IMG/VR virus record: IMGVR_UViG_3300032116_000787
Span: 1-33,199 of that record
Strand: one strand, 5' to 3'
DNA length: 33,199 bases
DNA from: a virus
Shown: one piece after another, positions 1 through 33,199 of the stretch
Position numbering within the stretch: position 1 is the stretch's first letter
Layout: each line of letters begins with the position of its first letter
Program-made: the position numbers and the translations under genes
The notes under the pieces: model-generated
Told to the model about the DNA's origin: nothing
The model's input: the letters and a program-made list of their open reading frames with translations, nothing else
Database searches by the model: none

Positions 1-26
1 TGCACCACATCATTCAACGACCCCAT
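1..26 (-). CDS. start of a further virion-operon gene (cut by window edge)
   Basis: An ATG at 26-24 shares its A with the TGA stop of the next gene upstream (TGATG), the coupling used repeatedly in this operon. Only eight codons are inside the window (MGSLNDVV). The product cannot be identified. The call rests on the coupling pattern and the open frame to the edge. Confidence 0.35.
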
Positions 27-286
27 CACACACCTGCCTGGAACGCCGAACCGGTCGCGTCGGACACCCTGACGGCGGCCTCAACCTGCGCCATGCGCGT
101 CCCCGCCGGCTGAATCCCCTGACGGCGGGCATCCGCATACGCGTCAAGCTCACGGTCGGCCTTCTTCTCCGCCGTAAGGTCAAACCCCTTAGCGGACGCC
201 GCCCACGCCACACGCACGTTCGCCGCGCGGGCACACTCACCCCACGTCGCGTGATCCCCCGTAGGGCATCCAGTCCTGCACGCCAT
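26..286 (-). CDS. small conserved phage protein, 86 aa, function unknown
   Basis: The ATG at 286 overlaps the upstream stop as TAATG; an in-frame TTG five codons earlier is less likely. The N-terminus carries three cysteines and a histidine (C3, C7, H12, C18, around GDHATWGEC), which could bind a metal. The rest is charged and helical, with the stretch RRQGIQPAGT. From memory, similar short proteins occur near structural genes of actinobacterial phages, but I know no assigned function. It is co-transcribed with the tail or fibre genes upstream. Confidence 0.75.
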   Translation of the reverse strand: MACRTGCPTGDHATWGECARAANVRVAWAASAKGFDLTAEKKADRELDAYADARRQGIQPAGTRMAQVEAAVRVSDATGSAFQAGV

Positions 287-780
287 TACCACGTTCCCCA
301 ATCACTCCATGCCGCGATGTCATCCCACGAGAAACCCGAACCGGGTGTGGTGGTGGTTTCCGTGCGCACCGTGTACCCGGCGGCCACCAGTTCGTTCCGC
401 TCCGCAAGGGTCACTTCGTTCTCGTACCCGCCGCGCAACACCCTGGTGCAGCCGTCCAGATAGTTCTGCCGCTTGTTGCGGACCGTGAACCACTGCCCGC
501 CACGCTTCACCACCGTGTTGCCCCGCCGGTTGCGCAACAGTTCGGCGTACGGGTCGCGCGACAGCGGCCCCACCTCACGCACCGGAGACACGAGGATGTA
601 GCGGGTGCGGGTGACCGTGGAACCACCGGTGCCACCGACGGTGCCGGGCGCGAACCACGACGGGAGGTCACCCCATGACAGGAGGTCACCCCATGTTGCG
701 CCGGAATCGGTGTACGTTTCACCGAGGTTGCCGTAGTTTCCGAGGGAACCGTAGTTGCCGAGGTTGCCGTAGGTGCCCAT
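286..780 (-). CDS. glycine/tyrosine-repeat virion-associated protein, 164 aa
   Basis: The ATG at 780 is coupled to the preceding gene by TGATG. The first ~20 residues are near-repeats of YGNLG/YGSLG, followed by a Trp-rich stretch (WGDLLSWGDLPSW) and, after residue ~60, an ordered mixed region; the end is again Trp-rich (DIAAWSDWGTW). Short aromatic-glycine repeats are common in phage adhesin and tail-tip accessory proteins. Its place after the fibre and lectin-like genes fits a minor tail protein, but this is inference; no catalytic motif is visible. Confidence 0.7.
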   Translation of the reverse strand: MGTYGNLGNYGSLGNYGNLGETYTDSGATWGDLLSWGDLPSWFAPGTVGGTGGSTVTRTRYILVSPVREVGPLSRDPYAELLRNRRGNTVVKRGGQWFTVRNKRQNYLDGCTRVLRGGYENEVTLAERNELVAAGYTVRTETTTTPGSGFSWDDIAAWSDWGTW

Positions 781-1511
781 CAGATCGGCACGATTCCGGT
801 GAACTCGCGGGCCGCGTTCGGGTCCACCCGTGTCGGCGGGGCGAACAGGTCGAACAGCACATCATCGATGCGGATGTCCGCGGGCGGGCTGTCCCCGAAC
901 ACGCTGATCGACAGCCAGTTGGAAAACGTGCCACCAGACCAAGCGGCCGTTGTTGCCGTGGGGGAGGCAAGTTCGTTGGTGCCGTCCGGCAGCGGAAGCG
1001 CCGAGCCGGTCCACAGTTCGGCGTAGGACACGGCCTTGGCTGTGGTCACGATCCGCACACGGCACCAGTTGTTCACCGCACCTGCTGTGACAGCCGAAGC
1101 CCGCGTAGCGACGCCGTTCACCGGGTCGTACGACTTGACCGTGGCCTGGTAGTTGCCGCCCGCCTGCACCAACTCGACCCAGGAATACTCGCTGGTGGTC
1201 GTGTTACCACACACCCCGAGGCTGATGCTCCCCGTCACCGAAGTGGGAATGAACACCAGGAAGTCAAGTTGGTAGATGTTCGCCGCAGGAGCCGCTGGCA
1301 CGAACACCTGGCACACTTTGAGTTCGGAAGATGTCGCCGTTGTGAGAATGCAACGGGAGCCCTCCCACGCCGAGGTCGTGGTGGACGGCACGTTCCCGCC
1401 GAGAGGGAATGCCAGCACCCAATCGCTGGTGAGCGCGCTGGTGCCGTCGCGGTCGATCTCGGCGCCCGCGATGTACGACGACTGTTGCAGCCGCCACCGT
1501 TCCTGACCCAT
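780..1511 (-). CDS. minor tail protein, probable lectin-like beta-sandwich, 243 aa
   Basis: A good ribosome site (TAGGGGA) lies just before ATG 1511, 13 bp after the fibre stop. The protein is Ser/Thr/Gly/Val rich, almost all beta-strand in character, and has pairs of aromatic residues. It ends with a segment around ADIRIDDVLFDLF, a pattern typical of carbohydrate-binding or concanavalin-like jelly-roll domains, where a calcium- or sugar-binding strand closes the sandwich. Being next to the fibre genes suggests host-surface binding. No enzyme motif is seen. Fold assignment is inference from composition and context. Confidence 0.7.
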   Translation of the reverse strand: MGQERWRLQQSSYIAGAEIDRDGTSALTSDWVLAFPLGGNVPSTTTSAWEGSRCILTTATSSELKVCQVFVPAAPAANIYQLDFLVFIPTSVTGSISLGVCGNTTTSEYSWVELVQAGGNYQATVKSYDPVNGVATRASAVTAGAVNNWCRVRIVTTAKAVSYAELWTGSALPLPDGTNELASPTATTAAWSGGTFSNWLSISVFGDSPPADIRIDDVLFDLFAPPTRVDPNAAREFTGIVPI

Positions 1512-1524
1512 GTTCCCCTACCTC

Positions 1525-3300
1525 TTAGGTGACCACGATGTTGCCGCCGTTGACGGCGGCCGCGATGTCAGCCGCAGTACCACCGCCATGCCCGTTGCCA
1601 ATGACCCGCCCGCTACTTAGCGCACCGTTCGGGGAGCCGACAGGCGAGGCGGTGAAGATCGGGGACGTGATGCTGGACGTGTTGCCGATGATTGTCCAGT
1701 TGGAGATCACCGAACCTGACGGCATGAGCGCGTCGATCGCTAGCGCCCCGGCGCGCACCGAGTTGATCGTGTTGTTCGAGATCACCCACGATTGAGAGGT
1801 CATGTTTACCGCTGGGTTCCACCGGATACCGGCGATGGTCGGGTCCTCGAACGAGTTGTCGCTGATGCGGAAGTTGGTGGAGAACGACTTGCCCGACGTG
1901 TTCGTTCCCGTCACCTGCTGCGCCATCAGGACAGCGACGCCGCCCTCTTGGAAGTTGTTGCCGCGAATGTCGGTGTCGCCACCGGCCACCCACTTGATCT
2001 GCGCGCCACCAACCCCCGCGTACTGCCCATCCTTCGAGTAGGTGCGGCAATCCAGAACATGCCAGTCGCCCAGGTCGGTGTCCGCCGAGTCCAGAAGGAA
2101 CCCGTCAGCGACAGGAGCGTTCGTCCACACCCGTCGAAAGTGCGCGCCCCAACCGGACACCGTATGAGCGCAGTTGTAGAAGCCCCACAGCTCCAAGTCG
2201 TCGTACTCGGCCTTGATGTGCGCGTTCACGCCCAGGTCGTCCTGCCGGATTCCCGCACCCGCCGTGGGGAAGGCGTAGCCGGCCATCCCCGCGAACCACG
2301 CATACACCGCAAAGTTGTGGGCAGCGAGTTGCCGAACCTTGACGCGAGCCCCACCGACGCGGAAGAGGTTGTTTGTCAGCGACGGCACCACCAGCCGCGA
2401 ATACGACGGGTGCAGGCCCTCCACGATCAGGCCAGGGGTGGTCAGCACATGCCCACCCTCGGTGAGATACCACAGGTCACCGGGCGGAAAGACAATCGCC
2501 TGTCCGGTGGTGGCCGAGGCGATGAGGGCGTTGATCGCGGCGGTGTTGTCCGTGCCGTACACGGCATTGATGCCGGTGAACGCGCCGGGCGTGGAATCGA
2601 GCGTGGCCTGCGTGCCAGACGATACCGCCGTGATGGTGCGCTTGATGACCGAGGACGGCCCGTGCAGCCACACCGTCTTGCCGACATGGGTGCTGTCGAA
2701 GTACGGGGCTGAGAAGCCACCCGACGAGGCGGTAGCCGTCATGGTCGTGCCGGAGATGGTGACCGTAGCCTGGCGACCGTCCCGCACCACACCGTTCGCC
2801 GTGGCAACCAGAACCGCGCCGCCAATAAGTGACGCGCCACCCGGACCAATCGCATCCGCATACGCCTTCGTCACAGCGTCCGCACCCGACGTGGGCGTAG
2901 CCAGCCCCGTAATGCGCTGACCATTCAACCCAACAGGGGCCGTCGGCGCGGCAAGCTGATCCAGCCGGTTCGTGCGCACCGCAGCGTTGAAATCGCTGAT
3001 CGTGGAAGCCGTCTGCGAACCCGTGTGATTCACACGCTGCACCGCGGCGGCCTGCGCCGAGGCAGCCGAACCCGCAGGGTCATACACCCCGGCATGCGCG
3101 TGGGACGTGTCAGACTTGCCCGCCAGAGTCGTGCCAAGGTTGGTGATGTCGCCCTGCGCGTGAGTGTGAGACACCGCCGCCTTAGACGGCAGCGCATCCT
3201 CCACAGCCTCCAACCCGACCTCAATGGAGTTCACCACAGTGGTGATCGCCTGAGCCCCGGTATCCGCCGAGTTGCCGTTAGAAAGACGCTGGTAGGCCAT
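1525..3300 (-). CDS. tail fibre/spike with beta-helix domain, 591 aa
   Basis: ATG 3300 is chosen over an in-frame TTG 18 bases upstream. The N-terminal ~150 residues are fibre-like, with short HTH and HAH motifs and the segment LNGQRITGLATPT followed by ADAVTKAYAD, which recurs in the neighbouring fibre. From about residue 200 the sequence (VIFPPGDLWYL-like strand, then repeated IxxNxF turns such as IRGNNFQEGG, ISDNSFEDP, ISNNTIN, IIGNTSS) is characteristic of right-handed parallel beta-helix (pectate-lyase-like) phage spikes. Such proteins bind or cut host surface glycans. No catalytic residues can be assigned with confidence, so it could be an adhesin or a depolymerase. Confidence 0.85.
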   Translation of the reverse strand: MAYQRLSNGNSADTGAQAITTVVNSIEVGLEAVEDALPSKAAVSHTHAQGDITNLGTTLAGKSDTSHAHAGVYDPAGSAASAQAAAVQRVNHTGSQTASTISDFNAAVRTNRLDQLAAPTAPVGLNGQRITGLATPTSGADAVTKAYADAIGPGGASLIGGAVLVATANGVVRDGRQATVTISGTTMTATASSGGFSAPYFDSTHVGKTVWLHGPSSVIKRTITAVSSGTQATLDSTPGAFTGINAVYGTDNTAAINALIASATTGQAIVFPPGDLWYLTEGGHVLTTPGLIVEGLHPSYSRLVVPSLTNNLFRVGGARVKVRQLAAHNFAVYAWFAGMAGYAFPTAGAGIRQDDLGVNAHIKAEYDDLELWGFYNCAHTVSGWGAHFRRVWTNAPVADGFLLDSADTDLGDWHVLDCRTYSKDGQYAGVGGAQIKWVAGGDTDIRGNNFQEGGVAVLMAQQVTGTNTSGKSFSTNFRISDNSFEDPTIAGIRWNPAVNMTSQSWVISNNTINSVRAGALAIDALMPSGSVISNWTIIGNTSSITSPIFTASPVGSPNGALSSGRVIGNGHGGGTAADIAAAVNGGNIVVT

Positions 3301-3304
3301 CAGG

Positions 3305-4375
3305 TCACGCCCACTCAACCACGACAGTCAGATCAGAACCGGCAACCGTGGAACCGATCTGATCCACGTCAACCGTCAGATACTCACCATCGGCCCACGT
3401 CGTGACCGTCATGCCGGTCGTCTTGTTCGTGTTCCCTGAAATGGCAATCGTTGGACGGTTCGCCTGGGTGCCGAAGATCGTGGTGCCGCCCTTGTTCACG
3501 TCCACGATGAGCGTTGCGCCAGTGGGGGCGGTGCCCGCCGAAGCACGCACCGCCCGGATCGTGCGAGTACGTCCCGAATCGTTGTACACGCGGAACGCAC
3601 CGGTGCGCACAGTCACCGCACCCGAAATACCGAAAACAGCCTGACCGCCGTCCTGCGTGTCCGTGTAACCCTTCGTCGCCGCATCACCCGAAGCAGTAGG
3701 CGTCGCCAGGCCAGTGATCTTCTGAGAGTTCAACGCCACCGAAGCCGTCGGCACCGCCAGTTCGTCAAGGCGGATCGCGTCCGAACCACCCGACTTGTGC
3801 GACGTTGCGTGCGCCGTCGGCGTGCGCGCATCCGTAAACCGGGCATCGTTGCCCTGCGCGATCGTCCCCGCCGTCGTACCGAACGCGGGCAGCCCGTGCT
3901 TGTGATCCGACCGCGATGCCGTAGCCGCCACACCCGGAGACTGGGAATCCCCCACAGCCTGCGTCGAAGCCGAACCCCCATACGACACGCCCGCAGCAGC
4001 GGCAGCATCCACATACGTCTTGTTCGCCGCATCCCCACCCGCGACCGGAGCCGGCACCGCAGGCGGTGAGGTGAACGTCTTGACCCCCGCCACCGTCTGA
4101 TCCGTGGACAGCTTCACCACAGCGTTGTCGTCAGCCTTCGCAGCGACCGACGCCGTGGAAGCCTTCCCCGACACGTTCGTTTCAATGTCCGCGAGGCGTG
4201 CCGCCACCGTGGCGAACGCCGCAGACGGGGACGTGCCAAGTTCGGCAGCGATAGCCTCAATCTCGTCGCTGATCCGGCCAACCACCACCGTCGCATCGGT
4301 GGACGAACCATCATCGCCAGGGTCGCCGTGCGCAGGCCGCGTCAGCGACGGAATAGAACCGGGGTACGAAGCCAT
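3305..4375 (-). CDS. tail fibre protein, 356 aa
   Basis: This is the first gene after the capsid terminator-like hairpin (ATG 4375). The N-terminus (residues ~1-70) is an attachment-like region with coiled-coil character. The middle holds fibre repeats, including DHKHG (an HxH motif of the type that binds metal along the axis of trimeric short tail fibres) and LNSQKITGLATPT followed by SGDAATKGYTD, shared with the next gene. The C-terminal ~100 residues form a beta-rich domain that probably caps the trimer. The stop is 5 bp before the start of the 591-aa fibre gene. Role: host adsorption, probably as a trimer. Confidence 0.85.
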   Translation of the reverse strand: MASYPGSIPSLTRPAHGDPGDDGSSTDATVVVGRISDEIEAIAAELGTSPSAAFATVAARLADIETNVSGKASTASVAAKADDNAVVKLSTDQTVAGVKTFTSPPAVPAPVAGGDAANKTYVDAAAAAGVSYGGSASTQAVGDSQSPGVAATASRSDHKHGLPAFGTTAGTIAQGNDARFTDARTPTAHATSHKSGGSDAIRLDELAVPTASVALNSQKITGLATPTASGDAATKGYTDTQDGGQAVFGISGAVTVRTGAFRVYNDSGRTRTIRAVRASAGTAPTGATLIVDVNKGGTTIFGTQANRPTIAISGNTNKTTGMTVTTWADGEYLTVDVDQIGSTVAGSDLTVVVEWA

Positions 4376-4431
4376 CGGCCTACACGCCTTCCATAAGAGA
4401 TACTTGTTGACTAATGCCGGCTAGTCACCCC

Positions 4432-4461
4432 CACCCCCCGCCGGAGTAGTGGCGGGGGGTG
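4432..4461. terminator. 11-bp stem-loop after the capsid gene
   Basis: Arms CACCCCCCGCC (4432-4442) and GGCGGGGGGTG (4451-4461) are perfect complements around an 8-nt loop. It lies directly downstream of the capsid stop on the minus strand and before the fibre genes. There is no U-tract, as is common for terminators of actinobacteria and their phages. It may partly end transcription after the highly expressed capsid gene. A smaller inverted repeat (TGACTA/TAGTCA, 4408-4427) lies beside it. Confidence 0.65.
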
Positions 4462-4484
4462 AGAGTCACCATCCAACAGACGAA

Positions 4485-5438
4485 TCAGATGGAGGTGCCC
4501 GTCTCCACGCGGTACAGCGCTTCCTCGCGGAAACGCGCCCAACCGATCAGGGCCTTCCAGCCGATCGGGCGGAAACGCATCAGCTTGTCGGTCACCGGGC
4601 CGATCACGACCTGCGGCTCGTACCCGACAGCCTCAGCAAGAGCCTGCTGGCCCATGATGATCGTGCGGTGATCCTTCGCGGACGCCGCACCATCAGTCGC
4701 CACATAGGTGCGGGGCGACTCGATGAAGAACGCACCCTCGTACACGCCGAGGACACCGTTCCAAATGTCCGACGCGCCGGAGTACTCGTGCGGCGACCGC
4801 CACGCGGCGTTGCCCGACTCCTTGCGGAGATCGTGCGAAACGTCCGGGTGGATGTAGCAGCCGTACAGGCCGTTCACCAGCGGAAGGGCGTTGTTGCCGC
4901 GCAGCTTCGCCACCGTGTAGCGGACGTGCGCCGACGAGAACGTGTCAGCCGAGGTGAGCGTGGTGCCGTTACCCGAGGTGCGGACAGCGCCCGCCGTCGA
5001 GAAGATGGCGTTCGAGCCCTGGCGGAGAACGTCACGCACAATCTGGTCAAGCGAGTCGGCCAGGTTGTAGGCAACGATGTTGGCAACAGCCGGGTCCACA
5101 TCCGACAGGGACGTGAACTGAAGCTTGGCCGTCGGGATGACAGCGTTGCCGTACTCGTTGAGGGTCACGTCCACGTACGACGTGTTCGACAGGGCCACGC
5201 TGTCCGGGTCCACGTTCTCGGTGAGAGCCGTGGTCGCGGCAGCGAGGTCAACGTACTTCTGGAACCGCACCGTCGAACCAGGGTTCGACAGGTCCGCCGG
5301 CCGCTTCGTCGCTGCCTGCCGGAACATCGGCTGGGAGCGCAGAGCGAACTCAACGTACTTGTCGTACGCGGTGGCAATCAGGTTAGTGATGCCAGTCTGG
5401 TTCGAGATGGTGGCGGTACCGGTAAAGGTGTTAGGCAC
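4485..5438 (-). CDS. major capsid protein, 317 aa
   Basis: GTG start at 5438, with AAAGG about 11 nt upstream. The protein has the layout of HK97-fold coat proteins of the P22/N4-gp56 type: an N-terminal helix region (FALRSQPMFRQAATKRP), then GSTVRFQKYVDLAAATTALTENVDPDSVAL, a tyrosine/threonine-rich beta segment, and DPAVANIVAYNLADSLDQIVRDVL (the long spine helix). Later NGLYGCYIHPDVSHDLR and GVYEGAFFIESPR strands are typical of the A-domain. It immediately follows a scaffold-like gene, the normal order in capsid modules. Length is in the usual 300-400 range. Confidence 0.9.
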   Translation of the reverse strand: MPNTFTGTATISNQTGITNLIATAYDKYVEFALRSQPMFRQAATKRPADLSNPGSTVRFQKYVDLAAATTALTENVDPDSVALSNTSYVDVTLNEYGNAVIPTAKLQFTSLSDVDPAVANIVAYNLADSLDQIVRDVLRQGSNAIFSTAGAVRTSGNGTTLTSADTFSSAHVRYTVAKLRGNNALPLVNGLYGCYIHPDVSHDLRKESGNAAWRSPHEYSGASDIWNGVLGVYEGAFFIESPRTYVATDGAASAKDHRTIIMGQQALAEAVGYEPQVVIGPVTDKLMRFRPIGWKALIGWARFREEALYRVETGTSI

Positions 5439-5488
5439 CGGTAGTCACAACCTTTCTCAGAGATGAAGTGATGGTTTGGTGCAACAGG

Positions 5489-6001
5489 TCAGCGGCCGTA
5501 GATGAGGCGGTCCAGTTCCTCCGGGGAGGAAGCGTTCTGGATCGCCGCAAGGGCCTGCGCCTCCGACGTGGCAGGCATCCCACCCGTCGAAGCAGCATTG
5601 ATCTGCTGCATGGCAGCGACATGCTCCGCCGCCATCCCCACCGTCGGAGGCGTGACGGTGCCGGCCAGGAGGTCACCAGGCTGCACCGTGTCGGTGTCCT
5701 GGGAGCTGCTGGGCTGCGGCAGGTTGAACAGGTCCCGGTTCTCAGTGAGCCAGGACTGAACACCGTCAGCGTCCGAAACGTCCGAGGGGATGAACTTGGC
5801 GATCGCAGGGTTCGCGCCAATGTTTGTGAGAGCGTCCTTCACCGACCGGTCCCGCTGCGCCTTAGACAGCTCCGCAAGTTGAGCCGCCATCTGCTCGTTC
5901 TGCTTCTGAGCCTTCTTCAACGCATCGCGCAGAGCCTTCGGACCTTCGCCCTGGTCACCCAGGTCGTTGTCATCGAAGTCGTCCCACTGGTTGTTGCTCA
6001 T
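5489..6001 (-). CDS. capsid scaffolding protein, 170 aa
   Basis: ATG 6001 has a clear ribosome site (AAGGGAG, 9-10 nt upstream). The protein is acidic at the N-terminus (DDFDDNDLGDQGEG), then a Gln/Lys/Ala coiled coil (residues ~22-55) and a flexible Pro/Ser/Gln/Thr-rich C-terminal half. It sits directly upstream of the capsid gene. Size, charge, coiled coil and position all fit a scaffold that guides procapsid assembly. No protease motif is seen. Confidence 0.8.
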   Translation of the reverse strand: MSNNQWDDFDDNDLGDQGEGPKALRDALKKAQKQNEQMAAQLAELSKAQRDRSVKDALTNIGANPAIAKFIPSDVSDADGVQSWLTENRDLFNLPQPSSSQDTDTVQPGDLLAGTVTPPTVGMAAEHVAAMQQINAASTGGMPATSEAQALAAIQNASSPEELDRLIYGR

Positions 6002-6093
6002 CGCAACATCTCCCTTTCTGGTTGGTTGGTTCGCTGCCCAACCCGCCCCCCAGGGGGAGGGGGAGGGTGCTGCAACTCCCGGGCTTGGTTACG

Positions 6094-6167
6094 CACACCG
6101 GGGCCGGTCGGTCCGGTGTGGGTCTATGGGCGGCGGTTGCGCCGCATCACACACGCTGCTAGCGTGT
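6094..6167. promoter_or_regulatory. hairpin cluster in the 303-bp gap before the scaffold gene
   Basis: The gap 6002-6304 has no gene apart from the tRNA-like element at its right end. It contains an 8-bp stem (CACACCGG 6094-6101 / CCGGTGTG 6113-6120), a 5-bp stem (CGGCG 6131-6135 / CGCCG 6140-6144) and a 6-bp stem (ACACGC 6151-6156 / GCGTGT 6162-6167), followed toward the scaffold gene by a C-rich tract around 6044-6066. They may act as terminator, RNA-processing or stability signals that let the scaffold/capsid message be set at its own level. No convincing -35/-10 pair was found. Confidence 0.5.
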
Positions 6168-6224
6168 TTCGTAAGCCCCGGGGGGTGGTGGAGGGGAAGC
6201 CACCTACCCTCGGGGTTCAATCTG

Positions 6225-6303
6225 TGGAGGCGCCCGGAATCGAACCGGGGTCCAACCCGGAGCCGCATGCGGCCCTACCGGATTGTCGAAACCCTCCGCC
6301 CCC
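6225..6303 (-). ncRNA. 79-nt tRNA-like element resembling a tmRNA without its message domain
   Basis: Read on the minus strand, GGGGGCG (6303-6297) pairs with CGCCTCC (6232-6226) as a 7-bp acceptor stem whose third pair is G3-U70, the alanyl-tRNA synthetase identity pair, followed by discriminator A (6225). A perfect T-arm is present: stem CCCGG (6249-6245), loop TTCGATT, stem CCGGG (6237-6233). Ten bases from the 5' end comes GGTTTCGAC, and GGAC lies just before the T-stem; both are hallmarks of tmRNA ends as I recall them. There is no canonical anticodon arm; bases 6283-6250 instead form an imperfect long hairpin capped by the palindrome GCCGCATGCGGC. CCA is not encoded. It starts two bases after the upstream gene's stop. 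A full tmRNA is about 350-400 nt, so this is either a minimal tmRNA-derived RNA, a degenerate tRNA, or an att-like remnant. Confidence 0.6.
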
Positions 6304-6304
6304 G

Positions 6305-7276
6305 TTACAGGGCCGTGTTGTCCCGCGACAGGCTGCCCCTGCGGGCACCGGACGAACCGGAGAACTCGGCCCGCTCACGCGACGCCAGACGCTTACGCGT
6401 CGCAGACGCCTCCTGGCTGGACTCCGCGCCGAACGTTTCAGCCTCAGCCGCCCGAAGGTCGTACCGGCCCTCCGTCGCCCCATACAGGTCCGACAGGCGG
6501 GAAGCGTCCGGCATCAACTGCCCAATCTGCTGATACCCCTGGTTCGCCTGCTCCGCAGACACCCCCAGGTCCGCCAGACGGCGGGCCGCATCCTGGCCCA
6601 CGTTGAACCCGGCACGCGACGCAGCGCCACCAATGTCCGCCGCAGCAAGCTGCTTCTCCAACACCGGCATCGCACGCTTCTCGTCCAGAAAATAGGCGGC
6701 CAGTTCGTTCACACCCACCCCGTAGTAGTCGTACAGGGCCTTGCGGGTTTCCTCCGGGGCGTCGAACACGGCACGCTTCGCCGCAGCGACACGCTGCTGC
6801 ACCTCGTTCGCGGACACATCCCCAGCGATCCAGTTGCGGAAATCGTCCGTCGAGTCGTAGAACCCGGTGGGCATTCCGGCGGCGCGCAACGTTTGCGCGT
6901 ACTGCCGTTCCATAGCGATGTACTCGGCGGGGGACAGGGTGGACAGGCCGGCCTTCGCGCGGTCCTCGTTCGCCGCGAACCGCTGCTTGTACTCCTTCGT
7001 GTCCCTCAGCATGATGTTGATGGTGTCCGCCCCGTACCCCTGGCGGATGTAGTCAGCGATCACCGGCACCAGCGACGACAGGCCGTAGTCGTCAAACACG
7101 GCCTTCAACGCAACAAACGCGTCACGCCGCTCACCGCTCATGAAGTCGGCGTACGTCAACTGCGGGGGCTTCAACCCCTCAGCGGCGTTCGCCTTCGCAT
7201 ATGCGGCCTCACCCTGGGTCACTTTGCCGTCGAGGGCGAAAAAGTCCATCCACTCTTGCTGCAAGTTCTCAGCCAC
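6305..7276 (-). CDS. probable internal virion/ejection protein, 323 aa
   Basis: GTG start at 7276, 3 bp after the stop of the preceding gene. Almost entirely helical and soluble, rich in Ala, Tyr, Asp and Arg (for example DYGLSSLVPVIADYIRQGYGADTINIMLRDTKEYKQRFAANEDRA shortened here by meaning: a long amphipathic region at residues ~55-100). The C-terminal tail is Ser/Arg rich and probably flexible. It resembles its neighbour of 294 aa in style (phrases such as 'IRQGYG' plus 'RDTKEYKQRF'), suggesting related helical repeats. Position between portal and scaffold with two similar proteins fits head-internal proteins ejected with the DNA. Function is inferred. Confidence 0.7.
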   Translation of the reverse strand: MAENLQQEWMDFFALDGKVTQGEAAYAKANAAEGLKPPQLTYADFMSGERRDAFVALKAVFDDYGLSSLVPVIADYIRQGYGADTINIMLRDTKEYKQRFAANEDRAKAGLSTLSPAEYIAMERQYAQTLRAAGMPTGFYDSTDDFRNWIAGDVSANEVQQRVAAAKRAVFDAPEETRKALYDYYGVGVNELAAYFLDEKRAMPVLEKQLAAADIGGAASRAGFNVGQDAARRLADLGVSAEQANQGYQQIGQLMPDASRLSDLYGATEGRYDLRAAEAETFGAESSQEASATRKRLASRERAEFSGSSGARRGSLSRDNTAL

Positions 7277-7279
7277 GAC

Positions 7280-8164
7280 TCACCCCTGGAAACCGAACGA
7301 ATCAAGAACCTGCTTCACCGTGCTCATCGTCTGCTCCCGGGCGTTGTTCGTCTGAGCCCAACGCGGGTCCTTACGCAGATCGTTCTCAAACTGCCACAGC
7401 GACTTAGACGTAGCCTCACCCGTCTTGGGGTCACGGGCACCGGACAGGGCCGAGCGGATGGTCGGGTCGAACAGGTCGATGTCCTGCGGGTTCAACTCCA
7501 ACAGTTGCCCCATCGACTGGACGTAGGGTGAGGCAACGTCCGCAACGTTCGCGCCGGCCATGATCTGCTCACGGAACACCGGGAACGCTGATGCGGCAAC
7601 CTTACGAATGTCCATCGCATAGTCGTCCACCGTGCGGGTGCCGGTGCCGATGGCGCGCACCGCATCCTGATACCAGGCATCCGAGTAGCGCACACCATTC
7701 GCATACGCTGTTGCCCGAAGGTTCTGCAAGTTCTCCGCAGCCTGACCCCGGGCGACACCCTTGGACACGCTGATGTACTGGCCGAGGGCGCGGCGCATCT
7801 GGTTCTCATCCCACCCGAACCGGTACGCCTGATCGGCCAACTTGCCCAGGTTGGCGGTGTTGATCGACGCACCCATTTCGGTTGCGATGGTGCGCATGGA
7901 GTCGTGAATCTGCCCCAACTGGGCGCGGAACGTCTTAGGGTCGGTGAGGCGCAGCGCCTCAGTCTGCCGCCACCGCTCACTGTTGTTGCGGAACCAGTTA
8001 GTTGAACGCAGCTTCGCGGCGAACCGGTCCGGTGACCACTGCCCCGCAACGGCCTGCTGGAACAGGCGGCGCAACTCTGCGTTCGAGTTCAAGATCGCTG
8101 ACGCGTAGCCGTACTGTTCGGCCAGTTCCTCCGACGACAGGCGGTCCTGCTGCGGGGTAGCCAT
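7280..8164 (-). CDS. probable internal virion/ejection protein, 294 aa
   Basis: ATG 8164 is coupled to the upstream stop as TGATG. The sequence is helical and carries the pattern LFQQAVAGQWSPDRFAAKL, then WFRNNSERWRQTEALRLTDP, followed by a helical repeat (MRRALGQYISVSKG). From memory, this 'WSP-F...WF+...W...DP' signature recurs in large structural proteins of actinobacterial short-tailed phages, in which it is repeated several times. Its biochemical role is not known to me; a structural or DNA-ejection role is inferred from position. Confidence 0.7.
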   Translation of the reverse strand: MATPQQDRLSSEELAEQYGYASAILNSNAELRRLFQQAVAGQWSPDRFAAKLRSTNWFRNNSERWRQTEALRLTDPKTFRAQLGQIHDSMRTIATEMGASINTANLGKLADQAYRFGWDENQMRRALGQYISVSKGVARGQAAENLQNLRATAYANGVRYSDAWYQDAVRAIGTGTRTVDDYAMDIRKVAASAFPVFREQIMAGANVADVASPYVQSMGQLLELNPQDIDLFDPTIRSALSGARDPKTGEATSKSLWQFENDLRKDPRWAQTNNAREQTMSTVKQVLDSFGFQG

Positions 8165-9027
8165 CAGTTACCCACCGGGGAGGACAGGGCACGCATCATG
8201 GCCTCCACATACGTTGTCGCCACCTGATACTCGGCCCAGTCGTTCGCGGAGCGGGCGTAGTCGATGCTGTACTGCGCGCGGTCCATGCCACCGGTAGTGG
8301 TGGACGACGACGTGACCGTGCGGTTCGGGGTCTGCTGATCCACCGCGACCCCATCCTCGTACGTCGTGGACGTGACACCCCTCTCCGTGGAGCGGGTCAC
8401 CTGCTGCTCAGGGTTGGCGCGTTCCTCCGAGTTCAGGGCCGCACGGAACGCAGCCAGTTCGGCAGACGTGGGGGCGCGGCCAAGTTCCTTCTCAGCGGCG
8501 GCCATCAGGAACGCCCGCGCCTCCTGCACCGACGACAGATCGACGTTGCGCTGGGTGTTCGTTTCGGACCGGGAGTAGGACTTGGAGTAGGTGCCGTTGC
8601 GCCGACCGCCCATAGAGCCGTCCGTGGCCTTCATCAACCCGATCGCTTCCATAGGGTTGATGTACGTGCCGTTCGCCGCAGCCTGCGCCGCGAAACTCAC
8701 CGCCGAGTTCCACGCCTGGAACACGTCCTGCGGGGACTTCACGTTCAGCCCGGCCTGCTCCATCGCATACCGCACGCCGTTGAAGTTGTCGGGGTTGTTC
8801 CGGTACTGGTCCCAAAGCCACTGGTTCGCCTGATCGACAGTGACCATCGGCCGGCCCGCGACGGCGCCGCCACCGTTCGGTGCGCCCAGCGCGGCAGCGA
8901 TGTTGGTCTGGTTCTGCTTCCCGGGCTTGCCGTACCCGTTCGGCCCCCAATAGAGCTGCGGAGCATCCTGCGCACCGCCCGCCTTGTCCCTGGCGGCAGC
9001 AGCGTTGGCATCAAACTGGTCAGCCAC
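8164..9027 (-). CDS. probable internal virion protein, 287 aa
   Basis: GTG start at 9027 overlaps the stop of the giant protein gene by 8 bp. The first ~80 residues are Gly/Asn/Gln/Pro rich and probably disordered. Residues ~70-110 (VDQANQWLWDQYRNNPDNF then GVRYAMEQAGLN) and ~170-200 (AEKELGRAPTSAELAAFRAALN) are helical; the latter resembles the helix-rich segments found in cell-wall-related or ejection proteins of phages. The Ser/Thr-rich middle (~215-250) is a linker. No catalytic residue can be named. Confidence 0.65.
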   Translation of the reverse strand: MADQFDANAAAARDKAGGAQDAPQLYWGPNGYGKPGKQNQTNIAAALGAPNGGGAVAGRPMVTVDQANQWLWDQYRNNPDNFNGVRYAMEQAGLNVKSPQDVFQAWNSAVSFAAQAAANGTYINPMEAIGLMKATDGSMGGRRNGTYSKSYSRSETNTQRNVDLSSVQEARAFLMAAAEKELGRAPTSAELAAFRAALNSEERANPEQQVTRSTERGVTSTTYEDGVAVDQQTPNRTVTSSSTTTGGMDRAQYSIDYARSANDWAEYQVATTYVEAMMRALSSPVGN

Positions 9028-12000
9028 CGGTCGTCACCTCATCCTCCGCACGACCGAACTCCCCATCAAGGAACTGGTAGTACACCTGCTGAAACCGCGT
9101 GTCCTGCCCGAGCAACCCGTTCACGTACGCGAACCACTCCTGCCGCAGCACGTCCCTGCCGCCGGAGCGGAGCGACGCAGCCGACGAACCGTCAGCCGCA
9201 AGCGTTTCCAACAGGCCCTTACGGGACGCAAGGTACTGGTCAAGCACCGTGGCCGTGCCAGGGTTCTCCCGCCGCCAACGATCCAACCCGGCGATCTTCG
9301 ACAAACCGGTGACGTTCCGTTCCCAGCGGGCATCGTCACGCTGCCCGTACTCGCGCGCCCACTCCGGGTACTTAGACTTCAACCCCTCAACGTAGGTGCG
9401 CCACGCTTCCTTCAACGTTGGGGCCTGGTTCAGATTGGTGAACCCGTTGGCGTCCATCGCTTGACGCATCGCGTTACGTTGCGCGATGTACTCCGCCCAA
9501 CCGCGCTGCACCTCAACCGCATCCACACCCGACTTGCCACCCTGCGGGCCACGGAACTCCAACGGAGTCCCGCCCTCATCCTTAGCCGTCGGACCCACCT
9601 GCTGCCCATACTGCCAGTTATAGACAGGGCTGCTAAACGAGTACGACCCGTCAGGGTTGTTCACCAGGATGCCAACGAGCGCCGGGTTCTGGTTCGCCAC
9701 CGTGTCCAGCACGTTCCCACCGTCAGCGTTCTGGTAGTAGCGGATACGCCCGTACACCTTCTTGTCCGCGGCGGCACGCGTGTCGTTCTGCGACACCGAA
9801 AACGTGTAGTCGAACCAGTCCGGGTAGTCCCGCAGGAACCGCTCAGACGGGGTGAGCCCATCCACGATGCCCTGCTGGTTGTACTCGTTCGACTTGGCGA
9901 TGTAGAACTGCACCTCCGGGTCGGCGGTGCGCGACGACATCGGCAGGGTGCCAGCACCGAGGATGCGGAACATGAAATACCCGTTCACGCGATCCTCGAC
10001 ACGCTGCGCCACCGCAGGGTCGTTAGCGAGCTGCGAACGGGGAATGCCCTGCAACTCTGCCTGCCGGTACTCGTACGCCCACATTTCGCCCGTGACCTGT
10101 GCCCGGAGCCGGCCGTCCTTGTCGTTTGACTCAAACCACAGGCGGAACGCCGTCGGAAGCGCGTCACGGATCGGGTTGCCGGATGCCTGCGGCTCAGTCA
10201 CATCACCCGCACGCGGAGACACCAGACCAGCGGCAGCGTTCCAGAACGGACTATCGGGGTTCGCGTTCACATTTATGTTCACCGGAACTGAAATGAACGG
10301 ACCAAACCCTGGTGCCCAAAACGGGTCCGACTGGATCGCCACGTTGAACGACGACAGCGACGGCATCAACGCATACCCGGGCGGAAGGTTCAACTTCTCC
10401 TTCACCGCACCCGGCAGTGGGATCAGCACCCGCCACTTAGACGACAGCGGAATCGCCGGCGTGTCCGACGGAACCTGCACACCGTTCTCGTCATACACGA
10501 TGCCCGCACGCACCGGTGCGTTCCACAACTGGTTCATCCGCTGCACCGTCTGCGGGTTCTTACGGATGATGCGACCCCACGTCACGATCGTGTTGTTCGT
10601 TGCGGCGATGAACGGCGACAGCAACCGGGTCGCTTCGGCAACGTTCGAGTACCGGTCGATCGTGTACAGCGTTTGCTTCAAATCGCGCAGAGCGGCCTTG
10701 GATGCCATGCGTTCCATGCCGGTGACAATCTCCGGCGTCAACTCCACACCCTGCTCCAACGCGCGGGCCTTGTACGCTTCGGCGTACTTCGTGTACGAGC
10801 GGGCCACGAACGGGTGCCGCAGGAGTGTCGTTTCGGGAACGGACCCGATCCACTTGAACACCCACGAGCGGGCCTTGGATGCCTTCTCCGCGATGGCACC
10901 GGAGTCGCTGGTCAGGTTGATGATGTTCTGCCCCAGCACCGGGCCAATCGCATCAGCGTCAAGCAACTCCTGGTACTCCTGCCGCGACAGGCCACCCTCG
11001 GAAAGCAACCTCTGGCGCAGCCCCGTCGCGCCCTGCGGCAGAGCAACCGTCGCCGCACCATCCATGCCGGCAGGAACCACCCGGCCAATCTCATCCGGCA
11101 CAAGCTGGTTCACATACGAGTTCAACGCCGTCACACGCGCATCAACCTCAGCACGGCTCCGCAACCCATACTCGACACGCAGGCCGCGCTGCTCCGGCAA
11201 CTTCAACCACGCCGCAACAGCCGCCGGGTCGCCAGACTCCATCAGCATCCGTGCCAGCGGATCATTCAGCAAGTGCTGATTCACAATCCGCGTGTACGCA
11301 TCCCAATACACCTCGGCCTCAACCGGGTCCACCAGTCGGCCCGCGTCATCCAGCGCCGGGGGTGACACGTCAGCCCACCCAGCGCCCGACGTGTCCGCGC
11401 CCGTTTCGATACGGCGCTGCATGTCCGTCGTCGGACGACGACCACCCGTCGTGATGAACGACTGCTCCACCGTCCCAGCGGCATCAGCCTCGTCCGCGAG
11501 CTGCGCACCCCTGCGCCCGTCGAACGCGCCCTCAAACCCGTCAGGCCCGTCACCACGGCCCATCTGCGCCTTCGGTGCGCGGTCGGCGGCACCGAGTGCC
11601 GGGGAATCCACACCCTGCCAGCGGGCACCGATACGGCGCACACCCTGCACACGGTTGGTGACCCAGTGGCCGGTCGCGTCCCAAAATCCGTCGCGCAGCA
11701 TGGGCCACAGTTCACCGATCGCCCCGAGGCGTGCCCCACCTTCGGCCACGTTGCGGATCGTGTACCCGCCGCGCATGAGTACAAACGGCTTCCAGAACGT
11801 GTCCTGCGCCCAGTTCAACGAGTTCACAACCTCGTCAACCAGGGCCATCTGGTCGCTAACCGCCGTGCGCACCCCGCCCCGCACCTGCTGCACCACAGGC
11901 AGACGCGGCAGCGTGTCCCGCAGCACGTCAAGATCGATCAGTGGAACACCGTCGCGCAACTGGGACAGCATTTGCGCATCGTGGACGATCGTCCCATCCG

Positions 12001-13600
12001 GGGCCTTCAAGTAGCCGTTCCGCATCGCCTCATCCGCACCGTCATCAACGATGCCGATAAGGCGAGCCGTAATCAGGTCCGCGGCCTCACCAGAAACGCC
12101 TGACGCCTCCACGGTGTTACGGACAGCGTTATAGCGAATCTCCTTCGCCACCGCCACACGTTCCTCGCGCGTGGTGGCCTGCCCCCAGCGGTTCAGCAAA
12201 TCCTCACGCGCACCCGGCGTCAGGTTCTTAGCCTGATACAGATAGGACTGGATTTCGGTGTAGGCGTCGGTAGTGATGCCGGCGGTGGGGATCGCACCCA
12301 TCGGGCGGGTCTGCGCGGCCCACGCAACCACCTTGATCGGACGGCCACCAGGCACCGGCTCAAACGTGCGCATGTCCAGATCGCCCGCACGCACAGCGCC
12401 GCGCCCTCGGTACGCCTCCAACGTGGCGGACCGTGACCACGTGTCGCGGCCAACAAACACGTTCTGCACGCCGTCCTCGCCACCACGACCAACCGCAGCA
12501 CGCAGATACTTGTCCCGCTGCAACGCCCACTCGTAGTAACCGTCCGGCACGGCCTCCGGCCAAACGCCGCCGTTATCCACCGTGTCCAGATAATCCGCCA
12601 TCCCCACGGACTGTTCCCGCAACGACTGGCGCGCAGCATCATCACCCAGGCCCGCCCGCACCACCAGGCGAATGTCATCCGCAGCCGACGACGACCCCAT
12701 CGGAATCGTGTCAGCGACCGGCGTCAACGGGTTCTGGCCCCGGCTCGTCTTAGCCAGCCAAATCACCCGACCCGCCGTGTCAGGGTCGGACGAGTTCTTT
12801 ACCAGCGGGTCGTTCATCACCTGCGCCAGCGTCCGATACCCGTCCAGACGCTCAACCACCGCATTAGCCGCGGTAGCCTGATCGGCCATTTCGGCGGCCA
12901 GCTTCGGTGCCCTCGCAGCCGTCGCCGGCCTGGTGCCGATCGCCTTCGTCGCAGCCGACGCGCCCTTACCCGCGATCACGGTGGGGTCTAGGAAGAAGTT
13001 GAACGCAAAGTCCGAACCACCCGAAACAAGATTCGCGGCCTCGTTGCCCTCAAACCTCTGCCCCGTGGTGCGGTTCTCAACCCACCGGTTCACCTGAGCG
13101 CGGGGCGAGTTCTCCCCCTGGTCGCCCATCTTCCCCAGCAGACCATCGTTGAACCCGGCAACGATCGCCTGCCCCGGCGACGCATACTCCGAGGCGTTCC
13201 ACGCGGCACGCACGTCCGCCGAAGCGCCCGTAGCGTCCTTGTTATCGACCAGGAACAGGCTTGTCGTCAGTGGGCGGGACACCCCATACGTCCACGCCGT
13301 GCGCGCGGCCTCACCAAACTTCACCGCCGGATTCACACCAGCATCCGGGTACGCAATCGTCTGCGGCCCCGCCGTAGCAAGACCCTGCACCGGCCGGGGT
13401 GCGTTCGCCGCCTGCGCACGCGCAGCGGCCTGATCGTCACGCACCGCACCCGTCGGATCGTTCAACGCCGACAGACCGGAACCGACACCCGAGAACGCCA
13501 TACCCGCGTACCGCTGCAAGTCCAGCAGCGCACCACCGGCAGCGTTAGGGTTCCAATCGAACCCGAACCCCTGCGCCTTGATCTTGTCCCACAGGCCCAT
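9020..13600 (-). CDS. giant internal virion protein, 1526 aa
   Basis: ATG 13600 is coupled by TGATG. It is the longest gene of the window. The N-terminal ~250 residues are Gly/Ala rich with hydrophobic helical segments (LLDLQRYAGMAFSGVGSGLS; FNFFLDPTVIAGKG). The central ~600-900 part includes a Trp-rich piece (NWAQDTFWKPFVLMRGGYTIRN). Around residues 1000-1050 comes RLLSPFIAATNNTIVTWGRI and, later, DPFWAPGFGPFISVPVN. From memory these phrases resemble the very long single proteins of actinobacterial podoviruses. Such proteins, like T7 gp15/gp16 or N4 vRNAP in size and position, are packaged and ejected with DNA. I see no polymerase, protease or lytic-transglycosylase motif. Codon use matches its neighbours. 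Confidence 0.8.
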   Translation of the reverse strand: MGLWDKIKAQGFGFDWNPNAAGGALLDLQRYAGMAFSGVGSGLSALNDPTGAVRDDQAAARAQAANAPRPVQGLATAGPQTIAYPDAGVNPAVKFGEAARTAWTYGVSRPLTTSLFLVDNKDATGASADVRAAWNASEYASPGQAIVAGFNDGLLGKMGDQGENSPRAQVNRWVENRTTGQRFEGNEAANLVSGGSDFAFNFFLDPTVIAGKGASAATKAIGTRPATAARAPKLAAEMADQATAANAVVERLDGYRTLAQVMNDPLVKNSSDPDTAGRVIWLAKTSRGQNPLTPVADTIPMGSSSAADDIRLVVRAGLGDDAARQSLREQSVGMADYLDTVDNGGVWPEAVPDGYYEWALQRDKYLRAAVGRGGEDGVQNVFVGRDTWSRSATLEAYRGRGAVRAGDLDMRTFEPVPGGRPIKVVAWAAQTRPMGAIPTAGITTDAYTEIQSYLYQAKNLTPGAREDLLNRWGQATTREERVAVAKEIRYNAVRNTVEASGVSGEAADLITARLIGIVDDGADEAMRNGYLKAPDGTIVHDAQMLSQLRDGVPLIDLDVLRDTLPRLPVVQQVRGGVRTAVSDQMALVDEVVNSLNWAQDTFWKPFVLMRGGYTIRNVAEGGARLGAIGELWPMLRDGFWDATGHWVTNRVQGVRRIGARWQGVDSPALGAADRAPKAQMGRGDGPDGFEGAFDGRRGAQLADEADAAGTVEQSFITTGGRRPTTDMQRRIETGADTSGAGWADVSPPALDDAGRLVDPVEAEVYWDAYTRIVNQHLLNDPLARMLMESGDPAAVAAWLKLPEQRGLRVEYGLRSRAEVDARVTALNSYVNQLVPDEIGRVVPAGMDGAATVALPQGATGLRQRLLSEGGLSRQEYQELLDADAIGPVLGQNIINLTSDSGAIAEKASKARSWVFKWIGSVPETTLLRHPFVARSYTKYAEAYKARALEQGVELTPEIVTGMERMASKAALRDLKQTLYTIDRYSNVAEATRLLSPFIAATNNTIVTWGRIIRKNPQTVQRMNQLWNAPVRAGIVYDENGVQVPSDTPAIPLSSKWRVLIPLPGAVKEKLNLPPGYALMPSLSSFNVAIQSDPFWAPGFGPFISVPVNINVNANPDSPFWNAAAGLVSPRAGDVTEPQASGNPIRDALPTAFRLWFESNDKDGRLRAQVTGEMWAYEYRQAELQGIPRSQLANDPAVAQRVEDRVNGYFMFRILGAGTLPMSSRTADPEVQFYIAKSNEYNQQGIVDGLTPSERFLRDYPDWFDYTFSVSQNDTRAAADKKVYGRIRYYQNADGGNVLDTVANQNPALVGILVNNPDGSYSFSSPVYNWQYGQQVGPTAKDEGGTPLEFRGPQGGKSGVDAVEVQRGWAEYIAQRNAMRQAMDANGFTNLNQAPTLKEAWRTYVEGLKSKYPEWAREYGQRDDARWERNVTGLSKIAGLDRWRRENPGTATVLDQYLASRKGLLETLAADGSSAASLRSGGRDVLRQEWFAYVNGLLGQDTRFQQVYYQFLDGEFGRAEDEVTTGG

Positions 13601-13737
13601 CAGTCAGACCCCAGCATCGACGCCAGGTGCAGGTGCTCATCATCCGACATCGGCATCTGCGCCAAATCCCATGCGACAGCCACGCTCGGCAGCCCAACGG
13701 CCTCCGTGTACAGAGCGAACCTGTCGAAAAAGTCCAC
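13600..13737 (-). CDS. small acidic protein, 45 aa
   Basis: GTG at 13737 reads to a TGA that shares its last base with the ATG of the giant protein gene. The product is MDFFDRFALYTEAVGLP and onward, ending HLHLASMLGSD. The tight fit between two real genes and the coupled stop/start support it. It is acidic with a few hydrophobic residues; function unknown. The ribosome site is weak (an AAGGGG about 17 nt upstream), so it may be translated by coupling to the 148-aa gene. Confidence 0.65.
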   Translation of the reverse strand: MDFFDRFALYTEAVGLPSVAVAWDLAQMPMSDDEHLHLASMLGSD

Positions 13738-13742
13738 GAGAC

Positions 13743-14189
13743 TCAGCCAAGCCCCTTCAAGTAGTTCACAATGTTCCGCAGCGTTTCCGACGAATCCGCC
13801 GCCTGCGCCCTGCGCTCCATCATCGGCAGATACGGCAGCAGATTCCGCGCCTCATCCAATGCCTGCGTCTGCGGATCGGCAGGCCCCGGGCCGGGGCCGA
13901 ACGGGGCGCCCGCCGTGATCGGCTCATCAGGGTTCTGCGTCGGCGCACCCATCGGAACCACCCCCTGCCCCGCAGGGGCGGGCACAGGCCCACCCGCGGC
14001 CGGGGCAGGGGTGGCAGCCATCTGAGCGCCCTGCTGAATCTGCCGCATGTCCGTCGCATCCCCATACGACTGTGCGGGCATTTCCCGCACAGCCTGACCA
14101 GGGCCACCATCGGTGCGCTGCGACATCGCCCCAGGGCCGGAAACCGGCGCAGGGTTCGAGGGAGCCTGATAGCCGCCCTTACCCGCCAT
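13743..14189 (-). CDS. Pro/Ala/Gly-rich structural protein, 148 aa
   Basis: ATG 14189 overlaps the upstream gene by 11 bp. About 110 residues are low-complexity Pro/Ala/Gly/Gln (disordered), followed by a C-terminal helical segment (residues ~108-148, ending NIVNYLKGLG). It lies between portal and the giant protein. A head-internal linker or assembly role is possible, but no family is recognised. Confidence 0.7.
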   Translation of the reverse strand: MAGKGGYQAPSNPAPVSGPGAMSQRTDGGPGQAVREMPAQSYGDATDMRQIQQGAQMAATPAPAAGGPVPAPAGQGVVPMGAPTQNPDEPITAGAPFGPGPGPADPQTQALDEARNLLPYLPMMERRAQAADSSETLRNIVNYLKGLG

Positions 14190-14436
14190 TACCGTCCTCC
14201 AACACTGGGAGTGTTTCCAGTTCGATACTGGTCTGCTCGTGGAACATCACACGCGACGCGGCACGATTCGACGCACCCACCAGGGTGAACGTCACATCAT
14301 CGAAAAAGTCACCCGCCGCATCCGCAACCCCGGAACAGAACTTGGCCGCCGCGACAGCGATGGCCCACCCGTTGAACGGGAACTCCGGGTACACGGTTTC
14401 CGTTTCAATCTCGTAGCCGTCCTCGTCCTCATCCAT
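14179..14436 (-). CDS. small acidic protein, 85 aa
   Basis: The start at 14436 gives an acidic N-terminus (MDEDEDGYEIETETVYPEFP). Residues 23-50 are Ala-rich and hydrophobic, followed by DDVTFTLVGASNRAASRVMFHEQ, which is beta-like. Function unknown. Its place in the portal-proximal cluster suggests a small virion or assembly protein. It overlaps the following gene by 11 bp. Confidence 0.65.
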   Translation of the reverse strand: MDEDEDGYEIETETVYPEFPFNGWAIAVAAAKFCSGVADAAGDFFDDVTFTLVGASNRAASRVMFHEQTSIELETLPVLEDGNGG

Positions 14437-14452
14437 GACGGGCTACCAGAGA

Positions 14453-14641
14453 TCAGCCGAGGCGCTTACGGTTCGGCTGCACAGCCGGCTTCACCCGGTT
14501 TGCCAGGGCGTTGTACCACTTCGCCTTCGACGCGGCGTCGGCGCGGGGAGTGCTCGGGTCCTGCACCGCGCGCACCGCGCGCTCCATCGCGTTGCCACGG
14601 TCAGGGTGCTTGGAGTAGTTGATACCCACGATCCGCCCCAT
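14453..14641 (-). CDS. small basic protein, 62 aa
   Basis: ATG 14641 lies next to the stop of the preceding 55-aa gene. The product starts MGRIVGINYSKHPDRGNAME and ends in a basic tail (NRVKPAVQPNRKRLG). It is likely to bind nucleic acid or pack inside the head, but this is only composition. An upstream in-frame extension of 19 codons runs into the neighbour and is rejected. Confidence 0.65.
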   Translation of the reverse strand: MGRIVGINYSKHPDRGNAMERAVRAVQDPSTPRADAASKAKWYNALANRVKPAVQPNRKRLG

Positions 14642-14643
14642 TC

Positions 14644-14811
14644 TCAGCGCGCGGCGCGCTTGTCGTTGTTGCCGGTTCCGCCGGGCTGCTCGCCCCACTT
14701 GACCTCAGCACCCTGCGAACCGGTGTCCGTCGGGGTGCCGGCCTTGATGTTCTCGAACACGTTGACGGGGGCCGCCGTGCCCTGCCCACCGTTGCTCTTG
14801 ACAGTCGCCAT
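14644..14811 (-). CDS. small virion-operon protein, 55 aa
   Basis: ATG 14811 has a strong ribosome site (AGGAAGG, about 10 nt upstream). The product runs MATVKSNGGQGTAAPVNVFE and ends GNNDKRAAR. It is Gly/Asn/Lys rich and hydrophilic, probably disordered. It follows the portal gene by 29 bp. Function unknown. Confidence 0.65.
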   Translation of the reverse strand: MATVKSNGGQGTAAPVNVFENIKAGTPTDTGSQGAEVKWGEQPGGTGNNDKRAAR

Positions 14812-14840
14812 CCCTGGCTACCTTCCTACTCGTGAACAGG

Positions 14841-16709
14841 TCACGCCGGGATTCGGCGCACCACATTGGCCGACAGGTTCGGCCGACCAGAACTCGTGAT
14901 CCCCGCAAGGAGCTGCTGCAACGACGGCCGCCCACCCGGGGCCATACCCGCCTGGCCCGGTGCCACACCAACGGGTAGGCCGGATTCCTGCATCCCCGGC
15001 GGGGAACCGGCGGGTGCCCCCGCCCCCGCCGCCTGGTCGGCCGCGACTCCCTCGGGTGTCTGCGGAACACCGCCGGCAGCGGCAGGCGGGGGTGCTTCGG
15101 GGGCGAACGCGTCAGCGATCGCCTTCTCAATCGGGGTGCCCTTCTTACGGGCATCGATCACGTCCGCGAGGCGGGTGACGATCTGTGTGGGGTCCTGGCC
15201 CTGCGCCGCCAGCGCCGGGAGTGCCTGCACGTATGCGGCGATCGACTGGAACCCCGCTTCACGCAGCCGCTCCACGTCAATCTGATCTTCCTCAGCCTTC
15301 ACGTTCATCGCGTTCGGAAGGTTCCGGCGAACAAACGACTTAGACACAAGGTCGGCGCCGAGGGCTTGCAGCGACCAAATCAGTGCCCGGTTCGGGTCCA
15401 GACCGGCCATCAGACCATAGGTGACCTCGCACCCGGTTTCGGTACCGATGTCGCGGCCCGGAACGTAGGTGATCGTGACAGGGTTGCCGCCCGTGTTCGC
15501 GGTGATCGTCTTACGATCCTCACCGAACAGCAGCACGTCCAGCTCGAAACACAGGCCGATCACCTCGGACAGCGTGTCCGAAAGAATGTCCTGCGCCGTC
15601 TTGATCTGCGTATCAAACCCACCCATCAAAGCCTGCACACCGCGGCCGGTGACAATGCTCGCGTCAATGTTGCCGGAGCGCCCCTCCGGGTAGCGGGCAC
15701 CCACCCGCATTTCCTGCTCCAACGTTTGCGCCTCAGCAAACGCCGACGACGGCATTTCAATCCCCGCACGGCGAACGCCCTGCGGCTCACGCGTACGAAT
15801 CACGCTATCGCCACCCAGGGCAATCGTTTCCACATCCTGCGGCACCACCAGCGGTGCTTCCACAGCCTTCTGCGCTGCTTCCAGTTGCAGCAGAGCAAAC
15901 TTTGCCCGCGCAATCTGCACCCACAGCACGTCATCGAACTGGCCCCGGTGGTCACCATCGAACGACGGCTTCACCGCCACCACCACAGGGCACTTACCCA
16001 GCGGGTTCGGCGCCGAACGCAGAATGAGATTGCTGCGCTCCGGCACGAACAGAATCTCGCGCTCCGCATCCACCCAGCGCACAATCTCCAACATCGTGTC
16101 CGCCGGGGCCTGAGCCGGCGAACCACCCTGCCAACCCTTCGGCCGCAACTTGTCCGCATACTCGGGGAACAGGGCGCACAGCTCCGAAACAGGCTTCAAC
16201 ATGCGGCGGGCGAACGCCGTACACTCGCCCCACCGGTTGAACTCCGGGTACGACCCCATCGGGTCCTCAACCGTGATATGCGGGCGCCGGCCATCCCAAT
16301 CCGGTTCCACCCGGAACGGCAGAAACCCGTACGTCACGTACTGGTCCGTCCCCGGGTACATTTGCCGCTGCAACTTCGACTGAGACACGTAATGGTTAGC
16401 GATCAGGGTGCGCTTATCGGCACGGGTGCGCTTCCCATCCTCCACCAGCGTTCCCTGCGAACAGGAGAACGTGGGCAGGGGTGCCATCACTTCGGACAGG
16501 TCCCGGGCCACCGTGTCGATAAAGTTCGCCACGATCGGCTTAGGCCAATCCGTCGGGAACAGGCCAGGGAACGCGTCATCCACATCACCCGAGCGGACCG
16601 ACGCAACCTTGCTCATGCGGGCGTCGCGGCGCGCAAACCGCGCCTTCAACACATCGAAACGCCGACGCACCGACGCGTCCGCGTACTCCGCGACACCCAG
16701 CTCCGGCAT
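14841..16709 (-). CDS. portal protein, 622 aa
   Basis: ATG 16709 is coupled to the terminase stop (TGATG). The N-terminal half has the usual portal wing/stem features (WPKPIVANFIDTVARDLSE; a YVTYGFLPFRVEPD strand; ITVEDPMGSYPEF). Residues ~250-300 form the long helix preceding the crown (FDDVLWVQIARAKFALLQLE), and the segment around SGNIDASIVTGRGVQALMGG is typical of portals of short-tailed and siphovirus-type phages. The last ~110 residues are Pro/Gly/Ala rich and disordered. Twelve copies would form the DNA channel at one capsid vertex. Position directly after the terminase agrees. Confidence 0.88.
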   Translation of the reverse strand: MPELGVAEYADASVRRRFDVLKARFARRDARMSKVASVRSGDVDDAFPGLFPTDWPKPIVANFIDTVARDLSEVMAPLPTFSCSQGTLVEDGKRTRADKRTLIANHYVSQSKLQRQMYPGTDQYVTYGFLPFRVEPDWDGRRPHITVEDPMGSYPEFNRWGECTAFARRMLKPVSELCALFPEYADKLRPKGWQGGSPAQAPADTMLEIVRWVDAEREILFVPERSNLILRSAPNPLGKCPVVVAVKPSFDGDHRGQFDDVLWVQIARAKFALLQLEAAQKAVEAPLVVPQDVETIALGGDSVIRTREPQGVRRAGIEMPSSAFAEAQTLEQEMRVGARYPEGRSGNIDASIVTGRGVQALMGGFDTQIKTAQDILSDTLSEVIGLCFELDVLLFGEDRKTITANTGGNPVTITYVPGRDIGTETGCEVTYGLMAGLDPNRALIWSLQALGADLVSKSFVRRNLPNAMNVKAEEDQIDVERLREAGFQSIAAYVQALPALAAQGQDPTQIVTRLADVIDARKKGTPIEKAIADAFAPEAPPPAAAGGVPQTPEGVAADQAAGAGAPAGSPPGMQESGLPVGVAPGQAGMAPGGRPSLQQLLAGITSSGRPNLSANVVRRIPA

Positions 16710-18664
16710 CAGATGTTCACCACATTCCTGCTATCGCGCCATTCCGACAGGTTGACCACCATGCGGCGCTCCATGTCACGAGGGGAAGCAAACGGATTCC
16801 TGGTGAACCAGTCCGTTGCCGTAACCGAGCCGATCACCTTCCGGGCGGCCGTTTCGCAGAACCACAGCGCCATCACAAGGTCCGTCTTGTTCTTCGTCTT
16901 AGGCTGCCAAGAAACCAGTTGCTCAACCAGTTCCTTCATCCCCGGCTTACCCTCAACCCTGGGCAGTTCGATCACGTTGTCACCCTTATGCCGGGGTGAG
17001 CGGGTCTTGTCCTCCGCGTACGACACCGACCCGAACAAGGTGGCTAGCGACTGGACACCGAAATCGTCATCCCACTTGTTGATCCGCGACGTGTAATGCG
17101 GGGTGATCTTGGAGCCCCTGACGCGCGCGTACTCGTTCAACACCTCATCGTGAACGACGTACAACTGGAACGCATTGGACTCCACCACCCACTCGGCGGG
17201 GCGGTACAGGTCGGTCCACGTCTTGAACAGGTCGTGAATCTTCCCCGGCGTCGCGCCCTCGAACCGGTGCGCGTCCAGCACATACCGCCTGCCGGCCTGC
17301 GGGTCGATCGCCATAGCAATCGCCGCCGTATCCCTGGCTGCCGCCAAGTCCATCCCACACACCACGTAGAAACCCTCCGGGCGCAGAGGGTGCCCGGCTG
17401 ACCCGGCGGACAGCGGCCCCGCGGTGCGCATCCCATTCACCGAACCGCGCACAGCGATCGGATGAAAGATCGCATCCTCCGCAACATCCTGCTGCTGATA
17501 CACCATCGACCAGATACGCGGCGTCACCGAATCCCGAACGTTCGCCAGGTGAGGGCCATCCCAACGCCGATAGTCACCGTTCTCATCCGGCGTTTCGTCC
17601 TCCGAGCCCTCAAACGGAACACTGGCCTTCGGCCACAGCGTTTCCCAGTTCTCCGGCTCCCCATCCCCATACGACAACACAGCCGGCTGAGAGAAATACG
17701 TCCACGGCGACTTCCCCGACACGTAGTGATCCGGGTTGCGGAGCTGCTGGTACAGGTCGATCGGCGCGACCCGCGTCCCAATCACCAACAGTTTCCCACC
17801 CGGCCCCAGCCGCGAGGCGACCTCAATGTTCAACCACGTCATCTGCTTTTCCCACTCAGCAGAGTTCCCCAACACCACACAGTCATCCATGATGACCAAA
17901 TCCGCGCGAGCCCCGTAAATCTGCCCCCCAATACCGAGGGCCTGCACCGTCGGGTCCTTCTCCCCCGAATCCCGAACCTCACCACCCACATAAATCTGGC
18001 TCGCGGTCCACTGATCCGCCGTCTGCTTCCACCCATCCGGCGGACCAAACGCAAGCTGAAAATCCAGGTACTTCGGATGCGTCATCCGCGACTTGATCGC
18101 ATACAAGAACTGCTGCGCCATCTTCTGCGTCTTAGACACAATGATGATCCGAATGTTCGGATCACGCGCCACCCGATACGTCACATAATCCACCGTGACC
18201 GTCATCGACTTCGCATGGTTCGGCGGAGTATTGATCAACAGCCGATTACCCTGCCCGGCCTCATACTGGATCGCCGGATGGTAAACCTCCGGCACCCTAC
18301 CTTCCAGCAGATCGATCCACGCCCGCTGATGCCGGTACGTCGGCAGGCCCAAGTACTTAGACCGGAAATCCTCAAACCCCGGAAACTCACCCTCCGGGCG
18401 AACCACCGAACCCTCATCCACCGCACGCTTCCGCGCATTCCGAACCCGATCAACCTCCGCCGCAAACCCCGGATCAGCCGACCGCCAGTTCTCATACGCC
18501 TTCCGCGTCCGACCCACAGCCTGACAAGCCGCCGGAATCGAATGACCCTGAGCCACCAACTCCAACACCTGACGCTTCGCCTGAGACACAGGCGGCAACC
18601 CGGCCTTCAAGCCCACAACACACCCCAAACCGGCCCGCGCGTAACAATCGCGCGGAGCGTTCAC
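16709..18664 (-). CDS. terL: terminase large subunit with N-terminal helix-turn-helix, 651 aa
   Basis: Residues ~26-62 (VSQAKRQVLELVAQGHSIPA, then ACQAVGRTRKAYENWR) form a helix-turn-helix of the kind found in small terminase subunits. A large-subunit ATPase follows, with a Walker A-like TPPNHAKS at ~146-153 and Walker B LVIMDD at ~256-261. A C-terminal RNase-H-like nuclease begins around YVVCGMDLAAARDTAAI. It packages phage DNA by docking on the portal. No separate small subunit gene is visible, so DNA recognition may lie in the fused domain. The GTG at 18664 has no good ribosome site, and a 7-bp hairpin (18635-18641/18649-18655) covers codons 4-10, so GTG 18616 is a possible alternative start. 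Confidence 0.9.
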   Translation of the reverse strand: MNAPRDCYARAGLGCVVGLKAGLPPVSQAKRQVLELVAQGHSIPAACQAVGRTRKAYENWRSADPGFAAEVDRVRNARKRAVDEGSVVRPEGEFPGFEDFRSKYLGLPTYRHQRAWIDLLEGRVPEVYHPAIQYEAGQGNRLLINTPPNHAKSMTVTVDYVTYRVARDPNIRIIIVSKTQKMAQQFLYAIKSRMTHPKYLDFQLAFGPPDGWKQTADQWTASQIYVGGEVRDSGEKDPTVQALGIGGQIYGARADLVIMDDCVVLGNSAEWEKQMTWLNIEVASRLGPGGKLLVIGTRVAPIDLYQQLRNPDHYVSGKSPWTYFSQPAVLSYGDGEPENWETLWPKASVPFEGSEDETPDENGDYRRWDGPHLANVRDSVTPRIWSMVYQQQDVAEDAIFHPIAVRGSVNGMRTAGPLSAGSAGHPLRPEGFYVVCGMDLAAARDTAAIAMAIDPQAGRRYVLDAHRFEGATPGKIHDLFKTWTDLYRPAEWVVESNAFQLYVVHDEVLNEYARVRGSKITPHYTSRINKWDDDFGVQSLATLFGSVSYAEDKTRSPRHKGDNVIELPRVEGKPGMKELVEQLVSWQPKTKNKTDLVMALWFCETAARKVIGSVTATDWFTRNPFASPRDMERRMVVNLSEWRDSRNVVNI

Positions 18665-18751
18665 CGAGCAGCGGAATCATCAAGGACCCACCGAGCAACC
18701 AGCGGGGGGAAACCATGAGGCGCCGAAGGCGCCGAAGGAAGGGGGGCCTCA

Positions 18752-18910
18752 GAGGCTCCAAAAGCCTCATCGGCCTGGCCCCCGAAGCCACCAGGCGGAG
18801 GGGGCCAGGTTCCAGTAGAACTTCCACCTGGCCCAACCCCGAACCCCAAGAGAGGGGTTGGTGGTCGCGCTGTCGCTACGCTCCATCGCTCCTTTTCTAA
18901 GGAAAGGAGC
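18752..18910. promoter_or_regulatory. hairpin array with two mutually exclusive stems
   Basis: Stems seen: GAGGCT (18752-18757)/AGCCTC (18763-18768); CTGGCCCCC (18775-18783)/GGGGGCCAG (18800-18808); GGGCCAGGT (18802-18810)/ACCTGGCCC (18826-18834); AACCCC (18842-18847)/GGGGTT (18854-18859); GCTCCTTT (18888-18895)/AAAGGAGC (18903-18910). The second and third share bases 18802-18808 and cannot form together. On the minus strand this would be the 5' leader of the terminase message if transcription starts near 18910. That is the layout of an attenuator or terminator/antiterminator switch. It could equally be terminators for traffic on either strand. Confidence 0.5.
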
Positions 18911-18924
18911 TTCTACCTATATAC

Positions 18925-18955
18925 GGGGGTTGTATCAGCATGACCTACAACCCCC
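18925..18955. promoter_or_regulatory. perfect 10-bp inverted repeat beside a TATATA element
   Basis: GGGGGTTGTA (18925-18934) and TACAACCCCC (18946-18955) flank an 11-nt spacer. A TATATA lies at 18918-18923. On the minus strand TATATA could be a -10 for the virion operon with the repeat covering the -35 area, so the repeat could be an operator for a dimeric regulator. As RNA it would be a hairpin followed by UUU on the plus strand, so a terminator is an alternative. Confidence 0.45.
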
Positions 18956-19433
18956 TTTACCGAACATTCACCAAACCGTTACAAACAGAAAAGTGGCCCA
19001 CCAGCAGCCCAGCCCCAGCCCCAGCCCAGCCCCCACACCACACACCACACAAAACACCAGGAAAATATTTACCAGTAGACAGTATGATGATGAAGCGCGC
19101 CGGGTTTATCATCCCGGGGTCGATCGTGGGCGCCCGCGGCCCGCCGGGGTTGGGGGGCAGGGGGCTCCGCGCGCAGACTATGGGCGTAGTCACCCGCCAC
19201 GGGGGCCGGGGAGGGGCGGCCCGGCCGCCCGCCATGCGCATAAGTAGAGGGCTAGGGGCGCCGGCGCACGTCGATACCGGGCCAGCTCGACCCGTGCCGG
19301 CGTCAGCCGCCCCGGCCGGGGGCTTGTGCGATGGCACACTGCCTGGTGTCCGTTGTGTATGGTTGGTGGTGGTGTGTTGTCCGGTGTGGTGTGTTCTCGG
19401 TGTATGGGAATGGGCGGGCTATGGGTTGATTGG

Positions 19434-19447
19434 TGAACTTCTGTTCA
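19434..19447. promoter_or_regulatory. LexA (SOS) box-like palindrome
   Basis: The sequence TGAACTTCTGTTCA is a perfect 5-bp inverted repeat with a 4-nt centre. Its core GAAC-N4-GTTC matches the LexA box of Gram-positive bacteria and actinobacteria. It lies 131 bp upstream of the first plus-strand gene, in the control region, next to a TTGATT (19426-19431). If used by host LexA it would make the accessory operon damage-inducible. A chance match is possible because only one copy was seen. Confidence 0.35.
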
Positions 19448-19535
19448 TCGTCCGAAGGTACTAGCCGAGATTCATCCGAACGGGGGGGGTGTGTTGGGTA
19501 ACGTTGTGGGATGGTGGGCACGTTCTACTAGTGAG

Positions 19536-19577
19536 GGCCCGCATGGGGCGGGCCGGCGATCCTCGGGAGGGATCATC
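19536..19577 (+). promoter_or_regulatory. leader 1: hairpin plus shared Shine-Dalgarno box
   Basis: A 7-bp stem (GGCCCGC 19536-19542 / GCGGGCC 19548-19554) is followed by CGATCCTCGGGAGGG (19557-19571), the 15-mer also found before two later plus-strand genes. GATCC and GGATC around the GGGAGG ribosome site can pair (19558-19574), which would partly hide it. A weak TTGTGG-N16-TACTAG promoter-like pair lies at 19504-19531. Confidence 0.55.
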
Positions 19578-19913
19578 ATGGGTAAGCGGTGGACGGATGC
19601 GGAGCGGGCGGAGGCTGTGGAGCGTTTGCGGGCCGTGTTTCCTGCGGGTTCTTCGGCGTGGACTGTGTTGCGGCACGTGTCCCGGTCGGGCATGTTGCGG
19701 GGTGTCTCCGTGGTCACGGTGGACGAGAAGGGCCGGCCGTGGGACGTGTCGTTTCTGGTGGCGCGTGCGCTTGACTATCCAATGATGGACGGATTGGGCC
19801 GCCGGTGCCTTCGGGTGGGCGGTGCGGGGATGGACATGGGTTTCCATGTTGTGTACGGGCTGTCCCGGGTGCTTCACGGTGATGGGTATGCGGTGGGGCA
19901 GGAGTGGCTGTGA
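19578..19913 (+). CDS. conserved phage protein of unknown function, 111 aa
   Basis: ATG 19578 has GGGAGG 7 nt upstream. The protein has WTVLRHVSRSGMLRGVSVVT and, near the end, GGAGMDMGFHVVYGLSRVLH. From memory this 'RHVSRSGM...GMDMGFH-VY-LS' pattern is widespread in phage small proteins and has no assigned role. It is the first gene of the plus-strand operon and overlaps the next gene by GTGA. Confidence 0.75.
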   Translation: MGKRWTDAERAEAVERLRAVFPAGSSAWTVLRHVSRSGMLRGVSVVTVDEKGRPWDVSFLVARALDYPMMDGLGRRCLRVGGAGMDMGFHVVYGLSRVLHGDGYAVGQEWL

Positions 19914-20098
19914 GCGGGGCGGCGGTGTTTGATGCTGTGCTGGTTGTGGTGGTGCTGGTGGTGGTGCCTCTGCTGCTGGTGGTGGTGGTAGAGCTGCGGG
20001 ATGGCCGGTGTCGTTCGTGCGGCCGGCGTGGCGGTTGTGGTGCGTCGTGCGGCCGGTGGCGGCCGGGGGGCGGTCCGGGCGGGTGGCACGTTTCCTAG
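19910..20098 (+). CDS. single-pass membrane protein with Cys-rich tail, 62 aa
   Basis: GTG 19910 overlaps the upstream TGA. Residues ~4-30 form a long Val/Leu-rich membrane segment (VLVVVVLVVVPLLLVVVV). The C-terminal part is basic with four cysteines (CRSCGRRGGCGASCGRW), a possible zinc site on the inner side of the membrane. Role unknown; a small inner-membrane modulator is possible. The Val run partly reflects GTG/GTT repeats in the DNA, so the call is moderate. Confidence 0.55.
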   Translation: MSGAAVFDAVLVVVVLVVVPLLLVVVVELRDGRCRSCGRRGGCGASCGRWRPGGGPGGWHVS

Positions 20099-20110
20099 TG
20101 TTCCGGTCCT

Positions 20111-20133
20111 CCACCCGCTGTGCGGGCGGGTGG
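20111..20133. terminator. 8-bp stem-loop between two plus-strand genes
   Basis: CCACCCGC (20111-20118) and GCGGGTGG (20126-20133) pair around a 7-nt loop, followed by GGGG rather than a U-tract. It lies 12 bp after the stop of the membrane-protein gene and before a new leader, which fits a terminator between separate transcripts. Confidence 0.5.
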
Positions 20134-20146
20134 GGGGCCGAAACGT

Positions 20147-20184
20147 TAGGACGGTCCTAGCGTGTTCGATCCTCGGGAGGGGTC
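20147..20184 (+). promoter_or_regulatory. leader 2: palindrome plus shared Shine-Dalgarno box
   Basis: A 6+6 palindrome TAGGAC-G-GTCCTA (20147-20159) is followed by TTCGATCCTCGGGAGGG (20165-20181), identical over 17 bases to leader 3. The palindrome could be an operator. The ribosome site GGGAGG is only 4 nt from ATG 20185, tighter than in the other two leaders. Confidence 0.5.
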
Positions 20185-20736
20185 ATGGGTAAGGTCACGA
20201 ACCTTTGGGGCAGTGTGCGGGAGGACGTGGGCGAGGGTTTCTGTCCCGGTTGTGAGCGGGAGGCGGAGGCCGGCCACTACGCGGGGTGCCCGGATCACGG
20301 CGTGTTGGCGCGTATCGATGCGGAGTTGACGGCGCGCGGGTGGACGGTGGCGCGTGGTATTGACCGTTTGTCGGCGCACTGCGGGCCGGCGTGGGTCACG
20401 GTGGAGCGGGTGGACGGCGGTTTGGCTGTGAACGCTCCGGGCGCGTGGGGGCGGTTCGTTTCGGACCCGGGTGCCGTGGTGGCGGTGGCGGAGCGTGGCG
20501 CTGTGCGTACGGCCCTGACCCGGTCCGGGTGGACGGTGGAGGACGGCACCGGCTGTCTGTTCGCTGACCGTGACGGTGGGCCTCTGGTCGCGGTGTACGT
20601 GGACGCGGGTGGGTTCGTGGTGACGTGCTGCGGGATGAGCCGTCAGGCCGTGGACGTGCGCGGGGCTGTCGATGCGGCGTGGCTGCTGACGGCTCTTGCG
20701 GACCGTTTCGACGCGTTGTGCGAGCCGCGCGCGTGA
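20185..20736 (+). CDS. hypothetical protein with N-terminal zinc-finger-like motif, 183 aa
   Basis: Residues ~20-40 hold CPGCEREAEAGHYAGCPDHG, a CxxC...H...CxxH arrangement that looks metal-binding. The rest alternates short strands and helices, with two similar segments (LTARGWTVARGIDRLSAHCG and LTRSGWTVEDGTGCLFADRD), suggesting an internal duplication. No family is recognised. It overlaps the next gene by GTGA. Confidence 0.7.
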   Translation: MGKVTNLWGSVREDVGEGFCPGCEREAEAGHYAGCPDHGVLARIDAELTARGWTVARGIDRLSAHCGPAWVTVERVDGGLAVNAPGAWGRFVSDPGAVVAVAERGAVRTALTRSGWTVEDGTGCLFADRDGGPLVAVYVDAGGFVVTCCGMSRQAVDVRGAVDAAWLLTALADRFDALCEPRA

Positions 20737-21398
20737 GCGGCCGGCACCGGCGCGACCCGTTCGCGGGCGTCCCTGTCGACTGGATTGCCGCCGCTGCGGT
20801 GGTGGAGCGTGAGGCGGGGGAGGACTGGTCGCGGCTGGCACGGGACCGGCGGCGCATGGTGCGGGAGGATGGCACGGTGAACGCCGGGTGCCGTGAGTAT
20901 CGGGCTCTGTTCCCGGAGCTGCGGCAGAGGGTGGGCGCGGCGATTGTCGATATGGGGCACCGCTGCCAGGAGGATCGTTGGGTTGCGGTTGGTGAGATGG
21001 TGATGGCGCGGGGAACGCTGACACCGGCGCTGCGCGCCCTGGTGAACGATGCGATGATCACACCCGCGTTGATACGGGACCACGGGCTGACGGAGGAGGA
21101 CGTGCGGGACGTGTCGTGGTGCGCCGATTTCGACTATGCCTGCCGGCATGGGGTGGAGATCACTGAGGCGGAGTGGGATACCCCGGCGGATATGTTCCTG
21201 ACCGCGGTGGTGGGCCCGTTGGATGCGTTGTTGGAGGATGCGGTGTCGGATTTGACGGAGGCGCAGCGTGTCACGGAGTCGCACCGTTGGACGGGTGCTG
21301 GCCCGGTCCCGGTGGGGGCGCCTAGTGCGGCTGTGCGGCGTGCTGTGCGGGATGTGTTGGGAAGTGTGCCGGTTAGCCTTGACATGGTGCCGGCGTAG
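20733..21398 (+). CDS. hypothetical protein, 221 aa
   Basis: GTG 20733 overlaps the upstream TGA. The product is mostly helical (DWIAAAAVVEREAGEDWSRL; ALRALVNDAMITPALIRDHG) and acidic in its C-terminal half. A reading starting earlier would run through the previous gene and is rejected. The promoter for the next gene begins inside its last codons. Function unknown. Confidence 0.7.
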   Translation: MSGRHRRDPFAGVPVDWIAAAAVVEREAGEDWSRLARDRRRMVREDGTVNAGCREYRALFPELRQRVGAAIVDMGHRCQEDRWVAVGEMVMARGTLTPALRALVNDAMITPALIRDHGLTEEDVRDVSWCADFDYACRHGVEITEAEWDTPADMFLTAVVGPLDALLEDAVSDLTEAQRVTESHRWTGAGPVPVGAPSAAVRRAVRDVLGSVPVSLDMVPA

Positions 21399-21407
21399 GC
21401 GTTAGAT
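21379..21407 (+). promoter_or_regulatory. sigma-70-type promoter
   Basis: TTGACA (21379-21384) is separated by exactly 17 bp from TTAGAT (21402-21407). The -35 matches consensus perfectly; the -10 is a weaker variant. It lies 51 bp upstream of ATG 21458 and overlaps the end of the previous gene, so it would give the 193-aa gene its own transcript. It is the best-formed promoter in the window. Confidence 0.6.
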
Positions 21408-21433
21408 GATACGTGCCGTCATGGTGGCGGCCG

Positions 21434-21457
21434 TTCGATCCTCGGGAGGGTTCGATC
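21434..21457 (+). promoter_or_regulatory. leader 3: shared Shine-Dalgarno box
   Basis: TTCGATCCTCGGGAGGG (21434-21450) is followed by a second TTCGATC and ATG 21458; GGGAGG is 8 nt from the start. The 15-base core is identical to leaders 1 and 2. The direct TTCGATC repeat flanks the ribosome site. Confidence 0.55.
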
Positions 21458-22039
21458 ATGGATGACAAGGTGACACTGTGGGAGGCGGAGGATGGCACGG
21501 TGCGGGTTCGGGCGATGTTCGACCCGGACCCGATGCCGCCGTACGACGACGGCAGCTCCCCGATCGTTGCGTTTCCGTACGACGGCCGGCCGGAACCGGG
21601 ACAAGTGGAGGGCATCACGTCCTACCGCCTACCCGCCGATGCGCGGTGGGCGGCCACCTACTACGCGGACCGGCACGGTGCGTACGACGGGTCGGAGCTG
21701 TGGCTTCGCCACATGAGGCTGTGGCACGGTGCCACGTCGTCCGCTGTGTACGGCACGCGGTACGACTTGTACGTGACGTGCGACCCGGCCGACTGGCGGG
21801 AGAAGGTCGGCGCCCCGGAGGGTTCGGCCAGTGTCTACGAGTGGGCCGCGTACTGCGACGGTGACGTGGCGATGCTCACCCTGGAACGGCTCACGACGTG
21901 GACGGCCGGCGACGGGCGCACCCGCGACGAGTGGGAGGTCGAGGACGCGGTGGGCGGGTTCTACGGCATGACGGCCCCGGAGTTGCGCGCCGCGGCCGCC
22001 GATTACTTCGGCGCGTACGCTGAGATGGTTGCTGTTTGA
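21458..22039 (+). CDS. hypothetical acidic protein, 193 aa
   Basis: ATG 21458 follows leader 3. The protein is rich in Asp, Tyr and Trp (DPDPMPPYDDGSSPIVAFPY; WAATYYADRHGAYDGSELWL), with an overall negative charge and few lysines. Acidic, aromatic-rich phage proteins sometimes act as DNA mimics that block host nucleases or regulators; that is only a possibility here. No family is recognised. It is coupled to the next gene by TGATG. Confidence 0.7.
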   Translation: MDDKVTLWEAEDGTVRVRAMFDPDPMPPYDDGSSPIVAFPYDGRPEPGQVEGITSYRLPADARWAATYYADRHGAYDGSELWLRHMRLWHGATSSAVYGTRYDLYVTCDPADWREKVGAPEGSASVYEWAAYCDGDVAMLTLERLTTWTAGDGRTRDEWEVEDAVGGFYGMTAPELRAAAADYFGAYAEMVAV

Positions 22040-22329
22040 TGGCCCGGCATGAGGTGTGCGGATGCCGGCTGTACACGGCTGACTGCTGCGACCGGCCGAT
22101 ACCGGCCTGTGAGGCTGTGATCAAACATGAGGGGCCGCAAGATGAATGGTGGTCGGCTGTCTGCCGGGGTGGGCATGGCTGTGCTGCGGGGGAACCGGAT
22201 TCGGCGTTCTGCGGTGCGTGCGCCCACGACGACGATGGACTGGACCCGATGACGTGCTGTTCGGAGGTGTGTCACTTGTGCGCGGGTGACCACCGGCACG
22301 AGGACTGTGGAACGGTGGTCACGGCATGA
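22039..22329 (+). CDS. cysteine/histidine-rich zinc-binding protein, 96 aa
   Basis: ATG 22039 shares its A with the upstream TGA. There are about 14 cysteines and several histidines in pairs (CGCRL, DCCDRP, CRGGHGCAAG, FCGACAHDDD, CCSEVCHLCAGDHRHEDC), enough for two or three treble-clef or RING-like zinc sites. The content suggests protein-nucleic acid or protein-protein contacts. Function unknown. Confidence 0.7.
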   Translation: MARHEVCGCRLYTADCCDRPIPACEAVIKHEGPQDEWWSAVCRGGHGCAAGEPDSAFCGACAHDDDGLDPMTCCSEVCHLCAGDHRHEDCGTVVTA

Positions 22330-22361
22330 CCGGCACAGTGACGTGGCGCATCACCACCTAG
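22326..22361 (+). CDS. possible 11-residue micro-ORF
   Basis: ATG 22326 overlaps the stop of the zinc-rich gene (ATGA) and encodes MTGTVTWRITT before TAG. The only support is the coupling and its position before the terminator hairpin. It may be a chance frame. Confidence 0.2.
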   Translation: MTGTVTWRITT

Positions 22362-22377
22362 ACCCCCTCCCAAGGGA

Positions 22378-22417
22378 CACCAGCCCCCGCACCCGTTAGA
22401 TGGTGCGGGGGCTGGTG
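22378..22417. terminator. 16-bp perfect stem-loop
   Basis: The arm 22378-22393 (CACCAGCCCCCGCACC) is the exact complement of 22402-22417 (GGTGCGGGGGCTGGTG), with loop CGTTAGAT. A further GGGACA/TGTCCC pair lies just outside. There is no U-tract. It is the strongest hairpin in the window and closes the plus-strand operon; it may also stop minus-strand readthrough. Confidence 0.75.
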
Positions 22418-22448
22418 CTGTCCCACCATGACACGGTACGGTCATCGC

Positions 22449-22601
22449 ATGGACACCCTGCTAGGCATCGCACAAGTGGTCGCCACGTTCCTGCTCCTGC
22501 CGGCCATTGTCACGGTGCTAGTGCTGCTGTCCCTGGTGGACTGGCGCGAAGCGTTCCGAACCGGGCGGTTCACCGAAAAGGGCTACCGCCGGCGCGACTA
22601 G
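22449..22601 (+). CDS. small single-pass membrane protein, 50 aa
   Basis: ATG 22449 starts MDTLLGIAQVVATFLLLPAI and continues through a second hydrophobic run (VTVLVLLSLV), giving a membrane segment of ~25 residues (residues ~4-30), then a basic cytoplasmic tail (FRTGRFTEKGYRRRD). It lies behind the strong hairpin, so it needs its own promoter, which I could not place. Its TAG (22599-22601) overlaps the stop codon of the convergent sigma-like gene on the other strand. A role at the host membrane, such as exclusion or lysis control, is possible but unproven. Confidence 0.6.
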   Translation: MDTLLGIAQVVATFLLLPAIVTVLVLLSLVDWREAFRTGRFTEKGYRRRD

Positions 22602-23317
22602 TCGATACCCGGGTACTGCCCGCCAAGCTCGCGCTGGATGGCACGGAGCGCACGACCATGACGCCGGGACACGGCCTGCTGTGTTGTCCCATACACGCGC
22701 GCCACATCGGACTGTGAACGCGGCACCGTATCCCTCTCCTTGTGGGTTTCCAATGGCACGGGACCATAAATCGCCACAAGGATCGCCTGATGCTCCGGTT
22801 CGATCGCCCGAACCGCCACTTGCAGATCGGCACACAGCGCCGCCAGATCGTTCCCCTCGGCAGGGTCGGCTTTGCCACGGCCCCGCGTATTGTCATCCGG
22901 TGTCACCACCAGCGACGTGTCACGGGACGGATCAAGCGCGACCGGCAGCAGAGCCTCAATCAACCCCGTGTCGTAGAAATACTCATCCTCGACACGGTAA
23001 CCGGACTGGCGGGCCTTCTCCCGCCGGCAATACCGCTCCCCCGCACGCGACAACCGCTTACCAAGCCGCGACCACGACGCCCGCAGCACAGGCTTAGGCA
23101 CCTCGCCCATGCCCTCCGGCGCCTCCGGTTCCAGTAGCCGCCACAGCGCCTCATGGTTGCGCAGGGCGTACACCCACAGCTCTTGGAGCACGTCGTCGTA
23201 CTCCACCCACGTCCCATACCGGCGTGCCAACGTGGCAGCCACCGGGGGGAGGTGGTCACTGATACCGGCCACGTACTCCGGGTCGGCGTGCTCCACACCC
23301 AGCGTGTCCGCCCCCAT
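22598..23317 (-). CDS. sigma-70-family-like factor, 239 aa
   Basis: ATG 23317 is coupled to the exonuclease stop (TGATG); a longer frame into that gene is rejected. Residues ~30-50 (RYGTWVEYDDVLQELWVYAL) look like sigma region 2. The C-terminus (RSQSDVARVYGTTQQAVSRR, then HGRALRAIQREL) is a region-4 helix-turn-helix. The middle ~100 residues are charged and contain a polar loop. It could redirect host RNA polymerase to late phage promoters, or act as an anti-host transcription factor. Its final TAG overlaps the stop of the convergent gene. Confidence 0.7.
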   Translation of the reverse strand: MGADTLGVEHADPEYVAGISDHLPPVAATLARRYGTWVEYDDVLQELWVYALRNHEALWRLLEPEAPEGMGEVPKPVLRASWSRLGKRLSRAGERYCRREKARQSGYRVEDEYFYDTGLIEALLPVALDPSRDTSLVVTPDDNTRGRGKADPAEGNDLAALCADLQVAVRAIEPEHQAILVAIYGPVPLETHKERDTVPRSQSDVARVYGTTQQAVSRRHGRALRAIQRELGGQYPGID

Positions 23318-24069
23318 CACCGCACACCCCTGGTGGTCGCACGACCCGGAAGCGCCTTGTTGCCACGGCACCAGCCACCACAGTCCTGACACTGAAACCT
23401 CTGATACGCGGACACCTTCGTACGCGCCACACCCCGGGCATGAAGCCTGGCCCCACCGCACTGCGGGCACCCATCAGGGCGGCCAGCGATCGCACCAACA
23501 TGCGGGCCGTCCGGCACCCACCCCTTAGACCACAGGGCTTCCAAAACTGCTTCGCACAGGATCACGTCATGCTCGTTGTACTCGCGCATCAGCCGGCGTG
23601 ACGGGCCGTGCCCGTCCAGTACCCGCAGCCACAGCCCGTGCCCCTCATGGGAAACCTTCTGCCCCAGCCCCAGGACGCGGGCAATGTGGTCGAGCCGGTT
23701 AGAGGCGAGGAAAAACCGGGAACGCACGGCACGCAGCGTGTCAATCGTCTGGAACGGTGCCGGCGGGCTCATGCCCGCCAGGAGGAACGCCGTGTTGAAC
23801 TGCTTGACATCGAACGGCGCGTTGTGCGCCACCACAACGTCCGCATCCGACAGCAGCTTGTGCGCCCGTTCCAGCATCCCCGCCTGCCCGTGTTGCCACT
23901 CCGATGAGAAATGGACACGGGGCTTGCCGTACCACTTCGCCGCGAAACACAGGAGGCGCGAGGTTTCGAGCACTTGCGCGAGGCCAAAGTTCTGTTCCCG
24001 CAGACCCCACCCGGAGAGGGTGAGGGGCGCGGTTTCCACATCGATGACGAGCACGCGGGGTTCGGTCAC
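23317..24069 (-). CDS. DEDD 3'-5' exonuclease with C-terminal zinc ribbon, 250 aa
   Basis: GTG 24069. Exo I motif: VLVIDVETAP (D10, E12). Exo II: VVAHNAPFDVKQFN (D87). Exo III-like: REYNEHDVILCEAV. These are the metal ligands of DnaQ/RNase T-type exonucleases. Residues ~205-240 hold CPQCGG and, 24 residues further on, CQDCGG, a zinc ribbon, so the enzyme probably reads nucleic acid or a partner protein with this tail. It may proofread for a polymerase not seen here or trim ends in recombination. The ribosome site is poor; a GGAAGGG lies ~14 nt upstream. Confidence 0.8.
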   Translation of the reverse strand: MTEPRVLVIDVETAPLTLSGWGLREQNFGLAQVLETSRLLCFAAKWYGKPRVHFSSEWQHGQAGMLERAHKLLSDADVVVAHNAPFDVKQFNTAFLLAGMSPPAPFQTIDTLRAVRSRFFLASNRLDHIARVLGLGQKVSHEGHGLWLRVLDGHGPSRRLMREYNEHDVILCEAVLEALWSKGWVPDGPHVGAIAGRPDGCPQCGGARLHARGVARTKVSAYQRFQCQDCGGWCRGNKALPGRATTRGVR

Positions 24070-24147
24070 GACCGATACCGGCCCTTCCGTTAGACGGTGA
24101 GGGTTCGCGGCGTTCGCTCACACACCATCCAACACACCCGCACCAAA

Positions 24148-24561
24148 CTACGCAAGGGGGGATGCTGCCGCTTCCCGTGCAGCCCGCCGCATCGCCCGCA
24201 GCTCACGCTTCCGCGCCGCATCAGCCCCCGACGCGACACGCTTGATCCCCGCCCGCCGTTTCGCCTCCGCACTGCACGCCGCGCACCGCTTCTGCGACCA
24301 ATCCCAATGCTCCGACCGCAGATGCAACCCCGCACCGCACATTTCCTTCCGTGCCCCGGTCACCAGCCGGCGCAACTGCTCCACCCGCAGACCGGCCCAC
24401 ACGCCATGCGTTTCACGATTGTCGATCGCGGCCCGCAAACATGCCTCACGGGACAGGCACCGGGTTTGGCAGAACCGGACCGCTTCGGTTTCCTGCTCGT
24501 AACTGTCCGGGTAGAACAGGTCCGGCTCGGGGTGGTTACGGCACGCCCACTCACTCAACAT
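24148..24561 (-). CDS. WhiB-family iron-sulfur regulator with extra zinc-binding tail, 137 aa
   Basis: ATG 24561 has a good ribosome site (AAAGGA) and overlaps the methyltransferase stop by 7 bp. Four cysteines at residues 7, 31, 35 and 41 and the GVWAG turn (53-57) are the WhiB signature for a 4Fe-4S cluster. The inner spacing is CxxxC, whereas most WhiB proteins have CxxC. After the core, residues ~75-96 contain C75, H80, C93 and C96, resembling the zinc knuckle of HNH-type domains. The tail is Arg/Ala rich and basic. WhiB proteins act with the host principal sigma factor; phage versions can interfere with host WhiB. It supports an actinobacterial host. Confidence 0.85.
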   Translation of the reverse strand: MLSEWACRNHPEPDLFYPDSYEQETEAVRFCQTRCLSREACLRAAIDNRETHGVWAGLRVEQLRRLVTGARKEMCGAGLHLRSEHWDWSQKRCAACSAEAKRRAGIKRVASGADAARKRELRAMRRAAREAAASPLA

Positions 24562-26030
24562 CCCAGGTTCCTTTCCATATCATCCAACACACGTAGCGCA
24601 AGCACCGCCTGCTGCGGCACCACGCCATTACCCAGTGCTTTCAACTGCTGGTTACGGGTCAGGCCGATCGCCGGGTCGGTGACGTGACCGGCGGGCAGGC
24701 CCATCAGCCACTCCACGAACGGCGGGCTCAGGCGGGGTCGTCCGTTCGCTCCCGGCTCGGTGGGGGCGGGGGCGGGTCGTCCGACGACGTGCTCCCAGCG
24801 GGCGATGGCGGGGGCGTACTGGCCCCAATCCGTGCCAGCGCGTTCCCTAGGTTCTGCGGCTGATCCAGCGGGCGCTCCCACACCGTCTGATTGCGTTCCT
24901 CGCCGTTCTGCGCTCGCGGCGTCGGCAGGAGGCTGACCGTCGTCCGCAGATCCATCCCACCGTCGCCGTGATGGCCCGCGCCGTTCGTATCCGACGTGCG
25001 CGGCGTCGGTAGCAACGATGAAGATCCGGGCGCGTCCGTGGGCAGCTCCGGCATCGGCAGCGCGAACAACTCCCCACCGCGCGTCATACCCGAGGCGGGA
25101 AAGGTCGTTGACAACAGTGTTGAGTGCGTATCGCTGAACAGGTCGAGTTGCGGGACCGTCCACTCGCCGTCCACAAGCCGGGCAATCAAAGTTGCCCCAG
25201 GCGGCGGGGGTGCGGCCTTCCGGCTCGGACCCTTCTTGTTCAACGACTTCAAGCGACGGTGTAGCCGCTGCGCCTCGTCCCACCCCTCGTCCGTCCAGCG
25301 CCGGTCGTCCCCCCGGTACTTCGGCTGCTGCTGGCGCAGCTCCTCGACCGCGAGCGCCACCTGCGCCTGCTCCCGCTTCAACATCAGGTGCGGAAGCACC
25401 CGTCGCAGGAACCTCGCAGCCTCCTGGCCGTGGAGGCGCCAGGTCACCACCGCGTCCCACTTCTCCGTCGCTGCGCGGCCCTCCGCGACGATGCCCCCGT
25501 ACTCGTCCCGCATCGCCTCCAAGACGGCCCGCGCCTTCTCCGTCATCCCGAAGTCCACTCGTGGGCCGGCCGAACGCTTCCCCATCGTCAGAAGGACGCA
25601 GCCCTCCCCGTCCAACAGGCCAGCCGCATACGCATCGATCCTGGGGTTCATCGAACATTCCTCCTGAGCTGATTAGGCCGCGCACGTTTTCAAGAACGAC
25701 AAGCGACGGGCGCAGCGCCCGGATCGCCTCAACGATGTAGGGCCACAGGTGACGCTCGTCCTTCACGCCACGACGTTTGCCCGCGTGGCTGAACGGCTGG
25801 CAGGGGAACCCGGCGGTGAGGATGTCGACGGGCTCGACCTCCCACCACTTTGCGGTCGTCAGGTCCCCCAGGTTCGGCACGTCGGGCCAGTGGTGGGCGA
25901 GGATGCGCGAGGGCGCGTCGTCGTACTCGCAGAACCAGGCGGGCGTGGCCCCGGTGCATGCCTCCACGGCGAGGTCGAGGCCGCCGTAGCCGGAGCAGAG
26001 GCTCCCAATGCGCAGTTGATTATTCAACAT
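24555..26030 (-). CDS. DNA cytosine-5 methyltransferase with a long insertion, 491 aa
   Basis: ATG 26030 follows the 50-aa gene's stop by 2 bp (TGACCATG); an upstream extension of 68 codons is the wrong frame of two small genes. Motif I IGSLCSGYGG (8-17), motif IV GFPCQPFS (catalytic Cys ~76), motif VI LENVRG (~112-117), motif VIII GAAHGRARIFIVA (~327-339), motif IX-region RLSPPFVEWLMGLP and motif X RNQQLKALGNGVVPQQA are all present. Between VI and VIII lie ~150 extra Gly/Arg/Ala-rich residues with poor GC3; in this stretch another frame encodes a LAGLIDADG endonuclease (25651-24728). It probably modifies phage DNA to evade restriction, or regulates. All motifs are intact, so it may be active, with the insert as a loop. 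Confidence 0.85.
   Translation of the reverse strand: MLNNQLRIGSLCSGYGGLDLAVEACTGATPAWFCEYDDAPSRILAHHWPDVPNLGDLTTAKWWEVEPVDILTAGFPCQPFSHAGKRRGVKDERHLWPYIVEAIRALRPSLVVLENVRGLISSGGMFDEPQDRCVCGWPVGRGGLRPSDDGEAFGRPTSGLRDDGEGAGRLGGDAGRVRGHRRGGPRSDGEVGRGGDLAPPRPGGCEVPATGASAPDVEAGAGAGGARGRGAAPAAAEVPGGRPALDGRGVGRGAAATPSLEVVEQEGSEPEGRTPAAWGNFDCPACGRRVDGPATRPVQRYALNTVVNDLSRLGYDARWGVVRAADAGAAHGRARIFIVATDAAHVGYERRGPSRRRWDGSADDGQPPADAASAERRGTQSDGVGAPAGSAAEPRERAGTDWGQYAPAIARWEHVVGRPAPAPTEPGANGRPRLSPPFVEWLMGLPAGHVTDPAIGLTRNQQLKALGNGVVPQQAVLALRVLDDMERNLGC
24728..25651 (-). CDS. LAGLIDADG homing-endonuclease-like protein overprinted on the methyltransferase, 307 aa
   Basis: ATG 25651 lies inside the methyltransferase gene in another frame and has a near-perfect ribosome site, AGGAGG, 8 nt upstream. 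Residues 7-18 (AYAAGLLDGEGC) are a LAGLIDADG motif. The following ~110 residues fit the single-motif family (EKARAVLEAMRDEYGG; FLRRVLPHLMLKREQA). A single motif implies a homodimer. Codons in this frame are strongly GC3, while the methyltransferase frame there is not. From residue ~140 the gene reads the methyltransferase motif VIII and target region in its own frame (SGMTRGGELFALP; SLLPTPRTSDTNG), still with high GC3. It could be a mobile element lodged without breaking the host gene. Confidence 0.75.
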   Translation of the reverse strand: MNPRIDAYAAGLLDGEGCVLLTMGKRSAGPRVDFGMTEKARAVLEAMRDEYGGIVAEGRAATEKWDAVVTWRLHGQEAARFLRRVLPHLMLKREQAQVALAVEELRQQQPKYRGDDRRWTDEGWDEAQRLHRRLKSLNKKGPSRKAAPPPPGATLIARLVDGEWTVPQLDLFSDTHSTLLSTTFPASGMTRGGELFALPMPELPTDAPGSSSLLPTPRTSDTNGAGHHGDGGMDLRTTVSLLPTPRAQNGEERNQTVWERPLDQPQNLGNALARIGASTPPPSPAGSTSSDDPPPPPPSRERTDDPA

Positions 26031-26032
26031 GG

Positions 26033-26185
26033 TCAGCTTCGGTGGTTTCGGTGTAGCCGGCGGAACCGCCACACCGGCCAGCGTGTGTCTCCGTGGGCGG
26101 TGGCCTCGTAGTAGGCGCGGCAGCATCGCTCGCACTCGGGGAGCAACGTGTCGGGGTTGACGTGCGGCATCGGCGGGAGGGTCAC
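26033..26185 (-). CDS. small protein with Cys pair, 50 aa
   Basis: GTG 26185 overlaps the upstream TGA (GTGA) and ends 2 bp before the methyltransferase start. Product: MTLPPMPHVNPDTLLPECER, then CCRAYYEATAHGDTRW and a basic end (WRFRRLHRNHRS). Amino acid composition and tight packing support it; the same DNA in the methyltransferase frame is Arg/Pro nonsense. Function unknown. Confidence 0.6.
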   Translation of the reverse strand: MTLPPMPHVNPDTLLPECERCCRAYYEATAHGDTRWPVWRFRRLHRNHRS

Positions 26186-26283
26186 GCCTCACCGTCCGGC
26201 TCTGCGTCGAGGATGCCGAAAACGGCGCAGGCACACCCGTCCCCGGTCCAGAAGTCGCAGAGCTCCTGCCCGCACCTGCTCAC
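26182..26283 (-). CDS. micro-protein, Cys-rich, 33 aa
   Basis: GTG 26283 overlaps the stop of the 163-aa gene, and its own TGA overlaps the next GTG. Product: MSRCGQELCDFWTGDGCACA, then VFGILDAEPDGEA. Four cysteines in 19 residues suggest zinc or redox binding. It is too short for homology calls; coupling is the main support. Confidence 0.55.
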   Translation of the reverse strand: MSRCGQELCDFWTGDGCACAVFGILDAEPDGEA

Positions 26284-26771
26284 GCCTCACCGTCCAGGGC
26301 GGCGCGTATGCCGCGAGCGAGGATGAAGTGGGACTCGTGCCAGCGGTCAACCTCGGCCCGCACCCGCTCCACCGTGGCGCGCAGGGCGTCCCGCTCGTCC
26401 TCGGCAGCCTCGGCACGCTCCCGCCATGCGTCGGCAGCGTCTTCGATCACGTCGCGTTCGATCCTCCGAACGCGCTCCAACTCCGTGATGCGGGCGTCCC
26501 GCTCGGCGCAGGCGTGACCCACGGCACGGGCGGCGAGGTCGCGGACGGCGCCAACGATGCCCGCCCACTCCCCACTATCGAGCCCTGTGTCGATCGCCTC
26601 GTCTACTGCGATTTCGGTCTGCTCGTCCGTCACGCCGCCGAGGGCGAGGTAGTGGGCGCGGACGGCGGCGATAGCAGCACAAGCAACGTCATTCCACGGG
26701 TCGTCGGTGGGCGAGAACCGGAAGGCGACTTCGGTCGCGGCTGCAACGGCGTCGGCCAGGTCGTCGGTCAT
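26280..26771 (-). CDS. coiled-coil protein of unknown function, 163 aa
   Basis: ATG 26771 has GGGAGG about 6 nt upstream. Residues ~1-80 form a small Ala-rich helical domain (DPWNDVACAAIAAVRAHYLA; GLDSGEWAGIVGAVRDLA). Residues ~85-150 are a coiled coil (ARITELERVRRIERDVIEDA, then AEAAEDERDALRATVERVRA). Such short coiled-coil proteins are common in phage accessory regions; I cannot assign a role. Confidence 0.7.
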   Translation of the reverse strand: MTDDLADAVAAATEVAFRFSPTDDPWNDVACAAIAAVRAHYLALGGVTDEQTEIAVDEAIDTGLDSGEWAGIVGAVRDLAARAVGHACAERDARITELERVRRIERDVIEDAADAWRERAEAAEDERDALRATVERVRAEVDRWHESHFILARGIRAALDGEA

Positions 26772-26800
26772 GCGGTGCCTCCCTTGCGGTCGCGGTTCAT
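26768..26800 (-). CDS. possible 10-residue leader peptide
   Basis: ATG 26800 (GGGAGG just upstream) encodes MNRDRKGGTA and stops at 26768, overlapping both the upstream stop and the downstream ATG as ATGA. Both overlaps and the ribosome site suggest translation that feeds the next gene. It could be only a coupling device. Confidence 0.35.
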   Translation of the reverse strand: MNRDRKGGTA

Positions 26801-26916
26801 CGCGCCTCCCACGTCTCGTTGTCGCCTGACGAGTCGGCCATCCAGCACCAGAACCCGCTGAGCCCCTGGGGCGGTCGGACGGGTCGCCAGTAGGCCTGCT
26901 CGGTGTAGCGGTTCAT
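26797..26916 (-). CDS. micro-protein, 39 aa
   Basis: ATG 26916 has GGGGAGG 5 nt upstream. Product: MNRYTEQAYWRPVRPPQGLS, then GFWCWMADSSGDNETWEAR. It is Trp/Tyr rich and soluble. It overlaps the previous stop by ATGA. Function unknown. Confidence 0.6.
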   Translation of the reverse strand: MNRYTEQAYWRPVRPPQGLSGFWCWMADSSGDNETWEAR

Positions 26917-26975
26917 GCGTCCTCCCCATAGCGGGCGGTCATGCGGGCTTCGATACGTTCGCGCAGCGCGGTCAT
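26913..26975 (-). CDS. micro-protein, 20 aa
   Basis: ATG 26975 overlaps the upstream TGA (ATGA). Product: MTALRERIEARMTARYGEDA, a probable amphipathic helix. Its stop overlaps the next ATG. Support is the coupling chain and a GGGGACA near the start. Confidence 0.5.
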   Translation of the reverse strand: MTALRERIEARMTARYGEDA

Positions 26976-27127
26976 CGGTGTCCCCACAGATCGCGGGCGA
27001 ACAGCATCGCCAGATCCCACTCGGGGTAGAGCCACCGACCCATCGCGTCCCACTCCGCCTCCTCGGCGTTAGCGAAGGCGGCGTAGTCCACGTCGGGAGG
27101 GTCGCCAGGGGTGTAGGTGCGCGTCAT
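26972..27127 (-). CDS. small acidic protein, 51 aa
   Basis: ATG 27127 has GAGAGGA about 8 nt upstream, favoured over a start 13 codons earlier without a ribosome site. Product begins MTRTYTPGDPPDVDYAAFAN and ends FARDLWGHR. It is acidic, Trp/Tyr-containing. Function unknown. It follows the lytic-enzyme stop by 19 bp and starts the micro-gene chain. Confidence 0.65.
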   Translation of the reverse strand: MTRTYTPGDPPDVDYAAFANAEEAEWDAMGRWLYPEWDLAMLFARDLWGHR

Positions 27128-27146
27128 CGTTCGGTCCTCTCTCTCA

Positions 27147-27689
27147 TCACGGGAACTTGTAGCCAAGGGCGGCGGCAGCTCGCCGGCCGCAGACCGGCCA
27201 CGGCGCCAGCCACGGTTCGCCCACGCGGGAGCGGGTGGAGCGGTTCGCCACGGTGATCTGCTCGGCGCGCGTCGCCTGCCACGCGTAGGGGGCGAAGTCG
27301 GTGCCGCCCCACGACCGCCAGGTGGACGGGAGGAACTGCAAACCGCCGTCGAATAGGCCGGTGTTGAGGCTCCATCGGCCGGACGACTCGCAGGCGGCGA
27401 TGCGGTCCCACAGGCGGGCGTGCCGCAGGTCGAGGGCCTTACCGGACGTTTGCCTAGGCTTAGTTGGGGAAATTGCCCGGTTAGTTGAGGACCGGCTCGC
27501 CCGCGTCACCGTCACCGTCCGCACCGGGCCAGGGACGGTGACCTTGACCGTCGCCGGGGGTGCGGTGACGGTCACGGTCGGCGTCGGCCGTGATTGCGCG
27601 TAGTTGTCGATGCTCACGAAGGCGTAGGCCATGACGCTAAGCGCGACGCCGACCAGGAGCATCCATGCCGCTTGCTCGCGGCGGCTCAC
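27147..27689 (-). CDS. membrane-anchored Rpf-like peptidoglycan-cleaving enzyme, 180 aa
   Basis: GTG 27689. Residues 7-27 form a membrane anchor. A Val/Thr/Pro stalk of valine-threonine repeats follows (~35-62), then a basic linker. Residues ~90-180 are a transglycosylase-like resuscitation-promoting-factor (Rpf) domain: LWDRIAACESSGRW (catalytic Glu 101), FDGGLQFLPSTWRSWGG, QATRAEQITVANR, and a paired Cys in WPVCGRR. Rpf enzymes cut actinobacterial peptidoglycan. With an anchor it would act at the cell envelope, either in lysis, or in infection/wall remodelling. It lies outside the virion operon, and no holin or classical endolysin is seen in the window, so it is the only lysis candidate here. 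Confidence 0.85.
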   Translation of the reverse strand: MSRREQAAWMLLVGVALSVMAYAFVSIDNYAQSRPTPTVTVTAPPATVKVTVPGPVRTVTVTRASRSSTNRAISPTKPRQTSGKALDLRHARLWDRIAACESSGRWSLNTGLFDGGLQFLPSTWRSWGGTDFAPYAWQATRAEQITVANRSTRSRVGEPWLAPWPVCGRRAAAALGYKFP

Positions 27690-27720
27690 AGCCCCTCACC
27701 CCATCCGGCGGCAGACACCA

Positions 27721-27957
27721 TCACACACCACCCGCAGCACGGCGGGCCTTACGCGCGGCACGCGCACGCTCCCACGCCGTCGGCCCCCCCGCCTCACGCA
27801 GCTCCCGGTTCGCCTTCTCCCGGCCCGCCTGCGCCACCCTGCGGGCCTCCTTGCGCCGCTCACCACGCGCCCACGACGCGGCACGCCGCGCCTTCCTGGC
27901 CGCGTTCTGCATCCGCGTCGAAGCCGGGTTGCCCTTGTTGCTGTTCTGATTTGCCAT
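27721..27957 (-). CDS. small very basic protein, 78 aa
   Basis: ATG 27957 is coupled as TGATG. The product is rich in Arg, Lys and Ala (ARKARRAASWARGERRKEAR; ARAARKARRAAGGV), an amphipathic helical, histone-like composition. Nucleic-acid binding is likely from charge alone. Confidence 0.65.
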   Translation of the reverse strand: MANQNSNKGNPASTRMQNAARKARRAASWARGERRKEARRVAQAGREKANRELREAGGPTAWERARAARKARRAAGGV

Positions 27958-28112
27958 CAGTCCTCCACCGTCCGTGCCGGCGGAATCTCCACCAACACCC
28001 GCCCAGTCACCCAATCCACCGAAAGCACCCGCACACCCGTGGATGCGATCAGCCGCAAGATCGCGGCACGCTCACCATCCAACACCCGTGGCTGATTGTC
28101 AAACACATTCAC
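27957..28112 (-). CDS. small protein, 51 aa
   Basis: GTG 28112 overlaps the stop of the primase gene by 14 bp. Product: MNVFDNQPRVLDGERAAILR, then LIASTGVRVLSVDWVTGRVLVEIPP in pieces. A small alpha-beta fold is possible. Function unknown. Confidence 0.6.
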   Translation of the reverse strand: MNVFDNQPRVLDGERAAILRLIASTGVRVLSVDWVTGRVLVEIPPARTVED

Positions 28113-28764
28113 GCAACCCCTCCGGCAACAGTTCAATAACGGCCCCGCGACCACCGGACAGGAACACGTCCGTCACATCCGAACCCCGAGGGAGCCACGC
28201 CACCTCCGCCTGCGGCATGTCATCCACGATCTTCCGCGCCAGTTCGTGCCCCGGATTCGACCCGTCCTCCTTCTCATCATTGTCTGCGAGGACGATGATC
28301 CGCTCAAACCCGTCCAGCACCCGGGGGTGGTGCTTCCGCCACGCCTGCACCCCCGGAACACCGATCGCGGGCAGGCCGCACTGGGAGGCGATCACGCAAT
28401 CCAGTTCACCTTCGGTGACGACGATCCACGGCGACGGGCCCAACGTTGCCAGCGGGTTGAACATGCGCAACCCCTGACCCGGGGGAATCAGATACTTCGG
28501 CTGATGATGATTGTCCGCGTGCCGAAACTTGAACCCCACACACCCCGTCTTAGTCAGATACGGGATGGACACCATGCCCACGTACGGTGCGTGCTCAGGT
28601 TCCGGTGAATCGACCACGCCAAGCTGGAAGACGGTCACCGTGCTCGCCTCGACTCCGCGTCCGGCCAAATAGGCGGTCACGGTCGGATGCTCCGCCAGGG
28701 CCTCGTGATACCGGGACGCCGCTGAGGTCAAGATGGTTTTGCGCCCAGGTGACAGATTCCGCAA
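28099..28764 (-). CDS. primase TOPRIM subunit, about 221 aa
   Basis: The TOPRIM motifs are clear: IVVTEGELDCVIASQCGLP (catalytic Glu) and IIVLADNDEKEDG (DxD). The N-terminal part (AASRYHEALAEHPTVTAYLA, then GRGV) is the usual segment between zinc finger and TOPRIM in phage primases. I place the start at TTG 28764, preceded by AAGGAGG with ~9-nt spacing; an ATG at 28815 in the same frame has no ribosome site. It overlaps the zinc-finger gene by 170 bp in the +1 frame. It could be translated from its own start or by frameshifting. It makes primers with the RecA/DnaB-like ATPase upstream. Confidence 0.75.
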   Translation of the reverse strand: MRNLSPGRKTILTSAASRYHEALAEHPTVTAYLAGRGVEASTVTVFQLGVVDSPEPEHAPYVGMVSIPYLTKTGCVGFKFRHADNHHQPKYLIPPGQGLRMFNPLATLGPSPWIVVTEGELDCVIASQCGLPAIGVPGVQAWRKHHPRVLDGFERIIVLADNDEKEDGSNPGHELARKIVDDMPQAEVAWLPRGSDVTDVFLSGGRGAVIELLPEGLRECV

Positions 28765-28990
28765 AGCCGATCCCCTCCTTCCACATGATGAGCGTGTAGC
28801 CGTCGCCGGCCACATCGCACGTAAAGCACTTGAATACGCCCTTGTCCACGTTCACCGAGGCAGACTTCATGCGGTCCCCGTGGAAGGGGCACAGGATGCT
28901 CCGGTTGCCGCCGCTGGTGGGCACGTTGTCGGCCCCGTAGTGGTGGAGGACGGCGGCGATCAGTTCCCCTCGGGGGATCAGGTCGCCCAC
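28595..28990 (-). CDS. primase zinc-finger (CHC2) subunit, 131 aa
   Basis: GTG 28990 overlaps the previous gene by 13 bp. Zinc ligands C34, H37, C55, C58 occur in ILCPFHGDRMKSASVNV and FKCFTCDVAGDGYTLIMW, the CHC2 finger that selects the primer start site. After ~residue 90 (AESVTWAQNHLDLSG) the homology moves to the +1 frame, and the last ~35 residues (GASDRDRLFGRTRSRG) look like out-of-frame TOPRIM codons. The domain is normally joined to TOPRIM in one chain. Confidence 0.75.
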   Translation of the reverse strand: MGDLIPRGELIAAVLHHYGADNVPTSGGNRSILCPFHGDRMKSASVNVDKGVFKCFTCDVAGDGYTLIMWKEGIGFAESVTWAQNHLDLSGVPVSRGPGGASDRDRLFGRTRSRGEHGDRLPAWRGRFTGT

Positions 28991-29349
28991 AGCCGTGCCA
29001 TGTCGTCAAGGATCACTTCGGCGTTCCGCGCATACCCGGCGGTGTCCACGAGCCCGTCGCGGCGGCGGTCGTGGGCGAGGCGTGACACCTTCTGCAAGAT
29101 GTTGCACATTGCCACGTCGAACGCGTCAAGGTCGTGGTTGCCGCCCTGCCTACGCCGCGCGATGTACGCATTCCACAATGCTGCCGTGCAGCCGTGGTTC
29201 TCGGTCGGGCTGCCATACCAATCCTGACGGTCACCATCGGTGACATACGCGGCCTCATCCAGAATGGTCATCCGCTTATCGGGCTCCGGCCGCGCCTGCT
29301 CCACCTGTTCCATGAAAATACGGTCCCTCCAATCGTTGTAGTCAGCCAC
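28978..29349 (-). CDS. DUF6378-like protein, 123 aa
   Basis: GTG 29349 has GGAGGGGAG upstream and overlaps the previous stop by 8 bp. The pattern ILDEAAYVTDGDRQDWYGSP, then ENHGCTAALWNAYI, LDAFDVAMCNILQKVSRLAH and RDGLVDTAGYARNAE matches, from memory, a family common in phages (DUF6378) with conserved acidic residues. The arrangement of acidic and His residues resembles nucleotide pyrophosphatases, but that is inference. Confidence 0.7.
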   Translation of the reverse strand: MADYNDWRDRIFMEQVEQARPEPDKRMTILDEAAYVTDGDRQDWYGSPTENHGCTAALWNAYIARRRQGGNHDLDAFDVAMCNILQKVSRLAHDRRRDGLVDTAGYARNAEVILDDMARLWAT

Positions 29350-29539
29350 CAGAACTCCCCTCCGGGGTCAGAGGAACAGCCCACTCACTTAGACGCCAAC
29401 CCCAATCCACTGCCCCTGTTTCGACCCAGAAGCGCAGAAATGTCTTCGGCCCGCAAGCCGTCTTGACCCACACGCAGGCATGCACCGGCTTCCCTTCGGC
29501 GGTTTCCCCCGCCGGCTGCCAATACACCTCAGCGTCCAT
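29342..29539 (-). CDS. small hypothetical protein, 65 aa
   Basis: ATG 29539 is coupled by TGATG; the preceding GTG is less likely. The product MDAEVYWQPAGETAEGKPVH, then ACVWVKTACGPKTFLRFWVE, looks like a compact beta-rich fold. Function unknown. Confidence 0.65.
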   Translation of the reverse strand: MDAEVYWQPAGETAEGKPVHACVWVKTACGPKTFLRFWVETGAVDWGWRLSEWAVPLTPEGSSGG

Positions 29540-29922
29540 CACAGGCCCCCCTCCGCACGCTGCACAAGGCGCAGCAGCTCATCCAGTTCCATCACCGCAT
29601 ACGACCTACCGGCCCCGTGGTTGCGGCGCTTCACCACCGCCACACCGATCGCCTCCCTACCGTTGGCCTTCTCCCAGTTCGCCTTCTCCACCGCCACCTC
29701 ACGCATGTAGGTGGCGAGGTCGATGCGCTTCTCCGCTTTGCACTCGACAACGAAATCCAGGTGGGTGCTTTCCCACTCAATGTCGCCCACGTCCACGGTG
29801 CCGGCGGGTGGGTTGCGGTGAACATGCCAGCGCAGGGTTGCGAGGTGTGCCCATGCCTTGATGTGACCGAGGACGACCACCTCCCATGCGGAACCCTTCT
29901 GCTTCGACGGGTTCGCCATCAT
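29539..29922 (-). CDS. Holliday-junction-resolvase-like nuclease, 127 aa
   Basis: ATG 29922 (or the next ATG, 29919) overlaps the ATPase stop. The core has NPSKQKGSAWE, RNPPAGTVDVGDIEW and DFVVECKAEKRIDL, a PD-(D/E)xK arrangement (Asp of DIEW region, ECK), followed by helices. From memory, this layout (SKxKGxxxE, GxxDxGDI, ECK, KRR) is that of Hjc-type resolvases of actinobacterial phages. It resolves branched recombination or replication DNA, probably in the nucleoid, and acts with the neighbouring ATPase and RecB-like nuclease. Confidence 0.8.
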   Translation of the reverse strand: MMANPSKQKGSAWEVVVLGHIKAWAHLATLRWHVHRNPPAGTVDVGDIEWESTHLDFVVECKAEKRIDLATYMREVAVEKANWEKANGREAIGVAVVKRRNHGAGRSYAVMELDELLRLVQRAEGGL

Positions 29923-30746
29923 TCCACACCCCAATCTGACACGGCCATCGTGCCCGTCATCTCCCCATACGACTCGAACAACGCCATTCGCGACGTATCC
30001 GCATACAAAGTCTCGTACGTCCGCCCCGTCGCATCGAACGGCCCCGAACGGTTCTTCACACACGCCACCCTGTACTCCCCACTCATACTGTTGAGCGCCA
30101 CCGTCAAGATCAGCTCCGGCAACTGCGACACCTTCCCATGCAAATCCCTACGCGCAGGGGGATCGACCGGTGACCCGGCCGCTTCGGACGTGTGATGCAG
30201 CACCATCACACACGCCCGCGTTTCACGCGCCAAATGGTGCAACGCCTTCGCCAACTCCCGCATCCCAGCGAACTCGTTATCGTGCTCCGCGACCACGTTC
30301 ATCAGGTTGTCCACCACGATCAGGTCGGGGTCGCATCCCCACACCTCAGCGAACGCCTCCAACTCGTACGCAATATCGTCCAACGTCGGGGATGGGGTGA
30401 ACACGAACCGCACATTGTCCAACCGGTCCAACACGTCCTCATAGTAGGCGCCGCCACCGTTGAGAATCTGCCGCTCCACATCGGCCACCTTCTGCCCGGT
30501 GAGCATCGCCCCCGCACGGTACGCGACGGTGGCCTCATCCGAGTCTGCGGAGAAGTACAGGCAGGGCAGGTTTTGGTGGACGGCATAGTGCAGGGCCAGG
30601 AGTGACTTACCCGCCCCAGGTTGGCCGGCGATCATCGCCACCTGCCCACGGCGCAGCACGATCTGCTCCCTGGTGAGTTTCGGGAACAGGTCCGGCAGCG
30701 GTTGCCCCGCTGCTGACCGGCTCAACGCTTGCGACAGCTTACGCAT
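29919..30746 (-). CDS. RecA/DnaB-like ATPase (replicative helicase or loader), 275 aa
   Basis: ATG 30746 overlaps the previous gene by 8 bp. Walker A: AGQPGAGKS (41-48). Walker B: LIVVDNLMNVV. A HHTSEAAG segment corresponds to the DnaB H4/sensor region, and PARRDLHGKVSQLPELILTV (residues ~195-215) to motif 4. Length is near that of a single DnaB C-terminal ATPase domain, so the usual N-terminal primase-binding domain is absent. Located two genes before primase. It could be the phage helicase or a RadA-like recombination ATPase; helicase is favoured by context. Confidence 0.8.
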   Translation of the reverse strand: MRKLSQALSRSAAGQPLPDLFPKLTREQIVLRRGQVAMIAGQPGAGKSLLALHYAVHQNLPCLYFSADSDEATVAYRAGAMLTGQKVADVERQILNGGGAYYEDVLDRLDNVRFVFTPSPTLDDIAYELEAFAEVWGCDPDLIVVDNLMNVVAEHDNEFAGMRELAKALHHLARETRACVMVLHHTSEAAGSPVDPPARRDLHGKVSQLPELILTVALNSMSGEYRVACVKNRSGPFDATGRTYETLYADTSRMALFESYGEMTGTMAVSDWGVE

Positions 30747-31122
30747 GGGCGACCGCGAGTTCTTCGATCAGGTCCCACGTCTGGCACGGCCAATAGGCAA
30801 ACGACCCGGCATAGTCGCCGGGGTCGCAGCCCTCGCAATGCCCGTCAACGTTCTCGTGCAAGTCAGCGAAAGGCCGCAGCCACGCCGGCATGTAGGTGCG
30901 GACCCATTCGTGACAGTCCTGGTTCTCCATCCGCCGCCACGCCTCCATCACTCGCCTGTCGCGCTTCCTCGCTTCCCACTCGGCAACGGAGGCGTGCTGC
31001 TCGCGGCGGCGCAGTTCATCGCTGTACAGGCCGCTAACAGCGATAGTCCGCAGGACTGCGTTGATCTGATCCCGGTACACCTCGTCAAGCAGACCCCTCG
31101 GGACCAAACTCCCCTCCCCCAC
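30739..31122 (-). CDS. DUF6221-like protein, 127 aa
   Basis: GTG 31122 gives 38 bp overlap with the previous gene; TTG 31107 is an alternative. After a helical N-terminus, residues ~90-127 contain CEGCDPGD and WPCQTWDLIEELAVAHA, a CxxCD...PC pattern that I recall from DUF6221 proteins of actinobacteria. The role is unknown; three cysteines suggest zinc. Confidence 0.65.
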   Translation of the reverse strand: MGEGSLVPRGLLDEVYRDQINAVLRTIAVSGLYSDELRRREQHASVAEWEARKRDRRVMEAWRRMENQDCHEWVRTYMPAWLRPFADLHENVDGHCEGCDPGDYAGSFAYWPCQTWDLIEELAVAHA

Positions 31123-31309
31123 CGGACGCCTCCCTCCTGGCGTGCTTCTCCTTCAACGTGTACTGCTCAATCAGCGACGCCGTAACCCCAAGCGCCTCAC
31201 CCAATGTTGCGTAGGCGGACGCCCGGCGCGGAGGCTCCCGCAGCAGACGGGCCACCAGCTCGGCCAGTTCCGGCAGATGCGGGCGAATACCCGGATTCAA
31301 CTTAGCCAT
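31085..31309 (-). CDS. small helical protein, possible DNA-binding, 74 aa
   Basis: ATG 31309 is coupled by TGATG; the 24-codon extension into the upstream gene is rejected. Residues ~12-55 (LPELAELVARLLREPPRR, then TLGEALGVTASLIEQY) look like helix-turn-helix with basic flanks. A regulatory or DNA-binding role is inferred. Confidence 0.6.
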   Translation of the reverse strand: MAKLNPGIRPHLPELAELVARLLREPPRRASAYATLGEALGVTASLIEQYTLKEKHARREASGGGGEFGPEGSA

Positions 31310-31575
31310 CAACGCTCCTTCGGCACGTTGACCACGTACTGGTCGGCTGGCACGGCAACGCCGTCCACAATGTAGAAACACCCGGACCAGAAACCGTAAT
31401 CAGACGGGACGCCGGCGACAGCCGCAGACTTGGCGCAGCTTTTCGCTGAGGCCGCGTTGACCCCAGCAAAAACCAGCACCATCAACAGCGCAAACAGAAC
31501 GACAAAAGCCGCCAAGAAGCGCAGCGCAAAAGCGGCGAAAGAATCATCCCACCAGACGGACAACTTTTCACCCAT
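31309..31575 (-). CDS. membrane protein with extracytoplasmic Cys domain, 88 aa
   Basis: ATG 31575 overlaps the previous gene by 8 bp. Residues ~15-40 are a transmembrane helix (ALRFLAAFVVLFALLMVLVF). The external part has KSCAKSAAVAGVPSDYGFWSGCFYIVDGVAVPADQ shown only in part here: two Cys ~20 residues apart, then VDGVAVPADQY. From memory, similar small membrane proteins recur in actinobacterial phages. A role in excluding other phages or in lysis is conceivable but not shown. Confidence 0.7.
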   Translation of the reverse strand: MGEKLSVWWDDSFAAFALRFLAAFVVLFALLMVLVFAGVNAASAKSCAKSAAVAGVPSDYGFWSGCFYIVDGVAVPADQYVVNVPKER

Positions 31576-31717
31576 CAGCGAGTACCCCCTTGGGCTTCTC
31601 AAACCACTTACGTTCCAGCGGCGGGCGATGCTGGCACGTACAAGACCGGTAGTCCGTTGCGTGCCGGTAGTCGTAGCAGCCCTCATGGTGCCCAACCCGG
31701 CAGTCATCACAGATCAC
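31568..31717 (-). CDS. small zinc-binding protein, 49 aa
   Basis: GTG 31717 has AAAGGAG about 6 nt upstream and overlaps the previous TGA. Product: MICDDCRVGHHEGCYDYRHA, then TDYRSCTCQHRPPLERKW. Five cysteines and three histidines suggest one or two zinc sites. Function unknown. Confidence 0.6.
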   Translation of the reverse strand: MICDDCRVGHHEGCYDYRHATDYRSCTCQHRPPLERKWFEKPKGVLADG

Positions 31718-31965
31718 GTCCACTCCTTTCCCGGTAGATGTTCACGATGATCCCCAACCTGCATGTACCCGTGGCACTCCACACACGGCACACCGATCCA
31801 CGCGATGATGCGCGCGTGCTTGTCGCACAACGGCATCCACGCGTCGTTCCACGTACAGCCATCGGTGTGCGGCAGGAACCGGCAATCCCGCGTAGCAGGG
31901 TGGTAGCAGGACACGGTGCAGCACACGTCTTTCGCCGCCGCCGCTTTGTCCTCAGCGATTCCCAC
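31714..31965 (-). CDS. Cys/His-rich protein, 83 aa
   Basis: GTG 31965. Cys/His clusters (CCTVSCYHPATRDCRFLPHT; CTWNDAWMPLCDKHARII; PCVECHGY) could form two zinc sites. The arrangement is like small zinc-ribbon/treble-clef phage proteins. Function unknown. It overlaps the next start by GTGA. Confidence 0.65.
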   Translation of the reverse strand: MGIAEDKAAAAKDVCCTVSCYHPATRDCRFLPHTDGCTWNDAWMPLCDKHARIIAWIGVPCVECHGYMQVGDHREHLPGKEWT

Positions 31966-31981
31966 CGCACACCGTGCCGGC

Positions 31982-32464
31982 TCAGTCGATGAACTGCGGG
32001 TCGGCGGGCGGGCCGACAGGGGTGGTGCGCTTCGGGCCCTTGGTGCGGTCGAACCAGCCCTTGTACGGCTTCCCCGACTTGGCGCGGCCCTCCTTCAACA
32101 CCATCAGCCCGTTGATCGACTGGGGCGCGTTGGGCAGGCCGTACGTCCACGTGTTGCCCCACTTGTCGGTGAGGGTTTCCACCGGCTCCGGGCCCGGTGC
32201 CACACCCTGCGGCGCGGCCGGAGCCGCGACAGCAGGGTTGGCCGTCGCAGTGCCGTTGTTGAACGCCGCGTTGACCGTGGCCTCCGCCGCGGTCATGGAA
32301 CCGCCAGCAGCGTCGGCGGCGAACGCGCGCACCTTGTCCAGCAGAACATCGGACAGCAGGAACGCGTCAAGGTTGTTCTGGAAATCGGCGGCCGTGTCGC
32401 CACGCACCGTCAGCAGATCACCGTTCACCTTCGTGGTGAACGAGAAGTTTGCTTCGCTACTCAC
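31982..32464 (-). CDS. hypothetical protein with C-terminal basic domain, 160 aa
   Basis: GTG 32464 has GGAAGGTG about 7 nt upstream; a TTG two codons earlier overlaps the previous stop. Residues 1-60 form a beta-helical domain (ANFSFTTKVNGDLLTVRGDT). A Pro/Ala linker follows, then a C-terminal part with KEGRAKSGKPYKGWFDRTKG, a motif I recall from phage proteins next to RecB-like nucleases that may bind single-stranded DNA. This role is inferred. Confidence 0.65.
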   Translation of the reverse strand: MSSEANFSFTTKVNGDLLTVRGDTAADFQNNLDAFLLSDVLLDKVRAFAADAAGGSMTAAEATVNAAFNNGTATANPAVAAPAAPQGVAPGPEPVETLTDKWGNTWTYGLPNAPQSINGLMVLKEGRAKSGKPYKGWFDRTKGPKRTTPVGPPADPQFID

Positions 32465-32466
32465 TA

Positions 32467-33199
32467 TCAAACACCTTCCTCACGGATCGGATCATTCTCG
32501 GACTCGGCACCGCCGTAGGCGGCGCAGAACTTGTTGACCCCGCAGGACACGCAGTGCGTGCCAACGTTCGGGGGGTAGATGCCGCCACGGATCGCCAGAT
32601 CAACATGCCGGAACATGGACCCCAGTACCGGGTCGAACCCGTCACCGAGGACCGAGGGGGCGGTGAGTTCCCCGGACCGGGACATCCAATACGCCCCCAA
32701 CGAGGGGCGGGGGTGGCCGGCGGCGGCCATGCCCTGCGCATAGAGGCGGAGCTGTGTCGCGTCCGGGGTGCGTGAACCGGTCTTGTGATCGACAACGAGC
32801 AGTTCGCCACCGTTGAGCACGAACACCGCATCCACGAACATTTTGACCATGACACCGTTGATGGGGACGGTCATGCCCCGCTCAACCCACGGCCCCTCAT
32901 CGTCCTCGTACACGAGCATGTCGGATTGGACGATCCATCCGGCGTAGCGGAGGCACATTTGGTAGCCCTCGTTGGCCCACCAGTCGCCGTCCTCCTTGTT
33001 CGGCTTGTCCTTCGTCACCCTGCCAGCGGCCCGCCACTGGTCGGTTGGCACACCGGACTCTTGCTCGTTGCGGGTGACGTTCGCGTCCCACGCTTCCAAC
33101 CACAGTTGCAGGATCGTGTCGGGGTCGGGCTGCGTGCGGTCGGTTGCGTACTGGCGGGTCAGGTGCTCCACGACCTCATGCACCGCACTGCCGCCGGCG
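32467..33199 (-). CDS. RecB/Cas4-like nuclease (5' end outside window)
   Basis: The frame is open to the right edge; GGSAVHEVVEHL at the edge is the usual N-terminal helix of this family, so the true start lies beyond 33199. Catalytic motif: FVDAVFVLNGGELLVVDHKTGS (D...DxK) at residues ~115-137. C-terminus: THCVSCGVNKFC, cysteines that in Cas4/AddB-type nucleases bind a 4Fe-4S cluster together with an upstream Cys. It likely trims DNA ends in replication or recombination, together with the resolvase and ATPase downstream. Confidence 0.8.
   Translation of the reverse strand, partial: AGGSAVHEVVEHLTRQYATDRTQPDPDTILQLWLEAWDANVTRNEQESGVPTDQWRAAGRVTKDKPNKEDGDWWANEGYQMCLRYAGWIVQSDMLVYEDDEGPWVERGMTVPINGVMVKMFVDAVFVLNGGELLVVDHKTGSRTPDATQLRLYAQGMAAAGHPRPSLGAYWMSRSGELTAPSVLGDGFDPVLGSMFRHVDLAIRGGIYPPNVGTHCVSCGVNKFCAAYGGAESENDPIREEGV

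Follow-up and report, generated by a model that had tools for sequence, protein, structure and literature searches.

Free-standing tRNA-like domains (TLDs) of tmRNA have been described in a few settings. Surveys from 2014 and 2025 hold only one phage case, the TLD-only ('CDS-less') tmRNA of mycobacteriophage DS6A (PMC4131195, PMC11915505). In E. coli the DS6A form acts as an inhibitor of the cell's own tmRNA (PMC11915505), and a similar molecule has this effect in chargeable and unchargeable form alike, perhaps through titration of SmpB (PMC4131195). The plastids of Mallomonadaceae contain CDS-less tmRNAs of about 65 bp (two cases), and mitochondrial tmRNAs that lack a tag frame are retained alongside SmpB (PMC11915505). 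In these surveys the kind of molecule itself is already known, from one phage and two plastids (PMC4131195, PMC11915505).

We examined a 33.2-kb viral contig (33,199 nucleotides, all of which we refer to as the window) that carries a 79-nt element of this kind just upstream of its head genes. The phage is apparently actinobacterial, judging by a gene for a WhiB-like protein and by head genes akin to those of the Streptomyces Beephvirinae. Searching INPHARED at the DNA level with the window region gave no match. The element and its surroundings are as follows.

4485..5438, minus strand: major capsid protein (phrog_1357)
5489..6001, minus strand: downstream gene, phrog_7813, with an orthologue in phage Dennebes that bears the annotation scaffolding protein
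6094..6120, minus strand: second hairpin in the same slot, with loop ACCGACCGGCC, common to relatives
6225..6303, minus strand: TLD-only tmRNA-like RNA gene, 79 nt, matching RF00023
6225..6232, minus strand: 3' acceptor strand CGCCTCC and discriminator A
6233..6249, minus strand: T-arm, CCCGG TTCGATT CCGGG
6250..6253, minus strand: GGAC before the T-stem, its first G pairing with C19
6253..6285, minus strand: capped arm, with C19-G51 and a 7-bp stem, a purine internal loop and the hairpin CCG(CATG)CGG
6285..6293, minus strand: D-loop-type motif GGTTTCGAC, common to tmRNA
6297..6303, minus strand: 5' acceptor strand GGGGGCG, pairing with 6226-6232 (G3-U70)
6305..7276, minus strand: upstream gene, phrog_8424, with its stop 1 nt before the RNA

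Judged from its sequence and covariation, the element is a phage RNA gene for a free-standing TLD of tmRNA. Read from 6303 to 6225, it begins GGGGGCG GAG GGTTTCGAC AATCCGG TAGGG CCGCATGCGG and continues after CCGCATGCGG with CT CCGGGTT GGAC CCCGG TTCGATT CCGGG CGCCTCC A. An earlier note on this DNA had placed an RNA resembling a tmRNA without its coding domain at 6225-6303; the observation and its coordinates were confirmed, with the RNA on the minus strand. The acceptor pairs at 7/7 positions with G3-U70, the T-stem at 5/5, and the arm through C19-G51 and its 7-bp stem; the discriminator is A, GGTTTCGAC starts after exactly 10 bases, GGAC precedes the T-stem, and the UAA of the upstream virion gene lies one base before G1, on the side away from the scaffold and capsid genes. 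CCA is not encoded, and CAG follows A73. The capped arm (6253..6285, minus strand) stands in for the anticodon arm and the whole message domain, so that the RNA has a 31-nt arm only and is without a tag reading frame, resume codon or pseudoknots.

The Rfam tmRNA model RF00023, a check that the earlier note had proposed, matched the element in the window at 58.9 bits (cmscan; E = 8.5e-21; cut-off 47). The alignment spans model positions 1-374 with 303 positions deleted, corresponding to the message and pseudoknot region. The R1 model gave 90.1 bits on a contig identical to the window (L001), the sequence of which is itself in R1. ARAGORN reported nothing for the 79-nt RNA, and no anticodon stem-loop is present. 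We ruled out a complete tmRNA, as resume codon and tag frame are absent, and also a permuted tmRNA, as the order runs from 5' acceptor to 3' acceptor and RF04321 scored 15.1 bits against a cut-off of 47. The signature of the element had 0 matches in 59.8 Mb of first-order Markov sequence modelled on the window. Its folding z-score of -1.41 is unremarkable by itself, and as folding energy alone is weak, it is the covariance model and the comparison with relatives that carry the case for the RNA.

For this comparison, a first pattern, TTCGAC-(18-48)-GGACNNNGGTTCRANTCC-(7)-TCCA, which itself fixes bases 70-73, matched at least 120 stretches in IMG/VR, nearly all of them true elements with a 7-bp acceptor in the right place. 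Many of its matches in genome contigs were rejected as ordinary host tmRNAs in which TTCGAC happens to occur close to the 3' pseudoknot. We aligned 79 non-redundant elements by their fixed segments with a script, because MAFFT misplaced the acceptor strands of elements with longer D-segments. Compensated variation was found at acceptor pairs 4:69, 5:68 and 6:67, in the T-stem and in the arm stem, while G1-C72, G2-C71 and G3-U70 were invariant in 79/79 (bases 70-73 being fixed by the pattern). In alignment A4, 96% of cells pair, 15/22 pairs show double changes, and covariation reaches 0.728, compared with 0.09-0.14 for slid controls.

As the first pattern fixes bases 70-73, two further tests of base 70 were made. 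With A, C or G at this position the first pattern had 0 matches, versus at least 120 with U70. In a second pattern the sole fixed parts were the common capped hairpin, the T-loop and a CCA, which left the D-loop, GGAC and base 70 free. Among the 85 distinct elements that it retrieved, which represent one arm subtype and include related sequences that are not independent events, U70 was present in 85/85 and G3 in 84/85, against exact TTCGAC in 45/85 and GGAC in 56/85. In this set the base that opens GGAC covaries with the one that closes the D-loop motif (C-G or U-A). By this comparison of sequences, alanine identity (G3-U70) is the tightest constraint on the element. Taken together, the sequences show that selection acts on an RNA-coding fold that carries alanine identity and lacks anticodon and message.

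In the window's own phage group, 14 loci carry the element between phrog_8424 and the scaffold and capsid genes (L001, the window's own sequence, L084, L318, L319, L320, L324, L327, L396, L411, L413, L419, L422, whose contig has the capsid side only, L430 and L463); among them, capsid identity to the nearest query falls as low as 30%. These 14 slot orthologues alone give a covariation of 0.624, compared with 0.04-0.08 for slid controls, in an alignment fitted to the model. Some of these loci show a drifted D-loop motif (GGAAAGC, GGTTAGAC) with G3-U70 intact. Conservation and compensatory changes in related phages, both of which the earlier note had named as checks, were thus found, and its description of a tmRNA without a coding domain is upheld by the RF00023 score, the compensatory changes, the conserved slot and the DS6A precedent (PMC4131195, PMC11915505); the replacement of the anticodon arm by a capped hairpin is likewise upheld by covariation of that arm in relatives.

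Occupancy of the slot varies. Cultured Streptomyces relatives hold 14-22 ordinary tRNAs there, L396 holds 21 tRNAs together with the TLD element, and among the best 80 capsid relatives the element is present in 5 and most have neither the element nor tRNAs. This pattern argues for a tRNA-type gene that comes and goes at a fixed place. The arrays of Beephvirinae also contain unannotated gaps of about 240 nt (L004:5644-5887, L005:5471-5713 and L006:5383-5626).

A second RNA structure, a hairpin with the loop ACCNACCRGCC, lies in the same slot in L314, L007, L315, L316 and others. It occurs in 18/78 loci (800-nt slot) and in none of 536 kb elsewhere, and it matches no Rfam family. Relatives have a CYGGTAGNAAGAGCC farther downstream with which the loop can form a pseudoknot; in the window the hairpin is kept (6094-6120, minus strand), with no evident downstream partner for the loop. 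Elsewhere in the window, an ORF at 24728-25651 (minus strand) with a LAGLIDADG-like start (AAGLLDGEGCVLL, recognised by eye only) lies out of frame inside a DNA methyltransferase ORF at 24555-26234.

Across viral loci, the element lies within 1.5 kb of tRNAs in 15/70 non-redundant cases, and 28 element loci have at least 4 tRNAs. The next downstream gene encodes a major head protein in at least 8/47 non-redundant loci, a DnaB-like helicase in 5 and a portal in 3. On the upstream side are, among others, genes for head proteases (5) and terminases (up to 4). That the TLD takes the place of tRNA-Ala in arrays was considered and rejected, as 14/28 array loci also hold a tRNA-Ala. Among cultured phages, TLD-only elements are present in Streptomyces phages LuckySocke, pSt2308, BRock, Riptide and Shaeky (and GiJojo, by blastn only), in Pontimonas phage phiPsal1, upstream of the capsid gene, and in Stenotrophomonas virus Jojan60. 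These copies either have no annotation or are covered by a hypothetical gene. A longer-arm alanine-type variant occurs in Microbacterium phage Katzastrophic just upstream of tRNA-Asn and tRNA-Gln (L229:1439-1527); by blastn, many Microbacterium phages have the same 3' end.

Several weak blastn matches were set aside as full tmRNAs (TyDawg, SRUTV-1, GMA2), permuted tmRNAs (S-CAM1, S-CBWM1, SM1, Rb1, Tunturi_4) or likely att sites (Marshawn, Validus, LMessi). In Tunturiibacter phage Tunturi_4, a gene for an RF-1-domain release factor, possibly ArfB-like, adjoins the permuted tmRNA (L527:319-666), and the two could form a phage ribosome-rescue module. Gordonia phage GMA2 has a pistol ribozyme between tRNA-Trp and tRNA-Gln (L526:1042-1098).

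The element is rare in bacterial genomes. In the phylum of Parafrankia it was found in 1/396, the seed genome only, and there it precedes a prophage terminase gene. Each of five host genomes with a TLD-only element also has a separate full tmRNA (5/5). In one cyanobacterial order, 7/42 genomes match the TLD-only search, and in the arrays inspected the element stands among 14-34 tRNAs. Anticodon-less alanine-type TLD RNAs were seen in large cyanobacterial tRNA arrays (L504-L507, L513-L519), several with GGCATCAC-type D-loops. On two cyanobacterial contigs (L144, L181), a TLD-only element sits beside chromosomal genes of ordinary appearance (TPR, VWA, pyridine-nucleotide oxidoreductase) and not obvious phage genes.

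By analogy with the DS6A form, an inhibitor of host trans-translation is the simplest reading, and we give about an even chance to the proposal that the element is an alanine-charged decoy that engages SmpB and EF-Tu. Its position between genes and among tRNA genes suggests that the RNA would be transcribed along with the late virion genes and excised by tRNA-maturation enzymes, after which CCA would be added to its 3' end. The invariance of G3-U70 suggests that AlaRS would then charge it with alanine, and so lends indirect support to one of the roles that the earlier note had raised. The Ala-TLD, bound by EF-Tu and SmpB, would rival host tmRNA for SmpB and stalled ribosomes and, because it offers neither resume codon nor tag, would spare unfinished phage proteins and mRNAs the tagging and degradation that host trans-translation brings. 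Such binding fits the published inhibition by the DS6A form. The tmRNA model scoring above its cut-off with only the message part deleted, the covariation, the constancy of G3-U70, the full tmRNA in 5/5 hosts, the placement in head modules and tRNA arrays and the published DS6A inhibition all speak for a decoy; the array link would fit a role when infection disturbs decoding. Against it, SmpB titration alone needs no charging (PMC4131195), yet G3-U70 is the strictest feature, the D-loop motif common to tmRNA drifts even in close relatives, and only 5/80 of the best capsid relatives carry the element. The strictness of G3-U70 favours a charged complex at the ribosome, through either competition or tag-less rescue, over pure SmpB titration.

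Tag-less rescue is possible, although we consider it rather unlikely. Here the Ala-TLD and SmpB would enter stalled ribosomes and take over the nascent chain, another factor (RF/ArfB-type or a peptidyl-tRNA hydrolase) would release it, and ribosomes would be recycled with phage proteins left untagged. This would explain why alanine identity is kept more strictly than the D-loop motif and why the element keeps company with phage tRNA sets (the 28 array loci and the cultured phages), and the mitochondrial tmRNAs that persist beside SmpB without a tag frame offer a parallel (PMC11915505). However, the inhibition of tmRNA in E. coli by the DS6A form suits a competitor better than a helper (PMC11915505).

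It is unlikely that the fold serves mainly as a processing signal, with tRNA-type excision giving the capsid message its own 5' end. In unrelated phages (the window's and phiPsal1) the RNA is just upstream of capsid genes, in the window 1 nt after a stop, and major head proteins follow in the at least 8/47 loci given above, but any tRNA would do for this purpose, which leaves the invariant G3-U70 and the missing anticodon unexplained, and numerous copies are found within tRNA arrays or next to genes for helicases or terminases. Some other use of a non-decoding alanine acceptor, for example as a decoy for a host defence that damages tRNAs or as an alanine donor outside translation, is doubtful. 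Strict alanine identity with a variable D-loop would suit it, as would its occurrence in mobile tRNA arrays, both in phages and in some cyanobacteria; yet no single partner gene recurs alongside in most loci, and the tmRNA-type D-loop is exact in about half of the elements. A decayed host tmRNA or prophage attachment site is very improbable: tmRNA genes are common integration sites, and Mycobacterium phages Marshawn and Validus hold a 3'-half fragment beside an integrase, but in contrast to such att-site-type loci (L521, L522) both halves are present here, the phage-specific arm covaries, the slot is kept down to 30% capsid identity, and no integrase is among the 19 window proteins scanned.

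The close counterparts in more than 100 other viral sequences suggest that RNAs of this kind are a common means by which phages disturb host ribosome rescue or substitute for it, and the strictness of G3-U70 speaks for a role of charging that goes further than SmpB titration. More tentatively, many phage lineages may share a distinct family of alanine-charged RNAs without anticodon or message, a device for tag-less rescue or against tagging that would act on stalled ribosomes and belong to the translation kit beside their tRNAs. Ordinary tRNA and tmRNA annotation misses this whole class of phage RNA genes, and its presence in more than 100 viral contigs and several cultured phages makes phage shut-off or replacement of trans-translation directly testable. 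We found no description of a broad phage TLD-only family in the literature, mostly that outside subscription journals; RF00023 scans elsewhere may already label such elements tmRNA, but the family size, the invariant alanine identity and the conserved gene slot appear unreported.

Compared with standard tmRNA (ssrA, RF00023), the element has the same acceptor with G3-U70, GGTTTCGAC, GGAC and T-arm, but lacks the tag frame, pseudoknots and message domain. With tRNA-Ala it shares the acceptor with G3-U70 and the T-arm, whereas it has no anticodon arm or D-stem and its arm ends in a tetraloop-type hairpin. In Beephvirinae, tRNA arrays occupy the same slot, from phrog_8424 to scaffold/capsid, with 14-22 ordinary tRNAs and no TLD in the isolates checked. 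The CDS-less tmRNAs of Mallomonadaceae plastids are likewise a TLD without a message, although organellar. Relative to the DS6A form, going by its published description, the present elements constitute a broad family in which the capped arm and the gene slot are conserved.

Follow-up and report, generated by a model that had tools for sequence, protein, structure and literature searches.

Homing endonucleases usually spare the gene that they occupy because they are housed in an intron or intein that splices itself out. The locus considered here raises the question of how such a parasite might live inside a conserved gene with neither. It lies in a window of 33,199 nucleotides, which is the whole of IMG/VR viral contig IMGVR_UViG_3300032116_000787; the GC content at the locus is 68%. 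A preliminary description, made from the letters of the window, had proposed that a LAGLIDADG endonuclease gene is overprinted within a C5 methyltransferase gene. The proposal is followed here through the window and its relatives in phages and other sources.

The methyltransferase gene and the gene within it

The methyltransferase belongs to a continuous open frame (24555-26234) with a likely ATG at 26030; this frame is referred to as frame 0, or f0. All of motifs I-X, including I, IV (PCQ), VI (ENV), VIII, IX and X, are intact in f0 (Table 1), and by these conserved motifs, read in a single frame, the predicted product qualifies as a C5-cytosine DNA methyltransferase. The source is apparently an actinobacterial phage, since a WhiB-like gene lies directly downstream. 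Genes for an RNase_T-like exonuclease, a transglycosylase-like protein and, weakly, a sigma-70-like protein also point to such a phage.

Table 1. Features of the methyltransferase locus and its surroundings (positions in the window)
Feature	Position	Strand	Basis or remark
C5-cytosine methyltransferase, frame 0 (f0), 491 aa	24555-26030	(-)	PF00145 7.4e-35, phrog_363 1.5e-70, M.HhaI 6.8e-14
Motif I region	25989-26006	(-)	
PCQ motif	25788-25805	(-)	
Motif VI	25668-25691	(-)	
Motif VII	25074-25094	(-)	
Motif VIII	25020-25049	(-)	
Motif IX	24693-24713	(-)	
Motif X	24615-24638	(-)	
Second-frame ORF, 307 aa, ATG start: endonuclease fused to LLPTP protein	24728-25651	(-)	+1 frame of methyltransferase
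Shine-Dalgarno AGGAGG, 8 nt before ATG 25651	25660-25665	(-)	
LAGLIDADG endonuclease domain, I-MsoI/I-CreI group	25220-25651	(-)	phrog_5046 1.3e-24; I-MsoI (3fd2) 1.4e-6; alignment
LAGLIDADG motif AYAAGLLDGEG	25601-25633	(-)	
Second-frame LLPTP protein region	24728-25186	(-)	phrog_1008 5.8e-15; kept in 54 relatives
SGMTRGG of LLPTP protein	25073-25093	(-)	
LLPTP, two copies	24992-25015 and 24908-24931	(-)	
Reading of insert in f0, 179 aa, between motifs VI and VII	25131-25667	(-)	neutral in relatives
CVCGW, first Cys pair of insert in f0	25620-25634	(-)	overprints LAGLIDADG motif
CPACG, second Cys pair of insert in f0	25170-25184	(-)	
WhiB-like gene	24148-24561	(-)	
RNase_T-like exonuclease	23317-24069	(-)	
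Sigma-70-like protein, weak	22598-23470	(-)	
Transglycosylase-like gene	27147-27689	(-)	

The second-frame ORF lies entirely within the methyltransferase gene. It is, as first described, a complete gene with its own AGGAGG ribosome site, and both frames stay open for more than 900 bases. The match to phrog_5046 covers residues 7-143, and the endonuclease makes up the first ~145 residues only; because of this match and that to I-MsoI, the N-terminal half can be classed as a putative single-motif LAGLIDADG endonuclease of the I-CreI/I-MsoI group. Residues 163-292 match phrog_1008, a family annotated as 'DNA methyltransferase'. The endonuclease does occupy an extra stretch of the methyltransferase, as had been claimed, but between motifs VI and VII rather than VI and VIII. 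The contrast in GC3 also held when computed by frame: over 25651-25220 the endonuclease frame has a value of 0.90 and the methyltransferase frame one of 0.47, compared with 0.85 in the methyltransferase N-terminus.

When synonymous codons of the 307-codon frame were permuted, the methyltransferase frame remained open in 0/5000 trials. In the reverse test, with the codons of the methyltransferase permuted, the second frame was open in 2.6% of trials; when only the LLPTP part was considered, the value was 8.9%. Any one case of this kind is weak in GC-rich DNA, and the weight of the argument therefore rests on relatives.

The second-frame LLPTP protein

The preliminary description took the whole 307-residue ORF as one parasite gene. 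This did not survive comparison, the C-terminal half being a widespread second-frame protein that occurs with or without the endonuclease. In 54 distinct relatives (GC 41-74%, with and without endonuclease, most of them found through the methyltransferase N-terminus) the +1 frame is open through motifs VII and VIII and on into the variable region, where the pattern ends; the sequence ...SxTxPxSGMTxxGxLYELP...LLPTP... is recognisable. The comparison shows that a predicted second-frame protein exists without the endonuclease; since it is present either way, the parasite appears to have entered a pair of genes that overlapped beforehand, at the 5' end.

Several tests bear on the reality of this second frame. 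At 21 low-GC loci the +1 frame is open in 21/21 and the +2 frame in 0/21, while in an N-terminal control +1 is open in 0/21. LPTP is seen in 51 of the 54 relatives as against 1.6 expected given the f0 residues. The codons for LGYDARW of motif VII in f0 read SGMTRGG in +1, and in GC-rich loci the tyrosine of LGYDA is encoded by TAT by 19 to 3, compared with 32 to 111 for all their tyrosines, in keeping with the methionine of SGMT, which requires TAT.

Substitution patterns differ along the gene. Over motifs VI-VIII, omega is 0.28 (low GC) and ~0.5 (high GC) for f0, and 0.67 and 0.92-0.97 for +1. The +1 values there are not below the N-terminal control (0.67/0.92 versus 0.62/0.95), so that +1 constraint over VI-VIII rests on the openness, motif and codon-choice tests. 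Between VIII and IX, by contrast, omega is 0.32 and 0.44 for +1 and neutral for f0 (0.82-1.14).

Starts with ribosome sites occur at two fixed positions. The low-GC group has GAAAGG..ATG, whereas a second group has GTGAGAGGACTACTCAGTG, which lies within motif VI. In alleles of Gordonia and Mycobacterium phages that are filled with the endonuclease insert, the GTGAGAGGACTACTCAGTG start is lost and replaced by GGAGG..ATG at the right end of the insert, where it overlaps or adjoins the endonuclease stop. Endonuclease and second-frame protein are fused in the window and at most other loci.

The layout of the methyltransferase motifs varies among relatives. In L008, L012, L024, L052, L054 and L061, f0 stops soon after motif VIII and motif X is on the +1 protein; counting L007 with these, the second-frame protein bears IX and/or X where f0 stops after VIII. 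The annotation of phages Phanphagia and Priya has two overlapping 'DNA methylase' genes with this split layout. LLPTP modules are also found in f0 between VIII and IX, the target-recognition position, in L001, L003, L004, L006 and L011. From the split layout and these f0 modules, we infer that the LLPTP protein is a chain of the methyltransferase, possibly its target-recognition part; this is the least certain step in the argument. A different reading accepts the endonuclease but gives the LLPTP protein no part in methylation; it might, for instance, be an antirestriction or regulatory protein in its own right, linked to the methyltransferase only through the DNA that encodes both. Searches of Pfam and NCBIfam gave no match for relatives of the LLPTP protein, and in the window this protein is without IX-X, both of which would suit such a reading. 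It fits poorly with the relatives in which the LLPTP protein should complete the enzyme by supplying IX and/or X, and with the modules at the target-recognition position, and we regard it as unlikely, though a serious contender.

Programmed frameshifting would join the pieces into a single chain, with motifs I-VIII of the methyltransferase followed by the +1 LLPTP region and then by IX-X in f0. Amino-acid constraint does pass from f0 to +1 and back to f0, and in 23 loci the second-frame stop precedes motif X by a fixed distance, either 89 or 92 nt. However, two shifts would be required, the second-frame protein has separate ribosome sites and starts, and split relatives have separate genes. 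Moreover, f0 is open between VIII and IX (median P 0.014 at low GC), which a shifting ribosome would not need; it is expected if f0 itself must reach motifs IX and X. Frameshifting is thus improbable.

Other irregularities have been seen in this group. In the five loci with f0 modules, LLPTP modules change from +1 to f0 along the gene, as if indels shuffle them. The methyltransferase of Gordonia phage Hans (L002) is annotated as three genes (5, 6 and 7); its motifs IX and X are in another frame from I-VIII, unlike those of the closely similar Inspectinfecti, and the gene is probably frameshifted. In L104 (3013-3999) and L106 (1256-2491) the second-frame protein ends in a LNPTWVEWLMGFPLGWT-like motif IX, and f0 has its own end.

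Endonuclease-in-methyltransferase loci in other genomes

Database scans yielded 14 distinct loci with the endonuclease inside a methyltransferase. They comprise the window, Gordonia phages (L001, L004 and L005), Mycobacterium phage DotProduct (L003), viral contigs (L103, L104, L105, L106, L110, L111 and L126) and bacterial metagenome assemblies (L183 and L184). A genome scan for the endonuclease found two metagenome assemblies only, and a plasmid search gave no match. At 14/14 loci the endonuclease is read in +1 with respect to the methyltransferase and shares a common site between motifs VI and VII; an insert in the methyltransferase frame only was seen at none of them. Ribosome sites precede most of the starts. 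In Getalong (L005 / L109) the insert is retained, the gene has lost motifs VII-VIII together with the LLPTP region, and IX-X are on a separate ORF.

All 14 embedded loci have f0 open over 125 codons, and none has the third frame open. Among 96 free-standing relatives (91 of them below 55% GC), either shifted frame is open in none. In codon permutations, the probability that f0 is open given the endonuclease residues is 0.025 for the window, <0.0005 for L103, 0.0005 for L126, 0.005 for L106 and 0.0065 for L184. Values per locus range from <0.0005 to 0.2, and their product over 11 clades is ~1e-22, a figure that overstates the case since the loci share ancestry and are not fully independent.

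The window has no close relative, and selection was therefore measured in Gordonia, Mycobacterium and other relatives, each difference across the insert being classed by its effect in both frames. In four Gordonia/Mycobacterium loci omega across the insert is 0.24 for the endonuclease frame (purifying) and 0.93 for f0 (neutral), so that the methyltransferase amino acids over the insert would be free to vary as long as stops are excluded. The comparisons show both frames at the insert to be kept open, apparently by selection, and the endonuclease frame to be constrained. Chance in GC-rich DNA, where stops are rare, would account for an open second frame with only one frame translated, the methyltransferase being dead or the second frame silent. 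The GC content at the locus and the permutation values of 2.6% and 8.9% are what this explanation has in its favor. It becomes very unlikely once relatives are considered: conservation of the second frame extends to loci of 41-50% GC, at which a frame would hardly ever be open by chance; of the embedded loci below 55% GC, 3/3 have f0 open across the insert; selection on the endonuclease frame is purifying; and f0 motifs I-X are intact in the window.

The insert as read in the methyltransferase frame

Read in f0, the insert is hydrophilic, with 13% hydrophobic residues (VILMFWY) compared with 27.5% in the rest of the methyltransferase. C-x-C-G occurs at its left end in 16/16 loci (11 clades), and C-x-x-C-G follows ~130-150 residues later in all 16. 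Given the residues of the other frame, the codon choice for the cysteine pairs has P 0.053 (CxCG) and 0.037 (CxxCG) in the window; products over clades are 2e-9 and 8e-14, respectively, the second being partly post hoc since that pair was chosen after looking. The analysis shows a loop whose f0 reading appears neutral apart from stops and cysteines. Cysteine pairs placed in this way, where a hydrophilic loop begins and ends, could form a zinc knuckle. Matches of the insert to Pfam zinc ribbons in L103 and L126 fell below threshold. A DNA pattern scan for CxCGWP codons returned two known loci and an unrelated contig, L267.

Splicing and mobility of the insert

Endonucleases of the I-MsoI/I-CreI group are usually intron-borne, and the insert adjoins a conserved motif, a position typical of introns and inteins. 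Rfam gave no match to intron RNA in the window or 11 relatives, and Pfam showed no intein in the insert as translated in f0. A group I/II intron was dropped for want of a recognisable intron RNA, and an intein for want of a Hint splicing domain in the host frame. An undetected intron or intein that carries the homing endonuclease and is spliced out ahead of any methyltransferase activity is very unlikely, since f0 is open at 14/14 loci, which a spliced intron would not need, and conserves its cysteines. The view that the parasite overprints the methyltransferase without splitting it is thus upheld, as far as reading frames and homology searches can tell.

Mobility is seen where alleles with and without the insert can be paired, as in Keitabear (L004) and ChadMasterC (L011), Inspectinfecti (L001) and Phinally (L006), and DotProduct (L003) and Phanphagia (L007). 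What sets the filled alleles apart from the empty ones is an insert of ~490 bp, located at the motif VI (ENV) codons GAAAACGT, which form its left border. No border had been visible at first; this is true of the window by itself, but the relatives supply one. The inserts of DotProduct (Mycobacterium) and Inspectinfecti (Gordonia) are 86% identical, compared with 69% for the methyltransferase N-termini. The stretch downstream of the insert is also ~85% identical, and neighboring sequence has therefore moved along with it. DotProduct and Phanphagia have N-termini that are 95% identical, and the insert is present in only one of them. These pairs show that the insert has evidently moved between phages, and the difference between filled and empty alleles is the pattern expected of homing.

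Proposed arrangement

Taken as a whole, the best explanation, and a probable one, is that two polypeptides are read from this DNA. The methyltransferase would be translated straight through, as I-VI, a flexible loop bounded by cysteines, VII-VIII, a flexible linker and IX-X. The loop between the two cysteine pairs would be the shadow of the endonuclease. The +1 product, an I-MsoI-like homing endonuclease joined to an LLPTP-repeat protein, would be initiated at a separate ribosome site that closely follows motif VI, and presumably both products are made. The endonuclease may cut methyltransferase alleles that lack the insert and thereby cause it to be copied into them. The cysteines may bind zinc and hold the ends of the loop together, leaving the methyltransferase able to fold, and the LLPTP protein may work with the methyltransferase, possibly as its target-recognition chain.

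Dual coding would then apparently be what spares the host gene, since the parasite's DNA is also open in its other reading, with conserved cysteines on either side. If true, a parasite can live inside a conserved gene without splicing, and there are now enough examples for testing. A broader proposal, which we hold only tentatively, combines a widespread family of phage C5-methyltransferases whose target-recognition chain is a separate +1-frame protein, f0 being an unconstrained linker there, with a homing element whose dual-coding insert provides both endonuclease and Cys-clamped loop, with no splicing.

Comparison with known systems

I-MsoI and I-CreI are encoded in chloroplast group I introns. 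The window endonuclease is similar to them over ~130 aa and has, like them, one LAGLIDADG motif; unlike them, it has no intron detected around it in the window.

This kind of arrangement is known: a 2025 paper (PMC11855218) described HNH endonucleases hidden out of frame in the methylases of phages. In the ShiLan type, which includes Applejack gp54/55 (PMC12613952), the endonuclease is in another frame of a phage methylase, the host frame is open through the insert, no intron or intein has been found, and the element is mobile between phages, all as here. The ShiLan endonucleases are HNH enzymes with zinc fingers, no ribosome site was detected for them, and the phages covered infect Mycobacterium. 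The window locus has instead a LAGLIDADG endonuclease, with no HNH domain with zinc fingers, as well as a ribosome site and fusion to a second conserved +1 protein, and the insert family as a whole has the cysteine-bounded loop and many kinds of source. ShiLan gp65 is the methylase of the out-of-frame HNH paper, and ShiLan gp70 matches the second-frame protein described here. The text of PMC11855218 makes no mention of Gordonia, DotProduct or out-of-frame LAGLIDADG enzymes.

Methylases of the Taj_79 type in F-cluster phages (Gosselin et al. 2023, PMC9957025) also have a lone LAGLIDADG with no detected intein or intron. There the LAGLIDADG is described as lying in the translated methylase protein itself, hence in frame, and as vertically inherited, while here it is out of frame. 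Two-chain C5 methyltransferases are represented by M.AquI and M.EcoHK31I; M.AquI has motifs I-VIII on one chain, and part of the variable region with IX-X on another (PMC3404938). The six split relatives in which f0 stops soon after motif VIII share this layout, but in the window a single f0 chain has all the motifs, and the gene for the second chain overlaps that of the first in a different frame. No description of a LAGLIDADG out-of-frame insert, a Cys-bounded loop or the LLPTP second frame was found in open-licence PMC papers, and within that literature these three features are new relative to the known out-of-frame HNH cases.

The LLPTP protein represents a long conserved overlap in many annotated phages, where it is inconsistently named 'DNA methylase', and a role in methylation specificity is testable. 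In more than 100 public phage records the gene pair is annotated variously as one gene, two overlapping 'DNA methylase' genes, or a hypothetical protein.
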